Positions 1 through 64,000 of a stretch of 64,000 bases of DNA are shown one piece after another. The position numbers and the translations under genes were made by a program. This DNA is from Aquipuribacter nitratireducens. Its GTDB lineage: Bacteria; Actinomycetota; Actinomycetes; Actinomycetales; JBBAYJ01. Position 1 is the stretch's first letter. Each line of letters opens with the position of its first letter. The DNA lies in NCBI RefSeq assembly GCF_037860835.1, contig NZ_JBBEOG010000009.1:62001-126000 (forward strand), written 5' to 3'. Under the pieces are notes generated by a model. It saw nothing but the letters and a program-made list of their open reading frames with translations. It was not told where the DNA came from and did not search any database.

Positions 1-1624
1 GAACGGCGACCACGGTCCGGGCGAGGATGCGCAGATCGAAGCCGAGCGACCAGTTCTCGACGTACCGGACGTCGAGGCGCGTCGACTCCTCCCACGAGAG
101 GTCGGAGCGGCCGTTGACCTGCCAGAGGCCGGTGATGCCCGGCGGCACCAGCAGGCGCCGCATCGTCGTGGCGTCGTACTCCTCGACCTCGCTGGGCAGG
201 GGTGGGCGAGGTCCCACTACGGACATGCTGCCGAGGGCGACATTGAGCAGCTGCGGGAGCTCGTCCAGCGACGTCCGCCGGAGGAAGCGGCCCACCCGCG
301 TGACGCGCGGGTCGTCCTGCATCTTGAACAACGGACCGGCGCCCTCGTTGTCGCCGACGAGCGCCAGGAGCCGCGCCTCGGCGTCGGCGTGCATCGTCCG
401 GAACTTGAGGATGGTGAAGGGCCGGCCGTTGCGACCAACGCGGACCTGCCGGAACAGGGCCGGCCCGGGGCTGTCGAGCCGGATCGCGAGCCCGACGACC
501 AGGAACACCGGCGAGAGCACGAGCAGAGCCAGCCCAGCGGCGAACCTGTCGCCGAGCGCCTTGACGAAACGGCGGGGACCGCCGAGCTCGGGTGGGGAGA
601 GGTGGACGACGGGAAGGCCGCAAACGGCCTCCAGTGACACTCTCGGGCCTACGGCCTCGACCATAGGCGGCGCGAGCGCCACTTCTCGGCCCTCGGCGTG
701 GAGCGCTCGCTCGAGGACGTCGATCGCGGTGAGCCGCGCCCCGCCCGAAGGGGCTACGAGCACGAGGTCGGCGTGACTGCGCGCGGCGGCGAGGACGACG
801 TCCTCAGGGCCGGACACGGGGTCCAGCAGCAGCAGGCCGTCCTCGGTGTCCAGGGCAGCGTGGCGCATGCCGCCGGGCTCGGCGGCCGCCACGACGTGCC
901 AGCCGTGGTACCGGTTGCGGTGGATGCGTGCGGCAAGACGGACCGCCTCCTGAGGCTCCCCGACGACCAGAACACGTCGGCGGGTGACGCCGCCGGCGTG
1001 ACGGCGCTGGAGCTGCTCCCGCATGATCGAGCGGGAGAGCAGGGTGAGGCCGAGCACGAGCGCGACCCCCACGATCCCTACGGGTGCCCAGACCTGCGGT
1101 AGGACCAGCCAACCAAGGGTGCCCATCACCGCCAGGGCGACGACACCGGAGACACTGACTCGGTAGTTCTCCGAGGCGCCGTGAACGAGGAAACGGTTCT
1201 CGTAGGCCCGGCCGAGCCCGAGGGCGCACACCCACACCGCGGCGACGAGAACGGAGGCGAGGAGCACCGCGACCGGGAAGCTCAATGGACCGGCGAGATT
1301 CCAGACCGCCTGCTGACCGACGATGACGGGCGCCAGGGAGCCGACCACGAGGGCGACGAAGAACGCCACCAACGCATCCGCCGCGGCGAGGGCCCGCACG
1401 TGCCGCCGATGGGTGGAGCCGAACACCGGTCGGGTCTCGTCCGCAGCGTGAGACACCGAGGGCACATAGGCGCCGACACGTTGGGCGTCACCCGCGCCAG
1501 AGGTGGAGGAGTTGGTGGCGGAGGCGGTCCGCACGTCGACAATCCGGGGTGCTACCTCGCCGGCGTCGATCAGCCGACTACCCGGCGCGTCAGCGCGCGA
1601 CATCTCGTGCTGAGGGGCGCTCAC
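1..1624 (-). CDS. Polyprenyl-phosphate sugar-1-phosphate transferase (3' end outside window)
   Basis: Transfers a sugar-1-phosphate from a nucleotide sugar to undecaprenyl phosphate, the priming step of exopolysaccharide or capsule synthesis, at the inner face of the membrane. The frame shows an N-terminal block of hydrophobic segments (about residues 75-185), a Rossmann-like middle part containing VLVVGEP, another hydrophobic segment, and the catalytic C-terminal bacterial sugar transferase domain with FTILKFRTM, KMQDDPRVTRVGRFLRRTSLDELPQ (split here as KMQDDPRVTRVG and FLRRTSLDELPQ), VGPRPP and GITGLWQVNGRSD. About 541 codons are present and the last part lies beyond base 1. I chose GTG at 1624 because it overlaps the TGA of an 11-codon upstream ORF (GTGA); GTG 1630 and ATG 1603 are in-frame alternatives with no better RBS. 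The sugar specificity cannot be read from the sequence. Confidence 0.93.
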   Translation of the reverse strand, partial: MSAPQHEMSRADAPGSRLIDAGEVAPRIVDVRTASATNSSTSGAGDAQRVGAYVPSVSHAADETRPVFGSTHRRHVRALAAADALVAFFVALVVGSLAPVIVGQQAVWNLAGPLSFPVAVLLASVLVAAVWVCALGLGRAYENRFLVHGASENYRVSVSGVVALAVMGTLGWLVLPQVWAPVGIVGVALVLGLTLLSRSIMREQLQRRHAGGVTRRRVLVVGEPQEAVRLAARIHRNRYHGWHVVAAAEPGGMRHAALDTEDGLLLLDPVSGPEDVVLAAARSHADLVLVAPSGGARLTAIDVLERALHAEGREVALAPPMVEAVGPRVSLEAVCGLPVVHLSPPELGGPRRFVKALGDRFAAGLALLVLSPVFLVVGLAIRLDSPGPALFRQVRVGRNGRPFTILKFRTMHADAEARLLALVGDNEGAGPLFKMQDDPRVTRVGRFLRRTSLDELPQLLNVALGSMSVVGPRPPLPSEVEEYDATTMRRLLVPPGITGLWQVNGRSDLSWEESTRLDVRYVENWSLGFDLRILARTVVAV

Positions 1625-1656
1625 GCACACCCTCGGCCGCGGTCTCGGTCGTGCAT
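1621..1656 (-). CDS. Possible 11-codon leader ORF upstream of the sugar transferase
   Basis: A very short frame (MHDRDRGRGCA, then TGA) begins with ATG 6 nt after a perfect AGGAGG and ends with a TGA that overlaps the GTG start of the sugar transferase. The transferase itself has no other RBS, so this frame could couple or attenuate its translation. No family can be assigned. The alternative is that the ATG is the true transferase start and a one-base change has shifted the frame; the sequence alone cannot separate these. Confidence 0.4.
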   Translation of the reverse strand: MHDRDRGRGCA

Positions 1657-1891
1657 TCGGTTCCTCCTGGAAGGGCTGCTCCTTGCGGTCACGACGCCTC
1701 TTCCTCGAGCACGACCTACCCAGAGTGCCCCACGCACCGCGGTAGGTCCACCGCTCGCATGCACCGCTACCGCAGACGTCGATCACGTAGTACCCGAACG
1801 CGCGCCGACCATGCCGTCGGGAGCGGGACCCGCTCACGACCTTTCGCCCTGAAACCGCTCGCAGGCCCTGCACTCGCAGCAGGATCATCAC

Positions 1892-4159
1892 GTGCAGAAG
1901 ACCTTCGTGCCGCGTCTGCGGCGAGTTGAGGTCCGCGGCCGGACCGGTACCCCGACACGACAGGAGGAAGTGCGGACCTTCGACGTCTTCGAGACCGTGC
2001 TCGTGCGCATGATCTCGCCTCCCGCGGCTGTCTTCGACGTGGTGGGACGACGTGCCGCCTCGGTAGGGCTGCTCGACTGCTCACCGGCCGCCTTCGGACG
2101 AGCCCGCCAATGGGCCGAGGCGCGCGCCCTGCGATGGACGGGGGACCGCACTTCGCTCGAGGGCATCTACGCCGAGATGTGCCACGCCCTTCGGCTCGAG
2201 CCTGAGGTCGGCCAGCGGCTCGCGGAACTGGAGCTCGAGGTGGAGAGGTCGCTGCTGCGGACATGGCCAGCGGCTCGGCGAATGGTCGATGCGGAGCGTG
2301 CCTCGTCCGGCCGGGTCGTCTACGTCAGTGACATGTACCTGCCGGCACGCTTCATCGAGGACCAGCTACGGACCCACGGCCTCTTCACGGACGGCGACGC
2401 CCTTTTCGTCTCCCATGCCCATGGCGCCACCAAGCGCACCGGCATGCTGTTCCCGGCCGTCGCCGATGCGCTCGGCGTCCGAACGAGCGACCTGGTCCAT
2501 CACGGCAACGACGTGCGTAACGACGTCCGCGGCCCGGCCCGCGCGGGCGCGCGAGGCATAGGACTCACCGACGGCAATCCAACGCGCTACGAGCAGACGC
2601 TCGAGCAGCACCGCCGCGTGACGGACGGCGTGACCTCCGTGATGGCCGGCTCGGCACGCCTCGCTCGGCTGCATGCTGCTCCCGCGGACGCCCGACAACG
2701 TGCGCTGGTCGACGTCGCGGCGGGTGCCATGTCGCCGCTGCTGACCGCCTACGTCGAGTGGCTCCTGGCGCAGGCGGAGCGTCGCGGTCTGCAGCGGCTC
2801 TACTTCGTCGCGCGGGACGGGCAGGTTCTCCTCCGCATCGCCCAGCGCCTAGTGGACCGACGCGGGAGGGGGCCCGAGCTCCGCTACCTCTACGCGAGTC
2901 GGCTGGTGTGGAATCGCGTCGTGGCATCGCCCTCGCGCCACCCCCAGGCGTGGCACAGCCTCGTCGGTCTGTCGTCCGACGGGGTCAGTGGAATCGAGCT
3001 GCTGCGGCGGATAGGCCTGGAAGAGCAGGAGGTGCAGGCCCTGGTCGGTCGTTCGGGCGGCGACCACGACAAGTGGAGCTCGACGACGCAGCGCACCGAG
3101 CTCTTCAAGATCTTCAGCGAGGTCGACGCCGACGGCACCTTGGCTCGGGCGGCCGAGCGGAACAAGCAGGACGTCGTCGAGTACCTGGAGCAGGTCGGCC
3201 TCTTCGACGACGTGCCTCACGGGTTCGTCGACGTCGGCTGGCGCGGCACGCAGCACGACGTTCTCCTGGAGTTGCAGAGCGAGCGCCGGTCGACACTGGC
3301 GCACGGCCTGTTCCTCGGTCTCGAGGAAAGCCTCAGCCAGTGGCGTCATCACCGCGAGGCGTTCCTCCTCGACAGCCGCCTCGCGCCGCGTCCCGCGGAT
3401 CGGGACGCCGTCCGCGGCCTGTCCCCCCACGCGGGACCCGCGGGCGTGGCGTTGCCGCACACCTACTTCACGCTGATCGAGATCTTCTGCTCGGGTGACC
3501 ATGGCACCCTTGTCGACTACGCCCGCAGGCCCGATGGCGCGGTGGAGCCGGTCTTCGGCGCCGCCCGCGAAAAGCTCACCGCCGAGTGGGGGCTTCCGCT
3601 GCTCTGGGACACCCTCGACTCCTACCTGGATGCCTACCTCGACGCCGACGAGTGCGGCTTGCTCGACTCACGGCACGTCGACGTACTGGACCCGCTCGTA
3701 GCCGTGCTCAGACAGTTCTGGGACCGGCCGACCCGAGACGAGGTGCGCGCCTGGTCGACGTTCCCGTGGGAGGTGGGGCAGGGCGCGGCAAATCGGACCG
3801 TGCCCCTGGCTGCCCCCTTCCGGGTGTGGGCGACGGCACGGGCCGTCGCCAACGAGTTCCCCTCCACCGCCGGGGCCAGGCTGGTACTGGCACGACGGAG
3901 GAAGGCCGAGTGGCTCCCCGCCTCGCTGCGTCTCAGCACGGTGCCCGCTCGCCTCGTTCACCGTCCCCGAGCGACGCTGCTAGACCTGGCGGGGCGCGGC
4001 GTGCGGTCGGCTCGGCGGCGTCTCTACTCGATGGCCGTTGCACTGCGGACGCGGCTCGCGGAGGAACGCAACCGGGCCCGGCTGGTCGACCGCTCCGGCG
4101 GTCCCGTCGACGCGACGAGCGCCGCGACGACCGGGGCCGGCGGGGTCCGGGCCGAGTAA
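1892..4159 (+). CDS. HAD-superfamily protein with C-terminal domain, polysaccharide-locus type
   Basis: A 755-residue protein. The N-terminal third is a HAD phosphatase-like domain: motif I FDVFET (Asp31 as nucleophile; the family more often has FDxFDT, so Glu34 replaces an Asp), motif II YVSDMY, a lysine in ATKRTG, and motif IV HGNDVRNDVRG. The remainder has the FVARDGQ and YLYASR blocks seen in large HAD proteins (COG5610-like) of surface-polysaccharide loci, where the C-terminal part is of unknown function. It is divergent from the sugar transferase, which fits a role in a phosphorylated sugar or glycan intermediate, but this is inference. GTG 1892 has AGGA at moderate spacing. GTG 1970, just before the HAD motif, is possible, but its AGGAGG lies only 2 nt away. 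Confidence 0.7.
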   Translation: MQKTFVPRLRRVEVRGRTGTPTRQEEVRTFDVFETVLVRMISPPAAVFDVVGRRAASVGLLDCSPAAFGRARQWAEARALRWTGDRTSLEGIYAEMCHALRLEPEVGQRLAELELEVERSLLRTWPAARRMVDAERASSGRVVYVSDMYLPARFIEDQLRTHGLFTDGDALFVSHAHGATKRTGMLFPAVADALGVRTSDLVHHGNDVRNDVRGPARAGARGIGLTDGNPTRYEQTLEQHRRVTDGVTSVMAGSARLARLHAAPADARQRALVDVAAGAMSPLLTAYVEWLLAQAERRGLQRLYFVARDGQVLLRIAQRLVDRRGRGPELRYLYASRLVWNRVVASPSRHPQAWHSLVGLSSDGVSGIELLRRIGLEEQEVQALVGRSGGDHDKWSSTTQRTELFKIFSEVDADGTLARAAERNKQDVVEYLEQVGLFDDVPHGFVDVGWRGTQHDVLLELQSERRSTLAHGLFLGLEESLSQWRHHREAFLLDSRLAPRPADRDAVRGLSPHAGPAGVALPHTYFTLIEIFCSGDHGTLVDYARRPDGAVEPVFGAAREKLTAEWGLPLLWDTLDSYLDAYLDADECGLLDSRHVDVLDPLVAVLRQFWDRPTRDEVRAWSTFPWEVGQGAANRTVPLAAPFRVWATARAVANEFPSTAGARLVLARRRKAEWLPASLRLSTVPARLVHRPRATLLDLAGRGVRSARRRLYSMAVALRTRLAEERNRARLVDRSGGPVDATSAATTGAGGVRAE

Positions 4160-4165
4160 GCCCGC

Positions 4166-5152
4166 TCAGCCCCCGTGCGGCTCGAACAGGGACGTCACCG
4201 ACCCGTCGTCGAAGATCTCCCGGATCGCGCGGGCGAGCAGGGGTGCGATGGACAGCACCGTGAGCCGCGAGAACTGCTTGTCCGCGGTGATGGGCAGCGT
4301 GTTGGTGACGACGACCTCGTCGATCGGCGAGTTCGACAGCCGCGACACCGCCGGGCCGGACAGGATCGCGTGCGTCGCCGCGACGATGATGCTCGCCGCA
4401 CCGTTCGCCTTGAGCGCCTCCGCCGCCTGCACGATGGTGCCCGCCGTGTCGATCATGTCGTCGATGAGGAGGCAGTGGCGGCCCTCGACGTGCTCGGCGC
4501 CGACGATCTCGTGGACCTGCACCTTGTTCGGCACGCTCGGGTCGCGGCGCTTGTGGATGATCGCGAGCGGGGCGCCGAGCCGGTCCGACCACACGTCGGC
4601 GGTGCGGACCCGGCCCATGTCGGGGCTCACGATCGTCAGCGACTGCCGGTCCACGCGCGTCGTCACGTAGTCCGCGAGCACCGGCAGCGCCCACAGGTGG
4701 TCGACCGGGCCGTCGAAGAAGCCCTGGATCTGGGCGGCGTGCAGGTCGACGCTGATGAGGCGGTCGGCGCCGGCGGTGGAGAACAGGTCGGCGACGAGAC
4801 GGGCGCTGATGGGCTCCCGGCCGCGGTGCTTCTTGTCCTGCCGGGAGTAGCCGAAGAACGGTGCGACGACGGTGACCCGCTTCGCGGAGGCGCGCTTGAG
4901 GGCGTCGACCATGAGCAGGTGCTCCATGAGCCACTGGTTGATCGGCGCGGTGTGGGACTGGAGGACGAACACGTCGCAGCCGCGGACGCTCTCGGCGAAG
5001 CGGACGTAGATCTCGCCGTTGGCGAAGTCGTACGCCGTCGTGCTCACGACGTCGGCGCCGAGGTGCTCGGCGACCTCCTTCGCCAGCGACGGGTGCGCCC
5101 GCCCGCTCACGAGGACGAGGCGCTTCTCCGGCGTGCTGATGATCGGCTTCAC
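4166..5152 (-). CDS. prs: Ribose-phosphate pyrophosphokinase
   Basis: Makes PRPP from ribose 5-phosphate and ATP for nucleotide, histidine, tryptophan and NAD synthesis in the cytoplasm. The 328-residue product has normal family length. It shows FANGEIYVRF, the flexible-loop region FGYSRQDKKHRGREPI, DLHAAQIQGFFD, the HKRRD basic loop and the PRPP-binding signature LIDDMIDTAGT. The GTG start at 5152 overlaps the glmU TGA by 4 nt (GTGA), so translation is probably coupled; glmU-prs is a standard actinobacterial pair. Only 6 bp separate its stop from the convergent HAD gene. Confidence 0.97.
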   Translation of the reverse strand: MKPIISTPEKRLVLVSGRAHPSLAKEVAEHLGADVVSTTAYDFANGEIYVRFAESVRGCDVFVLQSHTAPINQWLMEHLLMVDALKRASAKRVTVVAPFFGYSRQDKKHRGREPISARLVADLFSTAGADRLISVDLHAAQIQGFFDGPVDHLWALPVLADYVTTRVDRQSLTIVSPDMGRVRTADVWSDRLGAPLAIIHKRRDPSVPNKVQVHEIVGAEHVEGRHCLLIDDMIDTAGTIVQAAEALKANGAASIIVAATHAILSGPAVSRLSNSPIDEVVVTNTLPITADKQFSRLTVLSIAPLLARAIREIFDDGSVTSLFEPHGG

Positions 5153-6630
5153 CGCTGGTCTCCCTGGTCGCCGGAACGGGTGGCGCGGGCCGCGGCGTCG
5201 GCCGCCGCGCTGCCGGGTCGCTTCTGCTCCACCCAGCCCTCGACGTTGCGTTGCGGCGCCACCGTCATGGCGAGCGCCCCGGGCGGGACGTCCTTGCGGA
5301 CGATCGTGCTCGCGGCGGTGTAGGCGCCGTCCCCGACGGTCACCGGCGCGACGAGCATCGTGTCGGAGCCGATGCGGACGTGGTCCCCGACCGTCGTGCG
5401 GTGCTTGGTCACGCCGTCGTAGTTGACGAAGACCGTCGCGCACCCGATGTTCGAGCCCTCGCCGATCGTCGCGTCGCCGACGTACGACAGGTGCGGCACC
5501 TTCGACCTGGCGCCGATCTGCGCGTTCTTCGTCTCGACGAACGCCCCGAGCTTGCCCCGCTCTCCCAGGTCGGTGCCGGGGCGGAGGTAGGCGAACGGCC
5601 CGATCGTCGCGCCGGCCCCGAGCACCGCGCCGCTGCCGTGGCTGCGGACGACGCTCGCGCCCTCCCCGACCTCGCACGCGCTGAGCGTCGTGTCCGGGCC
5701 GACGGTGGCGCCGGCGCGCACGACGGTGCCGTCGTGCAGCTGGGTGCCGGGCAGGAGGGTGACGTCCTGCTCGAGGACGACGTCGGTGTCGACCCACGTG
5801 GTGGCGGGGTCGACGACGGTGACACCGGCGCGCATGTGCACCTCGAGCGTGCGGCGGTTGAGGAGCGCGCCCACGGCGGCGAGCTGGACGCGGTCGTTGA
5901 CGCCGTCGACCTCGTGAGGGTCCGCGACGGGCACGCCGACGACGCCGAGACCGCGGCTGCGGGCCTCGCCGACGACGTCGGTGAGGTACTGCTCGCCCTG
6001 CGCGTTGGCGCTGCCGAGCGCCGGGAGGACCTCCCGGCACAGGTCGAGGTCGATCGCCCAGATGCCGCCGTTGACCTCGCGGACGGCCCGCTGGTCGTCG
6101 CTCGCGTCCTTGTGCTCCACGATGCCGGTGACGGCCCCGTCGCCGTCGCGCAGGACCCGGCCGTACCCGGTCGGGTCGTCGAGGACGGCGGTCATGACGG
6201 CGACGGCGGCGCCCGGATCGGCGTCGAGCAGGGCCCTCAGGCTGACGGTCGTGACGAGGGGCACGTCGCCGGAGGTGACGAGCACCCGACCGGTCAGCCG
6301 CGGCAGCCCCGCGGCCTCACGAGCGGCGTCGAGCGCCTGCACGCCGCACCACAACGCGCGCCCTGTGCCGGGGACCTCGTCCTGGTCGGCGACGACGAGG
6401 TCGCGGTCGAGGGCGGTCGCGAGCTCCCCGACGTGCCCGGCGACGGCCTCGCGCTCGTGCCGGACGACGACCGCGACCGTCCCGGCGAGCGGGGCGGCGG
6501 CGGCGAGCGCGTGGCCGAGCAGGCTGCGCCCGCCGACGCGGTGCATGACCTTCGGGGTCCGCGAGCGCATCCGCGTGCCCTGACCGGCGGCGAGGACGAC
6601 GAGCGCGGCGGCCGGTGCTGCTTCGGGCAC
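5149..6630 (-). CDS. glmU: Bifunctional GlcNAc-1-P uridyltransferase / GlcN-1-P acetyltransferase
   Basis: Acetylates glucosamine-1-phosphate and transfers UMP to give UDP-GlcNAc, the precursor of peptidoglycan. The N-terminal pyrophosphorylase domain has LAAGQGTRM followed by TPKVMH, then GDVPLV and VREVNGGIWA. The C-terminal half is a left-handed beta helix of hexapeptide repeats, including GPFAYLRPGT, KLGAFVETKN, LSYVGDATIG and GCATVFVNYDG. GTG 6630 lies 7 nt after GGGAGG and gives 493 residues, the usual length. The tRNA-Gln gene lies 74 bp upstream on the same strand and could share a transcript. Confidence 0.97.
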   Translation of the reverse strand: MPEAAPAAALVVLAAGQGTRMRSRTPKVMHRVGGRSLLGHALAAAAPLAGTVAVVVRHEREAVAGHVGELATALDRDLVVADQDEVPGTGRALWCGVQALDAAREAAGLPRLTGRVLVTSGDVPLVTTVSLRALLDADPGAAVAVMTAVLDDPTGYGRVLRDGDGAVTGIVEHKDASDDQRAVREVNGGIWAIDLDLCREVLPALGSANAQGEQYLTDVVGEARSRGLGVVGVPVADPHEVDGVNDRVQLAAVGALLNRRTLEVHMRAGVTVVDPATTWVDTDVVLEQDVTLLPGTQLHDGTVVRAGATVGPDTTLSACEVGEGASVVRSHGSGAVLGAGATIGPFAYLRPGTDLGERGKLGAFVETKNAQIGARSKVPHLSYVGDATIGEGSNIGCATVFVNYDGVTKHRTTVGDHVRIGSDTMLVAPVTVGDGAYTAASTIVRKDVPPGALAMTVAPQRNVEGWVEQKRPGSAAADAAARATRSGDQGDQR

Positions 6631-6704
6631 GGCGAGGCCTCCCAGGTGGGGCGGTCGGGGACACGGCGACTCTATCGGCCACCGGACGGCCCGGCCGCCG
6701 CCCG

Positions 6705-6776
6705 CTCCGCCCCCCGGATTCGAACCGGGACCGCGAGGCTCCAAAGGCCTGCGTGCTGCCGTTACACCAGGGCGGA
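6705..6776 (-). tRNA. tRNA-Gln (anticodon TTG)
   Basis: A 72-nt cloverleaf on the minus strand: acceptor TCCGCCC/GGGCGGA with discriminator G, D-arm GTGTAACGGCAGCAC, anticodon loop CTTTGGA giving TTG (reads CAA), and T-arm CCCGG-TTCGAAT-CCGGG. The 3' CCA is not encoded. The outermost anticodon-stem pair is C-C, a mild oddity. It lies between the divergent mntA gene and glmU. Confidence 0.95.
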
Positions 6777-6827
6777 CCACCGGCGCGGGCACCGGCCGGG
6801 CCAGTGTGCCGTGGCTAGCCTTGCCCC

Positions 6828-7247
6828 GTGGACCTGACCATGCTTCGCGAGGCCGCGACGGCGGTCTTCACCGGCGAACCGGTCGCCGCCGCCTACCTCT
6901 TCGGGTCCCGCGCCAGGGGTGACGAGCGCCCCGACAGCGACGCCGACGTCGCCGTCCTGCTCGACGGGACCGTCCCGCCGCATGACCGACTCGACCTGTC
7001 GCTTCGACTGGCAGGGGCTCTCTCACGCGCGGTGCGACTCGACGTCTCCCCGCTCGTCGTGCTGGACGACGCACCCCTGCGACTGCAGGGTCGGGTCCTG
7101 CGGGACGGCGTAGTGATCTTCGTCTCCGACGACGACATGCGCGTCCGGTACGAGACGACGACTCGCTCCAGCGCCGCCGACTACGAGATCGTCGCCGAGC
7201 GTCTCGACCGCGAGCTGCTGGCCGCCCACGCGCGCGGCGACAGGTGA
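6828..7247 (+). CDS. mntA: MntA-type minimal nucleotidyltransferase (antitoxin)
   Basis: A 139-residue minimal nucleotidyltransferase. The active-site pattern is clear: YLFGSRARGDERPDSDADVAV, read as GS followed by the paired aspartates of DxD. In characterised HepT/MntA (type VII) modules this enzyme AMPylates and silences the HepT toxin. It overlaps hepT by 4 nt (GTGA). The GTG start is preceded by TAGCCT exactly 6 nt upstream and no Shine-Dalgarno sequence, so the mRNA is probably leaderless. Function is inferred from the family and from the adjacent HepT. Confidence 0.85.
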   Translation: MDLTMLREAATAVFTGEPVAAAYLFGSRARGDERPDSDADVAVLLDGTVPPHDRLDLSLRLAGALSRAVRLDVSPLVVLDDAPLRLQGRVLRDGVVIFVSDDDMRVRYETTTRSSAADYEIVAERLDRELLAAHARGDR

Positions 7248-7660
7248 ACGTCGCCGACCCGGCGGTCCTCGCCGGGCTGCTCGACAGGCTTACCGCCGAG
7301 CGTGCCGACCTCGAGCGACTCGCCGCTGTCGAACCGGACGTGCTGCTCGGCGACGTCGACAGGCTCAAGTCGGTGAAGTACGGATTCGTCGTCGCGATCG
7401 AGGTCTGCATCGACGTGTGTCACCACGTCGTCGCGCGGGCCGGGCTGCGCTCGCCCTCGACCTACGCGGACGCCTTCGCGGTGCTCGCGGAAGCGGGACT
7501 GCTCGACGACGGACTCGCCGCGACCCTCGCCGACATGGCCGGCTTCAGGAACCTCCTGGTCCACGGCTACGCCCGTGTCGAGGACCGCCGTGTGGTCGAG
7601 ATCCTCCGGAGTCGCCTGGGGGATCTGGCCGCCTTCCAGCGCGCGGCGGCGCTGCTCTGA
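7244..7660 (+). CDS. hepT: HepT-like toxin ribonuclease (HEPN, DUF86)
   Basis: A 138-residue all-alpha HEPN protein. The catalytic R-X4-H-X-Y motif is present and intact as RNLLVHGY near residue 105, including the tyrosine that MntA modifies in characterised pairs. In that family HepT is a ribonuclease held inactive by AMPylation. Its GTG start overlaps the mntA stop (GTGA), so the two are translationally coupled. There are no signs of recent transfer; GC content matches the neighbours. Confidence 0.85.
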   Translation: MNVADPAVLAGLLDRLTAERADLERLAAVEPDVLLGDVDRLKSVKYGFVVAIEVCIDVCHHVVARAGLRSPSTYADAFAVLAEAGLLDDGLAATLADMAGFRNLLVHGYARVEDRRVVEILRSRLGDLAAFQRAAALL

Positions 7661-7707
7661 GGCACGGCTGTCGGGGGGCCTCGAGTGCAACCGGCACACT
7701 GGAGCCC

Positions 7708-8430
7708 GTGGAGCAGGACGCACGACGGTCGGAGACCGCGGACGTCGGCGTCGACGAGCAGGCCGTCGACCCGGCGCGGCTCGTGCTGTCCGGCGACACC
7801 GGTCGGGCGCGCGTCTCGCGTCGCTCCCGCATGACGGGAAGCCAGCGCCGTGAGCAGCTCGTCGACATCGGGCGCCGTCTGTTCGCCGAGCGCGGGGTCG
7901 AGGGCACGACCGTCGAGGAGATCGCCGCGGCGGCCAAGGTCTCCAAGCCCGTGGTGTACGAGCACTTCGGCGGCAAGGAGGGCCTCTACGCCGTCGTCGT
8001 CGACCGGGAGGTCCAGCAGCTGCTCGGGCTCATCACGTCCCAGCTCGTCGCCGACGCCCGGCCGCGCGTGCTCCTGGAGGGCGCGGCGCTCGCGCTCCTC
8101 GACTACATCGAGCAGCACCCCGACGGCTTCCGCATCCTCGTGCGGGACTCCCCCGTCGCGCAGTCCACCGGGACGTTCTCCTCGCTGCTCGGGGACACCG
8201 CCACCCAGGTCGAGCACGTCCTCGTCGACGCCTTCGCCGCCCGGGGCCTCGACCGCAGGACCGCCCCGATGTACGCGCAGATGCTCGTCGGCATGGTCGC
8301 GATGACGGGCCAGTGGTGGCTGGACTCCCGCCGCCCGAAGAAGGCGGAGGTCGCCGCCCACCTCGTCAACCTCGCGTGGAACGGCCTGTCCGGGCTCGAA
8401 CCGAAGCCGCGGCTCACGCGTCGGCGCTGA
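7708..8430 (+). CDS. TetR-family transcriptional regulator
   Basis: The N-terminal helix-turn-helix is typical of TetR (REQLVDIGRRLFAERG, then TTVEEIAAAAKVSKPVVYEH and FGGKEGLYAVVVDRE), followed by an all-helical ligand and dimer domain. From GTG 7708 the protein has 240 residues with a roughly 40-residue N-terminal extension of the kind seen in some actinobacterial members. ATG 7831 (MTGSQRR) is the alternative and would give about 199 residues. The target genes and ligand are unknown; the neighbours give no clear clue. Confidence 0.87.
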   Translation: MEQDARRSETADVGVDEQAVDPARLVLSGDTGRARVSRRSRMTGSQRREQLVDIGRRLFAERGVEGTTVEEIAAAAKVSKPVVYEHFGGKEGLYAVVVDREVQQLLGLITSQLVADARPRVLLEGAALALLDYIEQHPDGFRILVRDSPVAQSTGTFSSLLGDTATQVEHVLVDAFAARGLDRRTAPMYAQMLVGMVAMTGQWWLDSRRPKKAEVAAHLVNLAWNGLSGLEPKPRLTRRR

Positions 8431-8464
8431 CCCGGCGGCCGGCCCGGCGGCTAGGTTGGCCCGC

Positions 8465-8983
8465 ATGGCGGGGACGACCGACGAGCGCGGGGGCGGCGCG
8501 GACGAGGTCGACCGTGTCGTCGCGGCGTGGCGCCGGGTGCGCCCCGACCTCGACGTCGCCCCGCTCGAGGTGCTGTCGCGGGTGTCGCGCCTCGCCCACC
8601 ACCTCGACCGCGCGCGCGCCTCGACCTTCGACGCCCACGGCCTCGAGCGCTGGGAGTTCGACGTCCTCGCCGCGCTGCGGCGCGCGGGGCCGCCGCACCG
8701 CCTCACGCCGTCGCAGCTGCTGCCGCAGACCCTCGTGACGAGCGGGACGATGACGACCCGCATCGACCGGCTGACCGCCCGGGGGCTCGTCGAGCGTGGC
8801 TCGGACCCCTCCGACCGACGGCTCGTCCTCGTCGGGCTCACCGAGGCGGGACGGGAGCTCGTCGACGCCGCGATGGCGTCGCTGCTCGAGCGCGAGCGCT
8901 CGTTCCTCGACGGGATGCCCCGGCGCGACCGGGAGCGGCTCGCCGACCTGCTCCGCGCCCTCGTGAGGCCGTTCGAGCGCTGA
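8465..8983 (+). CDS. MarR-family transcriptional regulator
   Basis: A winged-helix regulator of 172 residues. The recognition region reads LERWEFDVLAALRRAG, LLPQTLVTSGTMTTRIDRL, then the wing SDRR-like DPSDRRLVLVGLTEAG. ATG 8465 is preceded by TAGGTT with a 7-nt gap and no RBS, indicating a leaderless transcript. It ends 4 bp before the convergent DUF4288-like gene, so no terminator separates the two. The effector and targets cannot be deduced. Confidence 0.9.
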   Translation: MAGTTDERGGGADEVDRVVAAWRRVRPDLDVAPLEVLSRVSRLAHHLDRARASTFDAHGLERWEFDVLAALRRAGPPHRLTPSQLLPQTLVTSGTMTTRIDRLTARGLVERGSDPSDRRLVLVGLTEAGRELVDAAMASLLERERSFLDGMPRRDRERLADLLRALVRPFER

Positions 8984-8987
8984 GGGC

Positions 8988-9296
8988 CTAGCGGTCCGCG
9001 GCGACCGGACCGGGCGCCGACGCGCCCCGCGGCTCGACCGGGAGCCTCCGGGAGAACACCTCGGTGCCGTGACCGGGCTCCTCGAACAGCCGCGCGACCT
9101 GGAGGACCGACACCTCGCCGCCGTGGTGCTCCTCGACGTAGCGGCCGGCGTCGCGCTCGGCCATCCGGGCGGCCTCCTGCTCGCTCGAGGCCACCCACAG
9201 CGTGATGCGCTCCTCGAGCGCCGCGCCCTCACCACCCGCCCGGCACACGGTCCGCACCGCGTACCAGGCCCTGCCTTCGTCGCCGGCGAGCATCAT
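8988..9296 (-). CDS. DUF4288-like hypothetical protein
   Basis: A 102-residue soluble protein without signal peptide or membrane segment. The pattern WYAVRTVC, EERITLWVASSEQEAARMAE, then GTEVFSRRL resembles DUF4288 proteins, which have no known function. Assignment is from the look of the motif only. ATG 9296 follows AGGAGGT at 5 nt, and a second ATG at 9293 is also usable. It is convergent with the MarR gene and divergent from the large GH67-like gene. Confidence 0.6.
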   Translation of the reverse strand: MMLAGDEGRAWYAVRTVCRAGGEGAALEERITLWVASSEQEAARMAERDAGRYVEEHHGGEVSVLQVARLFEEPGHGTEVFSRRLPVEPRGASAPGPVAADR

Positions 9297-12200
9297 GGCT
9301 GACCTCCTGGTCCAGCAGCAGTGTGGCCCCTGACCGCCTCCCCCGCAGCGGAACCGCCGATCGGGCAGGTCGTCGCGGCGTGCCCGACCGCAGCACCTCA
9401 CACACCGCGAGGACCCGCCCCTCCACCACCTCCGTGGCCGCTCACGCGTGGACGAGCGCCCACAGCACCGGCTCGTCGTGGACACTGTCAGCGGAGGGGG
9501 TCACGATGTCCGGGATGCGCGGTGGGGGTGGTGCGCGGGCGGCGGCGGCCGTCGTCGCGGTCGCGCTCGTCGTCGGCGTAGTCGCCGCGGCGGGGGTGGA
9601 CCGCTTCCTCGCGGTCTCCTTCGCCGACAAGGACCCGCTCGTCGCGGCGGCCCGCAGCCCGCTCGACGTCGAGCCCGTCGCGCCGCTCGGCACCGTCGCC
9701 GTCGCGCCGCTGCCGGCCGGCCACGAGGACGACCCGCTCCTCACCCTCGCGCGCACCGCACTCGCCACGGCGATCGAGGACCGGGACGGCACGACCGCCG
9801 GCACGACCGCCGCCGCTGGGGCGCGCGCCGACGCGACGGTGACGCTCGCGCTCGAGGGCGAGGTCCCCGACGGCGCCGACCCCGCGGTGCACACCGTCGC
9901 CCGCGACGGCTCGACGGTCGCGCTCGCCGCACCCGACCGCCGCGGCCTCGCGCAGGCGATGTTCCGGCTCGCCGACCGGTTCGCGGCGGGCGAGGACCTC
10001 GCCGACGTCGCGCCGGGACCGACGCGGGTGGCGCCGGCGCTCGACCGCCGCTTCGTCGACACCGGCGCCGTCGGCGTCGTCCCCGACCCCGCCGCCTACG
10101 CCGCGCAGGACGACTACGTCCACGCCTCCGGGGCGCTCGGCGAGGCCGTGCTCCCGGCCGAGCCGTGGCTCGACCCCAATGCCCTCGACCGGGTCGACGC
10201 GCAGTGGCGCGCGTACGTCGACCGGATGGTGGCGTACGGCTACGACGGCGTCGTCGTCCCCGGCTTCCTCGAGTACGTGACGTTCGCCGGGGTCGGCGAC
10301 GGGCACGCGGTCTACCCGGCCGGCAGCCCGTATGTGGGGCGGGCGGAGGCGATGCGCGCACAGGTCGGCGCGATGTGGGCGTACGCCGACACCATGGGCA
10401 TGGACGTCGTGATGGTGACGGACATGCTCGCGCTCACCGAGCCGCTCGAGGCCTACCTCGAGGCGCAGCCGGGCGGGCTCGACGCGGACTCCGTCCGGCT
10501 GTGGGACGTCTACGCCGCGGGCCTCGACGAGCTCCTGCGCGAGATGCCGTTCGTCGACGGGCTCATGATCCGCGTCGGCGAGGCGGGCGCGGTCTACAAC
10601 CTCGACGGCTGGGACTACTACTCCGCGCTCGAGGTGACGACCGACGCGCAGGTCCGCGCCATGCTCCACACGTTCGGCGACGTCACCGCCGCGCACGACG
10701 CCGACCTGTTCCTGCGCAGCTGGAGCGTCGGGGTCGGCGAGGTCGGCGACCTCCACACGAACCCCGACACGTACGAGCGGGTGCTCGGGGACGGCAGCCT
10801 CGACGACGTCGTCGTGTCGACGAAGTTCGTCGCGGGTGACTTCGACTCCTGGCTGCCGCTCAACCCGACCCTGCTCGCAGGCGACCAGGACCGCCTCGTC
10901 GAGATCCAGGCCCGGCGCGAGTTCGAGGCGTTCTCCGCCTTCCCGAACGACACCACCGGCGACCACGCCGCCGCGCTGCGGCAGGTCGCCGCCGCCGACG
11001 CCGGCCTCGACGGGGTGTGGGTGTGGACGCAGGGCGGCGGCCCGCAGCGCGCCGGGCCCATGTCGCTGTACCTCACGACCGGCTGGTGGGAGCCGTACGA
11101 CCTGCAGGTGTGGACGTCGGCGCAGCTCGCGTGGGACCCGCAGGCCGACGTCGACGCCCTCGAGCGCGGCTGGCTGCGCCGCACGTGGAGCGAGGAACCC
11201 GAGACGGTGGCCGCGCTGTCCGGCGTGCTCGCCCGCTCCCGCGCGGCCGTCCTCGACGGGCTGTACGTCCGCACGTTCGCCGAGCAGGAGGTCCGCGCCT
11301 TCGGGCTCGAGCCCCCGCCCATGCTGTGGGTCTTCAAGTGGGACCTCGTGAGCGGGGACACCGCGACGTGGGCCGCGATCTCGCAGTCGTCTCGCGGCCG
11401 GGTCGGGGAGGCGCTCGCCGCCGGTGACCGGGCCGTCGCCACCGTCGACGGCATGCGCGCCGACGTCGCCGCCCTCGACCCGGCGACGTTCCGCGACCCG
11501 CGCCAGCACGCGCAGCTCCGGCGCTCCCTCGACTACGAGCGCGACCTGTTCGTCACCCTCGACGCCTACCGGGAGGCGATGCTCCTGCGTCACGAGCACC
11601 TCGCGACCGGGTCGGCGGACACGCTCGCCCGCGCCGAGGCCGCGGCGGCGCGCTACCGGGTCCTCGCCGACGCCCACGAGACGCGGTGGACGGGCGACCT
11701 CGACTTCCCGCCCTACGAGCTCGCCGCCGCCGACCGCGGCCTCGACCGGCTCGAGGCCCGCACCGCGTCGGTGTGGGGCGCCCGCCTGCTGCTCGTCCTC
11801 GTGGGGCTCGCCGTGGCGCTGCTGCGTCCGCTGCGGCGGGCGGCCCTGCTGCCGTGGCGGCTCGATCCCGCGACGTGGGGGGCGGCGGGTCCCACGACGC
11901 GGGCCGCGACCCTCGCGGTGCCCCTCGCCGTCGTGACGGGCGCCCACGCCGCGTTCGGCTCGTGGAGCTCGCCGCTGTGGACGGCGCTCGCGGTGACGAC
12001 GGCGCTCGCCGGTGTCGGCACGGCCGCGCTCATGTCGGTGGCCCGACGGCGCTGGGACGCCACCGGTCGCACGCCCGGGTCGCGGACCTGGCCGAGCCCC
12101 GGGCTCGTGGTCGCCTCGGTGGCCGGCCCGCAGCTCGTCGGGGTCGTGCCGCTGCTCGTCGCCGTCGCGTGGCGCGGGCCCGTGGGCGCGTGGACGGGTT

Positions 12201-12591
12201 TCTGGCTCGACCCGACCGCCCGCTCCGCCTACGTCGTCGCCCTCGTCGTCGTGCTCGTCTGGGTGCTGCTCGCGCCCGCGCTCGCGGCCACGACCGGCCG
12301 GTGGGGGGCCGGTGCCGTCGCGGCGGCCGCCGCCGGCGGCCTGCTCGTGTGGCCCGGGCTGCTCGGCGTGCTCGCGGGCACGGAGCGCGCGCTGACGGCC
12401 CTCAACGACGAGCTGCAGGTCGTGCCGGCCGGGCTGTCGCGCATCCTCGGGATCACGGTCCACCTCGGCATCCCGACCGCACTGCCCGTCGCCGTCCTCG
12501 CGGCGGGGACGGTCCTGCTGGCGGTGGCGGTGGGCCTCCTGCTGCTCGCCGGGCGTCGCGCCGCGGTCGGCGCCGGCCGACCGGCAGCCCC

Positions 12592-14403
<1,812 letters not shown>

Positions 14404-14452
14404 CGCGGGGAGACGCTACGCGTTGCCACGCAGCCGCAGGAGCGGCCACCTC

Positions 14453-14965
14453 TCACACGGGCTCGGGACGTCGCGCCACCAGCTCGGCACCCACCAGCCC
14501 CGCCGCACGCGAGCGGATCTCTGAGTCGCTGTGCTCACGGCGTCGCAGGTCGGCGAGCGCCGTGGTGTACGGCTCCTTCGCCGAGTACCACTCGAGGGCG
14601 ATGTCGTCCGGGTCCCGGGCGTTGAGGTGGTAGCCGAGACCGCCGTCCGTGACCGGCGTGTGCGGGACGCCGCACGCGACCAGCCTCGCCTCCCACGCCC
14701 TCAGCTCCGTGACATCGCGCACCGTGAATCCAAGGTGGTCGAGGCCCGGCCGCAGATGGCTGAAGCGGTCGCCCGGTCGCGGTTCGTGGCGCACGAGGCC
14801 GAGGGTGAGGCCACCGCGCCGGGCCATGCACACGAGACCCTGCTCGTGCTCGAGCACCACGACGAGCCCGACGACACCGCACCAGAAGGCTTCGCTCCTC
14901 GACAGATCGGTGACGGTCAGGCTGACGTGGTCCACGCCCCGCACCTCCGGGGCGGTGCTCACCAT
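14453..14965 (-). CDS. VOC (glyoxalase/bleomycin-resistance) superfamily protein
   Basis: A 170-residue protein with two beta-alpha-beta-beta-beta modules: VDHVSLTVTDLSRSEAFWCG, then LDHLGFTVRDV with a terminal acidic residue in IALEWYS. Candidate metal ligands are the His of VDHVSL, the His of LDHLGF and the Glu of ALEWY. Substrate is unknown. ATG 14965 follows GGGAGGAG closely and overlaps the end of the upstream membrane-protein gene, so the two are probably co-translated as the last genes of a three-gene unit. Confidence 0.8.
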   Translation of the reverse strand: MVSTAPEVRGVDHVSLTVTDLSRSEAFWCGVVGLVVVLEHEQGLVCMARRGGLTLGLVRHEPRPGDRFSHLRPGLDHLGFTVRDVTELRAWEARLVACGVPHTPVTDGGLGYHLNARDPDDIALEWYSAKEPYTTALADLRRREHSDSEIRSRAAGLVGAELVARRPEPV

Positions 14966-15711
14966 CTCTCCTCCCGGACGCCGAGGAGCGTGGCCCCGAC
15001 CGCGGCGACGAGGAGCAGCTGCAGGGCCTGCACGACGTCGGTGAGGCGTCCGCTGGGGACGGCGAAGACCAGCACCGTGGTGACGGCGAGCGCTACGGGC
15101 AGTACTCGACCGACGCGGTCCGCCCGCCACAGCCCTACGCAGACTGCGAGCGTGCCGAGGCCGGCGAGCACCGTTCCCGCCGCCACCGGGCCGTAGAGCG
15201 GACCGATGTCGGCCCGCACCGTCTCGAGCAGCGTCGTGGCGGACCCCGAGAACGCAGGGTCACCGGCGTACCAGACGAGGACACCGAACGCGAAGGGTCC
15301 CGACGCCGCGAGCGGCGCGCCGACGAGTAGCAGGACAGCGCCACCGTCGACCCACGCTCGCCCTCGTCCGCGCACGAGCACGCACCCGGCGAGAGCGAAC
15401 GCCGCGAGCGCGAGCGCGGTGAGGAGGCCGTCGACGACTCCACTCGCCCACACCGCCTCGCGGACGGGCACGAGCAGGCTGTGGTCGAAGGTGTTGCGCG
15501 GGGCGCCGGGCCGCCAGAGCAGGATGGCAGCGAGCCCGACGGCCGGCAGCGTCGCGCCGGCTGCGAGGAGCCGTCGGCGTGCACGCCCCCCGGGTGGCAG
15601 CGGTCGAGCACCCCGGACGGGGGCCCGGCGGGGCTGCCTCGAGGCGTTCGGCGGACCGGACTCCCCGCCGGGCGCGACCGGGGCGGGCGCTCGGTCCGGA
15701 GTCGCGGTCAC
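14959..15711 (-). CDS. Hypothetical integral membrane protein
   Basis: A 250-residue protein starting at GTG 15711 after GGGAGG (6-nt gap). It has a proline/arginine-rich cytoplasmic N-terminus and about five hydrophobic helices (around residues 48-65, 90-112, 122-147, 175-195 and 205-245), with FDHSLLVPVREAVW between the first two. I do not recognise the family. It overlaps both neighbours by a few bases, so it belongs to one transcription unit with the small ORF upstream and the VOC gene downstream. Confidence 0.7.
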   Translation of the reverse strand: MTATPDRAPAPVAPGGESGPPNASRQPRRAPVRGARPLPPGGRARRRLLAAGATLPAVGLAAILLWRPGAPRNTFDHSLLVPVREAVWASGVVDGLLTALALAAFALAGCVLVRGRGRAWVDGGAVLLLVGAPLAASGPFAFGVLVWYAGDPAFSGSATTLLETVRADIGPLYGPVAAGTVLAGLGTLAVCVGLWRADRVGRVLPVALAVTTVLVFAVPSGRLTDVVQALQLLLVAAVGATLLGVREERW

Positions 15712-15917
15712 GGCCGCCTCCCGTGCGTGCTGGGGGTCTCCGGACCGGACCGGAAGGCACGCGCGACGGCGCGCACGTCCAGCGGGGCGCCGAGGGCGAG
15801 GGCGGCGGGAGCGGCACCGGAGACGACGGCGCCGAGCAGCCGGACGCAGGTCCGGCGGGCGCGTTCCCGGCGGTCCCGGGAGGTCGAGGTCATGGTGGGT
15901 GGGGAGACGGTGTCCAT
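15708..15917 (-). CDS. Small hypothetical protein (69 aa)
   Basis: A small frame whose TGA overlaps the GTG of the following membrane protein (GTGA). It has a basic N-terminus (TSTSRDRRERARRT), one hydrophobic stretch of about 20 residues (LLGAVVSGAAPAALALGAPL) and a polar tail, so it may be a single-pass membrane or secreted peptide. No RBS precedes ATG 15917 or the internal ATG. Its existence is supported mainly by the tight coupling with the downstream gene. No family is recognised. Confidence 0.5.
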   Translation of the reverse strand: MDTVSPPTMTSTSRDRRERARRTCVRLLGAVVSGAAPAALALGAPLDVRAVARAFRSGPETPSTHGRRP

Positions 15918-16026
15918 GCGGAGACGTTCGCGCCGCGCACCGCCGCACCGCCTCGGGGAGATCCCCGGGCTCGGGCCGCCGCCGCGCTCCGCGACACCGT
16001 CGCCGCGACGGCGTAGCGTCCGCGCC

Positions 16027-18804
16027 GTGGGTGAGCGCCCGCTGCGGGTCGTGGGCCGCGAGGAGCAGCTGGCGGTGGTCGCGGACGTCGTCGACGCCGC
16101 CCGCTCGGGCCGCGCCGGGCTCGTGCGGGTGACCGGACAGCCCGGCGTCGGCAAGAGCACGTTCTTGCGGCTGGTCGAGGACGGCGCCCCCGACCTCCGC
16201 AGCCTGCGGGTCCGCGGGCTCCCGAGCGAGCAGGTGGTGGCCCACGCCGCGCTGCACGGACTGCTCCGGCCCGTGTCCGCTCTCCTGGCTCGCGTGCCGG
16301 AGTCGCAGCGGGCGGCGCTGGCCGCTGCGCTCGGCTGGGGTCCGCCTGCGGCGTCCGACGCGTTCCTCGTCGGGGCGGCGACCCTCACGCTGCTGGGCGC
16401 CGCTGCGGAGGAGCAGCCCGTGCTGCTGCTGGTCGACGACGCGCAGTGGCTCGACGACGAGTCGGCCGCCGCCGTCCGCTTCGCCGCCGAGCGGGCGCTG
16501 GAGGACCGCCTGGCTGTCGTCATGGCCGGACGGCCCGGCTGGGACGACCAGTGGCGCGGCGTCGGCGGTGCCACCCTCCGGCTCGAGGGGTTGTCCGTCG
16601 AGCAGGCCGCGGCGGCCCTGCCGGCCGACACGGCTCCCGGCGTCGTCGAGCGCCTCGTCGCCGCTGGTGGCGGCAACCCGCTCGCACTGCACGACGTCGT
16701 CGCGTCGCTCAGCGACGAGCAGCGTCAGGGCCTGTCGCCGCTGCCCGACCCGTTGCCGATCGGCGCCGACCTCGCGGCCGGCTACGGGGCCGCCTTCGAC
16801 CGGCTCCCGGCCGGACCCCGTCTCGCCGCCGTCCTGCTCGCCCTCGCGGAGGGCGACGTTCCGGCGGTCGTCCGGTGCCTCGACGCGTTCCGTCTCGACG
16901 CCGACGCGGTCCTCGCCGCCTGCGAGGACGCCGACGTGCTCACGGGCGGTCCGCAGTGGGCCTTCCGGCATCCCCTGGTGCGTGAGGCCGTGCTCGCGCG
17001 CGCCGGCGCCTCGGAGCGCCGAACGGCACACGCGGCGCTCGCCGAGGCCGTCGACGTCGCCGCCGCGGGAGGCGCAGTCCGGCGGGCCTGGCACCTCGGC
17101 CGCGCCACGGTCCTGCCGTCCGAGCCCGTCGCGGCCGCCCTCGCCGACGCCGCGGAGGAGCTCGGACGACGCCGCGGCCACGCCTCCGCTGCCGCGACGT
17201 GGGAGCAGGCGGCCGCGCTGACGCCTGACCCGGCGGTCGCCGCCCGTCGTACGGCCGCGGCGGTCGAGGCCGCCTTCGCGGCCGGGGACTCGGCCGCGGT
17301 GGCACGTCTCGCAGGCAAGGCGCTCGGTGGTGCCGCGGACGAGGCGACGGCGGGACGCGTCCTGCTCACCCTCGGCACCCTCGAGGAGCTGCACGGGTCC
17401 GTGCCGCGGGCGGCCGACCTCCTCGACCGCGCGGCCGAGCGCGCGCGCGGGCGCGACAGGGCGTGGGCGCTGACGGCGCTCGCGCTCGTCCGGTTCCGGC
17501 TCGACGACTTGGACGCGCCGCGACGCTGCGCCGCTCGCCTGGCGGAGTGCGCCGACGGTGACGACCCGGTCGAGGGGCACCTGCTCCGCTTCCTCCGCGG
17601 CTTCGCGGCCGCGCTGGCGGGCGACGTCGTCGAGAGCCACGGGCTGCTATCGCGCGTGCTGGCAGAGCGGAACGAGCCAGCCCTCGCAGACGACCCACGA
17701 CACTTCGGCGTCGTCGGGTACACGGCGAGCCTGCTCGGGATGGTGCCGGAGGTCCTGCCCGAGGCGGAACGACGCATCGCCGACGCGCGCAGGCGCGGTG
17801 CCGCGGGCGTGCTCGTGCCGATGCTCGCACTGACTGCAGCCGCCCACGCCCAGACCGGTGACCACCGGCGCGCGTACGCCTACGCCGGGGAGGCGGTCGA
17901 GCTCGCGACCCGGCTCGGCTTCGCGCCCGGCGTCCACGTGGCCGTGGAGATGCTGGCGTGGCAGGCAGCCAGTCGCGGCCTGCACGACGCCGCGCGGGAT
18001 GCCCTGACGAGGGCCCGCGAGCTGTCCGACCGAGCGGGCACCAGCGCCGTGGCGGCCAACCAGGCGCTGGTCGCGGCGTACTGCGCGCTGTGTCGGGACG
18101 AGCCCGGTGAGGCGGTGGCCCTGCTCGAGGCGCGCCTCGAGGTCGACGGCGGCGTGGGTCCGCTCGGCGAGCCGCTCGGCGTCGCACCGATGCTCGTCGA
18201 GGCGTATCTCGTGCTCGGGCGCACACGGGAGGCGCGGGACCTCGCCCTGCGCCTCGATGCCGCCACCCCGCACCCCCGGACGCCCGCGCGGGAGGCCGAC
18301 GTCGCGCGCACGCTGGCCCAGTTCGACATCGCGACCGGCGCGGACCCCTGCGCGCACCTCGACGCCGCCGAGGACGGGTGGCTGCGCGCGCAGGCGCCGT
18401 TCGAGGTCGCCCGGACCCGCCTGCTGCGCGGGCAGTGGCTGCGACGGCAGGGCCGCCGTCGGGAGGCACGGATCCCGCTCGAACGGGCGGTGCACCGACT
18501 CGGGGCGCTCGACCTGACGCTGTGGCTGCGGCGCGCGGAGCGCGAGCTCGCCGCCACGGGAGCGACGCGCGAGCGACGGGACGGTGGGACGCGTGAGCCG
18601 CTCACGGCTCAGGAGACCCAGGTCGCGCTGCACGTGGCGACGGGCCTCACCAACCGCGAGGTCGCGGCCGCCATGTTCCTCAGCGTCAAGACCGTCGAGT
18701 ACCACCTCGGCAACGTGTTCCGGAAGCGGGGCTACCGGACCCGCGCCGAGCTGGCCGGCCGGTTCGAGGCGGACGGCACGCTCGACGCAGGTCTCGGGCC
18801 GTGA
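16027..18804 (+). CDS. LuxR-family ATPase regulator (LAL type)
   Basis: A 925-residue regulator. An N-terminal AAA/NACHT-like ATPase carries Walker A (TGQPGVGKST, about residue 40) and Walker B (VLLLVDDAQWLDD, about residue 135). A long helical region of TPR-like repeats follows, and the C-terminus is a LuxR helix-turn-helix (LTAQETQVALHVATGLTNRE, then MFLSVKTVEYHLGNVFRKRG). LAL proteins of this size activate catabolic or secondary-metabolite genes; the inducer is unknown. GTG 16027 is preceded by TAGCGT at 7 nt with no RBS (leaderless). It is divergent from the small-protein/membrane-protein/VOC unit, which is a plausible target. Confidence 0.9.
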   Translation: MGERPLRVVGREEQLAVVADVVDAARSGRAGLVRVTGQPGVGKSTFLRLVEDGAPDLRSLRVRGLPSEQVVAHAALHGLLRPVSALLARVPESQRAALAAALGWGPPAASDAFLVGAATLTLLGAAAEEQPVLLLVDDAQWLDDESAAAVRFAAERALEDRLAVVMAGRPGWDDQWRGVGGATLRLEGLSVEQAAAALPADTAPGVVERLVAAGGGNPLALHDVVASLSDEQRQGLSPLPDPLPIGADLAAGYGAAFDRLPAGPRLAAVLLALAEGDVPAVVRCLDAFRLDADAVLAACEDADVLTGGPQWAFRHPLVREAVLARAGASERRTAHAALAEAVDVAAAGGAVRRAWHLGRATVLPSEPVAAALADAAEELGRRRGHASAAATWEQAAALTPDPAVAARRTAAAVEAAFAAGDSAAVARLAGKALGGAADEATAGRVLLTLGTLEELHGSVPRAADLLDRAAERARGRDRAWALTALALVRFRLDDLDAPRRCAARLAECADGDDPVEGHLLRFLRGFAAALAGDVVESHGLLSRVLAERNEPALADDPRHFGVVGYTASLLGMVPEVLPEAERRIADARRRGAAGVLVPMLALTAAAHAQTGDHRRAYAYAGEAVELATRLGFAPGVHVAVEMLAWQAASRGLHDAARDALTRARELSDRAGTSAVAANQALVAAYCALCRDEPGEAVALLEARLEVDGGVGPLGEPLGVAPMLVEAYLVLGRTREARDLALRLDAATPHPRTPAREADVARTLAQFDIATGADPCAHLDAAEDGWLRAQAPFEVARTRLLRGQWLRRQGRRREARIPLERAVHRLGALDLTLWLRRAERELAATGATRERRDGGTREPLTAQETQVALHVATGLTNREVAAAMFLSVKTVEYHLGNVFRKRGYRTRAELAGRFEADGTLDAGLGP

Positions 18805-18805
18805 C

Positions 18806-18819
18806 AGCGGGCCCCCGCT
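18806..18819. terminator. Short GC-rich hairpin between convergent genes
   Basis: AGCGGG-CC-CCCGCT forms a 6-bp stem directly after the stop of the LuxR-family gene and 22 bp before the convergent ispE stop. There is no T-run; GC-rich hairpins without U-tracts are common at actinobacterial gene ends. The loop is very small, so this is a weak call. Confidence 0.4.
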
Positions 18820-18840
18820 GAACGAGCCACCGAGGGCGGC

Positions 18841-19788
18841 TCACACGGCCCCGCGGACCCCGGTCTCGACGACCCGGCAGCCCGGCACGGGCGCGCTCGC
18901 GCGCAGGACCCGGCTGACGCCCGGTGCGTCGGCGAGCGCGACCGCGAGCTCCGCGGCGTGCTGTTCGTCCTCCGCGAGCACGGCGACGGTCGGGCCCGAC
19001 CCGCTCACGAGGTAGCCGGTGGGTGCGGCGGCCGCGACGTACTCGAGGGTGTGGTCGAGCTCGGGCAGCAGCGACACGGCCGCGTGCTGCAGGTCGTTGT
19101 GCAGGCTCGCCCCGAGGGCCGCGGGGTCCCCGGAGCGCAGCGCCTGCATGAGCGGGTCGGACACGCGCGGCTCGACGACGGCCCGACCGCGCCGCAGCCG
19201 ATCGAGCTCGCCGTACACGGCGGGGGTCGACAGCTCCTGCGACGACACGAGCAGCACCCAGCTCCAGCTGCCGCGGGACAGCGCCGGGGTCAGCCGGTCG
19301 CCGTGACCGAGACCGACCGCCGTGCCGCCGAGGAGGAGGAACGGCACGTCTGCGCCGATCTCCGCCCCCAGGTCGGCGAGCTGGTCGCGCGGCAGGTCGA
19401 GGCCCCACAGCGCGTCGCACGCGACGAGCGCGGCGGCGGCGTCCGCGGACCCGCCCGCCATGCCCCCGGCGACGGGGATCTGCTTGCGGATGTGGAGGTG
19501 CACGCCGAGGCCGGGCTCGTCGTCCGGGCCCGCCGTGCGCGCGACGGCCCGGGCGGCCCGCACGGCGAGGTTCGAGTGGTCCTCCGGCACGCGGGAGGCG
19601 TCGGTGCCGGTGACCTCGACGGTGAACGTCCCGCCGGGGGCGCGCGACGCCGTCACCTCGTCGAACAGCCCGACGGCCTGGAACACCGTCGCCAGCGGGT
19701 GGTAGCCGTCGTCCTCGGGCGCCCCGACCGCGAGGTGGAGGTTGACCTTCGCGGGGGCCCGTACGGTCACGGCGGATCGACTGCCCAT
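18841..19788 (-). CDS. ispE: 4-diphosphocytidyl-2-C-methyl-D-erythritol kinase
   Basis: Phosphorylates CDP-methylerythritol in the non-mevalonate isoprenoid pathway. A GHMP-kinase fold is evident: RAPAKVNLHLAVG at the N-terminus, the ATP-binding glycine loop PVAGGMAGGSADAAAAL, and GSGPTVAVL near the C-terminus. The 315-residue length is normal. ATG 19788 is preceded by TAGCGT with a 7-nt gap and no RBS, so it has its own leaderless promoter although it follows rsmA by only 38 bp. The rpf-rsmA-ispE order is conserved in actinobacteria. Confidence 0.96.
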   Translation of the reverse strand: MGSRSAVTVRAPAKVNLHLAVGAPEDDGYHPLATVFQAVGLFDEVTASRAPGGTFTVEVTGTDASRVPEDHSNLAVRAARAVARTAGPDDEPGLGVHLHIRKQIPVAGGMAGGSADAAAALVACDALWGLDLPRDQLADLGAEIGADVPFLLLGGTAVGLGHGDRLTPALSRGSWSWVLLVSSQELSTPAVYGELDRLRRGRAVVEPRVSDPLMQALRSGDPAALGASLHNDLQHAAVSLLPELDHTLEYVAAAAPTGYLVSGSGPTVAVLAEDEQHAAELAVALADAPGVSRVLRASAPVPGCRVVETGVRGAV

Positions 19789-19826
19789 CGGGGCCACGCT
19801 AGGGCCGAACGTGCGGGCTCGCGCCT

Positions 19827-20705
19827 TCAGCCGGTCGGGGTGCCCGGCACGGCGGCGAGCGCGGTCGCGACGGCGGCGAACGAGGCGACGTCGAGGGTCT
19901 CCGCCCGGGCGGCGGGGTCGACGCCGGCCGCCCGCAGGGCGGCCTCGGCCGCGGCGGCGGAGCCCGCGAGCCGGGCGAGGCTCTGCCGCAGCGTCTTGCG
20001 TCGCTGCGAGAACGCGGCGTCTACGACCATGAAGACCCGCTCGCGGACCACGTCCTCGCGCGTCTCCGCCTCGACCGGCGGGGCGTGGCGGACGAACCCG
20101 ACGAGCCCGGAGTCGACCCGCGGCACCGGCCAGAAGACCGTCGGCGCGACGGAGCCGACCCGGCGCGCGGCGGCGTACCACGCGAGCTTCACCGACGGCA
20201 CGCCGTACACGCGGCCGCCGGGCGCGGCGCACAGCCGGTCGGCGACCTCCGACTGCACCATGACGACCCCGCTGCGCAGCGACGGAAGCGCGTCCAGCGC
20301 GCCGAGCAGGATGGGGACGGCGACGTTGTACGGCAGGTTCGCGACGAGGTGGTCGGGGGCCGCCGGGAGCGTGAGGTCGGCGAGGCGGGTGGCGTCGCCG
20401 CGGACCACCTCGAGCCGGTCGGCGGCCCCGGGGACGTGGGCGGCGACCGTGGCCGGGAGGGCGTCGGCGAGCCGGTCGTCGAGCTCGACGGCGACCACGC
20501 GCGCGCCGCTCGACAGCAGCGGCACGGTGAGCGAGCCCAGCCCGGGCCCGACCTCGAGGACCGTGTCGCCGGGGCCCACCCCGGCGAGGCGGACGATGCG
20601 GGTGACCGTGCCGGGGTCGACGACGAAGTTCTGGCCCTTGCTCTTCGTCGGGGCGACGCCGAGGCGTTCGGCGAGAGCGCGCACGTCGACGGCCCCGAGC
20701 CCCAC
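19827..20705 (-). CDS. rsmA: 16S rRNA adenine-N6,N6-dimethyltransferase
   Basis: Dimethylates the two adjacent adenines near the 3' end of 16S rRNA (KsgA). Motifs: PTKSKGQNFVVD, VLEVGPGLGSLT (SAM binding), VELDDRLA, NLPYNVAVPIL (catalytic NLPY) and AFSQRRKTLRQSL. GTG 20705 gives 292 residues. Homologues typically start MSSTAP or VSSxxP, and here LSSTAPSDGPGPL lies directly upstream in frame, beginning at CTG 20744. A CTG start is therefore a real possibility. The gene follows rpf by less than 60 bp. Confidence 0.95.
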   Translation of the reverse strand: MGLGAVDVRALAERLGVAPTKSKGQNFVVDPGTVTRIVRLAGVGPGDTVLEVGPGLGSLTVPLLSSGARVVAVELDDRLADALPATVAAHVPGAADRLEVVRGDATRLADLTLPAAPDHLVANLPYNVAVPILLGALDALPSLRSGVVMVQSEVADRLCAAPGGRVYGVPSVKLAWYAAARRVGSVAPTVFWPVPRVDSGLVGFVRHAPPVEAETREDVVRERVFMVVDAAFSQRRKTLRQSLARLAGSAAAAEAALRAAGVDPAARAETLDVASFAAVATALAAVPGTPTG

Positions 20706-20738
20706 GAGGGGCCCGGGGCCGTCGGACGGCGCGGTGCT

Positions 20739-20767
20739 GCTCAGCGGGTGCTCAGCGGGTGCTCAGC
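20739..20767. repeat. 11-bp tandem repeat at the rpf/rsmA junction
   Basis: GCTCAGCGGGT occurs twice in tandem followed by a partial third copy (GCTCAGC). It covers the rpf stop codon and the possible CTG start of rsmA. Repeat slippage here would change the spacing between the two genes. Confidence 0.75.
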
Positions 20768-22028
20768 TGAACAGCCGGGAGCCGCAGTGCGGCCACGGCG
20801 AAGCGCCGCGGGACGCGTACAGCATCTTGGCGCGGGCCGTCTGCTCCGATGCCGGGGCGTCGGAGGCCACACCGGACCCACCGACCGACTGCCACGTGCC
20901 GCGGTCGAACTGGTAGAGGCCGTGGTACAGCCCGTTGCTCGACACGATCGACGGGTTGCCGCCGGACTCGCACTGCGCGAGCGCCGCCCAGTTGAGGGAG
21001 TCGACGCTGCCGGAGGACGGCGCGGGCGGCGTCCCGCCGGAGGAGCCGCCGGAACCACCGGACGAGCCGCCGGACGAGGACCCGCCGGAGGACCCGCTGC
21101 TGCTGGCGCGGACCGGCTCGGGTGCCGGACGCTCCTTCGTGCCCTTCGCGACGACGCGGTCGACGGCCTCGGTCTCGACGACGCGCGCGACCTCCTTCTT
21201 CGACTCGACCTCGCCGTCGACCGTCGTGATGCGGTACGTCACGACCTCGGTGCCGTCGCGGCCCTCCTCGCGGACCTCGGACTCGCCCTCGTAGAGGTCG
21301 TCGTCCTCGACGGTGCGGCTGCCCGCCTCGATGACGACGGACTCGTCCTCGTCGTGGACGGTCACGCGGTTGACGGTGACGACCTGGCCCTCGACGAGCA
21401 CGTCGGTCGGCTCGGCGTCCATGCGGTCCTGCGCGCGGACGGTCACGCCGACCTCCTGGAGGAGGTCCTGGACGGTCGGGGCGGGCGAGACGACCTCGAG
21501 GGTCTCGCCGTCGGCGACGACCGTGAGGTTCTTCGGCATGCTCATCGTGAGGGAGAGGCCCTCGCGGCCGATGCCGGCGGAGCGGGACGCCGACAGCCAC
21601 GCGTCGCCGTGGCGGAGCCCCACGGCGGCGAGGGCGTCCTCGACGGTGAGCTCGGTCGTCCAGTACGTGCGCTCCTCACCGGTCGGGTCGGCGACGGTGA
21701 GCTGACGGGCGTAGCGGACGACGACCTCGTCGCCGTCGGCGACGGTCTCGTCGACGGCGGGCGAGACGAGGTCCCGGGAGCCGACCTCGACGCCGGCGGC
21801 GTCGAGCACGTCGGACACCTCGCTGCCGAGGATGCGGACCTGCTGGGCCTCGCCGTCGACCGACAGGGTGACGGTGCGGTCGAGGACCGACCAGCCGGCG
21901 ACCCCGGCGACGAGGAGGGTGAGGACGGCGGCCTGGGCCGCGGCGACGACGCGCGAGCGGCGCGTGACGACGCCGATGACGGGCCGGACACGGCCGGCGA
22001 GGCGCGAGGGAAGGGAGCTGAAGGTCAA
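20763..22028 (-). CDS. rpf: Resuscitation-promoting factor (RpfB-like)
   Basis: A secreted or membrane-tethered peptidoglycan lytic transglycosylase that wakes dormant cells in actinobacteria. The 421 residues contain a transmembrane anchor (30-49), three DUF348 repeats (about 53-95, 108-150, 167-210), a G5 domain (218-295), a Ser/Gly-rich linker (307-340) and the Rpf domain (343-417) with catalytic Glu354 in CESGGNP and the paired cysteines. This is the RpfB architecture. The start is TTG 22028 after GGTGG; no ATG or GTG lies in frame before the anchor. A direct repeat resembling MtrA sites lies upstream (see separate entry). The tatD-rpf-rsmA-ispE order is conserved. Confidence 0.95.
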   Translation of the reverse strand: MTFSSLPSRLAGRVRPVIGVVTRRSRVVAAAQAAVLTLLVAGVAGWSVLDRTVTLSVDGEAQQVRILGSEVSDVLDAAGVEVGSRDLVSPAVDETVADGDEVVVRYARQLTVADPTGEERTYWTTELTVEDALAAVGLRHGDAWLSASRSAGIGREGLSLTMSMPKNLTVVADGETLEVVSPAPTVQDLLQEVGVTVRAQDRMDAEPTDVLVEGQVVTVNRVTVHDEDESVVIEAGSRTVEDDDLYEGESEVREEGRDGTEVVTYRITTVDGEVESKKEVARVVETEAVDRVVAKGTKERPAPEPVRASSSGSSGGSSSGGSSGGSGGSSGGTPPAPSSGSVDSLNWAALAQCESGGNPSIVSSNGLYHGLYQFDRGTWQSVGGSGVASDAPASEQTARAKMLYASRGASPWPHCGSRLFS

Positions 22029-22152
22029 GGCGATCCACCTGTGAGAGCTGCCCGGGTACCGACGGCACGCGCGCAGGGGGGTTCCTGCCCGGCGTGCGGG
22101 GTGACGAGGACGTCGTCGAGAGAGGGGTCGGATCCGGCTACCAGCGGCGACC

Positions 22153-22169
22153 GTAACCGATTCGTGACC
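22153..22169. promoter_or_regulatory. 11-bp-phased direct repeat upstream of rpf
   Basis: GTAACC-N5-GTGACC, about 125 bp upstream of the rpf start. The start-to-start spacing of 11 bp (one helix turn) is typical of OmpR-family response regulators, and the half-sites look like those reported for MtrA, which controls rpf genes in mycobacteria and corynebacteria. Assignment to MtrA is inference. Confidence 0.4.
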
Positions 22170-22216
22170 TACGACGAAATCCCTGCCCGCCGGCTGTGAG
22201 ACATCCCACATCGCGG

Positions 22217-23119
22217 CTACCAGGTCCCGAAGACCGTCTCGGCGGTCGAGGTGAGGGCGGCGCACAGCTCGTCGAGGTCGTCGCCGCGTACGTCGGCCAT
22301 CGCGCGGACGGTGTGCGGGAGCAGGTAGGACGCGTTCGGTCGACCGCGGTGCGGGTGGGGGGTGAGGAACGGCGCGTCGGTCTCGACGAGGAGCAGCTCG
22401 CGCGGCAGGACGGCGCACGCCTCGCGCAGCGTGGCGGCGTTGCGGAAGGTGAGGACGCCGGCGAACGAGCAGTACCAGCCGTGCTCGGCGGCGGTGCGGG
22501 CGAGGGCGGCGTCGCCGGAGAAGCAGTGGAAGACGACGCGGTCGGGGGCGCCCTCGGCGAGCAGCACCCGGACGACGTCGTCGTGGGCGTCGCGGTCGTG
22601 GACCTGCAGGGCGAGGCCGGTGCGCTTCGCGAGGGCGATGTGCCGGCGGAAGCTCTCCTCCTGCTGCGCCCGGCCCTCGGGGCCGGTGCGGACGTGGTCG
22701 AGCCCGGTCTCCCCCACGACGCGCATCCGCGGGTGGTCGAGGAGGCTCTCGATCTCCGCGAGCGCCGCGTCGAGCCCGGCCGCGTCGAGGCGGGCGGCCT
22801 CGTTCGGGTGGATCGCGACCCCGCCGAGCAGCGGGAGGGTGCCGTCCGGGCCCGGCCGCTGGGCGTCGAGCAGCTCCCGCGTCCACCGCGCCGCCTCGAG
22901 GTCGCACCCGATCTGGACCGCCCGCGGGACCCCCGCGGTGGCGGCGAGGGCGAGGAGGTCGTCGACGGAACGGTCCTCCGCGTCGGCGATGTCGAGGTGC
23001 GTGTGGCTGTCCGGCACCGGGACGTCCAGCGGCTCGGGTGCGGGCGGGGCGCTGCGGTCGCGCGGGCGGCCGTCGACCTCGGTGGTGGAGCTGCGGGAGC
23101 GGATCGGGCGAAGCGGCAC
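22217..23119 (-). CDS. tatD: TatD-family metal-dependent DNase
   Basis: A 300-residue TIM-barrel hydrolase of the TatD family (DNA repair or quality-control nuclease). Metal-binding motifs are present: DSHTHLD, the Glu of VVGETGLDH, the His of LQVHDRDAHDD, HCFSG and VETDAPFL. The basic, proline-rich first 30 residues precede the barrel. GTG 23119 has TACCGT 7 nt upstream and no RBS (leaderless). It sits between metG and rpf as in other actinobacteria, here separated from metG by an oxidase gene and a VapBC pair. Confidence 0.94.
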   Translation of the reverse strand: MPLRPIRSRSSTTEVDGRPRDRSAPPAPEPLDVPVPDSHTHLDIADAEDRSVDDLLALAATAGVPRAVQIGCDLEAARWTRELLDAQRPGPDGTLPLLGGVAIHPNEAARLDAAGLDAALAEIESLLDHPRMRVVGETGLDHVRTGPEGRAQQEESFRRHIALAKRTGLALQVHDRDAHDDVVRVLLAEGAPDRVVFHCFSGDAALARTAAEHGWYCSFAGVLTFRNAATLREACAVLPRELLLVETDAPFLTPHPHRGRPNASYLLPHTVRAMADVRGDDLDELCAALTSTAETVFGTW

Positions 23120-23168
23120 GCCCGCGACGGTAGCCGCGGGAGCATGTGGCGGTGGAGGACGGGACCTG

Positions 23169-24218
23169 ATGCTGCCGCTGCTGGTCGAGCACGTCGCCGC
23201 AGCGCGGGAGCGCCTGCCGGAGGCGGTGTTCCGCTACTTCGCGGGCGGGTCGGGCGACGAGCTGTCCCTCGGTGAGGCCGCGGACGCGTGGCGCTCCTAC
23301 CGGCTGCTGCCGCACGTGCTGCGCGACGTCCGCCGTGTCGACCTCACGACCCGGCTGCTCGGTGAGGTCTACGTCTCGCCCGTCGGTGTGGCGCCCTCGG
23401 GGTTCCAGGGGCTCGCGCACCCCGACGGCGAGCTCGCGAGCGGCGGGGCCGCAGGGGCGGCCGGGCACCCCTTCGTGCTGTCGACCCGGTCGTCGCACCG
23501 CCTCGAGGCCGTCGCGGCCGCGGTGGGCGGGCCGTGGTGGTTCCAGGTGTACGTCATGCGGGACCGCTCCCTCACCGAGGCGCTCGTCCGGCGGGCGGCT
23601 GCGGCGGGCGCCCGCGCTCTCGTCCTCACCGGCGACACCCCCGTCGTCGGGCGGAAGCGGCACCTCACGGGCACGCGCATCGACCTGCCGGACGACGCGT
23701 TCCTCGTCAACCTCGCCGAGCACATGGGCGAGCGACCGGACCGTGCCGCCGCTGAGCAGGACCCAGGTGTCACGCTCGAGTACGTCGGGCGACTCGCCGA
23801 GGTGAGCGGCCTCCCGGTGCTCGTCAAGGGGGTGCTGCGGGCCGACGACGCCCTCGCGTGCCTCGACGCGGGGGCCGCCGGCGTCGTCGTGTCGACGCAC
23901 GGCGGCCGCCAGCTCGACCGCGCCCTGCCGAGCGCGCTCGCGCTGCCGGCGGTGGCCCGGGCGGTGGGCGAGCGGGGGACTGTCCTCGTCGACGGCGGGA
24001 TCGGTGACGGCCTCGACTGCCTGGTCGCGCTCGCGCTCGGCGCGGACGCCGTGCTGCTGGGCCGACCCGTCGTGTGGGCGCTCGCGGCGGGCGGCCGTGA
24101 GGCCGTCGGCGGGGCGCTGGCGGCCGTGCACGACGACCTCGCGCACGCGATGGCGCTCGCGGGGGCCGCGTCCCTCGGTGCGGTCGACGACTCGCTGGTG
24201 GCCCGTCCTCACGGCTGA
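23169..24218 (+). CDS. FMN-dependent alpha-hydroxy-acid oxidase/dehydrogenase
   Basis: A 349-residue TIM-barrel flavoenzyme of the glycolate oxidase / L-lactate oxidase / lactate dehydrogenase (LldD) family. It keeps YFAGGSGDE near the N-terminus, SPVGVAPSGFQGL, WFQVYVMRD, LVLTGDTPVVGRK, the lysine of VLVKGV, the catalytic HGGRQLD (His and substrate-binding Arg) and VDGGIGDGLD, LLGRP for FMN phosphate. Whether it is an oxidase or dehydrogenase, and its substrate, cannot be told. ATG 23169 follows GGAGG at 10 nt. It is a plus-strand insertion in an otherwise minus-strand housekeeping group. Confidence 0.9.
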   Translation: MLPLLVEHVAAARERLPEAVFRYFAGGSGDELSLGEAADAWRSYRLLPHVLRDVRRVDLTTRLLGEVYVSPVGVAPSGFQGLAHPDGELASGGAAGAAGHPFVLSTRSSHRLEAVAAAVGGPWWFQVYVMRDRSLTEALVRRAAAAGARALVLTGDTPVVGRKRHLTGTRIDLPDDAFLVNLAEHMGERPDRAAAEQDPGVTLEYVGRLAEVSGLPVLVKGVLRADDALACLDAGAAGVVVSTHGGRQLDRALPSALALPAVARAVGERGTVLVDGGIGDGLDCLVALALGADAVLLGRPVVWALAAGGREAVGGALAAVHDDLAHAMALAGAASLGAVDDSLVARPHG

Positions 24219-24227
24219 GGCGGCTCC

Positions 24228-24626
24228 CTACGACCCAGGTGGCACGAGGAACTCGCACCGTGGCCCGCTGGCGCGCGCGAGCCGCCGGTCGGCGGTGGCG
24301 AGCGGCACCCCGAGCCGCTCCGCGACGGCGACGTACGCGGCGTCGGCCACCGAGACGGTGCGGCGGAGTTCCCACACCCGGGGAGCGAGCGTGGCGAACG
24401 GCACGACCGAGGCGGGGATCGTCCACGCCGTCGCGACGAGTGCCGAGCCTGCGGCGTCGGTGACGGACCCGTCGAGGACCGCCCGCCGCAGGGCGCGGGT
24501 CACCTCGACGAGCATGACGTCTGGCACAACCGCCTCACCTCGGAGCACCCCGGCGGCCCAGGCGCCGGTCTCGCCCTCGTCGAGCAGGGCGGCGAGGACG
24601 ACGGAGGCGTCGACGACGAGCGTCAC
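24228..24626 (-). CDS. vapC: VapC-type PIN-domain toxin
   Basis: A 132-residue PIN ribonuclease. All four acidic positions are present: VVDASV at the N-terminus, the Glu of MLVEVTRAL, SVADAAYVA and ATADRRL. VapC toxins cleave tRNA or rRNA when freed from VapB. The GTG start overlaps the vapB TGA (GTGA). It is convergent with the flavoenzyme gene, 9 bp apart. Confidence 0.87.
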   Translation of the reverse strand: MTLVVDASVVLAALLDEGETGAWAAGVLRGEAVVPDVMLVEVTRALRRAVLDGSVTDAAGSALVATAWTIPASVVPFATLAPRVWELRRTVSVADAAYVAVAERLGVPLATADRRLARASGPRCEFLVPPGS

Positions 24627-24871
24627 TCCCGGCCGTCGTCGTCGCGTCCCGCGTGCACCAGGGCGACGACCTCCTCCGCCGACAGGCGCAGCCCGGCCGA
24701 CCGGGCCAGCTCCCGGGCCTCACGGACCCACTCCTCGAGGTCCGGCGCGGCGGCGGTGCGCACGAGGAGCGCCTTGAGGAACTCCTGGAGCGACTGACCG
24801 TTCCGGCGGGCGCGGGCGGCGAGCTCGTCCCGCGCGTCAGGCGGGACGTCGCGGATCGTGATCGACGGCAT
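24623..24871 (-). CDS. vapB: VapB/FitA-type ribbon-helix-helix antitoxin
   Basis: An 82-residue antitoxin with an N-terminal ribbon-helix-helix (MPSITIRDVPPDARDELAAR, then RNGQSLQEFLKALL) and an acidic C-terminal tail for toxin binding. ATG 24871 is preceded by TACTCT at exactly 6 nt and no RBS. Overlapping palindromes (separate entry) cover this promoter, fitting autorepression. It lies 39 bp downstream of the metG stop on the same strand. Confidence 0.85.
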   Translation of the reverse strand: MPSITIRDVPPDARDELAARARRNGQSLQEFLKALLVRTAAAPDLEEWVREARELARSAGLRLSAEEVVALVHAGRDDDGRE

Positions 24872-24907
24872 GCATGCAGAGTACCTGCACGCATGCATTC
24901 TGCAGGT
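24870..24907. promoter_or_regulatory. Overlapping palindromes at the vapBC promoter
   Basis: Two interleaved inverted repeats: ATGCATGC (24870-24877) with GCATGCAT (24891-24898), and ACCTGCA (24883-24889) with TGCAGGT (24901-24907). They enclose the predicted -10 TACTCT of vapB (minus strand, 24878-24883). This is a likely VapB or VapBC operator. Confidence 0.65.
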
Positions 24908-24910
24908 GCA

Positions 24911-26710
24911 TCAGCTGCCCGCGCGCAGGCGCTCCAGCTCGGTCTCCACCACCGAGTCGTCGAGCTTGGTGAAGACCGGGGTCGGCTTCGCGACCGGCGT
25001 GCCCGGCTCGACCGGCACCCGGTGCCACGTGCCCCGCATCGACGTGTAGTCGCCGGTCAGGACGGGGTACGGCGCGCCGCCGTCGAGGTTGTCGACCTCG
25101 CGCAGCTCGGGCATGGGCGCGAACACGCCGGTGCGGCCGAAGGTCTCGTGGACCTGCTGCGCCGAGTGCGGCAGGAACGGCGCGAGGAGGGTGTTGCAGT
25201 CGCTCACGCACTGCGCGGCGACGTGGAGGATCGTCCGCATCCGCTCGGGGTCCGACGTCGTGAGCTTGAACGGCGCGGTCTCGGAGATGTAGGCGTTGAC
25301 CTCGCCGACCGTCCGCATCGCCTCGGCGAGGGCGGCCTTCTGCCGGTGGGTGCGCAGCAGCTCCCCGACCGTGCCGAAGGCCGCCTCGACGGTGTCGAGC
25401 AGCGCGGTGTCGACGGGCTCGAACGCCCCCGCCTCGGGGATCGCGCCGACGTTCTTCGCGATGAGGCTCGCGGTGCGGTTGACTAGGTTGCCCCAGCCGG
25501 CGACGAGCTCGGTGTTGGTGCGGCGGACGAACTCCGCCCACGTGAAGTCCGCGTCGGCGGTCTCCGGGCCGGCCGCGCAGATGAAGTAGCGCAGGGCGTC
25601 CGGCTGGTAGCGCTCGAGGACGTCGCGGACGTAGATGACGACGCCGCGCGAGGAGCTGAACTGCCTGCCCTCCATCGTGAGGAACTCGCTCGAGACGACT
25701 TCCGTCGGCAGCTGCAGGTCGCCGAACGGCCCCTGCTCGCCGCCGCGGGAGCCGCGACCGTCGTGGGCGAGCAGCTCCGCGGGCCAGATCTGGGAGTGGA
25801 ACGTGATGTTGTCCTTGCCCATGAAGTAGTACGACAGCGCCTCGGGGTCGTTCCACCACTCCCGCCACCGCTCGGGGTCGCCGAGGCGCCGCGCCCACTC
25901 CACCGACGCCGACAGGTAGCCGACGACGGCGTCGAACCACACGTAGATCCGCTTGTTCGGGTTGTCCTCCCAGCCCTCGAGCGGGACACGGATGCCCCAG
26001 TCGAGGTCGCGCGTGATCGCACGCGGGCGGACGTCGTCGAGGAGGTTGAGGCTGAAGCGGATGACGTTGGGCCGCCACGCGCCGGTCGCCTCGACCCCGT
26101 GCAGCCACTCCCCCAGGGCCTCGGCGAGCGCGGGCAGGTCGAGGAACAGGTGCTCGGTCTCGACGAACTCCGGCACCTCGCCGTCGATGCGGCTGCGCGG
26201 GCCGATGAGGTCCTGCGGGTCGAGCTGGTTGCCGCAGTTGTCGCACTGGTCGCCGCGCGCGGAGTCGTAGCCGCAGATCGGGCACGTGCCCTCGATGTAG
26301 CGGTCGGGCAGGGTTCGCCCGGTCCGGGGGCTCACGGCCCCCATCTGCGTCTGCGCGACGATGTAGCCGTTGGCGTGCACCGCCCGGAACAGCGCCTGGA
26401 CGACCTGGTGGTGGTTGCGGGTGCTCGTGCGCGTGAAGAGGTCGTACGACAGCCCGAGCGCCTGCAGGTCCTCCGCGATGACGCGGTTGTAGCGGTCGGC
26501 GAGCGCCTGCGGGCTCACGCCCTCCTTCTCGGCCTGCACGAGGATCGGGGTCCCGTGCTCGTCGGTGCCGGAGACCATGAGGACGTCGTGACCCGCCATG
26601 CGCATGTACCGGCTGAACACGTCGGAGGGGACGCCGAAGCCGGCGACGTGGCCGATGTGGCGGGGCCCGTTGGCGTACGGCCAGGCCACCGCGGAGAGCA
26701 CGTGGGTCAT
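24911..26710 (-). CDS. metG: Methionyl-tRNA synthetase
   Basis: Charges tRNA-Met. The 599-residue protein starts [14 protein letters not shown] and has the HIGH motif (PRHIGH), a zinc-binding insertion with two CxxC pairs (CPICG and CDNCG), [27 protein letters not shown] and a class I anticodon-binding domain. The KMSKS position reads QFSSSRG: the first lysine is Gln and the fourth residue Ser, a looser form than E. coli; other actinobacterial enzymes also show relaxed forms here. No C-terminal tRNA-binding extension. ATG 26710 has TAGGCT 7 nt upstream (leaderless). Confidence 0.96.
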
Positions 26711-26717
26711 GGGCCTG

Positions 26718-26727
26718 AGCCTAGGGT
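26718..26727. promoter_or_regulatory. Bidirectional promoter with shared -10 TA (metG / VanZ-like)
   Basis: AGCCTAGGGT contains TAGGGT for the plus strand (6 nt before GTG 26734) and TAGGCT for the minus strand (7 nt before ATG 26710). The two hexamers share the central TA. Both genes lack an RBS, so both are predicted to start leaderless from one 10-bp symmetric element. Confidence 0.7.
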
Positions 26728-26733
26728 GACGAC

Positions 26734-27279
26734 GTGGAGGCCCTGACGGTGGCGGTGCGCCCCGTCGGGCGCTTCCTCGGCGACCACCCGGCGGTCCTCC
26801 CGGTCGTCGTCGGGCTGCTGCTGCTCGCCGCACTCGCCGCGCCGGCGCTCGGCAGGCGCCTGGGCACCGGACGCGTCGTCGCCGCGGCCCTCGTCCTCGC
26901 CGTCGGGGTGCCGCTCGCCCTCACTCTGCTGCCGGCGCCGGGCCACGCGCCGGAGACCGTCGGCACGTGCCTGCCGCCACGGCCGGTGTCGGAGTGGGGC
27001 CGGGGCGGCGAGGAGCTCGCGAACCTCCTCCTGCTCGTCCCGCTCGGTGCCCTGCTGAGCGGGGTGCTGCGCGGTCGGCGTCGGGCGGTCGCCGTGGCGG
27101 TCGCCGCCCTCGCCCCGCTCGGCGTCGAGGCCGTGCAGCTGGCGCTGCCGGCGCTCGGCCGGACGTGCGAGACGACGGACGTGCTCCTCAACTGCGCCGG
27201 GCTGGCGCTCGGCGCCTCCCTCGGCCTCGTCAGCCGACGCGGGTCCGGTCGCCGCCCGACCGCTTCGCCGCGTACATGA
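26734..27279 (+). CDS. VanZ-like membrane protein
   Basis: A 181-residue membrane protein with about five hydrophobic helices. The motif order [24 protein letters not shown], then [18 protein letters not shown] matches VanZ-like proteins, where N..F/L.P.G, E..Q and D...N..G are typical. VanZ lowers teicoplanin sensitivity in enterococci; the function of its many homologues is unknown. Its last 50 bp overlap the 3' end of the convergent diguanylate cyclase gene. It starts at GTG 26734 from the shared promoter described above. Confidence 0.8.
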
Positions 27280-28282
27280 GCCGGTCGGCCTCGTCGATCG
27301 TCCGCAGCAGCCACGCCCGCTGCTCGTCGGGCGCCACGGGCGGGGTGCCGCAGACGGCGCCGACGCTCGCGCTCGCGCGCTCCCCGTCAGCCACGTCGAC
27401 GGCGGCCGCGGCGCGGGCCCGGTCGGCGACGAGCGCCGTCGGCACGCCGGTCGAGGGCGCGAGGACGAGGAACTCCTCCCCGCCCAGGCGCGTGACGAGC
27501 ACCGGCTGACCGCAGACGTCGCCGTCGCCGATGCCGCCGAGCGCCCGCGTGACGGCGACGAGGACGTCGTCGCCGACGGCGTGCCCGTGCGTGTCGTTGA
27601 GGAGCTTGAACCCGTCGAGGTCGAGCACCACGACGACGAGCGGGACCTGGAGCGCGCAGAGGTCGGCCGCGGCCTCGAAGAGCCCGCGGCGGTTGAGCGC
27701 CCCGGTGAGGGCGTCGGTGCGGGCGAGGCGGTGCTCGCGGGCGCGGGCGGCGTCGAGCTGCCAGCGAAGCCTGGTGACGGCCGTGGCGGGGGCGGCGACC
27801 CCGGCGACGACCGCGACGACGCTCGCGACGACCTGGACGGGGGTCGCGGCGACGTAGGCGACGCACACGACCGCGGCGGCGCTCGACAGGGCCACCTGGC
27901 GCACGACCTGCCGCCGGCTCAGCCGGACGGCGGCCACCACGCACAGCGCCGACAGGAACAGCGGGACGACGAGCGCCATCTCCGGCTGCGAGCCCGCGAG
28001 GGCCCCGGCCACGGCCGCGACGGTGAAGGCGGCGAGCGCGCCGGGCAGGTGCCGGTCCGGCCTCGCCCCGCCGACGAGGAGCAGGACCGCGCCCACGCTG
28101 AAGGCACCGGCGCACGCGACGGCGAGGGCGAGCCCGACGCCGGGGCGGTGCTGGCCGGGCAGCAGCCACGCGAACGTGGTGGGCCACAGCACGAGGACGA
28201 GGACGAGCAGCACCCGCATGACGGGGTCGGGGGAGCCCGCCCACGGCCACCAGGACCACGGGCGACGCGAGGGGCCGCTCAC
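27230..28282 (-). CDS. Membrane diguanylate cyclase (GGDEF), no I-site
   Basis: Makes cyclic di-GMP from two GTP. About six N-terminal membrane helices (residues 20-180) are followed by a GGDEF domain with TDALTGALNRRG, VLDLDGFKLLNDTHGH and an intact active loop RLGGEEF. The inhibitory RxxD site that normally lies five residues before the loop is absent (QPVLVTR precedes it), so product feedback is unlikely. I chose GTG 28282, since a promoter-like TTGACG-N17-TACGGG lies just upstream; GTG 28357, overlapping the aminotransferase stop, would add 25 residues. Confidence 0.88.
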   Translation of the reverse strand: MSGPSRRPWSWWPWAGSPDPVMRVLLVLVLVLWPTTFAWLLPGQHRPGVGLALAVACAGAFSVGAVLLLVGGARPDRHLPGALAAFTVAAVAGALAGSQPEMALVVPLFLSALCVVAAVRLSRRQVVRQVALSSAAAVVCVAYVAATPVQVVASVVAVVAGVAAPATAVTRLRWQLDAARAREHRLARTDALTGALNRRGLFEAAADLCALQVPLVVVVLDLDGFKLLNDTHGHAVGDDVLVAVTRALGGIGDGDVCGQPVLVTRLGGEEFLVLAPSTGVPTALVADRARAAAAVDVADGERASASVGAVCGTPPVAPDEQRAWLLRTIDEADRLMYAAKRSGGDRTRVG

Positions 28283-28300
28283 GCGGCCACTGTGCCACTG

Positions 28301-28329
28301 CCCGTAGTGATCCGTCAGCGTTCCGTCAA
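28301..28329 (-). promoter_or_regulatory. Promoter with 11-bp direct repeat upstream of the diguanylate cyclase
   Basis: On the minus strand TTGACG (28329-28324), a 17-bp spacer and TACGGG (28306-28301) resemble a vegetative promoter. TGACGGA occurs twice at an 11-bp interval (28328-28322 and 28317-28311), overlapping the -35 and spacer, which is the geometry of a phased regulator site. Confidence 0.45.
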
Positions 28330-28349
28330 CGTTCTCACCGTTCGGTCCA

Positions 28350-29555
28350 TCAGCCACCGAGCAGCGGGAGCCCCTTGCGCAGCTGCCGGACGGCCTGCCC
28401 GATGCGGTGCTCGTTCTCGATGAGGGCGAACCGGACGTGGCCGTCCCCGTCGGGCCCGAACCCGACCCCCGGGGACACCGCGACGTCGCAGTCGGTGACG
28501 AGCCGGGTCGCGAAGGCGACCGAGCCCTCGTCGCGGTAGGCCGGGGGGACCGGCGCCCACACGAACATCGACCCGCGCGGTCGGGGCACGTCCCAGCCGA
28601 TCCGGGCGAGACCGTCGCACAGCGCGTCGCGTCGCGCGCGGTAGACGTCGCTCACGTGCTGCGGGTACTCCCCCGCGTCCGTCAGCGTCACGGTCGCCGC
28701 GATCTGGACCGGCTGGAAGCTGCCGTAGTCGAGGTAGCTCTTGAGCTTCGCGAGGGCGGCGACGACGTCGGCCCGGCCGCAGAGGAACGCGACCCGCCAG
28801 CCGGCCATGGAGAACGACTTCGTCATGGAGTACAGCTCGACGGCGACGTCGGTCCCGCCGTCGCACGCGAGGATCGACGGCGGGCGCCAGCCGTCGAAGG
28901 CGACGTCGGCGTAGGCGAAGTCGTGGACGAGGACGACGTCCTTGTCGCGCGCCCAGTCGACGAGGCGCTGGAGGTCGTCGGCCTCGACGACCGCGCCCGT
29001 CGGGTTGTGGGGGAAGGACAGGACGACGACGCGCGGGCGGGGCCAGCCGTGCTCCCACTGCGCCATGACGTTGTCGACGTACGCGCGGCCGTGGAGGAAC
29101 GGGTCGGCGGCGTCCGGGGCGCCCATCGCGACCTGGCGGACGTCGCCGCCGGCGAGGTAGGGGCCCCAGATGTGGATGGGGTAGCTCGGCTGCGGCACGA
29201 GCGCGGCGTCGCCGGGCTGCAGGAGCACCCACATGAGGTGGCTGAAGCCCTCCTTCGCCCCGATGGTGCTGATCACCTGCGTCTCGGGGTCGAGGGCGAC
29301 GCCGAACTGCTCGGCGTAGCGGCGGGCGACGGCCTGCCGCAGCCGCGGCAGCCCACGGCTGGAGGAGTAGCGGTGGTTGCGGGGGTTGTGCGCCGCCTCG
29401 GCGAGCTTCGCGACGGCGACGTCGGGGCTCGGGATGTCGGGGTTGCCGAAGCCGAGGTCGACGACGTCGCGGCCCTCACGCCGGGCCTGCTGCTTGAGCC
29501 CGTCGATGATCGTGAAGACGTACGGGGGCAGCCCGCCGATGCGCCGGAACTCCAT
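28350..29555 (-). CDS. PLP-dependent class I/II aminotransferase (AlaC-like)
   Basis: A 401-residue fold-type I aminotransferase. Key features are the MEFRRIGGLPPYVF start, DLGFGNPDIPSP, HRYSSSRGLPRLRQA, SFPHNPTGA, DFAYADVAFDG and the PLP lysine in SMTKSFSMAGWR. It is closest in appearance to the alanine-forming and LL-diaminopimelate-type subgroup (AlaC, DapL), so pyruvate/glutamate transamination is likely but not certain. ATG 29555 has TAGGCT 6 nt upstream and no RBS (leaderless). Confidence 0.9.
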   Translation of the reverse strand: MEFRRIGGLPPYVFTIIDGLKQQARREGRDVVDLGFGNPDIPSPDVAVAKLAEAAHNPRNHRYSSSRGLPRLRQAVARRYAEQFGVALDPETQVISTIGAKEGFSHLMWVLLQPGDAALVPQPSYPIHIWGPYLAGGDVRQVAMGAPDAADPFLHGRAYVDNVMAQWEHGWPRPRVVVLSFPHNPTGAVVEADDLQRLVDWARDKDVVLVHDFAYADVAFDGWRPPSILACDGGTDVAVELYSMTKSFSMAGWRVAFLCGRADVVAALAKLKSYLDYGSFQPVQIAATVTLTDAGEYPQHVSDVYRARRDALCDGLARIGWDVPRPRGSMFVWAPVPPAYRDEGSVAFATRLVTDCDVAVSPGVGFGPDGDGHVRFALIENEHRIGQAVRQLRKGLPLLGG

Positions 29556-29573
29556 CGCCCGAGCCTAGTGAGG

Positions 29574-30443
29574 TCAGGTGCGGCGGGCCGCGAGCACGGC
29601 GTCGTACAGCGCGTTCTTGCGGACCCCGCGCAGGGCGGCGACCTCGGCGACGGCGTCCTTGAGGCGCAGACCCGCGGCCTCCCGCTCGGCGACCTCCCCG
29701 ACCAGGTCGGCGGGCTCCGCGGTCGCGCTCGGCGACGCGCCCGCGAGGACGACGGTGACCTCGCCGAGCACGGTGGCGCCGCCGGCCCACGCGGCGAGCT
29801 CGGCGAGGCTGCCGCGCCGGACCTCCTCGTACGTCTTCGTCAGCTCCCGGCACACGGCGGCCGCGCGGTCGTCACCGAGGACCTCCGCGGCGTGGGCGAG
29901 CATCTCCGCGAGCCGGTGGGGCGCCTCGAAGAGCACGACCGTGCGGGGCTCGGCCACGAGCGCGGCGAGCGCCCGCGCCCGCTCCCCCCGCCGCCGGGGC
30001 AGGAAGCCGTCGAAGGCGAAGCGGTCCGTCGGCAGGCCGGACACGGCGAGGGCGGCGAGGACCGCGGACGGGCCGGGCAGGACGGTGACGGGCAGGTCGG
30101 CGTCGACCGCGGCGGCGACGACGCGGAAGCCGGGGTCGGACACCGTCGGCATGCCGGCGTCGGTGACGACGAGGACCGTCCGGCCGGCGCGCACCTCGTC
30201 CAGCAGGGCCTCGGCGCCGCCGCCGGAGCCGCCGGTCTCGTTGTGCTCGTGGTGGGCGACGACCCGGCCGCGCACCTCGACCCCGAGCGCGCCGGTCAGG
30301 CGCCGCAGCCGGCGGGTGTCCTCGGCGGCGACGACGTCGGCGTCCCCGAGCCAGCGGCGCAGGCGCGTGCTCGCGTCGTCGGGGTCGCCGATCGGGGTGG
30401 CGGCGACGAGGAGCCGACCGGCCGTCGTGTCCGCAGCAGCCAC
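29574..30443 (-). CDS. rsmI: 16S rRNA C1402 2'-O-methyltransferase
   Basis: A 289-residue tetrapyrrole-methylase-fold enzyme that methylates the ribose of C1402 in the ribosomal P site. Motifs are GRLLVAATPIGDPDD, AAEDTRRLRRL, LVVTDAGMPTVSDPG, VLPGPSAVLAALAVSGLP and FLPRRRGER, plus EAPHRLAEML. GTG 30443 has TACGGT 6 nt upstream, no RBS (leaderless). It is divergent from the mannosyltransferase pmt, as in many actinobacteria. Confidence 0.95.
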   Translation of the reverse strand: MAAADTTAGRLLVAATPIGDPDDASTRLRRWLGDADVVAAEDTRRLRRLTGALGVEVRGRVVAHHEHNETGGSGGGAEALLDEVRAGRTVLVVTDAGMPTVSDPGFRVVAAAVDADLPVTVLPGPSAVLAALAVSGLPTDRFAFDGFLPRRRGERARALAALVAEPRTVVLFEAPHRLAEMLAHAAEVLGDDRAAAVCRELTKTYEEVRRGSLAELAAWAGGATVLGEVTVVLAGASPSATAEPADLVGEVAEREAAGLRLKDAVAEVAALRGVRKNALYDAVLAARRT

Positions 30444-30449
30444 CTCGCG

Positions 30450-30470
30450 ACCGTAGTGCGCCCGTAGCCT
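30450..30470. promoter_or_regulatory. Divergent leaderless promoters, rsmI and pmt
   Basis: ACCGTA at 30450-30455 (TACGGT on the minus strand, 6 nt before rsmI GTG) and TAGCCT at 30465-30470 (6 nt before pmt GTG). The two -10 elements face apart with 9 bp between them. Confidence 0.6.
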
Positions 30471-30476
30471 GTGCGC

Positions 30477-32147
30477 GTGAGCAGCACGTCGTCGGGGGGT
30501 CTCCTCGAACGCGCCCGGCCAGGGGCCGCGGCGTCGTCGCGCGGCGGCGCGGACGCCGTCCGGCAGCGCCTGCGGGAGCGCCTCGGTGTCGTCCACCCGG
30601 AGCCGGCGTGGTGGGCGTGGGTCGTCGCGGGTGTCATGGGTCTCGTCGCGGGGCTGCTGCGGTTCCCGGCGCTCGGCCGGCCCGCGTCCCTGGTGTTCGA
30701 CGAGACGTACTACGTCAAGCAGGCGTACTCGATGATCCTCTTCGGGCACGAGATGCGGGTCCTGTCGGACCCGGAGCCGGTGCCGGAGGGCGAGGACGAC
30801 ACCTACGCCAACGACCTGTTCAACGCCGGCACCCTCGACGTCTTCGACCGCGGCAACCCCGACTTCGTCGTCCACCCGCCGCTCGGCAAGTGGATGATCG
30901 CCGCGGGGATGCGGCTGGACCCGGACGACACGTTCTTCTGGCGGCTGTCCGCCGCCGTCGTCGGCGTGCTCATGGTGATGACGCTCGTCCTCGTCGCGCG
31001 GGCCCTGTTCGGCTCGACGCTCCTCGGCGGCGTCGCCGGGCTGCTCCTCGCGGTCGACGGGCACCACATCGTCCACTCCCGCACGAGCCTCCTCGACATC
31101 TTCCTCGCCTTCTGGGTGCTCGTGGCCTTCGCGTTCCTCCTCGCCGACCGGTTCCGGTCGCGGGAGGTGCTCGCGCGGAAGGTCGCCGAGGTCGTCGCGT
31201 CGGGACGCCGCCTCGATCCCTACGGGCCGTGGCTCGGGTGGCGGCCGTTCCGGCTGCTCGCGGGGCTGTCGCTCGGGGCGGCGTGCGCGACGAAGTGGTC
31301 GGGGCTGTACGTGCTCGCGGCGTTCGGGATCCTCACGGTCCTGTGGGACGCCGGCGCCCGGCGGGCGGTCGGGGTGCCGCGGTGGTTCCGCGGGATGCTC
31401 CTGCGCGACTCGTGGTTCGCGTTCCTCGCGATGGTGCCGGTCGCGCTCGTCACGTACGTCGTGTCGTGGACCGGCTGGTTCCTCGCGCCGGACTCCTACG
31501 ACCGGCAGTGGGCGGTGGAGAACCCCGACCAGGCGACGCCGTGGCTGCCGCCGGCGCTGGCGAGCCTGTGGCACTACCACGTGAGCGCGTACGACTTCCA
31601 CCGCTCGATCAACGTGGTGGACAACACCCACCCCTACATGGCGAACCCGTGGTCGTGGCTCGTCATGGGCCGCCCGACGTCCTTCTACTACCAGGGCCAG
31701 GACGACGGCGTGACCGGCTGCGGCGTCGACGCGTGCACCCAGGCCGTGACGTCGGTCGGCAACCCCGTCGTGTGGTGGGGCGGGACCATCGCCGTCGTCG
31801 TGTGCGTCGTCGCGTGGGCGCTGCACCGCGACTGGCGGGCGGGCGCGGCGGTCCTCGGGCTCGCGGCCAGCTACCTGCCGTGGTTCGCGTTCCAGGACCG
31901 CACGATCTTCACGTTCTACGCCGTCGCCTTCGAGCCGTTCCTCGTCCTGTGCCTCGTGTACGCGCTCGGGCTGCTGCTGGGACCGGCGACCGCCTCTCCG
32001 GAGCGGCGGCTGTGGGGGGCGGTCGGGGCGGGCTCCGTCGTCGTCGCCGCTGTCGCGTGCCTCGTGTTCTTCTACCCGGTGTGGACGGCGGAGGTCATCA
32101 CGACGGCCGAGTGGCGGCTGCGGATGTGGTGGCCGAGCTGGGTGTGA
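30477..32147 (+). CDS. pmt: Dolichyl/polyprenyl-phosphate-mannose protein mannosyltransferase
   Basis: A GT39-family enzyme that O-mannosylates exported proteins with polyprenyl-phosphate-mannose at the membrane. The 556-residue protein has about eleven membrane helices. The catalytic acidic pair lies in VFDETYYVKQAYS after the first helix, followed by HPPLGKWMI, GHHIVHSRTSLLDIFLAF, ATKWSGLY and the C-terminal WYPVWTAE-type end (FFYPVWTAEVI). GTG 30477 with TAGCCT 6 nt upstream; GTG 30471 is too close to the -10. It is divergent from rsmI. Confidence 0.94.
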   Translation: MSSTSSGGLLERARPGAAASSRGGADAVRQRLRERLGVVHPEPAWWAWVVAGVMGLVAGLLRFPALGRPASLVFDETYYVKQAYSMILFGHEMRVLSDPEPVPEGEDDTYANDLFNAGTLDVFDRGNPDFVVHPPLGKWMIAAGMRLDPDDTFFWRLSAAVVGVLMVMTLVLVARALFGSTLLGGVAGLLLAVDGHHIVHSRTSLLDIFLAFWVLVAFAFLLADRFRSREVLARKVAEVVASGRRLDPYGPWLGWRPFRLLAGLSLGAACATKWSGLYVLAAFGILTVLWDAGARRAVGVPRWFRGMLLRDSWFAFLAMVPVALVTYVVSWTGWFLAPDSYDRQWAVENPDQATPWLPPALASLWHYHVSAYDFHRSINVVDNTHPYMANPWSWLVMGRPTSFYYQGQDDGVTGCGVDACTQAVTSVGNPVVWWGGTIAVVVCVVAWALHRDWRAGAAVLGLAASYLPWFAFQDRTIFTFYAVAFEPFLVLCLVYALGLLLGPATASPERRLWGAVGAGSVVVAAVACLVFFYPVWTAEVITTAEWRLRMWWPSWV

Positions 32148-32154
32148 CGACTCG

Positions 32155-32598
32155 CTAGTCGAGCGCCCACGTGAACAGCGGCTGGCCCCAGGGCGACAGC
32201 CAGAACGCGGAGTGGGCAGCGGCCAGCACGACCACCGTGACGCCGACGACGAGGTCGGCGCGGCCGCTGTGGCCCCTGCGCTGCCACAGGCCGAGGACGG
32301 TGACGACCCCGATGAGCGCCACGACTGGCCACCCGAACAGCAACGACAGGAGACCGGCCGTGCGGACGAGGGCGCCCGTCGGGCCGCTCGTGCTCGGCCA
32401 CAGGTCCTTCGGGTCGTAGGCGCCGTTCGCGACCTCCCCCAGCGGGACGCGGTGCAGCCCGTTGGCGGAATACGGCACGAGCACACCGGCGACGACCGTG
32501 CCGACGACGAGCAGGACGAGTGCGAGGCCGACCGTGTACGTGCGCCACGTCGGGCGCCAGTCCGCAGGTGGCACCTCCGCGTACATCGACAACGGCAC
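32155..32598 (-). CDS. Hypothetical membrane protein
   Basis: A 147-residue protein with three hydrophobic helices (about 21-43, 80-103 and 117-137). A signal-anchor helix is followed by an extracytoplasmic stretch with NGLHRVPLGEV. No family is recognised. GTG 32598 is the longest frame; ATG 32586 would remove four residues. No RBS is visible. It faces the pmt gene tail to tail with 7 bp between stops, and a perfect 12-bp palindrome lies 54 bp upstream of its start. Confidence 0.6.
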   Translation of the reverse strand: MPLSMYAEVPPADWRPTWRTYTVGLALVLLVVGTVVAGVLVPYSANGLHRVPLGEVANGAYDPKDLWPSTSGPTGALVRTAGLLSLLFGWPVVALIGVVTVLGLWQRRGHSGRADLVVGVTVVVLAAAHSAFWLSPWGQPLFTWALD

Positions 32599-32651
32599 GT
32601 CGCCAGCGTGACACGGCGGCGGCCCCGCGGGGGCGGATCGCGCGAGAGCGA

Positions 32652-32663
32652 GGACCTAGGTCC
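32652..32663. promoter_or_regulatory. Perfect palindrome GGACCTAGGTCC
   Basis: A perfect 12-bp palindrome between two divergent small-membrane-protein genes. Its core GGAC-N4-GTCC with a central TA resembles the DosR/DevR hypoxia box core (GGGACTWWAGTCCC). Overlapping TAGGTC hexamers run both ways through its centre. The regulator assignment is inference. Confidence 0.4.
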
Positions 32664-32740
32664 CGCCCCGGGACGCCTGGGCGGGCGTCTCATGGAGGAG
32701 CCGGGACCGGCAGCCCGCCGGCCGGGCACCGGAGGTCGTC

Positions 32741-32974
32741 ATGATGTGGTGGAACGGCTGGTCGCCGTGGTGGATGGGCGGCGGGATGCTGCTGGGGCTC
32801 GTCGTGCTCGCGCTGGTCACGTGGCTGCTGGTGGCGACGTTCCGCTCGCCGCCACGCGGGCGGGGCGGCGGCCCGGACGCCCGTGAGCTGCTCGACCGGC
32901 GTCTCGCGAACGGCGAGCTCAGCGTCGAGGAGTGGACGCGGGCCAGGGACGCGCTCGACTCCCGGACGCCGTGA
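32741..32974 (+). CDS. SHOCT-domain small membrane protein
   Basis: A 77-residue protein: a Trp/Met/Gly-rich N-terminus, one transmembrane helix (GMLLGLVVLALVTWLLVA), a short basic linker and a C-terminal SHOCT motif (ARELLDRRLANGELSVEEW). SHOCT peptides are short helical segments often attached to small membrane proteins and of unknown function, sometimes stress-induced. ATG 32741 follows GGAGG with a suitable gap. The upstream palindrome may control it. Confidence 0.85.
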   Translation: MMWWNGWSPWWMGGGMLLGLVVLALVTWLLVATFRSPPRGRGGGPDARELLDRRLANGELSVEEWTRARDALDSRTP

Positions 32975-33014
32975 GAGGCGGAAGGCCGGTGCGGTCCGCG
33001 GCGTTGCCGCGTGC

Positions 33015-33845
33015 ATGGCACTGACCTTCCCGCCCGGCCCGCTGTCCCGTGAGCCCGGGACCACCAACTACACGGTCAGCGGCCCCGCCGGTCGCATCCT
33101 CCTGCAGCCGTCCGCCAAGCGGGTCCGGGTCGTCGTGGCGTCGCCCGACGGGCCGCGGACCGTCGTCGACACGACCCGTGCCGTGCTGCTGCACGAGACG
33201 GGCCACCTGCCGCGCTACTACGTGCCGGTCGACGACGTCGACGACTCCGTGACGCGGCCGAGCCCGACGGCGTCTCGCTGCCCGTACAAGGGCGAGGCGT
33301 CGTACACGTCGGTGGAGGTGGGTGGCCGGACGGTCGAGGACCTGTTCTTCCGCTACCCGGAGCCGCCCGAGCAGCTCGCCGAGCTCGCCGGTCTCGTCGG
33401 GCTGTACCTCGAGAAGCTCGACGAGGCGGCCGGCGACGCGGTGTACGAGGAGGAGCACGCGCTGCTCGGGCACCCGCACGACCCGTTCCACCGGGTCGAC
33501 GCGCTGCCCTCGAGCCGGCACGTGCGCGTCCTGTGGGAGCGGGACGGGGCCGAGGAGCCCGTCGTCCTCGCCGAGACGACCTCGCCGGTCGGGGTGTTCG
33601 AGACCTCGTTGCCGCCGCGCTGGTACGTGCCCGCGGCCGACGTCCGGACCGAGCTGCTCCGAGACTCCGCGACGACCACCGTCTGCCCGTACAAGGGGGT
33701 CGCGACGTACCGCTCGCTCGTCGACGGCCCCGCCGACGTCGCGTGGGCCTACGACGAGCCGCTGCCGGAGGCGCTGCCGCTGCCCGGGCACCTGTGCTTC
33801 ATGGGCGAGGGGATCGTGACGGAGGTCGACGGGCAGCGCGTGTAG
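33015..33845 (+). CDS. Tandem DUF427 protein
   Basis: A 276-residue cytoplasmic protein made of two DUF427 units. Each has a beta-rich fold and the hallmark CPYKG: ASRCPYKGEASY in the first (about residues 91-97) and TTVCPYKGVATY in the second (about 222-228), each followed by a Trp/Phe-aromatic and proline segment. The family function is unknown. ATG 33015 is not preceded by a clear RBS. An 85-bp gap separates it from the convergent reductase gene. Confidence 0.87.
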   Translation: MALTFPPGPLSREPGTTNYTVSGPAGRILLQPSAKRVRVVVASPDGPRTVVDTTRAVLLHETGHLPRYYVPVDDVDDSVTRPSPTASRCPYKGEASYTSVEVGGRTVEDLFFRYPEPPEQLAELAGLVGLYLEKLDEAAGDAVYEEEHALLGHPHDPFHRVDALPSSRHVRVLWERDGAEEPVVLAETTSPVGVFETSLPPRWYVPAADVRTELLRDSATTTVCPYKGVATYRSLVDGPADVAWAYDEPLPEALPLPGHLCFMGEGIVTEVDGQRV

Positions 33846-33930
33846 GGGTCGCCGCACCGGCCGGGGAACCGTCATGCGGATGCGGGACCACCTCTCGGCG
33901 TGACCCGTCACCGTCTGGTAGCAGAGGCCC

Positions 33931-34821
33931 TCAGAGTCCCGCAGGCATGGCGAGGAACGGCGAGGCGTAGCCGTCGACCGCGTCGAGCACCCGCTCGGCG
34001 TCCTCGAGGGGCATCCGGTCGGCCTCGGCGGCGAGGACCGCGGGCAGGAGGCGGACGTCGCCGGGTGACGCGAGCCCGGTCGGGCCGTGCTGGGCGAGCA
34101 CCCACGACACCGCGGCCCGGATCTGCTCGGTGTCGCTCAGCGGCTCGTACCACGTGCCGAACTGCTGGTCGCCGAGCTCGGCGCCGCCGGGGACGTCGGG
34201 CCAGTTGCGACGTGCCGCGGTCTTGATGGTGAGGAGACCGACGTCCTGCCGCTCCACCTCCGCGACCAGCGCCGCCCAGTCGTCGCGGAAGGTCGGGTCG
34301 CGCCAGAGGACGGCGTTGAGCGGGGTGAGGACCGTGGCGAACGGGTGGCGTCGCAGCGCCTCGAGGTGGGTGGCGGCGGCGCGGTAGCCGTGGCCGGTGA
34401 TCCCGACCGCCCCGACGAGTCCCTCGTCCTGCGCCCGCACGGCGGCCTCGAGCGCGCTGCCGGGGCCGGTGGCGCGGTCGAGCTCGTCGAAGTCACCGAC
34501 GGCGTGGAGCTGGAGGAGGTCGACCCGGTCGGTCTGCAGCCGCTCGAGCGAGTCGTTGATCTGCCGCCACGCGGCGTCGCGGTCACGCAGACCGGTCTTG
34601 GTCGCGAGGAACACCCGGTCCCGGACGTCGGCCATGAGGGCGCCGAGCCGCAGCTCGGCGTCGCCGTAGTCGGCGGCGACGTCGAGGTGGTTGACGCCGG
34701 CGTCGAGCGCACGGGTCACGGCGTCGTCGGCCGTCGCCTGGTCGACGCTGCCGAGCGCCGCGGCGCCGAACACGATGACGGAGCTGTGGTGCTCGAGCCG
34801 GCCGAGCCTGCGGGTCTCCAT
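33931..34821 (-). CDS. Aldo/keto reductase
   Basis: An NADPH-dependent TIM-barrel oxidoreductase of 296 residues. The tetrad is complete: Asp and Tyr in LDVAADYGD, Lys in LATKTG and His in LLQLHAVGD. The N-terminus (RRLGRLEHHSSVIVFGAAAL) is typical. Substrate unknown. A TAGACC element lies 6 nt before ATG (weaker than the TANNNT consensus), no RBS. Confidence 0.92.
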   Translation of the reverse strand: METRRLGRLEHHSSVIVFGAAALGSVDQATADDAVTRALDAGVNHLDVAADYGDAELRLGALMADVRDRVFLATKTGLRDRDAAWRQINDSLERLQTDRVDLLQLHAVGDFDELDRATGPGSALEAAVRAQDEGLVGAVGITGHGYRAAATHLEALRRHPFATVLTPLNAVLWRDPTFRDDWAALVAEVERQDVGLLTIKTAARRNWPDVPGGAELGDQQFGTWYEPLSDTEQIRAAVSWVLAQHGPTGLASPGDVRLLPAVLAAEADRMPLEDAERVLDAVDGYASPFLAMPAGL

Positions 34822-34892
34822 GGGACGGGTCTACACCCGGTCCCGCGGATGTGCTCGGTCTGCCGGCCCGGTGCCGCGCACCGTCGCTGGTG

Positions 34893-34905
34893 TCTGATTC
34901 TCAGA
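34893..34905. promoter_or_regulatory. Inverted repeat upstream of the Phd-type antitoxin
   Basis: TCTGA-TTC-TCAGA, 12 bp before GTG 34918, a likely operator for the Phd-type antitoxin. A GATTC direct repeat overlaps it. Confidence 0.5.
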
Positions 34906-34917
34906 TTCGCTGTCGTC

Positions 34918-35175
34918 GTGCGCACGATCACCGCCACCGAGGCGTCGCGGCGCTTCTCCGACCTCCTCGACGCCGTCGAGCGGGGGGAGAACGTGACGAT
35001 CACCCGCGGCAACCGTCGGATCGCCGAGATCCGGCCCGCGCGCGCCCGCCGGGGCCGTGACCTCCGCGAGGCGCTCACCGGCACCGCTCCCCCGGACGCC
35101 GAGTTCGAGGCCGCGGTCGAACAGGCGACGGCCCTGCTCACGACCGAGAACAGGGACCCGTGGGCCGGAGACTGA
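34918..35175 (+). CDS. Phd/YefM-family antitoxin
   Basis: An 85-residue antitoxin with the Phd/YefM N-terminal DNA-binding domain (ITATEASRRFSDLLDAVERG, then ENVTITRGNRRIAEIRPA) and a polar C-terminal tail that should wrap the toxin. It overlaps the PIN gene by 16 bp. GTG 34918 lacks an RBS and lies 12 bp after an inverted repeat, consistent with autorepression and a short leader. Confidence 0.87.
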   Translation: MRTITATEASRRFSDLLDAVERGENVTITRGNRRIAEIRPARARRGRDLREALTGTAPPDAEFEAAVEQATALLTTENRDPWAGD

Positions 35176-35558
35176 TCCTCGACACGAACGCGCTGATCGC
35201 CTACGAGCGCGGCACGATCGATGCCACTGCCCTCGACGACGACGATCTGGCGATCGCGGCCGTCACCGTGGCGGAGTACCGCGTCGGGATCGAGCTGGCA
35301 GCGACCGCCGCTCGCGCGGCCGACCGGTCCCGCGCCCTCGCCGCGCTCACCGGCGCCGTCGACGTGCTCGAGTACACCGAGAGCACAGCAGCCCATCACG
35401 CGCATCTGATGGCCCACGTGCGCACGTCAGGCAGACCCCGCAGCGCCCACTACCTCATCATCGCCGCGCACGCGGCGGAGACCGGGCGCACGGTGGTGAG
35501 CCGCGACGCCGCCGCCCGGTTCGACACCCTCCCAGGGGTGCTCGCGATCTCGATGTGA
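35160..35558 (+). CDS. PIN-domain protein with altered active site (VapC-like)
   Basis: A 132-residue PIN protein paired with a Phd-type antitoxin. The first acidic residue is intact (LILDTNALIAYERG), as are the Glu of VAEYRVG and the Asp of VVSRDAAARF. The third acidic position, normally Asp in the PIN pattern AHDLIIAATA, reads AHYLIIAAHA (codon TAC). A single GAC-to-TAC change would explain it. Loss of this metal ligand is likely to weaken or abolish nuclease activity, so the toxin may be dead or altered. Confidence 0.8.
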   Translation: MGRRLILDTNALIAYERGTIDATALDDDDLAIAAVTVAEYRVGIELAATAARAADRSRALAALTGAVDVLEYTESTAAHHAHLMAHVRTSGRPRSAHYLIIAAHAAETGRTVVSRDAAARFDTLPGVLAISM

Positions 35559-35626
35559 CCCGCGTCGACCGCGGCTCCCAGGGTGGGGAGCACCTGCTTG
35601 CTGACGACGTGCTGCCTGCCCGGCTT

Positions 35627-36082
35627 CTACCCACCCGTGAGCTGAGGCCCGGGGGTGAGGGGCGGAGTCCCTTGGGGGTCTCGCGGTTCGACGTGGCGCA
35701 GCATCCGGCGGTCCCTCCATGACGAGAGAAGCACCGCAACGCCGAGGGCGAGCATGCTGAGCGAGAGGGTGAGGTCGACAGGGCCGGTGACGTCGGACAG
35801 AGGGTCGGGCACCACTCGAAGGGTTGCCCCGGTGATCATCATGGGGCCCAGCCAGATCCCCCTCGCCCCAGCGCGGGCGATCCAGATGGCGACCTCGCGC
35901 TCGGGTCCGGCGGCGGGAAGCCGGCCGCGTCGAATGGCAGCCCGAGCACGCCGACGAGTTGCCCGGTCTGATCGTGGCACACAGAAGGGCCGGTCCCGCA
36001 GGAGGGACGTCAACGCGAGGGCACTCCACACGACGAGGAGCACGGCCAGCCCGAAGTCGACGACCGACCACACGTCCTTCAC
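35627..36082 (-). CDS. Hypothetical membrane protein
   Basis: A 151-residue protein from GTG 36082. A membrane helix near the start (VVDFGLAVLLVVWSALALTSLL), a basic Arg-rich cytoplasmic stretch (residues 36-58) and two more hydrophobic segments (about 67-90 and 104-123). No known family is evident. No RBS is visible and the start is uncertain. Codon use is somewhat less biased than in its neighbours. It is convergent with the PIN gene. Confidence 0.5.
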   Translation of the reverse strand: MKDVWSVVDFGLAVLLVVWSALALTSLLRDRPFCVPRSDRATRRRARAAIRRGRLPAAGPEREVAIWIARAGARGIWLGPMMITGATLRVVPDPLSDVTGPVDLTLSLSMLALGVAVLLSSWRDRRMLRHVEPRDPQGTPPLTPGPQLTGG

Positions 36083-36208
36083 GACACCATGATGCGGGAT
36101 CGGGCGGTGCCCAGGGGGCGCGAACGGCGCTCGCGCTGCAGACGCACGCCGCCAGGCCCGGCCGCGCGCGGCTGTCATGGGCACTCGTCCGCGAGCACGA
36201 CGCCTGGG

Positions 36209-36281
36209 TGGAGCTGAGGGGACTCGAACCCCTGACCCCCTCGTTGCGAACGAGGTGCGCTACCAGCTGCGCCACAGCCCC
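36209..36281 (-). tRNA. tRNA-Ala (anticodon CGC)
   Basis: A 73-nt cloverleaf with acceptor GGGGCTG/CAGCTCC containing the G3-U70 pair that defines alanine tRNAs, discriminator A, anticodon loop TTCGCAA (CGC, reads GCG) and T-arm AGGGG-TTCGAGT-CCCCT. CCA is not encoded. A TAATCT -10 lies about 12 bp upstream. Confidence 0.97.
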
Positions 36282-36293
36282 TTGCGGTCCACG

Positions 36294-36317
36294 AGATTAG
36301 CACCGCCCGGGCGGTGC
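36294..36317 (-). promoter_or_regulatory. tRNA-Ala promoter abutting an 18-bp palindrome
   Basis: TAATCT (36299-36294, minus strand) is the -10 for tRNA-Ala. It is directly preceded by the perfect 18-bp palindrome GCACCGCCCGGGCGGTGC (36300-36317), which fills the usual spacer. No recognisable -35 hexamer is present. Confidence 0.55.
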
Positions 36318-36370
36318 CCCCGGCCACCGTCCGGGGGGTCGACCACCCGGACGCCGATCGCGTCACCCCA

Positions 36371-36441
36371 CTGCGGGACAGGGGTTGTAGACGCGAAACG
36401 GCCCGATGGGCGTCTACGACCCCTGCGGCGCAGCCCTTGTG
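36371..36441. repeat. Palindromic intergenic element, copy 1
   Basis: A long imperfect hairpin: GTAGACGC (36387-36394) and GCGTCTAC (36410-36417) enclose a 15-nt loop, extended outward by CAGGGGT (36379-36385) with ACCCCTG (36419-36425) and CTGCG with CGCAG. On the minus strand two similar 20-nt boxes (ACAANNSCTGYSCCGCAG) are 52 nt apart. A related element with the same 52-nt spacing lies at 57109-57181. It sits 35 bp after the glpR stop and may act as a terminator for that operon. Confidence 0.7.
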
Positions 36442-36475
36442 GCGTGGGGACCGGGGTCCCAGCGGCGAGCGGACC

Positions 36476-37318
36476 TCAGCCGGCGGCGGAGCGGCGTTCG
36501 GGCTGCTCGTCGCCCGTGGCCTCGGCCTGCTCGGCCGACGGCGCCTCCACCGGGGCCTGCGGCCGGGACGAGCTGACGATCGGCTCGGCGTCACCGAGGG
36601 CCACCGGGGGCAGGGACCACGGCAGCGCCGGCGGGCGGTGGCTCACCGGCTTGGTCGCGTAGACGGGTGCCGGCACCTCGGCGGGGGTCCACGTGCCGTC
36701 GCTCGTCTCGGCCGCTCGCTCCGCCGGGCGGGCGACCTCGCTCGCCGCGGGTCGTGCGGGACGCGGCGCGAGAGGCGCGCCGCTGCGCCCGGCGCGGGCG
36801 TCGAAGACCTCGGTGGCGACACGGCGGGCGCGAGGCGGGAGGTCGGCGGCGGTGCGGACGACCGGGGAGCGCCGGCGGCGGGTCGAGGCCGCCGCGACCG
36901 CGCCGGAGGCGACCGCCCCGACGAGCCACCCGCCCGCGAGCACGGGCGCCCACCACGGCACGACCCCGACACCGAGGAGGACACCGGTGACGAGGAGACC
37001 GACGAGCCCGGCGAGCGCGGCCAGCCCGCGCACGCGGGTGACGAGGCGGTCCCGCCGGCTCCGCTCCCGGAGCGTGGCGGCGAGGTCGGGGGTGGGGCGG
37101 GCCGGCAGCCGGTCGGACACGACGGGCCGGTCGGCGGTGAGGACGACGCGGTGCGAGGGCCGTTGGGCCGCGGGCCGCTCGAGCACCCGGACGGCGGCGG
37201 ACGAGCGGTCGCCGTCCCGGTTCTCCAGGCGGGCGGCCCGCTCGCTCACGAGGACGGGTACGAGGTAGACCGCCCACAGTCCCACGATGACGAGGAGGAT
37301 GATCCCGCCGGCGCCCAC
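36476..37318 (-). CDS. glpR: GlpR/SepX-like divisome membrane protein
   Basis: A 280-residue membrane protein. The N-terminal helix (GGIILLVIVGLWAVYLVPVL, then VSERAARLE) is the signature of the actinobacterial Rv0996/GlpR/SepX group, followed by a basic cytoplasmic part, two more helices (about 95-140) and a disordered Pro/Ala-rich tail. In corynebacteria GlpR is the membrane partner of the gephyrin-like Glp (MoeA paralogue) in division and polar growth. Its position after galU-moeA-rimJ matches M. tuberculosis Rv0993-Rv0996. I chose GTG 37318 because TACGGT lies exactly 6 nt upstream (leaderless); GTG 37339 is the longer alternative. Function is inferred from synteny and the N-terminal motif. 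Confidence 0.72.
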   Translation of the reverse strand: MGAGGIILLVIVGLWAVYLVPVLVSERAARLENRDGDRSSAAVRVLERPAAQRPSHRVVLTADRPVVSDRLPARPTPDLAATLRERSRRDRLVTRVRGLAALAGLVGLLVTGVLLGVGVVPWWAPVLAGGWLVGAVASGAVAAASTRRRRSPVVRTAADLPPRARRVATEVFDARAGRSGAPLAPRPARPAASEVARPAERAAETSDGTWTPAEVPAPVYATKPVSHRPPALPWSLPPVALGDAEPIVSSSRPQAPVEAPSAEQAEATGDEQPERRSAAG

Positions 37319-37358
37319 GACAGGACCGTAGGTCCGCACCGCGTCGTGGCCGTGGACC

Positions 37359-38009
37359 TCACAGGCGTGTCGCGGACCCGCCGTTCCCGAGGTCGTCGCG
37401 GGACGCCTCGCGGGGCACCTCCCGGGCCGCGTGAGCCCGGGCGTGCAGCCCCTCGGGCACCTCGTCGGCGAGCACGGCGAACGACACGTGGTCCCGCCAG
37501 TCGCCGTCGATGTGGAGCAGGCCCCGGCGCAGGCCCTCGTCCCGCAGCCCGAGCTTGCGGACCACGGCGAGGCTCGGCGCGTTCTCGGGCCGGATGTTGA
37601 TCTCGAGCCGGTGGACGCCGCCGGCGAAGCAGTGGTCGGCGGCGAGCCCGACGGCGCACGGCACGTGCCCGCGCCCGGCGACCTGCCGGTCGATCCAGTA
37701 GCCGACCGAGCCGCTGCGGAACGCGCCCCACGCGAGCATCGACACCGTCAGCTGCCCGCGCAGCCGACCGTCGACCTCGATGGCGAAGGGCAGGGCCCGG
37801 CCCTCCCGGGCCTGCCGTCGCAGCCCGGCGACCATGCCGGCGTAGCTGGGGGGCACGGACCCGTCGGGCGCGGTGGCCTCCCACGGCTGCAGCCAGTCCC
37901 GGTTGCGCAGCTGCACCTCCTCCCACGCCGCACGGTCCCGGCGGCGGAGCGGCCGCAGCCGCAGCCGCCCGTGCTCGAGCTCGACCGGCCAGAGCCGGGT
38001 GTACGTCAC
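37359..38009 (-). CDS. rimJ: GNAT N-acetyltransferase, RimJ-like
   Basis: A 216-residue GNAT protein of the RimJ/RimL type, which acetylates N-termini of ribosomal proteins in E. coli. It has LRLRPLRRRDRAAWEEV, NRDWLQPWE, GYWIDRQVAGRGHVP (acetyl-CoA loop, with the usual R/Q-x-x-G-x-G/A pattern) and HRLEINIRPENAPSLAVVRK. GTG 38009 overlaps the mog TGA (GTGA). It lies between mog and glpR; the galU-glp-rimJ-glpR grouping is conserved in actinobacteria. Confidence 0.9.
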   Translation of the reverse strand: MTYTRLWPVELEHGRLRLRPLRRRDRAAWEEVQLRNRDWLQPWEATAPDGSVPPSYAGMVAGLRRQAREGRALPFAIEVDGRLRGQLTVSMLAWGAFRSGSVGYWIDRQVAGRGHVPCAVGLAADHCFAGGVHRLEINIRPENAPSLAVVRKLGLRDEGLRRGLLHIDGDWRDHVSFAVLADEVPEGLHARAHAAREVPREASRDDLGNGGSATRL

Positions 38010-38530
38010 GGCTCCCCCCGACCGTGTGCGTGGGCCTCGGGCCCGGGCACGCCGGCGAGCATGTCGAGGGCGTGCGGCAGCAGGGGACCGAGGACCTCGA
38101 GCGCGTCGCGGCAGGCGCCGGTCGAGCCGGGCAGCGCGACGACGAGCGACCGTCCGGCGACCCCGGCGACGGAGCGGGACAGGGACGCGGTGACGACGCC
38201 GCGGGCGCGCCCGTCGGCGCGCAGGGCCTCCGCCACGCCCGGCACCTCCCGGTCCAGGAGCGGCCGCACCTGCTCGGGGGTCGTGTCGTCGGGTGACAGC
38301 CCGGTCCCGCCCGTGAGGAGGACGACGTCGGCGCCGGCGGCGAGCGCCTCACGCAGCGCGGTCCCGACGGCGTCCCCGTCGGGCACGACGGCGGCTACCG
38401 GCACCTCGAGGCCGAGCTCCCGCAGCCCGGCGACGAGCAGCGGCCCGGAGCGGTCCGCGGCGGTCCCGGCCGCCGCGCTCGTCGAGACGGTGACGACGCG
38501 GCCGCGGCGGGCCCCGGGCGGCTCAGCCAT
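38006..38530 (-). CDS. mog: Molybdopterin adenylyltransferase-type protein (MogA/MoaB)
   Basis: A 174-residue protein of the MogA/MoaB family, which adenylates molybdopterin before metal insertion. Motifs are VVTVSTSAAAGTAADRSG, VVLLTGGTGLSPDDTTPE and ALPGSTGACRDALE. ATG 38530 overlaps the moaC stop by 8 bp; GTG 38533 just before it is also possible. Its presence inside the glp cluster, together with moaC, shows that molybdenum-cofactor genes have been combined here with the division-associated genes. Confidence 0.92.
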   Translation of the reverse strand: MAEPPGARRGRVVTVSTSAAAGTAADRSGPLLVAGLRELGLEVPVAAVVPDGDAVGTALREALAAGADVVLLTGGTGLSPDDTTPEQVRPLLDREVPGVAEALRADGRARGVVTASLSRSVAGVAGRSLVVALPGSTGACRDALEVLGPLLPHALDMLAGVPGPEAHAHGRGEP

Positions 38531-39029
38531 CACCGCGCACCCAGTCCCCGCTGCGCCCGCCGGACTTCGCGACGACCCGCACGTCGGTGATCTCGCTGAG
38601 CCGGTCGAGCGCCTTCACCATGTCGACGACGGTGAGCCCCGCGACCGCGACGGCGGTGAGGGCCTCCATCTCGACGCCCGTGCGCTCCGCGGTGCGCACC
38701 GTCGCGCGCAGCGCGACGCCGTCGTCGACGACCTCGACGTCCATGACGACCCCGTGCACCGCCACCGGGTGGGCCAACGGCACCAGGTCGGGGGTGCGCT
38801 TGGTGGCCTGGATGCCGGCGAGGCGGGCGACGGCGAGCACGTCACCCTTCGGCACCGTCCGGTCGCGCAGGGCCGCGACGACCTCCGGGGAGCAGCGGAC
38901 GAGACCCGTCGCGACGGCCTCGCGGACGGTGACCGCCTTCGCGGTGACGTCGACCATGCGGGCCTGCCCCCGGGCGTCGACGTGCGTGAGCGACGGCCCG
39001 GTCGACGGTGGGATTCCGCTGTCGCTCAC
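38523..39029 (-). CDS. moaC: Cyclic pyranopterin monophosphate synthase
   Basis: Works with MoaA to convert GTP to cyclic pyranopterin monophosphate, the first step of molybdenum cofactor synthesis. The 168 residues contain MVDVTAKAVTVREA, PKGDVLAVARLAGIQATKRT, PLAHPVAVHG, ERTGVEMEALTAV and the active-site DMVKALDR. GTG 39029 overlaps the moeA TGA (GTGA). No moaA is visible in the window. Confidence 0.96.
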   Translation of the reverse strand: MSDSGIPPSTGPSLTHVDARGQARMVDVTAKAVTVREAVATGLVRCSPEVVAALRDRTVPKGDVLAVARLAGIQATKRTPDLVPLAHPVAVHGVVMDVEVVDDGVALRATVRTAERTGVEMEALTAVAVAGLTVVDMVKALDRLSEITDVRVVAKSGGRSGDWVRGDG

Positions 39030-40291
39030 GCCGTGCCCCCCGCCAGCACGAGGCACTCGAGCCGGTCGCCGGGCTCCACCGCCGTGACGTCCTCCGGCAC
39101 GACGGCCAGCGCGTCGGCGTGCGCGAGGTCGGCGGCGAGGTGGCTGCCCTGCCCGCCGACGGCCTCGCACTCCACGTCCGCGCCGCTCGGGCCGGTCGCG
39201 ACGAGCCGTACGCGCGCGAACTGCCGCTTGCCCGCCGGGGACGACCAGCCGGACCGGGTGACGGCCTCGACGCGTCTCCGCTCGAGCACGCGGTGCCCGA
39301 GCGCGGCGAGGAGGGCGGGACGGACGAAGACCTCGAAGGACACCATCGCGCTCACCGGGTTGCCGGGCAGGCAGAAGACGGGAACACGGCGGCCGTCGGG
39401 TCCCTCGAGCACACCGAGACCCTGCGGCATGCCCGGCTGCATCGCGACCCGGCGGAACCGCACTCCCCCGGTCTCCCGCAGGACCGCCTTCACGACGTCG
39501 AACGCGCCGGCCGACACCCCGCCGGTCGTGACGACGACGTCGGCGCGGGCCGCCTGCTCGGCGAGCGCGGACCGCAGGCCGGCGGGGTCGTCGGGCACCC
39601 CGCCGACGTGCGCGGCGTCGCAGCCGAGCTCCCGCGCCGCGGCGGTCACCCCGATGCCGTTGGAGTCGTGGACCTGACCGGGGCGAAGGGCACCGCCCGG
39701 CGCCACGAGCTCGTCGCCGGTCGACAGGACGGCGACCCGCGGGACCCCGACGACCCGCACCCGGGCACGCCCCACGGCGGTGAGGAGCGCGAGCCGACGC
39801 GGGTCGAGCAGGTCCCCGGCCCGCAGCACGGTCTCGCCGGCCCCGACGTCGCTGCCGGCGCGGCGCACGAACCGGCCCGGCTCGGCGGGGGCACGGACCT
39901 CGACGCGCTCGACGCCGGCGTCGGTCTGCTCGACGGGCACGATGCCGTCGGCGCCGGGCGGCACGACGCCGCCGGTCATGATCCGCACGGCCGACCCGGC
40001 CGGCAGGGCGTCGGGGGCGGCGGACCCGGCGGCGACGTCCCCGAGGACCGGCAGCACGACGGGGCTGCCCTCCGACGCGGAGGCGACGTCCGCGCAGTGG
40101 ACCGCGTAGCCGTCCATGCCGGAGTTGTCCGCTCCCGGCAACGGCGCGGGGGCGACGACGTCCTCCGCGAGGACACGGCCGAGGGCGTCGAGGAGTCCGA
40201 CCTCGACCGGCGTGACCGGCGCGACGAGGGCGAGGCAGTCCCGGCGGTGGTCGTCGACCGGGACGAGCCCCGCGACCCCGTGTCCGCTCAC
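39026..40291 (-). CDS. moeA: MoeA/gephyrin-like protein, Glp candidate
   Basis: A 421-residue molybdopterin molybdotransferase-fold protein. Motifs: PLPGADNSGMDGYAV, GSAVRIMTGGVVPPGADGI, STGDELV, VHDSNGIGV, VVTTGGVSAGAFDVVK, CLPGNPVSAMVSFEVFV and a C-terminal domain IV beta barrel. In E. coli MoeA inserts molybdenum. In C. glutamicum the paralogue in this genomic position (after galU, near rimJ and glpR) is Glp, a divisome protein that binds FtsZ. Here it is next to moaC and mog, so both roles are possible. It begins 7 bp after galU ends. Confidence 0.92.
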   Translation of the reverse strand: MSGHGVAGLVPVDDHRRDCLALVAPVTPVEVGLLDALGRVLAEDVVAPAPLPGADNSGMDGYAVHCADVASASEGSPVVLPVLGDVAAGSAAPDALPAGSAVRIMTGGVVPPGADGIVPVEQTDAGVERVEVRAPAEPGRFVRRAGSDVGAGETVLRAGDLLDPRRLALLTAVGRARVRVVGVPRVAVLSTGDELVAPGGALRPGQVHDSNGIGVTAAARELGCDAAHVGGVPDDPAGLRSALAEQAARADVVVTTGGVSAGAFDVVKAVLRETGGVRFRRVAMQPGMPQGLGVLEGPDGRRVPVFCLPGNPVSAMVSFEVFVRPALLAALGHRVLERRRVEAVTRSGWSSPAGKRQFARVRLVATGPSGADVECEAVGGQGSHLAADLAHADALAVVPEDVTAVEPGDRLECLVLAGGTA

Positions 40292-40298
40292 GAGCCGC

Positions 40299-41210
40299 TC
40301 ACGCCTGCTGGAAGTCCGTCCCGCCGACGTACTCCGTCAGCCACGCCCGGAAGTCCGGCCCGAGGTCGTCGCGCTCCGCCGCGAGCCGGACGACGGTCTT
40401 GAGGTAGTCGAGGCGGTCGCCCGTGTCGTAGCGGCGACCGCGGAACACGACGCCGGTGACGCCGTGGCCGTCCCCGTCGCCCGTCGCGAGGGTCTGCAGG
40501 GCGTCGGTCAGCTGGATCTCGCCGCCACGGCCGTACGGGGTGTGGCGCAGGATCTCGAACACGGCCGGGGACAGCGCGTACCGGCCGATGAGGGCGAGGT
40601 TGCTCGGCGCCTCCTCCGGATCGGGCTTCTCGACGAGCCCGGTGACGCGGACGACGTCCGTCTCGTCGGTGGGCTCGACGGCCGCGCAGCCGTAGAGGTG
40701 GACCTGGTCCTGCGGCACCTCGAGGAGGAGGACGACGCTGCCGCCGTGCTTCTGCTGGACGTCGAGCATGCGCGGCAGGATCTCGTCGCGCGGGTCGATG
40801 AGGTCGTCGCCGAGCAGCACGGCGAACGGCTCGTGGCCGACGTGCTGGGCCGCGCACAGCACGGCGTGACCGAGGCCGCGGGGGTCGCCCTGCCGGACGT
40901 AGTGGATGGTGCCGAGGTCGTTGGAGGCCTGGACCGCCCGCAGGGTCGAGTCCTTGCCCTTGGCCTGGAGGGAGTGCTCGAGCTCGAGGTTGCGGTCGAA
41001 GTGGTCCTCGAGCGCCCGCTTGCTCCGGCCGGTGATCATGAGGACGTCGTCGAGGCCGGCGGCGACCGCCTCCTCCACCACGTACTGGATGGCGGGCCGG
41101 TCGACCACCGGCAGCATCTCCTTCGGCGTCGCCTTGGTCGCCGGCAGGAAGCGGGTGCCGAGACCGGCGGCAGGGATGACGGCCTTCGTGGCCCGTGCGT
41201 CAGTCGTCAT
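40299..41210 (-). CDS. galU: UTP-glucose-1-phosphate uridylyltransferase
   Basis: Makes UDP-glucose for glycans, glycolipids and trehalose. The 303-residue protein has AVIPAAGLGTRFLPATKATP, KEMLPVVDRPAIQYVVEEA, RGLGHAVLCA, LLGDDLID, GLVEKPDP and the LTDAL/YDTGDRLDYLK region. ATG 41210 has TAGGGT 6 nt upstream and no RBS, so the operon galU-moeA-moaC-mog-rimJ begins with a leaderless mRNA. Genes following it are tightly packed. Confidence 0.97.
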   Translation of the reverse strand: MTTDARATKAVIPAAGLGTRFLPATKATPKEMLPVVDRPAIQYVVEEAVAAGLDDVLMITGRSKRALEDHFDRNLELEHSLQAKGKDSTLRAVQASNDLGTIHYVRQGDPRGLGHAVLCAAQHVGHEPFAVLLGDDLIDPRDEILPRMLDVQQKHGGSVVLLLEVPQDQVHLYGCAAVEPTDETDVVRVTGLVEKPDPEEAPSNLALIGRYALSPAVFEILRHTPYGRGGEIQLTDALQTLATGDGDGHGVTGVVFRGRRYDTGDRLDYLKTVVRLAAERDDLGPDFRAWLTEYVGGTDFQQA

Positions 41211-41245
41211 GTCACGACCCTAGGCCTCCCCCCGGACCACGGCGA

Positions 41246-43297
41246 TCAGTCACGGGCCCCGGCGGGCACGACGGGACTGGGCTCCCCCCCGGGCAGCCGC
41301 GCGACGCGGGCGCGGTCCCGCCCGGCCTCCTTCGCCTCGTACAGGGCCCGGTCGGCGGCGCGCATGAGGTCGGTGCCGGTCGTGCCGTGCTGCGGGTACG
41401 CCGCGATGCCGATGGACGCGCTGACCGGGATCGGCGGTGCACCGTCCGGCAGCCGGAACGGCTCCACGCGCAACGCCGCGAGGATGCGCTCGGCCAGCGC
41501 CGTGGCGCCGTCGAGGTCGGTCTCCGGCAGGAGGAGGGCGAACTCCTCCCCGCCGTAGCGGGCGACGGTGTCGACCTCGCGGACGCACTCGGTGACGCGA
41601 CGCGCGAGCTCCCGGAGCACGGCGTCGCCCGCCGCGTGGCCGTGGGTGTCGTTGACGGCCTTGAACCGGTCGAGGTCGACCATGAGCACCCCGAGCGGGT
41701 GGCCGAACCGCACGGCGCGCTCGAGCTCGCGCACGAGCATGGTGCTGAGGTGGCGGAAGTTGTGGACGCCCGTGAGCGGGTCCGTCACCGACAGCCGCTC
41801 CACCTCCAGGTGGTCCTTGATGTTCGCCAGGGCCGTGCCGGCGTTGCCGGCGAGCGCCGCGATGGCCTCCAGGGCGTGCGAGTCGTAGCCGGGCGCCCCG
41901 ACGGGCCGAGCGACGACGACGGCCCCGAGGGGACGGGCGCTGCTGCCGATGGGCACCGCGAGGGTCGGTCCGACCGTGTCGCCGCCCGGCTCCTGCAGCA
42001 GCGCCTGCTCGGCGAGCGCGCGGTCCGCGAGCCGGGTGAGGCCCGTCCGCAGCGGCTCCTCCAGGGGTCCGCTCTCGTCGCCCCGGCCCCGCTCGCGCAG
42101 CGACAGCACCCGACGGCCCAGCCGGGACCCCCGGTCGTGGTGGACGGCCACGCCCATGGGCGCCTCCGCCGCGAGCAGCGCTCCCTGGAGGACCGACTGC
42201 AGGAGCCCGTCGCGGTCGTGGGTCTGCTGCAGCGCGTGGGCGAACACCTCCTGCTGGCGCTGGACGCCCTCCTCGCGGGCCCGCAGGTCGCGGGCGAGGG
42301 AGCCGAGGACGCTCGAGACGCCGCGGAGGTCCCGGTCGTCCGGGGCGGTCGGCACCTCGGCGGTGTCGTCGCCCGCGGCGATGCGCCGGGCGAGGTCGGC
42401 GACGTCGCGGAGGGGACGCAGGATCGTCGCCGACAGCAGCCAGATGAGCAGGGCGGTGCCGAAGACGCTCGCGACGAAGGCGATGACGAGCTGCTGCCCC
42501 ACCAGGCCCCGCGGCTCGCCGACCGCGACCACCCGCACGTCGTCGCCGAACACCTGGCGGCTGACGAAGCGCTGGTCGACCACCCGCCCGACGCCGTCGG
42601 CGTCCGCGACGGCGGCCGCGGCGAGGTTGCCCGCGATCTCGTCGTCCGCGGACAGGCTGCCGCTCGCGGCGACGACGTCGTCGCCGTTCAGCAGCAGGAT
42701 GCTGCCCGTCCGCAGGCCCGCGGCCTCCGTCACGCGGCCGAGCAGCTCGTCGTCGAGGGGCGCGGCGACGAGCACCGACCCCTGCTCGACGACCTGGCCG
42801 CCCGGGCCGATGAAGGTGACGTCGACGGTGTCGGCGAGGACGACGTCGCCGTCGGCGGTGAGCACGCTCCCGCTGCTGCAGTCCGCCCGCGCGACGACCT
42901 CGGGTGTCTCGACGGCGGCGGGCACGGCCTCGCCCGCGGAGCCGACCACCACCCCGTCGCGGTCGAGGACGACGACCGTCCAGGGGTCCCCGTTGGTGAC
43001 CGCGGTCCCGCTCACGCCCGCGGCGGCCTGGGAGAACGCCCGCTCGGGGGAGACCTCGGCGGCCGTGGCGGAGACCTGCGCCTGCAGCTGCGCGGTGACG
43101 AGGGCCGCCCGGTCGGCGACCGCGGCGCACTCGGCGACGAGCAGCGACGACGCGGCGGCGGCGATCTGGCGCAGCCGGGCCTGCTCCGCCTCGCCGACCT
43201 GCCACGGCAGCAGGACGCCGACGATGGTGAACACCCCGAGCAGGGGGACGACGGCCGCGGCGACGAGCGCGGCGAACAGCCGCCACCGGATGCTCAC
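41246..43297 (-). CDS. Membrane diguanylate cyclase with sensor, HAMP, GAF and GGDEF
   Basis: A 683-residue c-di-GMP synthase. Domains: transmembrane helix (about 7-30), extracytoplasmic Cache-like sensor (35-265), second helix (about 270-290), HAMP (LRPLRDVADLARRIAAGDD), GAF-like region (about 360-510) and GGDEF (about 515-675) with TDPLTGVHNFRH, DLDRFKAVNDTHGH, the inhibitory site REVD five residues before the loop, and ARYGGEEF. Active site and I-site are both intact, unlike the other cyclase in this window. GTG 43297 follows GGGAGG. It lies between galU and the divergent folate gene. Confidence 0.93.
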   Translation of the reverse strand: MSIRWRLFAALVAAAVVPLLGVFTIVGVLLPWQVGEAEQARLRQIAAAASSLLVAECAAVADRAALVTAQLQAQVSATAAEVSPERAFSQAAAGVSGTAVTNGDPWTVVVLDRDGVVVGSAGEAVPAAVETPEVVARADCSSGSVLTADGDVVLADTVDVTFIGPGGQVVEQGSVLVAAPLDDELLGRVTEAAGLRTGSILLLNGDDVVAASGSLSADDEIAGNLAAAAVADADGVGRVVDQRFVSRQVFGDDVRVVAVGEPRGLVGQQLVIAFVASVFGTALLIWLLSATILRPLRDVADLARRIAAGDDTAEVPTAPDDRDLRGVSSVLGSLARDLRAREEGVQRQQEVFAHALQQTHDRDGLLQSVLQGALLAAEAPMGVAVHHDRGSRLGRRVLSLRERGRGDESGPLEEPLRTGLTRLADRALAEQALLQEPGGDTVGPTLAVPIGSSARPLGAVVVARPVGAPGYDSHALEAIAALAGNAGTALANIKDHLEVERLSVTDPLTGVHNFRHLSTMLVRELERAVRFGHPLGVLMVDLDRFKAVNDTHGHAAGDAVLRELARRVTECVREVDTVARYGGEEFALLLPETDLDGATALAERILAALRVEPFRLPDGAPPIPVSASIGIAAYPQHGTTGTDLMRAADRALYEAKEAGRDRARVARLPGGEPSPVVPAGARD

Positions 43298-43356
43298 GCC
43301 GACCTCCCGTCGCCACCGCGTGGAGCGCGGTGTGCCCGAACCGCCACGATCCTCCC

Positions 43357-44010
43357 ATGACCAGCGGACACGACGGCGACAAGGCCGCCCTGCGTCTCGC
43401 CGTGCGGCGCCGGCGCGCCGGGGCCGACGAGGCGACCCGGCGCGAGGCCGCGGACCGGCACGCGGGGCTCGTCGGCGCCGTCCTCGACCTCCGGCCCGGC
43501 GCAGCGGCGACCGTCGCGTGCTACGCCTCGATCGGGGACGAGCCCCGGACGGCGCCGCTGCGGGCGGCGCTCGCCGCGCGGGGTGTCGAGGTCCTGCTGC
43601 CGTGGCTGCGCCCCGACCTCGACCTCGACTGGGTGCGCGACCCCGGCCCGGCCGCGACGACCGGGCGGGAGCACGCCCTGCGCCCGCCCGGGGACCGGCT
43701 CGGCCCGGACGCGGTCGGGCGCTGCGGGGTCGTGGTCGTGCCCGCGCTCGCCGTCGACGCCGCCGGCACCCGGCTCGGGCAGGGGGGTGGCTCCTACGAC
43801 CGTGCCCTGGCGCGGCTGCGGGCCTCCCCGGCGGGTGCCGCGGTGCCCGTCGTCGCCGTGCTGTCGTGTGCTGAGGAGCTGCTCCCGGGCGCGGCGCTGC
43901 CGCGGGAGACGCACGACGTCGCCGTCGACGCCGTCCTGCTCCCCGACGGGCTGCGGGTGCTCCGCGGGCAGCCGGACGAGGGGGAGCCGGCCGGGCACGG
44001 CCGGTCGTGA
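43357..44010 (+). CDS. 5-formyltetrahydrofolate cyclo-ligase
   Basis: Converts 5-formyl-THF to 5,10-methenyl-THF using ATP. The 217-residue protein has ALRLAVRRRRAG, ACYASIGDEPRT, VVVVPALAVDAAGTRLGQGG and GSYDRALARL (the binding motif G-x-G-G-S-Y-D-R). ATG 43357 has CACGAT 6 nt upstream and no RBS. Its location opposite galU matches M. tuberculosis Rv0992c-Rv0993; here a diguanylate cyclase is inserted between. Confidence 0.93.
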   Translation: MTSGHDGDKAALRLAVRRRRAGADEATRREAADRHAGLVGAVLDLRPGAAATVACYASIGDEPRTAPLRAALAARGVEVLLPWLRPDLDLDWVRDPGPAATTGREHALRPPGDRLGPDAVGRCGVVVVPALAVDAAGTRLGQGGGSYDRALARLRASPAGAAVPVVAVLSCAEELLPGAALPRETHDVAVDAVLLPDGLRVLRGQPDEGEPAGHGRS

Positions 44011-44016
44011 TGCCGG

Positions 44017-46713
44017 CTAGTCGGCGGGGACCAGCTCGAGGCGCACCGTCGCGGCCGCCTCGACCGCGGCGCGCGTCGCCGGCATCGGGAAGGTGCCGCC
44101 GCTCGCCCACGTCTCCCACTGGTCCCCGTGGTAGCGGTCGGTGGGGTGCCCGGAGACCCCCGTGAGGTCGACCCAGCGGGACGCGTCGCGGTCGGCGAGG
44201 TCGACGACCATCCGCATGCTCGGCACCGCCGTCACCCCGAAGCCGTCCGCGGCGTCGTAGGAGGCGGCGTCGACGGTGGAGATCCCACCGGCCAGACCCC
44301 GCTCGGGCAGGTTGAACAGGCGGCGCACGGGCCACGGCACGGCGTCCCCGCCGAGCGGGGTGTGCGTCGGGGTGAGGGTGTGGAGGGCACCCCACCGCCA
44401 CCCGGCGGGGTCGTCGCCGAGCTCCGCGGCGAGCCGGTCGGCGGCGGCGACGGCCGCGGCCCGCAGCACGTCGTCGCGGGTCTCGACGCCGGGTGTCGTG
44501 ACGTCGTCCCACCAGGGGTCGTCGGGGTCGTCGAGGAGCAGGTCGACGGCCCGGACCCAGCGGGAGCCGCCGTCGGGGTGCAGGGCGGGCGGCAGCTCGT
44601 CGTGGAAGGTCCGGGCGAGCACCTCGACCCACACGGCCGCCGCGTACGCCGCCCCGGCGCTGTCGACCGGCTGGTCGCCGTCCCAGCTCCCCAGGACGTC
44701 GAGCGCCTCCCGGGTCGTGCCGTCCGGCACCTCGCCCGTGGCGGCGAGGACCGCGGGCACGACGGTGACGACGAGCGGGCTCGTCGCGTCGAGCTGCAGG
44801 TCGAGCATGTCCTCGACCGTGACGTCACCCCGGTCGACGAGCGCCGCGAGCCGGTCCTCCAGCACGCGCGCGCGGTAGCCGAGGTCGGTGTCGTCGCCGA
44901 GGTACAGGGCGGTGTCGAGCGTCCCGCCGGGGGTGAGGACGGCGTTGTTCGCCGTGACGAGCCAGCCGCGGGCGGGGTCGACGACGACCGGCAGGGCGTC
45001 GCGGGGCACGTCGCCCTGCCAGTCGTAGGCGCTGTCCCAGCCCGGGACGGGCGTGAGCCCGTCGCCCGCGCCGCGGACCGGCACCGCGGACGGCGTCACG
45101 TAGCCGACGGCGCCGCCCACCCCGGTCTCGGCGAACACGATGTTCTGGCCGGGCACGTCGAGCAGCCGCGCGGCCGCGACGACCTCGTCGGCCGAGCGAG
45201 CCCGGTTGATCGCGAAGACGGCGTCGAGGGTGGTGCCGGGCTCCGTCGCGGTCCAGCGCAGGGCGACGGCGTGCTCCACCTCGGCGTCGGCGTCCGGCCC
45301 GGTCCCGGCGTCGGTCTGCGCGTCGGTCTGCGCGTCGGTCTGCGCGGTGCCGTCGACGACCCCCGCGAGCGGGCGCAGCGTGTCGAGCGCGTCGCTCAGC
45401 AGCGGTCCGGAGTCCCCCACCCGCACCCGCAGCGGCACCGGGTCGCCACCGGCCACCTCGATGACCTCCTCGCGCACCTGGAGCGGCACGAGCCTGCCGT
45501 CGCGCTCCTGCGCGTCCCCGACGACCCGCTCGACGACGAGGTCGGTGTGGTCGGCGTAGAGGGTCGTGAGCCCCCACGCGAGGTCCGGGGTCTGCCCGAT
45601 GAACACCCCGGGCATGCCGGAGAAGGAGAACCCGGTGACGTCGTACGGGCAGTCGTCGTCGACCACGCGGCAGTGCAGCCCGACCTGGTACCAGGTGGAC
45701 GGCGAGGCGGGCGCGAGGTGGGGGTCGTTCGCGAGCAGCGGCGCCCCGCTCGCGGTGTGCTGCCCCGACACCACCCACGAGTTCGAGCCGAGCCCCTCGG
45801 CCGTGCCCCCGGCGCGAGCGGACCCGGCGAGACCCGTCAGGCCGTCGACGGCGGCGAGGGCGTCCGCGGCGCGGACGAGGGCGGGACCGGCGGTCGCGGG
45901 CAGCCGCGGGACGGGCGCCCCCTGGGTGCCCACCGGCCGCTCCGTCTCGCCGTCGCGGACGATGCTCGGGTGCTCGGCGGGGTAGTCGGGGTACAGCTGC
46001 GCGACCCGCTCGTCGGTGAGGCCCTCGGCGAGCAGCAGGCCGCGACCGAGCTCGGCGGAGTAGTTGGAGCGCAGGTCCCACGCGAGGGCCTTCAGCCAGG
46101 CGACGGAGTCCGCGGGCGTCCACGGTTCGACCGGCCCGACCGGCACCTGCAGCCCGAGGACGGTGTACGCCAGCGACAGCTGCCGCGGCGAGCGGTCGGC
46201 GGTCCACGCGTCGACCCCGCGGGCGTAGGCCTCGAGGTGCTCGATCGTCGCGGGGTCGAGGAGGGCGAGCTCCGCCTCGCCCGTGCGCCGCCACCCGAGG
46301 GTGCGGATGACGGCGTCGGCCTCGAGGGCGGCCTCGTCGGCGCCCACGAGCTCCGACAGCCGCCCGGCGGTGATGTGGCGGCGCAGGTCCATCTCGAAGA
46401 AGCGGTCCTGCGCGTGGAGGTAGCCCTGGGCGGCGAACAGGTCCGCGGCGGTGTCGGCGTACACGTGGGGGACGCCGCGGGCGTCACGCAGCACCTCGAC
46501 GGGCCCGGACAGCCCGGGCAGGACCTGCCGGCCGGCGCGGTCCGGCACCGGCGCGCGGACCGCGACCGTCACCAGCGCCGCGCCCGCGACGAGGGCGAGG
46601 ACGACGACGGCGGCCACCGCGACGAGGACCCGTCGCACGAGCCGCCCGTGGCCGCCCCGGGTCGCCGGTCCCCCCGTCCCCGGACCGGACGCCGGGCCGC
46701 CTCGTCGCGCCAC
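44017..46713 (-). CDS. Penicillin acylase family (Ntn-hydrolase) exported protein
   Basis: An 898-residue precursor. A signal anchor (about 28-52) leads into the alpha subunit with VEVLRDARGVPHVYADTAAD and LFAAQGYLHAQDRFFEMDL, a linker, and the beta subunit whose catalytic N-terminal Ser310 follows Gly309 in GLGSNSWVVSG. ANDPHL and the late GGDAVPWPVRR region also fit. Such enzymes self-cleave and hydrolyse penicillins or acyl-homoserine lactones; substrate unknown here. A 12-bp tandem repeat encodes a triplicated QTDA (residue region about 460-472). GTG 46713 has TAGTGT 6 nt upstream (leaderless). Confidence 0.9.
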   Translation of the reverse strand: MARRGGPASGPGTGGPATRGGHGRLVRRVLVAVAAVVVLALVAGAALVTVAVRAPVPDRAGRQVLPGLSGPVEVLRDARGVPHVYADTAADLFAAQGYLHAQDRFFEMDLRRHITAGRLSELVGADEAALEADAVIRTLGWRRTGEAELALLDPATIEHLEAYARGVDAWTADRSPRQLSLAYTVLGLQVPVGPVEPWTPADSVAWLKALAWDLRSNYSAELGRGLLLAEGLTDERVAQLYPDYPAEHPSIVRDGETERPVGTQGAPVPRLPATAGPALVRAADALAAVDGLTGLAGSARAGGTAEGLGSNSWVVSGQHTASGAPLLANDPHLAPASPSTWYQVGLHCRVVDDDCPYDVTGFSFSGMPGVFIGQTPDLAWGLTTLYADHTDLVVERVVGDAQERDGRLVPLQVREEVIEVAGGDPVPLRVRVGDSGPLLSDALDTLRPLAGVVDGTAQTDAQTDAQTDAGTGPDADAEVEHAVALRWTATEPGTTLDAVFAINRARSADEVVAAARLLDVPGQNIVFAETGVGGAVGYVTPSAVPVRGAGDGLTPVPGWDSAYDWQGDVPRDALPVVVDPARGWLVTANNAVLTPGGTLDTALYLGDDTDLGYRARVLEDRLAALVDRGDVTVEDMLDLQLDATSPLVVTVVPAVLAATGEVPDGTTREALDVLGSWDGDQPVDSAGAAYAAAVWVEVLARTFHDELPPALHPDGGSRWVRAVDLLLDDPDDPWWDDVTTPGVETRDDVLRAAAVAAADRLAAELGDDPAGWRWGALHTLTPTHTPLGGDAVPWPVRRLFNLPERGLAGGISTVDAASYDAADGFGVTAVPSMRMVVDLADRDASRWVDLTGVSGHPTDRYHGDQWETWASGGTFPMPATRAAVEAAATVRLELVPAD
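45311..45346. repeat. Three tandem 12-bp repeats inside the penicillin acylase gene
   Basis: TCGGTCTGCGCG occurs three times in tandem. In the gene (minus strand) it encodes QTDAQTDAQTDA in a surface-like insertion. Copy number may vary by slippage without a frame change. Confidence 0.9.
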
Positions 46714-46754
46714 CCCGGCACACTAGGCGCAGGGACGACGTCAGGAGGACCGCG

Positions 46755-48371
46755 GTGACGACCGGGCCGGGTGACCCTGCCGCCGCCGGCGGGGCGTCCG
46801 TCGTGCCCGAGACCCTGCCGTGGGCCCTGCCGTCGGCCCTGCCCGTCACGCTGCCGGTGCCCGAGACGGCCGAGGGCGTGCTCGTCGTCGTCGCGCTCGT
46901 GCTCCTCACCGCCGTCGCCGCCGTGCGCCTGTCGAGCCGGACCGGCCTGCCGTCGCTGCTGCTCTACCTCGGTCTCGGCGTGCTCCTCGGCGAGGACGTG
47001 CTCGGCGTCGAGTTCGACGACGAGGAGCTGACGCAGGCCATCGGGTACACCGCGCTCGCCCTCATCCTCGCCGAGGGCGGCCTCACGACCCGGTGGGCCG
47101 CGATCAAGGACCAGCTCGGTCCCGCGGCGTCGCTCGCGACCCTCGGCACGGTCGTGTCGTTCCTCGTCACGGGGCTCGGGGCGTGGCTCGTCCTCGACGT
47201 CGACCTCCTCACCGGGCTGCTGCTGGGGGCGGTCGTCGCGAGCACCGACTCCGCGGCGGTGTTCTCCGTGCTGCGGTCGGTGCGGCTGCCGCGTCGGCTC
47301 GTCGGGATCCTCGAGGCGGAGTCCGGCCTCAACGACGCGCCCGCCGTCCTCGCCGTCCTCGCCCTCACCGCCGCGGCGGCGGGCCGCTCGGACGACCCGT
47401 GGTGGGTGTCGGCGCTGCTCGCCGTGCTCTCCCTCGCCGTCGGGGTCGGGGTCGGCCTCGGCGTCGCCCGGCTCGGGGCCGCGCTCCTGCGCCGGCTCGC
47501 CGCGCCCGCGTCGGGCCCGTTCCCCCTCGCGGTGTTCGCGGTCCTCGCCGTCGCCTACGGCGGGGCGACCCTGCTCGGCGGCAGCGGCTTCATCTCGGTC
47601 TACGTCGCGGCGCTCGTCCTCGGCAACGCGCGGCTCCCCCACGGCGGCGCGACGCGAGGGTTCGCGACGTCGCTCGGCTGGTTCGCGCAGATCGGCCTCT
47701 TCGTGCTGCTCGGACTGCTCGCGACGCCGTCGCGGCTGCCGGAGGCGATCGGGCCGGCGCTGCTCATCACCGCGGTCCTCGTGCTCCTCGCCCGGCCGGC
47801 GTCGGTCGTGGTCTCGACGGTGTGGTTCCGCGTGCCGTGGCGGGACCAGGCGTTCCTGTCGTGGGCGGGGCTGCGCGGGGCGGTCCCCATCGTGCTCGCG
47901 ACCATCCCCATCCTCGAGGGGGTCACGGGCTCGCGGCGGATCTTCGACGTCGTATTCGTCGTCGTCGTCGTGAGCGTGCTCCTGCAGGCCCCGACCCTGC
48001 CGTGGCTCGCGCGGCGCCTCGGGCTGCAGGAGGACGAGGCGACCGACATGGACGTCGAGAGCACGCCCCTGGGGCGCATGGGGGCGGACCTCCTCGAGGT
48101 GCAGGTGCACGAGCGCTCGCGCCTGCACGGGGTCACGGTGCAGGAGCTGCGGCTGCCGAAGCCCGCGCACGTGTCCCTCGTCGTCCGTCCCGACGGCGCG
48201 CTCGTACCGACCCCGACCACGGTCCTCCGGCGCGGTGACGCCGTCCTCGTCGTGACGACGCCCGCCATCCGCGAGACGGTGGAACGACGCATCCGCGCCG
48301 TCAGCGAGGGCGGGCGACTCGCCGGCTGGGGCGAGCCCGGCGGAACGGACGGAAGGCGGCGCCCCGGATGA
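46755..48371 (+). CDS. Cation/proton antiporter (CPA1, NhaP2/CvrA-like)
   Basis: A 538-residue K+ or Na+/H+ antiporter. Thirteen or so hydrophobic helices (residues 42-420) carry STDSAAVFSVLRSVRLPRRL and ESGLNDAPAVLAVLAL (transport-site motif ND), then SWAGLRGAVPIVLATIPI. The cytoplasmic end (about 445-515) is a TrkA-C/RCK_C-like domain (VTVQELRLPKPAHVSLVVR), which usually binds a nucleotide regulator. GTG 46755 follows AGGAGG. It is divergent from the acylase; a CACTAGGCG element lies between. Confidence 0.9.
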   Translation: MTTGPGDPAAAGGASVVPETLPWALPSALPVTLPVPETAEGVLVVVALVLLTAVAAVRLSSRTGLPSLLLYLGLGVLLGEDVLGVEFDDEELTQAIGYTALALILAEGGLTTRWAAIKDQLGPAASLATLGTVVSFLVTGLGAWLVLDVDLLTGLLLGAVVASTDSAAVFSVLRSVRLPRRLVGILEAESGLNDAPAVLAVLALTAAAAGRSDDPWWVSALLAVLSLAVGVGVGLGVARLGAALLRRLAAPASGPFPLAVFAVLAVAYGGATLLGGSGFISVYVAALVLGNARLPHGGATRGFATSLGWFAQIGLFVLLGLLATPSRLPEAIGPALLITAVLVLLARPASVVVSTVWFRVPWRDQAFLSWAGLRGAVPIVLATIPILEGVTGSRRIFDVVFVVVVVSVLLQAPTLPWLARRLGLQEDEATDMDVESTPLGRMGADLLEVQVHERSRLHGVTVQELRLPKPAHVSLVVRPDGALVPTPTTVLRRGDAVLVVTTPAIRETVERRIRAVSEGGRLAGWGEPGGTDGRRRPG

Positions 48372-48429
48372 GCGTTCAGACTGGACGGACGGCTCGGCAC
48401 CCTGACCCGGGCCCCCGAAGGAGGCACCT

Positions 48430-49083
48430 GTGTCGGCAACCGTCCCCGATCTCTCGGTCCAGCGTTCGCGGCGCCACGCCGCCGACGCCGGCGAGAACGA
48501 CCGGGCGGAGGTCGTCGTGACCGGCCCGATGCCCGAACCCGACCTGGAGGCGGCCGAGTCCGCCGCGCGGGCGTTCCTCGACGCGCTCGGCGTCGACCTC
48601 GACCGCCCCGGTCTCGACCGGACGCCGCTGCGGATGGCGAAGGCGTACGCGGAGCTGTTCCGGCCGCGGCCGTTCACGATGACGACGTTTCCGAACGACG
48701 AGAACTACGACGAGATGGTCGTGGCCCGCGACATCCCGTTCACCTCCGTCTGCGAGCACCACCTCCTGCCGTTCTCCGGTCACGCCACGGTCGGCTACCT
48801 GCCGGGTGAGCGGATCCTCGGGCTGTCGAAGCTCGCCCGCGTCGTCGAGCTGTTCGCCCGGCGCCCCCAGGTGCAGGAGCGGATGACGCAGCAGGTCGCC
48901 CGCTGGCTCGACGAGCACCTGTCGCCCAAGGGCGTCGGGGTCGTGCTGACGGCGGAGCACACGTGCATGACGATCCGCGGCGTCCAGGCGCAGGGCACGA
49001 CCACCACGACGTCGGCGTTGCTCGGTCGCGTCCGTCAGGACGCCCGCACCCGCGCGGAGTTCCTCGCGATCGCCGGCCGCTGA
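48430..49083 (+). CDS. folE: GTP cyclohydrolase I
   Basis: Converts GTP to dihydroneopterin triphosphate, the first step of folate synthesis. The 217 residues contain RTPLRMAKAYAELF, the zinc and catalytic motif SVCEHHLLPFSGHATVGYLP, GLSKLARVVELFARRPQVQE and EHTCMTIRGVQAQGTTTTTS. The N-terminal 28 residues are poorly conserved. GTG 48430 follows AAGGAGG at good spacing. The next gene downstream is not folate-related. Confidence 0.96.
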   Translation: MSATVPDLSVQRSRRHAADAGENDRAEVVVTGPMPEPDLEAAESAARAFLDALGVDLDRPGLDRTPLRMAKAYAELFRPRPFTMTTFPNDENYDEMVVARDIPFTSVCEHHLLPFSGHATVGYLPGERILGLSKLARVVELFARRPQVQERMTQQVARWLDEHLSPKGVGVVLTAEHTCMTIRGVQAQGTTTTTSALLGRVRQDARTRAEFLAIAGR

Positions 49084-49217
49084 CACCGCCGAGGGGTCGT
49101 CGTGGGGGCCGCGCACGCCGTACCATTGGCACTCGGCCGCCGCGAGTGCTACCGCTCCGGACGTCCACCCCACACCTGACGGGCGCCCCCCGCGCCCCGA
49201 GAACGCCAGGAGGCCCC

Positions 49218-49580
49218 GTGCCGACGTACGCCTACGCGTGCACCGCGTGCGGTCACGAGTTCGACGCCCAGCAGTCGTTCACCGACGACGCCCTCACCAG
49301 CTGCCCCGAGTGCGCGGGTCGCCTGCGCAAGAAGTTCGGCGCGGTCGGGGTCGTCTTCAAGGGCTCCGGCTTCTACCGGACCGACTCCCGCACGAGCGGC
49401 ACGTCGGGCTCCTCGGACTCCTCCGCGGCGAAGTCCGACTCCGGCTCGTCGAGCACCTCGGGTGACTCGTCGACGTCCTCCTCGTCGTCCTCGTCGACGT
49501 CCTCGTCCTCGTCGTCGTCCTCGTCCTCGACCGGTTCGTCCGCGGGCTCGGCGGGCAAGGCGGCGACGTCCGCGGCGTGA
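49218..49580 (+). CDS. FmdB-family zinc-ribbon protein with Ser-rich tail
   Basis: A 120-residue protein. The N-terminal zinc ribbon is of the FmdB (CxxC_CxxC_SSSS) type: PTYAYACTACGHEF with the first CxxC, SCPECAGRLRKKFG with the second, then VGVVFKGSGFYRTD. Residues about 60-120 are a nearly pure Ser/Thr/Gly tail, coded by TCC/TCG runs. The family is often called a putative regulator, but its function is unknown. GTG 49218 follows AGGAGG. Confidence 0.92.
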   Translation: MPTYAYACTACGHEFDAQQSFTDDALTSCPECAGRLRKKFGAVGVVFKGSGFYRTDSRTSGTSGSSDSSAAKSDSGSSSTSGDSSTSSSSSSSTSSSSSSSSSSTGSSAGSAGKAATSAA

Positions 49581-49686
49581 GCCGCAGGACGGGGCGTCGT
49601 CCCCACAGGCGCTGACAGCACCCGTTCCTCCACAGCCGGACGACGGGCGGCGCCGGCTTCCCGGGGTTCGCGGCGAGTCTGGTCCG

Positions 49687-50235
49687 GTGCTGCCCGGACC
49701 GTTGCGACCCGAGCTGCGTCTCGATCCGCACCTGCGGCGGCGCGTGCGTCGCTCGTGGGTGCGGGTGGCGCCCGTCGCCGTGCCGTTGCTGCTCGTGTGC
49801 CTCCTGCTGCCCCGGCTCGTGTCCCCCGGCGAGGCGCAGGCGAACGACAGCCCGGGCCCCGGCTCACCCTCGGCCGCCCGGGCCGTCGTCGTCCCGGACG
49901 GGCGCGTGGTCGTGGCCGTCACCCCGTCGGAGCCGGCCGTCCTCGCGCTCCTCGCCCACGGTGACCGGGTCGACGTCCACGGCCCGGCCCCGGGCGGTGA
50001 TCCCCTCCCCGGCGACGGAGTCGGCGCGACAGGTGACGCCGCGACGCAGTGGCTCGGCGGCGTCGCCCCCGTCCGCAGGTTGGCGTCCGCCGCCGGTGTC
50101 GTCGCCACCGGCGACCCCCTGCCCCCGGGGTCGGTCGCGCTCGCGGTGACTCCGGCGGAGGCCGTCGCGCTCGCCGGGGCGCAGGGCGGGGTGCACCTCG
50201 CTCTGCTCCTGTCCGAGGACGACGGTGCTGGCTAG
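49687..50235 (+). CDS. SAF/CpaB-like exported protein
   Basis: A 182-residue protein with a basic cytoplasmic start, one membrane helix (VAPVAVPLLLVCLLLPRL) and an exported part resembling the RcpC/CpaB (SAF) domain of Flp pilus assembly: RVVVAVTPSEPAVLALLAHG, DRVDVHGP, VVATGD and VALAVTPAEAVALAGAQGGV. It is about 8 kb from the Tad cluster. GTG 49687 follows a weak GAGTCT by 6 nt and no RBS is seen, so the start is likely leaderless. Confidence 0.72.
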   Translation: MLPGPLRPELRLDPHLRRRVRRSWVRVAPVAVPLLLVCLLLPRLVSPGEAQANDSPGPGSPSAARAVVVPDGRVVVAVTPSEPAVLALLAHGDRVDVHGPAPGGDPLPGDGVGATGDAATQWLGGVAPVRRLASAAGVVATGDPLPPGSVALAVTPAEAVALAGAQGGVHLALLLSEDDGAG

Positions 50236-50308
50236 GCTCAGGCCGCGGCCGCGATACGGCCGCGGACAACCCCTGTCCCCATCGCTCCCGTCCACGAAGG
50301 GACCCGCT

Positions 50309-50722
50309 GTGCTCCAAGGCTTCAAGGAGTTCGTGCTCCGCGGCAACATCGTCGAGCTCGCCGTCGCCGTCGTCATCGGCACGGCCTTCGCCGCGCTCGT
50401 CGCCGGCTTCACCGAGAACATCATCAACCCCGTCCTCGCCGCCGTCGGCGGCACGGGGGACGTGCCCGGCCTGTCCGTCCAGCTCGTCGCGGGCAACGAC
50501 GCCACCATCGTCAACTTCGGCGCCGTCGTCGCTGCGATCATCCAGTTCCTCATCACCGCCGCGGTCGTGTACTTCGTGTTCGTGGTGCCGATGAACCGGC
50601 TGAGCGCGCTCCGCAAGCAGGGCGAGGTGCCCGCAGAGGAGGCGCCCGCACCGGACGTCGAGCTCCTCGCCGAGATCCGCGACCTGCTGCGCGAGCAGCG
50701 CACGGAGCGTCCGCTCGCCTGA
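50309..50722 (+). CDS. mscL: Large-conductance mechanosensitive channel
   Basis: Pentameric channel that opens at high membrane tension to release solutes. The 137 residues contain LQGFKEFVLRGNIVELAVAV, VIGTAFAALVAGFTENII, an extracytoplasmic loop, a second helix (AAIIQFLITAAVVYFVFVVP) and a C-terminal amphipathic helix (LLAEIRDLLREQ). GTG 50309 follows GAAGGGA. Length is normal for the family. Confidence 0.96.
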   Translation: MLQGFKEFVLRGNIVELAVAVVIGTAFAALVAGFTENIINPVLAAVGGTGDVPGLSVQLVAGNDATIVNFGAVVAAIIQFLITAAVVYFVFVVPMNRLSALRKQGEVPAEEAPAPDVELLAEIRDLLREQRTERPLA

Positions 50723-50724
50723 CG

Positions 50725-50740
50725 GGGACCCGGGGGTCCC
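50725..50740. terminator. Hairpin between convergent mscL and the helicase-like gene
   Basis: GGGACC-CGGG-GGTCCC, a 6-bp GC stem in the 24-bp gap between two convergent stops. It could stop transcription from both sides; no T-run. Confidence 0.5.
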
Positions 50741-50746
50741 GGCACC

Positions 50747-53700
50747 TCACCAGTGCGGGGGGCGCTCCCGGAGGATGCTGTCGTCGCGGTCGTCGGCGTC
50801 CCGCACGTCGACCTCGCCCCAGCCCCGGTCGCTGTCGTCGGGGGACAGGGGGAGCACCGGGTCGTCGACGCGGTCGGCCCGCCGGACGGCGGAGGGGTCC
50901 GCTGCCTCGTCCGCTGCCTCGTCCCCTGCCTCGCCGGCTGCCTGGTCCTCCGGGACCACCGGCGGGGTGACCGGCGCCGGACGCGGCGCGCCGCCCACCA
51001 CCTCGGCGAGACCACGGGCGACACCCTCGACGTCCGCGGCGACGAGCTCCGCGGCCACGAGCCGGTGGGACCAGCCGGCCTCGGCGAGCCGGGCCCGGCG
51101 CGCGGCGAGGGCGCCGGGGTCGGGCACGTCGACGTCGACGTCGACCACGAGCACGCCCCGCGCCCCCCGCACGAGCAGCCCGCCACCGGAGCCGGCGCCG
51201 ACCTCGAGGTCGTGGGTGTCGGTGAGCGTCGTGCCGAGCACCCGCAGCACGGGGTCCCCGAGGCGCCGGCCCGTCGGCTGCTCACCCCTGGTCCCGGACG
51301 GCTCCGTACCCGCTCGACCGGCGGCCCGGTCGCCACGGGCGGACGTCGCCGCCTCGACGGCCTCGAGCACCTCCCGCAGGGCCCGGGCCCCGGGCGTGCG
51401 GAGGCGGGCGGGGTCGAGGTCGTCGCTGCGCAGGGCCGTCACGACGTGGAGGCGGTGGCGGGCGCGGGACAGGGCGGTGGCGAGGACGGCGGGGCCGCCG
51501 AGGTCGTCGAGGAGGCCGAAGCGGTGGACCACGCGCCCGTGCGGGGTGCGGGCGAACCCGGTCGTGAGGAGGACCTCGTCGCGTTCGAGGCCGCGCGCCT
51601 GGTCGACGGACGCGACGACGACCGGCTCGGGCCGGTCGCCGGAGAAGGCGTCGGCGAGCGCCGGGTACGCGCGCACGGCCCGCCGCACCCCCGCGGCGAC
51701 CGCGGCGGCGTGCCCCCGGGTGAGCCCGAGGACGGCGACGGAGCGGGCGGGCTCGTGGGCGGCGCACTCCGCGACGAGGCGCAGCACCTCGCCCACGACG
51801 TGCTCGACCTCGACCTCCGTGGTGTCGAGCTGGTCGCTGCCGCCGCCGGGCAGGCCCGTGGCCCGGTCGAGCACGGTGCGGGTGACGGCGGGGTCGCCGG
51901 ACGGGGTGCCGGCGGTGCGCACGGGGTGGCTGCCGGCGGCGCCCGGCAGACCGGCGAGGACCGGGTCCTGCGCCCGGTGGGAGGCGGTGAGCGCGTCGAC
52001 GGGCAGGCAGGCGCCGAGCACCCCGAGCGCGGACCCCGGCCGGGCGCTGCCCAGGTCACCGAGGGCGAGGACCTGGGCCCCGCGCGCGAGCGCTCCGCAC
52101 GCCTCCGGCATGCCGGTGCGGCCGGCGTCGTCGAGGACGACGACGTCGACGTGCTCGTGCGGCGGCAGGGCGGCGACGTCGGCGGGCACGACGACCCTGA
52201 CCGGGTCGGGCAGGCGCAGCCGCGGGTCGAGCGCGGCCCGGGACGCGCGCACCCGCGCGGCGGCACCGGCGAGCCACGCCTCCTCGGAGCGGGCGTGCTC
52301 GGCGGCGGCGACGGTCGTCGCGTCCCGGTCGCGGGTCGGCGGGGCGGTCGCCTCGGCCACCCCGTGCCACCACGCGAGCCGCAGCTCCCGCGCGGCCCCC
52401 GCCGGGTCGACGGCCCCGGGCGGCAGCCGGCGCAGCTGAGCGAGCAGGGGCTCGCCGCCGCGTTCCCGCACACGCTGCCCGAGCAGCGTCCGGCGGGGCA
52501 GGTCGTCGAGGGCGAGCGCGTCCGCGGCGAGCCGTGTCGCGATGGCCTGCACGTCGTCGAGGTCGCGGTCGGCGAGCCGCAGGCCCGGATGGAGGGCGTC
52601 GAGCCGGTCGCACGCACGCACGAGCGCCCCGAGGGAGGCGACCATCGCGCCGGTCGCGGCGGGCAGGTGCGCCCAGCCGGAGCCCTCGGAGATCTCCTGC
52701 CACTGCCGGCGCTGGTCGGCGGCGGCGACGAGCAGCCGGTGCAGCTGGGCGTCGTCGACCTGCACGCCGGGGCGGACGAGGCGGCGGGCGCGGCGCTGGA
52801 GCCGCCAGCGGCTCGGCAGCGGCATCGCGTAGTCGGCGCTGCGGCGGAACTCCTCGTCGGCGGTCGCGACGACGAGGTCGAGGACGTGCATGTCGAAGAC
52901 CTCGGGCACGAGCCGGTCGAGCGTGGCCTGCAGCCCGCTGAACAGCCGGAACCGGTCCCGGACCTGCGCGACGGTCTGCGCCCGCGCGGTGCCGGTGCCG
53001 TGGGCGAGGTCCCCGGCCGCGGCGCGGGCCTCGCGCACGAGCTCGTCGCGCATGCGTCGCGCGAGCCCGAGGGCCTCCTGCGCGCCCTGCCGGTCGGTGA
53101 TGCGGGCGCCGGACCACGCGGACTCGTCGGGACGCAGGAGCCCGAGCCGGACGGCCTCGCCGAGGTCGTCGGCGAGGGCGTCGACCTGCTCCCGCGACAG
53201 GGCCGTCGCCGGGTCCTGCGTGAGGACGACGGAGGTGAGGCGCGGTCCCTCGGCGACGCCCGCGGCGAGCGCGGCGAGGACGTCCGCGCGGCTCACCTGC
53301 CACGGCCGGCGGACCTCGAGCAGACGGGCCGCGGCCTCGCGGTAGCGGGTTGCGGCGGCCTCGTGGCGGGCGGCGACGGCACCCGAGGACTCGGTCGCGC
53401 GGTTCCCGTCGGGGCCTGCGGCGGCGTCGGGCTCGAGCAGTCCGTGGGCGGCGAGCCGGTCCTGCAGCCCGTCGGCCTGCCCCCGGTCGGGCGTCACGAC
53501 GAGGCAGCGCCGTCCGGTCGCCGCGGCGACGGCCGCGACGGCGAGCGCGACGGTCGTCGCGCCGGTTCCTGGCGGGGCGTCGACGGCGAGGCTGTGCCCG
53601 GCGAGGACGGCGGCGAGGACCCGGGGCTGGTCGCGGTCCGGGCGCACGGGCGCGAACCGGTCGAGGAGCTGCTCGACGGCACCGCCGTCGCCGATGCTGC

Positions 53701-54499
53701 CGGCGCCGGGGTCCGGGGACCCGGTGACGGGCAGGTCGGCGGGCAGCTGGTCCCAGTCCTCCCCCAGCCACGCGAGCGGGGAGTCCTCCACGCCGGTGTC
53801 CCGCAGCCGCTCGAGGTCGGCGACGATCCGGTCGTCGTCGACCGACAGCGGCGCGAGCAGCAGCCGCCGCCGCAGCACGGCCCCCGGCACGGCGGGCAGC
53901 CGGGACTGCAGGAGGTCGAGGACGGGGTAGGGGTCGAAGCCGCCGCGGGCGTCCGGGCGGGGCACGGCGTCCCCGACGACGGCGGCGAGGTCGAGCGCGC
54001 CGGCGCTGCGTCGGGCGAGCTCGCGGACCAGCGCCGGGTTGAGGGTGACGTCGCCGTGGACGACGACGAGGGCGTCGGCGTCCGTGCCGCTGCCGGACAC
54101 CGCGCCGACCCGGCAGCGGCGCAGGAGCACCGGCACCTCCACGGCACCGGGCAGCACGACGACCCCGGCGACGAGGTAGCCAGCCGTGTGGCCGGCGTCC
54201 TCGAGGACCCCGACCCGGGAGCGGTAGCGCCGCAGCCGGGTGAGCGCCTCGAAGCGGGCGTCGGGGTCGCGGACCAGGCCGGACACCGGCTGGCGTCCGG
54301 ACGACAGGAGCACCGCCTGGCCCGACGGGTGGGCGCTGGTGAGGTCGAGGGTGGCGTCGGCGGCCAGCCGCAGGTCGCGGGACGCGGAGGTCTGGTCGAG
54401 CAGGGCCGCGCGGGCGCGGTCGAGCACGGCGACGGCCCGGCCCCCCGGCGCTCCCGCCAGCCCCTCGGGCGTCACCGGCGACGGACCGGACGACGACAT
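50747..54499 (-). CDS. Large SF1-helicase-like protein with degenerate ATP site
   Basis: A 1,250-residue protein with the layout of UPF1-like superfamily 1 helicases. The Walker A region reads DAPPGTGATTVAL: the lysine of GxGK[ST] is Ala. Motif II is VVVLDDAGRTGMPEA instead of DEAxQ, and motif III (ALGDLGSARPGS) is also loose. Motifs V and VI are well kept (VVVASVDQARGLERDEVLLT and LATALSRARHRL). The N-terminal 250 residues and the middle helical insertion are not recognised. ATP hydrolysis is doubtful; a structural or nucleic-acid-binding role is possible. ATG 54499 has TACCGT 6 nt upstream (leaderless). Confidence 0.75.
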   Translation of the reverse strand: MSSSGPSPVTPEGLAGAPGGRAVAVLDRARAALLDQTSASRDLRLAADATLDLTSAHPSGQAVLLSSGRQPVSGLVRDPDARFEALTRLRRYRSRVGVLEDAGHTAGYLVAGVVVLPGAVEVPVLLRRCRVGAVSGSGTDADALVVVHGDVTLNPALVRELARRSAGALDLAAVVGDAVPRPDARGGFDPYPVLDLLQSRLPAVPGAVLRRRLLLAPLSVDDDRIVADLERLRDTGVEDSPLAWLGEDWDQLPADLPVTGSPDPGAGSIGDGGAVEQLLDRFAPVRPDRDQPRVLAAVLAGHSLAVDAPPGTGATTVALAVAAVAAATGRRCLVVTPDRGQADGLQDRLAAHGLLEPDAAAGPDGNRATESSGAVAARHEAAATRYREAAARLLEVRRPWQVSRADVLAALAAGVAEGPRLTSVVLTQDPATALSREQVDALADDLGEAVRLGLLRPDESAWSGARITDRQGAQEALGLARRMRDELVREARAAAGDLAHGTGTARAQTVAQVRDRFRLFSGLQATLDRLVPEVFDMHVLDLVVATADEEFRRSADYAMPLPSRWRLQRRARRLVRPGVQVDDAQLHRLLVAAADQRRQWQEISEGSGWAHLPAATGAMVASLGALVRACDRLDALHPGLRLADRDLDDVQAIATRLAADALALDDLPRRTLLGQRVRERGGEPLLAQLRRLPPGAVDPAGAARELRLAWWHGVAEATAPPTRDRDATTVAAAEHARSEEAWLAGAAARVRASRAALDPRLRLPDPVRVVVPADVAALPPHEHVDVVVLDDAGRTGMPEACGALARGAQVLALGDLGSARPGSALGVLGACLPVDALTASHRAQDPVLAGLPGAAGSHPVRTAGTPSGDPAVTRTVLDRATGLPGGGSDQLDTTEVEVEHVVGEVLRLVAECAAHEPARSVAVLGLTRGHAAAVAAGVRRAVRAYPALADAFSGDRPEPVVVASVDQARGLERDEVLLTTGFARTPHGRVVHRFGLLDDLGGPAVLATALSRARHRLHVVTALRSDDLDPARLRTPGARALREVLEAVEAATSARGDRAAGRAGTEPSGTRGEQPTGRRLGDPVLRVLGTTLTDTHDLEVGAGSGGGLLVRGARGVLVVDVDVDVPDPGALAARRARLAEAGWSHRLVAAELVAADVEGVARGLAEVVGGAPRPAPVTPPVVPEDQAAGEAGDEAADEAADPSAVRRADRVDDPVLPLSPDDSDRGWGEVDVRDADDRDDSILRERPPHW

Positions 54500-54549
54500 G
54501 CCCTCACGGTAGAGCCTCCCGCCGCCCGTCCCGGTCGACACTGGCGGGC

Positions 54550-55365
54550 GTGGCCGATGCCGTGTCGCCGGAGCCTCCGGAGTCCCCGGAGCGGCCCCGA
54601 CGCACCCGCACGCTCGTGCTGGTGGTGCTCGGGGTGGTGTTCCTCCTCACCCTCGTCGTGCCGGCGGTCCTCGGGCGCGAGCTCGCGACGGAGGTGTCGG
54701 CGTGGGTGCGGCGACTCGTGTGGTTGGCGGTGCTCGTCGACTACGTCCGCGAGCTGCGGCGCGCCGAGGACCGGTGGGGGTGGGTCCTCACGCACCCGCT
54801 CGACCTGCTCGTCCTCCTCGTGCCGACGCTGCGGCCGGTGCTGCTGCTCACCGCCCTGGCGCTGCGACGGCGACGGCGCGGCTCGGGACGCCGGGCGCCG
54901 TGGACGACCGGTGCCGTCGAGCGCACGGCGGCGTACCTCGCCTCGGTGACCGCGACCCTGCTGCTGCTGTTCGCGCTCGCCGTTTACCTGGCGGAGCAGT
55001 CGGTCGACGACAGCCCGGTCGCGACCGTCGGGGACGCCCTGTGGTTCGCCGTCGCGACGGTCGCGACCGTCGGCTACGGCGACGTCGTGCCGGTGACGCC
55101 GCTGGGCCGCGCGGTCTCGGTGGGCGGGATGCTGCTGGGGATCGGGGTGCTGGGGGCGCTGACGGCCACCGTCGCCGCGCAGGTCCTCCGCCGGGTCGGC
55201 GCCGACCGGCCGCCCGACCCGGTGGTGGAGGAGGTGCTCAGCGAGGTACGGGCGCTGCGGGCGGAGGTTGCGGCACTGCGGGCCGGCGCCGCGCCGCCGT
55301 CGCGTCCCGACGCCGGCGACCGGGCAGGCGGAGCAGACCCTGCCCCACCGCCACCCCCAGGATGA
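54550..55365 (+). CDS. Potassium channel with C-terminal coiled coil
   Basis: A 271-residue ion channel. Hydrophobic helices at about 22-42, 55-70, 82-103 and 130-150 precede the pore with the selectivity filter TVGYGDVVP and the last helix (AVSVGGMLLGIGVLGALTAT). The S4-like segment is ALALRRRRRGSGRR, weakly voltage-sensor-like. A short cytoplasmic coiled coil (EEVLSEVRALRAEVAALRAG) follows. GTG 54550, no RBS; a weak GACACT lies 7 nt upstream. The final 128 bp overlap the convergent EamA gene. Confidence 0.9.
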   Translation: MADAVSPEPPESPERPRRTRTLVLVVLGVVFLLTLVVPAVLGRELATEVSAWVRRLVWLAVLVDYVRELRRAEDRWGWVLTHPLDLLVLLVPTLRPVLLLTALALRRRRRGSGRRAPWTTGAVERTAAYLASVTATLLLLFALAVYLAEQSVDDSPVATVGDALWFAVATVATVGYGDVVPVTPLGRAVSVGGMLLGIGVLGALTATVAAQVLRRVGADRPPDPVVEEVLSEVRALRAEVAALRAGAAPPSRPDAGDRAGGADPAPPPPPG

Positions 55366-56209
55366 CGACGCTCCCGCCGACCACCGCCGCGACCGTCACG
55401 TCCTCCCCGAGCACGACCGCCCCGAGGACGACGCCGATGACCGGGGACAGGTACGTGACGGTGGAGGCGAACGTCGCGCCGAGCCCGGCGGTGACGGCGG
55501 TGTTGAGGACGAACGCGAGGCCGGTGCCGAGCACGCCGAGGGCGAGCATCCCGCCGACGACGGTCGGGGTGAGGGTGACGGGGTCGCGGGACAGGACGGG
55601 CGCGGCGAGCAGGCTCCAGCCGAGCCCGGTGCTCACCTGCCCGAACGCGATGACGAGCGGTCGCACCCCGCGGGGCAGGACGTAACGGCGCAGCCACACG
55701 AACCCGACGCCGTAGCAGGCGGTCGCCGCGAGGCACGCCAGCTGCCCGAGCACGGGACCGCTCGCACCGCCCAGCAGGTCGGGCAGCGCGACGACGACCA
55801 CCCCGGCGAACCCGACGAGCAGGCCGATCGCCTTGCGGACGGTGACGGTCTCGACGGGAACGAACAGCAGGACGAGGACGATCGTCCACAGCGGGGTCGT
55901 CGCGTTGAGGACCGCGGCGAGGCCGGAGTCGATGCGGGTCTCCGCCCACGCGAAGAGCGTGAACGGCAGGAAGCAGAACAGCAGACCCAGCATCGACAGG
56001 TGCCCCCAGGTCCGCCAGTCCCGCGGCAGGCGGGTGCGGGTGGCGAGCAGCCAGCCGGCGAGGAACACCGAGCCGAACAGGACGCGGGCGAGGGTGACCT
56101 GCGCCGGCGAGAGACCCTCGAGGCCCCACTTGATGAAGAGGAAGCTCGCGCCCCAGCTGCACGCGGCGACGAACCACGCGAGGACGAGGGCGGGCCGGCC
56201 GGCGCTCAC
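55238..56209 (-). CDS. EamA/DMT-family transporter
   Basis: A 323-residue drug/metabolite transporter with ten helices and two EamA repeats: SWGASFLFIKWGLEGLSPAQ, NATTPLWTIVLVLLF at the end of repeat one, and VTYLSPVIGVVLGAVVLGED in repeat two. Substrate unknown. GTG 56209 follows GGAGG. The arginine/proline-rich tail (about 35 residues) lies entirely antisense to the potassium-channel coiled-coil region, giving a 128-bp convergent overlap. Confidence 0.92.
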   Translation of the reverse strand: MSAGRPALVLAWFVAACSWGASFLFIKWGLEGLSPAQVTLARVLFGSVFLAGWLLATRTRLPRDWRTWGHLSMLGLLFCFLPFTLFAWAETRIDSGLAAVLNATTPLWTIVLVLLFVPVETVTVRKAIGLLVGFAGVVVVALPDLLGGASGPVLGQLACLAATACYGVGFVWLRRYVLPRGVRPLVIAFGQVSTGLGWSLLAAPVLSRDPVTLTPTVVGGMLALGVLGTGLAFVLNTAVTAGLGATFASTVTYLSPVIGVVLGAVVLGEDVTVAAVVGGSVVILGVAVGQGLLRLPGRRRRDATAARRRPAVPQPPPAAPVPR

Positions 56210-56320
56210 GCCGACGCCTCCGCGGGGACTGCTGTCACGGTCACGTCCCGGACGGTAGGGGCGGGCACCGGCGCGGGTCGTCCCGTTTCCTGCCAGGGCG
56301 TGCCACCGCGTCGCGGGTGG

Positions 56321-57076
56321 CTACCCCGGCTCCTGTTCGAGCTCGACGCCGAAACCGTGCCGGGCGAGGTGGAGCAGCGGGTGGCGCGGCTCGACGAGGT
56401 CGGCGACCCGGGCGGTCGCGAGCGCCTCGAGCCGGCGCGTGGCGGCCGTCAGGGCTTCGGGGGAGTCGGCGCGGGCGCGCAGGAGCACCCCGGTGCTCGC
56501 CCACACCTGCCGGCGGCCGTGCCGCAGCAGCCGGGCGGACGCGGCCCGGGACACGGGCATGAGGACACGGTCGAGCAGCCCCGGCTGCGCGGTCGGCCCG
56601 GCGGCACGGACGAGCCGCCGGGACTGCTGCGGGACGATCCCGGCGATGACGGCGTCGAGGGCGTGGTGGTCGCGGTGCCGGGCGGCCACGAGGTCGGGGT
56701 CACGGGCGTCGGCGTCGCTCACGACGGCGAGCAGCGACAGCGGCATGTCGTAGTTGATGTGGGCGTTCATACCGAGCAGCACGTGCTGGTACGGGTGCAG
56801 CCCGGCCGGCGCGGCGAACGCCTCCCGCCACGGCCCGGGCACGGACCCGCCGGCGCGGTGCGCCGTGAGCGCGTCGAGGTAGAGCCGAGCGAAGGCGACG
56901 TCCCACCGGGCGAGCCACTGCGCGTCCTCGACGCGGCCGTCGCGGGCGGCGGCCCCGACGGCGTGCGTGACGTCGCGGTAGGTGTGGAGGAAGTGCCGCG
57001 CCGGGTCGCCCTCGCGGTCGAGCTCGGCGAGCGCGGCGTCCATCCGCGCGACCACCCCGGCGATGAGCGCGTCCAT
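56321..57076 (-). CDS. DUF5995-like protein
   Basis: A 251-residue soluble, mainly helical protein. Recognisable blocks are DPARHFLHTYRDVT, WDVAFARLYLDAL, HPYQHVLLGMNAHINYDMPL and RHRDHHALDAVI, with many histidines that could bind metal. This resembles DUF5995 proteins, whose function is unknown. ATG 57076 has TACCGT 8 nt upstream and no RBS, so a very short leader is likely. It is divergent from the sirtuin gene, with a repeat element in the gap. Confidence 0.72.
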   Translation of the reverse strand: MDALIAGVVARMDAALAELDREGDPARHFLHTYRDVTHAVGAAARDGRVEDAQWLARWDVAFARLYLDALTAHRAGGSVPGPWREAFAAPAGLHPYQHVLLGMNAHINYDMPLSLLAVVSDADARDPDLVAARHRDHHALDAVIAGIVPQQSRRLVRAAGPTAQPGLLDRVLMPVSRAASARLLRHGRRQVWASTGVLLRARADSPEALTAATRRLEALATARVADLVEPRHPLLHLARHGFGVELEQEPG

Positions 57077-57108
57077 CGGTCGTGACGGTAACCCGCGGGC
57101 CGGGCGCT

Positions 57109-57181
57109 ACAAGCGCTGCGCCGCAGGGAAAGGAGACCCCGAAACGCCCCATCCGGCGTCACAACCGCTGCGCCGCAGGGA
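57109..57181. repeat. Intergenic repeat element, copy 2
   Basis: Two direct boxes ACAAGCGCTGCGCCGCAGGGA (read as ACAAGCGCTGC plus GCCGCAGGGA, 57109-57129) and ACAACCGCTGC plus GCCGCAGGGA (57161-57181), 52 nt apart. The middle has CGAAACGCCCCATCCGGCGT, similar to the loop of copy 1 at 36371-36441, where the boxes are also 52 nt apart. It lies between divergent genes. Confidence 0.65.
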
Positions 57182-57217
57182 GAAGAGAGCAGCAGACACC
57201 GACGTACCCTGGTCGGG

Positions 57218-58108
57218 ATGGTGCGGACCGTGCCCCCCTCGATGCCCGTGCCGGTGGCCCCGGCCGACCCTGCGTGCGTGGCGGAGCAGGTCGAGCGTGC
57301 CCGCGACGTCCTCGCGGGCGGTGGTGTCGTGGCGCTCACGGGCGCGGGGCTCAGCACGGACTCCGGCATCCCCGACTACCGCGGACCCGGCTCCCCGCGC
57401 CGCACGCCGATGACGTACCAGGACTTCACCCGCAGCGACGCCGCCCGTCGCCGGTACTGGGCCCGCAGCCACGTCGGCTGGCACCGGATGGCGGCCGCGG
57501 CCCCCAACGACGGGCACCGGGCCCTGGCCGCGCTCGGCGCCGCCGGCGTCGTCGACGCCGTCATCACCCAGAACGTCGACGGGCTGCACGGGCAGGCGGG
57601 CTCGGCCCGGGTCGTCGAGCTCCACGGTGCGCTCGCCCGCGTGGTCTGCCTCGACTGCCGGGCGCTGTCCCCCCGCCGCCGTCTCCACGAGCGGCTCGCG
57701 GTCGCCAACCCGGGGTGGGCGGAGCGGACGGACGTCCCGGAGGCGGACGTCGCCCCGGACGGGGACGTCGTCATCGACGACACCGCCGACTTCACCGTCG
57801 TGCCGTGCGAGACCTGCGGCGGCGTGCTGAAACCCGACGTCGTGTTCTTCGGGGAGAACGTGCCCCCACCGCGGGTGGCCGAGTGCTACGAGATGGTCGA
57901 CGGCGCCCGGGCCCTGCTCGTGGCGGGGACGTCGTGCACCGTGTTCTCGGGCCGCCGGTTCGTCAAGCGCGCTGCCTCGCTCGGGCTTCCGGTCGTGGTC
58001 GTCAACCGCGGCCCGACCCGGGCCGCGGAGCACGCCACGGTGCACGTCGACGCCGGCTGCTCCGACACGCTCGCCCGGCTGGTCGGTCACCTCGGGGCGG
58101 CGGCGTGA
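57218..58108 (+). CDS. Sir2-family NAD-dependent protein deacylase
   Basis: A 296-residue sirtuin. NAD-binding motifs are VVALTGAGLSTDSGIPDYRG, ITQNVDGLH and VAGTS; the catalytic His is in VVELHGAL. The four-cysteine zinc site is CLDC and CETCGG. Between them is an insertion with a run of acidic residues (DVAPDGDVVIDDTAD). It removes acyl groups from lysines, coupling metabolism to protein activity. ATG 57218 has TACCCT 7 nt upstream (leaderless). Confidence 0.93.
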   Translation: MVRTVPPSMPVPVAPADPACVAEQVERARDVLAGGGVVALTGAGLSTDSGIPDYRGPGSPRRTPMTYQDFTRSDAARRRYWARSHVGWHRMAAAAPNDGHRALAALGAAGVVDAVITQNVDGLHGQAGSARVVELHGALARVVCLDCRALSPRRRLHERLAVANPGWAERTDVPEADVAPDGDVVIDDTADFTVVPCETCGGVLKPDVVFFGENVPPPRVAECYEMVDGARALLVAGTSCTVFSGRRFVKRAASLGLPVVVVNRGPTRAAEHATVHVDAGCSDTLARLVGHLGAAA

Positions 58109-58126
58109 GGGCGGGACCCGTCCGAC

Positions 58127-61100
58127 CTACGGCGTGACGGCGCGGTGCCGGCGGGCACGTCGGCCGGTCCGCACCGGCACGATCTCGCCGACCAGCGCCT
58201 CGGTCTCCGGCTGCAGGTCGACCCCGAGGTCGTCGGCGTATGCGCGGAGCCGCTCGGCGAGCTCGGCGACGGCGACGGGGCGCCCCGCCGCGTGCTCCGC
58301 GCGAAGGAGGTCCCGCCACAGGACCTCGGCGGCGGAGTCGACGCGCATGCCCGCGCGAGCGGCCCTGCGGGCGAGGTCCGGGCGGTCGGCGACCAGGGCG
58401 CGTCGCGCCGCCTCGTGCGCGACGTCGACGACCCCGGCGAGGATGTCCTCCCGCAGCGGCTCCGCCCACGTGTAGTGACGTTCCACCACGCCCGCGAACG
58501 GCGCGTCGACGAGCTCGAGCGCTGCGACGAGCACCTCGACGGGGCTGCTGGTGACGTCCGGGCCGAGCAGTGCCTGCCAGCGCTCCCAGTCCGTCGTGAC
58601 GTCGGCGTGGACGCTGTAGCTGCCGGAGTCGACCGCGCGCGGGAGGTACGGCCTCCCCTCCTCGTCGTCCCCGAGCCACCGCCGGGTGCGGGAGGCGAGG
58701 GCGTGGACCGTCTGCTCCGTGAGCCGTCGGGTGGGTGACAGCGCCTCGGCGACCTGTGTCCGCGTCCTGGGGCCGTCACTGGACGCGAGGTAGGCGAGCA
58801 GGGCCGTCGCACGGGCCGTGTGGCTGGCCGGTGCGGGCCCGCGGGCGCCGTGGACCTGCACGGTGCCGAGCAGCTGTACGACGGGCACGTCACCACCGAC
58901 GAGGTCGTCACGGGTCGGGAGCCTGGGCGGGGCGACGGGGGCGGCGACCTCGCGGCTCGAGGGGAGCGGGGCGTCGACGGAGGGTGGTGGTCCCGACCCG
59001 AGCCGACGCCCCCACGCCGGCCCGCGCATCGTCGCCGTCGGTGCCTGCAGGGCCGCGAGGCGTCGGGCGTCCTCCAGCACGAGCCGCTGCGGGCGCAGTG
59101 CCACCCCCGCGGGCTCGAGCACCCCCCAGCCGGAGGACCCCTCCTCGACCGCGGCGCTGGCCGAGTCGTCGAGCCGCAGCCGCCACCGTCCGTCCCGCGC
59201 GGCCACGTCGGGTGGACCCGCGAGGACCAGGCAGATGCCCGCCCGCGAGAGCCGGGGGACGAGCGCGGCGAGCGACTGCTCGTGCCGGGCCACGTCGTCC
59301 GGGTCACCGATCAGGACGACCTGGCAGTCCCAGGCCTCGTGCGCCCGGTCCGCGGCACGGGCGGCGGCGACGCTGTCCACACCGGCGGCGGCCAGGACCC
59401 GCTCGACGTCGTCGGCGCGGGCCGCCAGCTCGGTGAGGACGTGCTCCACGCGCTCCACGTGGCGGACGGCGCCTCCGGGGACGGCGTCGACCACTTCACG
59501 CCCGGAGCCGACGAGCAGCACCTCGACGGTGTCCCGGCTGCGACCCATCGCGAGCTCCGCCGCGAGGGCGCCGAGCACAGCACGGGACCCGGCCGCGCTG
59601 CCCACGACCTCGAGCACCCCGACACGCTCGAGATCGAGCAGGACGAGGCCGTCGTCGTCGTCGCTGCCGAGACACACCAGCCCCGGCAGGAGCGGCGGCA
59701 GGTCGGACGGCTCCGGGGGCGGCGACGCCGCACCGGTGAGCAGGTCGAGCCCGAGCTCCTCCACCAGACGCCTCGCCGGGGTCTCCGTGTCGACGTCGGC
59801 GAACGCGACCGACCAGACCGTCCGCTCGTCGAGGCACACCCAGGGGGCCGGGAGGTCGGCGGGCTCGACGAGGTACAGCTCGAGGTCCTCGCGCGTCAGC
59901 CGCGCGGCGCGTACCGCCGGCAGGAGGAGGCCACGTGCCGCGAGCCGCCGCCGCAGGTCCTCGAGCGCCCGGTCGAGCTCGCTGGTCCTGGTGCCGGCGG
60001 CCACGGCCCGCAGCTGCTGCTCCAACAGCTGGTGCGGGGGCTCCGGCGGGGTGAGCCTCTCCCCGACCGCCCGGTCCTCGCGTGCGTCGCGCCGACGGAC
60101 GGCGAGGACCGTCACGGCAGCCGCCGCCAGGAGGCCCCCGATCCCGGCCGGGGTGGCGAGGTCGACGGTGTCGGCGTCCGGGTCGTCGAGCACCGTGCCG
60201 GCGGCCGGACCGTCGGTCGGCCCGGCCGGTGGATCCGCCGTGGCATCCGACTCCTCGCCGGCGTCCGCCAGGGCACCCCACGAGCCGGGCGGGTCGTCCG
60301 CGTCCGTGACGGCAGCGGCGTCGCCAGCGTCGCCCGACGGCGCCTCCGGGCCCGGCTCTGCTCGTGGATCGGGCGGCGGTTCCGCCGGCGGGCCCGTAGG
60401 AGGCGGCGGCACTGCCGGCACCGCCGGCACTGCCGGCACCGTCACGGTCCACCCGGGCACGATGAGGTCGGGGTCGACGAGACGGCGCCCGTCCGGCTGG
60501 AGCGTGTCGGCGCTCGCCTCGGCGAGCTCCGGCCACCGGTCGGCGTCACCGAGGTGCCGCGCGGCGATGCCGGACAGGGTGTCGCCGGGCGAGACGACGT
60601 GTCGCACGTCCGAGGCGACGCCCCTGGTGCCCTCGGCGGGCTCCCCCGGGACGAGGATCCGCCACCCCGGCTGCAGCGCCCCGTCGGCACCGAGGGAACC
60701 GCCGCCGGGCTGTGGTGTCCCGAGGTTCGCCTCGGCCAGGTCGCGCCAGCGGTGGCCGTCACCGAGGTGGCGCTCGGCCAGGGACCACAGGCTGTCGCCC
60801 CGCTGCACCGTGACGGCGAGGGCACTCTGCACGGCCGCGTCGGGCGCCCCCGTGGCCCCGGCGGGCACGGCGTCGTCGCCGCGGTCGCCCCCACCGACCG
60901 GCACCTCCGTGGGGGCCGAGGCGGGTGGAGGCGCCGACGCACCCCCGGCGCGGGGGCCGACGTCGGTCGCCGCGGCCGGTCCGGCCGCCACCCCACCGAC
61001 CACGAGCGCGACGACGGCACCGACGAGCACCGAGGCGGCCCGCTGCTGGAGCGTGAGCCCGGGGACGCGGGGGGCCGGCAGCCCGCGCATGTGCGCGGGC

Positions 61101-61324
61101 ACGTCGAGGAGCACTGCCAGAGCAAAGGACCCCCACGCCACCCAACCGACGAGGGTGAGGGCAGCGAGCAGCAGGGTGCCGTCGTCCGGGCGCAGCAGGC
61201 GGTCGACGAGCTCGCCGGGCGAGCCCGACGGGAACGGCGCCCCGACGTGCCACAGGACGGCCGGGATCCCGACGAGCACCACGAGGAGCAGCAGCAGCGC
61301 GAGCAGCCCGCGGACCAGCCTCAT
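58127..61324 (-). CDS. LysM and BTAD domain membrane regulator of the Tad locus
   Basis: A 1,065-residue protein. Three hydrophobic helices (about 5-27, 50-75, 96-118), two LysM modules (about 170-226, with VQRGDSLWSLAERHLGDG, and 241-298, with VSPGDTLSGIAARHLGDA), a Pro-rich spacer, a fourth helix (about 392-411), and a long cytoplasmic part ending in a SARP-like winged helix and BTAD (about 840-1060). Such fusions are found in Flp/Tad pilus loci of actinobacteria and may link the cell wall to transcription. The first 118 residues may be exported. ATG 61324 follows GGAGG. Tandem 9-bp repeats near 60411-60440 code an AVP series. Confidence 0.87.
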   Translation of the reverse strand: MRLVRGLLALLLLLVVLVGIPAVLWHVGAPFPSGSPGELVDRLLRPDDGTLLLAALTLVGWVAWGSFALAVLLDVPAHMRGLPAPRVPGLTLQQRAASVLVGAVVALVVGGVAAGPAAATDVGPRAGGASAPPPASAPTEVPVGGGDRGDDAVPAGATGAPDAAVQSALAVTVQRGDSLWSLAERHLGDGHRWRDLAEANLGTPQPGGGSLGADGALQPGWRILVPGEPAEGTRGVASDVRHVVSPGDTLSGIAARHLGDADRWPELAEASADTLQPDGRRLVDPDLIVPGWTVTVPAVPAVPAVPPPPTGPPAEPPPDPRAEPGPEAPSGDAGDAAAVTDADDPPGSWGALADAGEESDATADPPAGPTDGPAAGTVLDDPDADTVDLATPAGIGGLLAAAAVTVLAVRRRDAREDRAVGERLTPPEPPHQLLEQQLRAVAAGTRTSELDRALEDLRRRLAARGLLLPAVRAARLTREDLELYLVEPADLPAPWVCLDERTVWSVAFADVDTETPARRLVEELGLDLLTGAASPPPEPSDLPPLLPGLVCLGSDDDDGLVLLDLERVGVLEVVGSAAGSRAVLGALAAELAMGRSRDTVEVLLVGSGREVVDAVPGGAVRHVERVEHVLTELAARADDVERVLAAAGVDSVAAARAADRAHEAWDCQVVLIGDPDDVARHEQSLAALVPRLSRAGICLVLAGPPDVAARDGRWRLRLDDSASAAVEEGSSGWGVLEPAGVALRPQRLVLEDARRLAALQAPTATMRGPAWGRRLGSGPPPSVDAPLPSSREVAAPVAPPRLPTRDDLVGGDVPVVQLLGTVQVHGARGPAPASHTARATALLAYLASSDGPRTRTQVAEALSPTRRLTEQTVHALASRTRRWLGDDEEGRPYLPRAVDSGSYSVHADVTTDWERWQALLGPDVTSSPVEVLVAALELVDAPFAGVVERHYTWAEPLREDILAGVVDVAHEAARRALVADRPDLARRAARAGMRVDSAAEVLWRDLLRAEHAAGRPVAVAELAERLRAYADDLGVDLQPETEALVGEIVPVRTGRRARRHRAVTP

Positions 61325-61376
61325 GCCACCACCTCCGCCGTGCCGCCGTACGACGGGGGTCCCGCCGGTGGGCGGC

Positions 61377-61829
61377 TCACGTCACTCCCTGCGCGAGCCG
61401 TGCCGTGGCGGAGCCCTCGATAGTCGCGGGTCCGCCGAGGAAGACAGGGTCGTGGACGACCCTGGTCGTGACACGGACGGCGGCGACGACGCCCGCAGGG
61501 GTGGGGACGCTCGTCGTGGTGACGGTGCCCTCGACACCCGCCGCCCGCAGGTGAGCGCGGGCCGCAGCCACGGCGCGGCCGATGTCGAGCGCGCCGGGGT
61601 CCCCCCGGACCGCCCGGGCCCTGTCGAGCTCCTGCCCCGCCGCACGCGCGGCCTCCGCCGCGACGGCGTCCGCCCGCTGCAGCGCCTGCACGCGTCCCGC
61701 CCCGTCCGTCACGAGACCCGTGGCGACGAGCAGCGCCGTGGCGAGGACGACGACGAAGAGGGTGGTGGACCCGCGGTCCTCGCGGAGCCGGTGCACCACC
61801 GGGACCGCGACGCCCTCTGCCCTGCTCAC
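61377..61829 (-). CDS. TadE/TadG-like pseudopilin
   Basis: A 150-residue pilus-assembly protein with a class III-like N-terminus (DRGSTTLFVVVLATALLVAT) after a 19-residue basic leader, then an exported region with AVAAEAARAAGQELDRARA. Such proteins (often annotated Rv3654c-type) are minor components of Flp pili. GTG 61829 overlaps the stop of the previous tadE (GTGA). Confidence 0.8.
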   Translation of the reverse strand: MSRAEGVAVPVVHRLREDRGSTTLFVVVLATALLVATGLVTDGAGRVQALQRADAVAAEAARAAGQELDRARAVRGDPGALDIGRAVAAARAHLRAAGVEGTVTTTSVPTPAGVVAAVRVTTRVVHDPVFLGGPATIEGSATARLAQGVT

Positions 61830-62284
61830 CGGCGCACCCGGTAGGTGTCGAGCGGCGAGACGGCCTCGGCCGTCAGCCGGGTGCTGCCGGGCACCCCCGG
61901 CAGTGCGAGGTCGGACAGCCGGACGTCGCAGCCGACGCTCGCCGTCACGAGCGCGCTGGTCCCGACCGGTCGGGCGAACTGGCTCGTGTCGACGTCGACG
62001 AGGACGTCGGCACACTGCAGCCCCTGCCCGTCCAGGTTGGCCCGCGCGGTGTCGCGGGCAGCCCTCGTCGCGTCGGCGGCGGAGCGCTCGAGGGACGCCT
62101 GTCGAGCGGCCGCCGCCGCGGCCGCCTCCACCGCGGTGCCCGCGAGGGCGACCCTGCCCGCGACCGCCAGCAGCCCCACCAGCAGGAGGAGACCCGGCAC
62201 GAGGAGGACGAACTCGAGGGTCGTCGTCCCCGCCTCCCGGCCGTGCCCCGGCCGGCGACCTCGTTCGCGTCGGGACCTCGTCAC
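61826..62284 (-). CDS. tadE: TadE-like pilus assembly protein
   Basis: A 152-residue pseudopilin. The N-terminal signature EAGTTTLEFVLLVPGLLLLV carries the TadE-like membrane segment with its Glu, and an exported part with paired cysteines (GLQCADVL and VGCDVRL) follows. GTG 62284 overlaps the stop of the preceding gene (GTGA), so the three tadE-type genes are translationally coupled. Confidence 0.86.
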   Translation of the reverse strand: MTRSRRERGRRPGHGREAGTTTLEFVLLVPGLLLLVGLLAVAGRVALAGTAVEAAAAAAARQASLERSAADATRAARDTARANLDGQGLQCADVLVDVDTSQFARPVGTSALVTASVGCDVRLSDLALPGVPGSTRLTAEAVSPLDTYRVRR

Positions 62285-62658
62285 GAGCCGGTCACCCGCT
62301 CGACGGGCCCCGACGCGGTCTGCGCGACGCGTGGCCCGGGAACCCCGGGCAGCAGCGACGGCGCTCGTCCCGCGACGGTGATGCTCGCCTGCACCGGCCC
62401 CCGCACACCGGACACCTCGATGTCGTCGAGGACCGCGTCGCCCCCTGCGCGGACGACGAAGTCCGTGGCCGCCGCGCGCCCGACCTGCACCGTGCCGGTC
62501 TCGGTCCGGGCGACCGCGACCCCGCTGCCGGCGGCCGCGAGTGCGACGGTGCGCGCGTGGTACCACAGCACCCCCTGGACGACGCCGAAGACGATGAGGA
62601 GCATCGCGGGGAACAGCACGACGAGCTCGAGCGTCGTGCTCCCGCGGTCGTGACTCAG
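62281..62658 (-). CDS. TadE-like pseudopilin with a probable CTG start
   Basis: A 125-residue pseudopilin with HDRGSTTLELVVLFPAMLLI and an exported part (ALAAAGSGVAVARTETG). No ATG or GTG lies in frame between the flp stop and the hydrophobic segment. The first usable codon is CTG 62658, which overlaps the flp stop as CTGA, the same geometry as the GTGA junctions in this operon. The start is inferred from this. Confidence 0.75.
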   Translation of the reverse strand: MSHDRGSTTLELVVLFPAMLLIVFGVVQGVLWYHARTVALAAAGSGVAVARTETGTVQVGRAAATDFVVRAGGDAVLDDIEVSGVRGPVQASITVAGRAPSLLPGVPGPRVAQTASGPVERVTGS

Positions 62659-62891
62659 GTGAGCTGCGACAGCCGGTCGTTCACCACGGCGTTGATGGCC
62701 GCCACCGCGAGCCCTGCGACCAGGAAGAGACCGAGGGCGATGACGACCCACTCGATCGTCGTGAAGCCGGCGTCCCGCTGCGACGGGTGCCGGGTGCCGG
62801 TCGACGGGCCCGGTCGGACCCGGCCGCTCGAGAGGCGGCCGAGGATCAGCAGGGACGCGAGGACGTGCAGCCTCAGGGTCAGGTCGTGCAT
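62655..62891 (-). CDS. flp: Flp-type major pilin
   Basis: A 78-residue prepilin. A long leader of about 40 residues is followed by the class III prepilin cleavage region DAGFTTIEWVVIALGLF (Gly before Phe; Glu at +5 of the mature form) and a short hydrophobic pilin (AGLAVAAINAVVND). A strong RBS, GGAGGAGGA, lies 6 nt upstream of ATG 62891, consistent with high expression of the main pilus subunit. Confidence 0.88.
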   Translation of the reverse strand: MHDLTLRLHVLASLLILGRLSSGRVRPGPSTGTRHPSQRDAGFTTIEWVVIALGLFLVAGLAVAAINAVVNDRLSQLT

Positions 62892-62936
62892 GGGATTCCT
62901 CCTCCTCCGGCGCGACGGCCGGCGCGGTGGTGCCCG

Positions 62937-63827
62937 TCACAGGATCTCCAGGACGGCGGGGGTGAACAGCAGCAGCGAGAAGACGAGACCGAGGGCGGCG
63001 ACAGGGACCCCGAGGCTCTGGGTGGTGGCGTTGGCGCGGGCCTGCTCCTTCGACAGCAGCTCCGCCCGCAAGCCACGACCGCGGGCACGCAGCGCCTCGT
63101 ACACCGACCCGCCGTCCTCACCGGCGAGACGCACGATGTCCGCCGTCTCCTCCAAGGCCGGCACCCCGAGCTCGGTGGCCAGCTCGCCGAGCCCCGTCCA
63201 GGGGGCGGTCCCCGCGAGCTGCGCCCGGACCAGCTCCTGCCGAATCCGGACGAAGGGCCACGCGTCGGCGACGGTCGCGGCGCGCGTGAGGGCCTGCGTC
63301 GGCCCGCTCCCCGCACGTCGCTCGAGCGCGACCAGCTCGAGGTAGGCCCCGACGGCCCGAGCGAACTCGTCCCGCGCCCGCGCGGCCCTCGCGCGCACGC
63401 TGAGGTCGGGGAGGTGGAACAGCGCGAGCGCGAGGCCGAGCGAGGCGACTGCGGGGACGGCGAGCGGCACCGCCAGGCCGACCCAGCGGAACAGGAGCGT
63501 CGCCACCGGCGGGAACGCGAGACCGATGAGACCGAGCAGTGCCTTCTCGCCGAGGAACTCCCCGGCCGGCACGCGGAGGACCGCCAGGTCGCGGGTCGGC
63601 ACGCTCACCAGCGGCAGGCGGTCGCTCCGCCGGACGAGCCCCTCCCCCAGACGGGTCTGGAGCGACCGCCGACCGCCGACGGCCGTGGCCGGCGTGCGTT
63701 GCGTCCGCAGCCGCTCGAGTGCGTCGTCCAGCCTGGGGCTGGACGGGACCAGCTCGCGGACGACGAGGAAGAGGCCGAGGCCCCCCAGGGCGCCGGCGAC
63801 CAGAGCCGCCTGCAGCGTGACGGGCAC
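62937..63827 (-). CDS. tadC: Flp pilus assembly membrane protein TadC
   Basis: A 296-residue type II secretion F-like protein. It has an N-terminal helix (VTLQAALVAGALGGLGLFLV), a pair of helices around residue 100-140, the cytoplasmic GSPF-like domain (DEFARAVGAYLELVALERRAGSG then ELGVPALEETADIVRLAGED) and a C-terminal helix (LGLVFSLLLFTPAVLEI). The motif strings are split here for length. GTG 63827 starts one base after the tadB stop. Confidence 0.92.
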   Translation of the reverse strand: MPVTLQAALVAGALGGLGLFLVVRELVPSSPRLDDALERLRTQRTPATAVGGRRSLQTRLGEGLVRRSDRLPLVSVPTRDLAVLRVPAGEFLGEKALLGLIGLAFPPVATLLFRWVGLAVPLAVPAVASLGLALALFHLPDLSVRARAARARDEFARAVGAYLELVALERRAGSGPTQALTRAATVADAWPFVRIRQELVRAQLAGTAPWTGLGELATELGVPALEETADIVRLAGEDGGSVYEALRARGRGLRAELLSKEQARANATTQSLGVPVAALGLVFSLLLFTPAVLEIL

Positions 63828-63828
63828 G

Positions 63829-64000
63829 TCACCGCCCCCCGACGTCGGCCGCCGGTGCACCGGCCGGGCTCTGGGCGGTCTCCGCGGCGGTGAGGAAGCG
63901 CGGTGTCGTCGCGCCCGCGGTGACGGCCCTCATCCACACCAGGCAGCCGACGAAGAGCCCGAGCAGGACGACGAGGATGACCTGGCCGGCGCCGGCGAGG
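63829..64000 (-). CDS. tadB: Flp pilus assembly protein TadB (C-terminal end)
   Basis: Only the last 56 codons are in the window; the gene continues past base 64000. The visible part is a hydrophobic helix (QVILVVLLGLFVGCLVWMRA) and a Pro/Ala-rich tail. Position directly before tadC and the helix pattern fit TadB. A single base separates its stop from the tadC start. Confidence 0.8.
   Translation of the reverse strand, partial: LAGAGQVILVVLLGLFVGCLVWMRAVTAGATTPRFLTAAETAQSPAGAPAADVGGR

Follow-up and report, generated by a model that had tools for sequence, protein, structure and literature searches.

A probable wall-binding LysM protein with a degenerate FtsK/EccC-type domain and a SARP module, encoded at the end of an actinobacterial Tad operon

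Background

We know of no account of how monoderm actinobacteria seat their Tad machines in a thick wall. One gene of the window, the whole 64,000-nucleotide stretch of DNA analysed here, may bear on this. It closes a Tad operon, and the next gene downstream is on the opposite strand. Its features are:

58127..61324, minus strand: whole gene, 1065 amino acids, ATG start (ORF reading), last gene of the Tad operon
61244..61321, minus strand: transmembrane helix 1, residues 2-27 (structure model and hydropathy)
61085..61177, minus strand: transmembrane helix 2, residues 50-80 (structure model and hydropathy)
60989..61054, minus strand: transmembrane helix 3, residues 91-112 (structure model and hydropathy)
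60647..60811, minus strand: LysM 1, residues 172-226 (Pfam and structure model)
60431..60613, minus strand: LysM 2, residues 238-298 (Pfam, structure model and homolog comparison)
60149..60430, minus strand: disordered proline-rich and acidic linker on the extramembrane side, residues 299-392 (pLDDT mostly below 50)
60074..60145, minus strand: transmembrane helix 4, residues about 394-417, or 397-417 in the structure model (structure model and hydropathy)
59039..59986, minus strand: FtsK/EccC-type domain without a working P-loop, plus stalk helix, about residues 447-762 (fold and profile)
59579..59602, minus strand: remnant Walker A, residues 575-582, GSAAGSRA replacing GxxGxGK[ST] (alignment)
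58595..58891, minus strand: winged helix of the SARP module, residues 812-910 (profile and fold match)
58673..58717, minus strand: recognition helix, residues 870-884 (structure model and alignment)
58169..58594, minus strand: BTAD, TPR-like helices, residues 911-1052 (profile, structure model and fold match)

Domain organisation

The initial annotation described LysM modules, membrane helices and a BTAD in a single chain, and this description stands. LysM is matched by Pfam in two stretches (PF01476, E 1.2e-11), the structure model contains four transmembrane helices, and the BTAD is identified by profile and fold. The second LysM is full length in all eight homologs compared domain by domain. 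From hydropathy and charge analysis, the charge bias around the transmembrane segments puts the LysM modules outside and the C-terminal part inside, which supports the orientation that had been proposed for the LysM part and the winged helix. Helix 4, for example, is flanked by 5 acidic residues on its N side and 6 basic residues on its C side. The LysM pair outside the membrane probably grips the cell wall.

Between helix 4 and the SARP module is a domain that had been overlooked, with an FtsK/EccC-type fold. Structure comparison of this domain, folded alone, identifies an FtsK-type motor fold, with Z 17.7 against FtsK (rmsd 3.8 over 230 residues) and 16.8 against EccCb1-D2, the RecA-type rows reaching at most 11.1. 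The sole match in a PDB sequence-profile search up to E 10 was a weak one, to EccC5 (E 1.2). In an hhalign comparison with the EccC-like protein encoded nearby (prob 67, E 5e-5), the domain aligns with one gap to the Walker A of D2. The Walker A motif of FtsK is GxxGxGK[ST] (PMC11154593). Its lysine is present in 0 of 67 aligned rows, the window's protein included, and a serine or threonine directly after that position in only one, with the overlapping L067 and L068 both counted among the rows. The middle domain keeps the FtsK/EccC-type fold but not the P-loop residues. By profile and structure model, the further ATPase domains of EccC (D1-D3) are not in the chain and the SARP module occupies their place. 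Because the FtsK/EccC-type domain lies between them, the LysM and BTAD parts do not form the simple relay of wall status to transcription that was originally suggested.

Association with Tad operons

The Tad setting of the gene, also claimed at the outset, is confirmed by Pfam matches of same-strand genes upstream. T2SSE (TadA), T2SSF twice (TadB and TadC) and TadE are above the Pfam cut-offs; a second TadE, a TadG-like gene and SAF (CpaB) are below them. Those closest to the gene are:

61377..62015, minus strand: ORF with TadG-like gene (PF13400 at E 0.0023, short of the curated cut-off)
61826..62566, minus strand: ORF with TadE-like gene (PF07811 at E 5.8e-4, short of the curated cut-off)
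62281..62940, minus strand: ORF with TadE-like gene (PF07811, E 1.8e-8)
62655..62891, minus strand: Flp pilin candidate, 78 amino acids, with GFTTIEWVVIALGLF (by eye from the sequence)
62937..63860, minus strand: TadC (T2SSF, E 4.1e-7)

A total of 64 ORFs have all three domain types (LysM, EccC-like and SARP), and 41 of these are beside Tad genes. A TadE-type match is upstream of the gene in 40 of the 41 and downstream in L035; TadG query matches were disregarded, the query being out of frame. With the plasmid loci, these ORFs define a conserved place within Tad operons. The protein is matched by 190 actinobacterial plasmid records and by no phage record. All five plasmid loci chosen from its matches carry a Tad operon. 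Conversely, all six chosen from TadA matches carry a gene with all three domain types, in broken frames in L098, and in each it stands after the TadE/TadG genes. These six were opened from the 24 TadA plasmids among those listed; another 8 appear, by record alone, among the best 40 of the 190 protein matches, and 10 were left out. Co-occurrence was judged on plasmid records.

The association has its limits. Two loci of the same genome that encode other TadA-like ATPases have no copy of the gene in the surrounding 10 kb or so, and the protein is therefore no general requirement of Tad machines. Nor is the family tied to pili, since 19 of 21 full-length copies of the Micromonosporaceae type have no Tad genes in the stretch examined. 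Within this type of operon, the gene looks like a structural member or part of the machine.

The combination of LysM and BTAD in a tad locus has been on record since 2013, when it was tabulated for PAGK_2369 of the Cutibacterium (Propionibacterium) acnes plasmid pIMPLE-HL096PA1 (PMC3666418, Table 2). Among the papers listed by the literature searches, no other could be linked to the gene. In the accessible portions of a paper on C. acnes Flp plasmids (PMC5696575) the word LysM does not occur. No mention of an EccC-like domain in this kind of Tad-locus protein was found in the openly licensed papers searched.

The SARP module

The BTAD of the window's own protein has no Pfam match. PF03704 matches 6 of 30 homologs with E up to 0.1, the 30 being rows picked for variety in the first homolog alignment, 28 of which were used in the later profile alignments. 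The profile of the 28 matches EmbR (2fez) with E 1.8e-15 across both winged helix and BTAD. In structure comparison, the model of residues 812-1053 superposes on AfsR (8k60) with Z 14.8 and rmsd 3.8 over 223 residues, and on EmbR (2fez) with Z 14.4. Profile and fold agree on a winged helix followed by a BTAD, the order of a SARP.

The DNA contacts of AfsR that are conserved in SARPs are Q48, W74, P79, T88, R94 and K95 (PMC10936776). The window's recognition helix has S, R, R and R at AfsR positions 91, 92, 94 and 95, the first three as in AfsR and with arginine replacing K95, and is thus basic at the three contact positions 92, 94 and 95; in the alignment W74, P79 and T88 are not kept. Arginine is found at the R94 column in all 65 rows of the tree, which comprise the 64 ORFs and L045, whose ORF falls short of the threshold for LysM. 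The Tad labels of the tree were assigned manually, and L008 is counted as linked there although it is not among the 41. An aspartate or glutamate is found at the K95 column in 31 of the 65 rows. These form one Tad-linked clade, all on one side of a single branch (SH-aLRT 100). The tree program warned that the join of this clade may be a long-branch effect.

DNA binding is therefore not to be assumed across the family, given the acidic residue in this clade. In the transcription-factor-type part that was first proposed, the winged helix is real by profile and fold and basic in the window's copy, and DNA-contact residues are changed in the Tad-linked clade. The argument from the acidic column is itself weakened by three other BTAD proteins of the same genome, with A, R, R, K (L079), S, R, R, G (L080) and S, V, R, S (L081) at positions 91, 92, 94 and 95. 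Positions 92 and 95 vary among them, with no acidic residue at any of the four.

Only one congener has a close copy. Compared with it, no domain is better preserved than the winged helix, with 80% of 99 residues, and the LysM modules are less conserved. The recognition stretch is the highest of those compared (95% of 21 residues), and the EccC-like domain is at 62%.

Sequences upstream of the operon

Assuming that the operon itself is the target, a crude test on 35 upstream regions, none longer than 420 bp, found no excess of SARP-type repeats with an 11-bp period. At spacing 11 the mean best 7-mer match was 5.29, and across spacings 8-15 it ranged over 5.06-5.63. No canonical SARP recognition motif was found in the loci searched. 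A search of the operon for sigma-70 promoters and terminators returned none, which is uninformative at about 77% GC. Ahead of CpaB, the similarity to the congener is confined to a short GGTTAGCATCCGC / GGGTAGCATCCGC stretch, which we tentatively read as a -10. A separate gene ahead of the operon (L069:12172-12984) has a possible, weak sigma-region-4-like HTH. It has no Pfam match and its best profile match is a sigma factor at E 0.55, and as a regulator it is only suggestive.

Possible functions

The favoured reading, to which a probability of roughly 0.5 is given, is that the protein is the membrane hub of a widespread, often plasmid-borne type of actinobacterial Tad pilus machine. Peptidoglycan binding by the LysM pair would fix the machine in the wall. 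Beneath the membrane, the EccC-like domain would act as a structural ring or adaptor beside TadA, TadB and TadC, by analogy with the role proposed for the EccC DUF domain in type VII secretion (PMC11154593). The SARP module at the end of the chain would be a docking surface, and DNA binding may persist in some branches, the window's included. The protein might serve to position the pilus machine, to signal its state, or to do both. In favour of the hub are the FtsK/EccC-type fold with its dead Walker A, the steady position in Tad operons, the topology, and the altered DNA contacts of the Tad-linked clade. The conservation seen against the congener, with the winged helix best kept and the EccC-like domain at 62%, is not what a mere scaffold predicts and counts against the hub, as do the basic residues of the window's recognition helix, the Micromonosporaceae-type copies that have no Tad genes nearby, the two loci that lack the gene, and the long-branch warning for the acidic clade.

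This reading is preferred to that of a wall-to-DNA signalling regulator, a tentative alternative in which a membrane-tethered transcription factor senses the wall or the assembled pilus through LysM, relays this through the EccC-like domain and activates tad and perhaps other promoters in the manner of AfsR or EmbR. The SARP fold, the basic recognition helix of the window's clade, the conservation of the winged helix and a compatible topology all fit such a regulator, and AfsR likewise has its SARP domain under the control of a nucleotide-binding domain (PMC10936776). Against it are the acidic K95 column of the Tad-linked clade, the AfsR contacts missing from the window's copy, the lack of excess repeats, and the presence ahead of the operon of another gene with a possible HTH. 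A doubtful, more elaborate proposal is a one-protein relay across the envelope, in which the pilus machine incorporates a SARP activator that LysM ties to peptidoglycan and that an EccC-type pseudo-ATPase, rather than a nucleotide, would gate. RNA polymerase would then read wall attachment or completed Tad assembly directly, and one clade would now be purely structural.

It is quite improbable that the protein serves type VII-like neighbours and not the pilus, its EccC-like domain pairing with products of genes just upstream of the Tad operon. An EccC-like ORF of 1490 amino acids and a WXG100 gene (E 9.2e-15) are indeed found there, and relatives of both are upstream of the operon in congener G002. 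However, the Tad link spans far more lineages, and among the loci searched tblastn matches the EccC-like ATPase nowhere but at its own locus and, weakly, at the genome's FtsK (L076), although many flanks extend no more than about 3 kb above the operon. The dead Walker A and variable recognition helix might instead mark a regulator that has decayed and whose one remaining role is wall anchoring, its cytoplasmic domains no longer binding anything. This is most unlikely, in that 64 ORFs with LysM have retained both cytoplasmic domains, the R94 column is invariant, and the winged helix is better conserved between congeners than the LysM modules.

A single chain, encoded on many actinobacterial plasmids, brings together elements of type VII secretion, SARP regulation and Tad pili. 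Its wall-binding modules, dead EccC-type domain and transcription-factor-type domain make it a natural candidate for an anchor or checkpoint of the Tad machine.

Comparison with known systems

Like the window's gene, PAGK_2369 is a Tad-locus gene with LysM and BTAD Pfam matches, listed after three TadE genes, but in the accessible parts of its description it is called only a TadB homolog, and membrane topology and an EccC-like domain go unmentioned (PMC3666418). The EccC DUF domain resembles the middle domain in being a degenerate FtsK-type ATPase fold right after a transmembrane segment and stalk (PMC11154593). EccC has further ATPase domains behind it, whereas the window's protein has LysM modules ahead and a SARP module behind.

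AfsR and EmbR share the winged helix and BTAD fold, by profile and structure. They are soluble, with the SARP part N-terminal; in the window's protein it is C-terminal, behind four transmembrane helices, and several AfsR DNA contacts are changed. CadC/ToxR-type regulators also combine a winged helix and a transmembrane segment in one chain, and the profile weakly matches CadC (5ju7, E 0.012). CadC has the reverse domain order and is not known to carry LysM, and its region matching the BTAD helices is periplasmic, going by the title of the matching entry.

FimV models are present in the NCBIfam library, and the FimV family is not among the five NCBIfam families that the window's protein matches with E up to 1. 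The layout of FimV/HubP, with LysM outside, a transmembrane segment and a cytoplasmic end of TPR-type helices (PMC12918733), is nevertheless that of the window's protein, with the topology here taken from charge bias alone; four transmembrane helices and the EccC-like domain set the latter apart. In Pseudomonas aeruginosa, parts of the type IVa pilus depend on FimV to be recruited to midcell (PMC5285504). In P. putida FimV is dispensable for pilus-dependent motility (PMC12918733), so FimV is not always a pilus factor, which weakens the analogy. As a hub, the window's protein would serve a monoderm Tad machine as FimV serves the type IVa pili of P. aeruginosa.

Domain architecture and topology

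The gene for the LysM-BTAD protein closes a Tad operon that continues past the end of the window and was analysed in L069, a locus of the same genome (adding 55999 to an L069 position gives the window position). Of the genes that precede it in the same orientation, T2SSE (TadA), two T2SSF (TadB, TadC) and TadE genes score above the Pfam cut-offs, and matches to another TadE, to SAF (CpaB) and to a TadG-like domain fall below them. The features discussed here are as follows.

Window 57218-58108 (+), Sir2-family gene (E 6.4e-38), convergent with the 3' end of the LysM-BTAD gene
Window 58127-61324 (-), LysM-BTAD gene, ORF of 1065 aa with an ATG start
L069:12172-12984 (-), 270-aa gene before CpaB, possible C-terminal HTH, best PDB match a sigma factor (E 0.55)
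L069:13214-13510 (+), WXG100 protein (E 9.2e-15), past the window end, just upstream of the Tad operon
L069:13593-18065 (-), FtsK/EccC-like ATPase of 1490 aa, past the window end, just upstream of the Tad operon
Residues 2-27, 50-80 and 91-112 of the LysM-BTAD protein, TM helices 1 to 3 in the AlphaFold2 model

A search of the same genome with the LysM-BTAD protein (E up to 0.001) found no match besides itself. The congener G002 has relatives of the EccC-like ATPase (62.7% identity) and the WXG100 protein (80%) upstream of its Tad operon. The HTH of the 270-aa gene may resemble sigma region 4; this gene has relatives in G002 (64%) and near the Tad operon of a Xylanimonas plasmid (29%).

An AlphaFold2 model of the LysM-BTAD protein, built with 30 homologs, has a mean pLDDT of 77.5 and a pTM of 0.61, so its domain arrangement is unsure. 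The three TM helices are accompanied by two LysM folds (pLDDT mostly >90), then a disordered linker, a fourth TM helix (TM4) with a stalk, and two cytoplasmic domains. The LysM assignment of the initial annotation is borne out by a Pfam match in two stretches (E 1.2e-11). Pfam gives no BTAD match in this protein; the winged helix and BTAD it was credited with are nonetheless recovered by fold, with residues 812-1053 of the model matching AfsR (8k60, Z 14.8) and EmbR (2fez, Z 14.4), and by a 28-sequence profile that matches EmbR across both (E 1.8e-15).

It had also been proposed that, with LysM outside and the winged helix inside, the protein could pass wall status to the transcription of pilus genes. 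Basic residues follow TM2 and precede TM3 in most of the 30 homolog rows. At the hydropathy cut-off used, TM4 is detected in 24 of the 30 homologs, all of which carry 4 to 9 basic residues in its C flank; the six below the cut-off are all of the Micromonosporaceae type. In the window's protein, 5 acidic residues precede TM4 and 6 basic residues follow it. This charge bias supports that orientation, as a prediction rather than a mapping: LysM on the outer side of the membrane, the SARP (winged helix plus BTAD) and FtsK-like domains on the inner side.

An EccC-like domain without its P-loop

Residues 447-762, a domain absent from the initial annotation, match FtsK and EccC domains. Foldseek against FtsK gives E 1.8e-7 for the whole model and E 1.7e-9 for the domain folded alone (pLDDT 83). 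Folded alone, it reaches Z 17.7 against FtsK (2ius; rmsd 3.8 over 230 residues), Z 16.8 against EccCb1-D2 and Z 13.3 against the EccC5 DUF domain, with RecA-type proteins at Z 11.1 or less. The sequence signal is weak and points in the same direction as the fold: a profile search of the PDB up to E 10 gives EccC5 as its sole match (E 1.2, weak), and hhalign against D2 of the neighbouring EccC-like protein gives probability 67 (E 5e-5) with the Walker A regions aligned but for one gap, the other two domains compared from that protein giving 17 and 2.5.

FtsK homologs have the Walker A motif GxxGxGK[ST] (PMC11154593), and the corresponding region of the window's protein is GSAAGSRA. Among 67 rows aligned to the profile, the window's included, not one has Lys in the P-loop Lys column; Arg occupies it in 54, and Ser or Thr follows in one. 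As read from this alignment, the domain is without its P-loop.

Possible roles as hub or activator

The LysM-BTAD protein may serve the Tad machine as a hub anchored in the wall, a reading that we put at roughly even odds (about 0.5). The LysM modules would bind peptidoglycan, the EccC-like domains would form a ring and the hub would dock to TadA/B/C. A membrane-tethered activator is a distinctly less probable reading, still alive for the window's clade. AfsR contacts DNA through S46, Q48, W74, P79, S80, Q81, R87, T88, S91, R92, R94 and K95 (PMC10936776). Mapped through EmbR, the window's helix keeps S91, R92 and R94 and has R at 95, and W74, P79 and T88 are changed. Against the G002 copy, 80% of the 99 winged-helix residues are conserved, more than in any other domain compared, and 95% of the 21 in the recognition stretch; the LysM modules stand at 66 and 72%, BTAD at 75% and the EccC-like domain at 62%. 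This suggests that the winged helix is under constraint in this genus. A crude test on 35 upstream regions of up to 420 bp showed no excess of 11-bp repeats before the operon.

All 65 rows aligned have Arg at position 94, and 31 have an acidic residue at 95. These 31, 27 of them Tad-linked and four on truncated or short loci, form one side of one branch (SH-aLRT 100) in a quick tree that leaves out the recognition columns and in which the program flags long branches meeting at the acidic-clade join. The acid counts against DNA binding in this acidic clade. It is no proof of absent binding, and positions 92 and 95 also vary in other BTAD proteins of the same genome (at 91, 92, 94 and 95: A,R,R,K in L079, S,R,R,G in L080 and S,V,R,S in L081). 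That hub and tethered activator are combined in one protein is a little more doubtful than the activator reading itself.

Distribution and Tad linkage

The genome scan gave 63 relatives, actinobacterial as annotated save for two Elusimicrobia LysM matches. An ORF was counted as Tad-linked if TadA, or two or more Tad genes, lay in the surrounding sequence examined. This holds for 41 of the 64 ORFs that combine all three domain types, the other 23 being four acidic-clade rows on truncated or short loci (L008, L015, L030, L067) and 19 of the Micromonosporaceae type. Of the 41, 40 have a TadE-type match on the upstream side of the LysM-BTAD gene; L035 (Propionibacteriaceae bacterium) has a different gene order, with TadE-type matches downstream. 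Hsp70-like genes adjoin two Micromonosporaceae-type copies without Tad genes (L041:5374-9292, L052:7754-9919), and L041 and several other loci have a further BTAD-containing ORF without LysM.

Plasmid records matching the LysM-BTAD protein (E up to 1e-5) number 190, and those matching TadA (E up to 1e-20) 211. By genus, the respective counts include 140 and 134 for Streptomyces, 6 and 6 for Micrococcus and 5 and 5 for Microbacterium, but 19 and 29 for Rhodococcus and 1 and 8 for Curtobacterium. SAF, TadA-type ATPase, TadB/TadC and TadE-type genes precede the gene in all five loci picked by the LysM-BTAD protein. In all six picked by TadA (35 to 52% TadA identity), the TadE-type genes are followed by a LysM gene, and all three domain types are present, in broken frames in L098. 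In this Ornithinimicrobium plasmid the gene is split among several frames and some of the Tad genes are short, through decay or sequencing error. The TadA-picked Curtobacterium plasmid carries the LysM gene yet is absent among the matches listed for the LysM-BTAD protein, so that search may overlook divergent copies. Nor does the gene always stand at the end: on some plasmids prepilin peptidase genes come right after it, and in some plasmid loci two small genes separate it from the pilin genes.

Further T2SSE-type ATPases are found on contigs C10, C2 and C5 of the window's genome, those of L089 and L091 being similar to the operon's TadA. Neither of these two loci has a LysM-BTAD gene within about 10 kb (20 kb examined), and the gene therefore marks a Tad subtype. 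Across species, many acidic-clade copies differ very little (L001-L030, mostly from Nocardioides and some from Pimelobacter), and two each are present in N. oceani and strain IC4_145. This pattern suggests that a mobile element with this Tad operon has spread recently.

Comparison with known systems

PAGK_2369, from a C. acnes plasmid tad locus, is tabulated with LysM and BTAD matches (PMC3666418, Table 2), so the pairing was already published in 2013. Most of the plasmid matches listed (best 40 of 190) are named after LysM alone. Searches of the openly licensed literature for LysM with BTAD or Tad found, among the papers listed, no functional study and nothing on the FtsK/EccC-like part, which is not proof of absence.

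FimV, with LysM outside, a TM segment and a cytoplasmic TPR end (PMC12918733), offers an analogy for the hub. In P. aeruginosa, type IVa pilus components require it for their recruitment to midcell (PMC5285504), but P. putida does not need it for pilus-dependent motility (PMC12918733). The EccC-like domain closely resembles the EccC5 DUF domain in both its position and its state, the latter being described as a degenerate ATPase domain that adjoins a TM segment and stalk and binds no nucleotide (PMC11154593).
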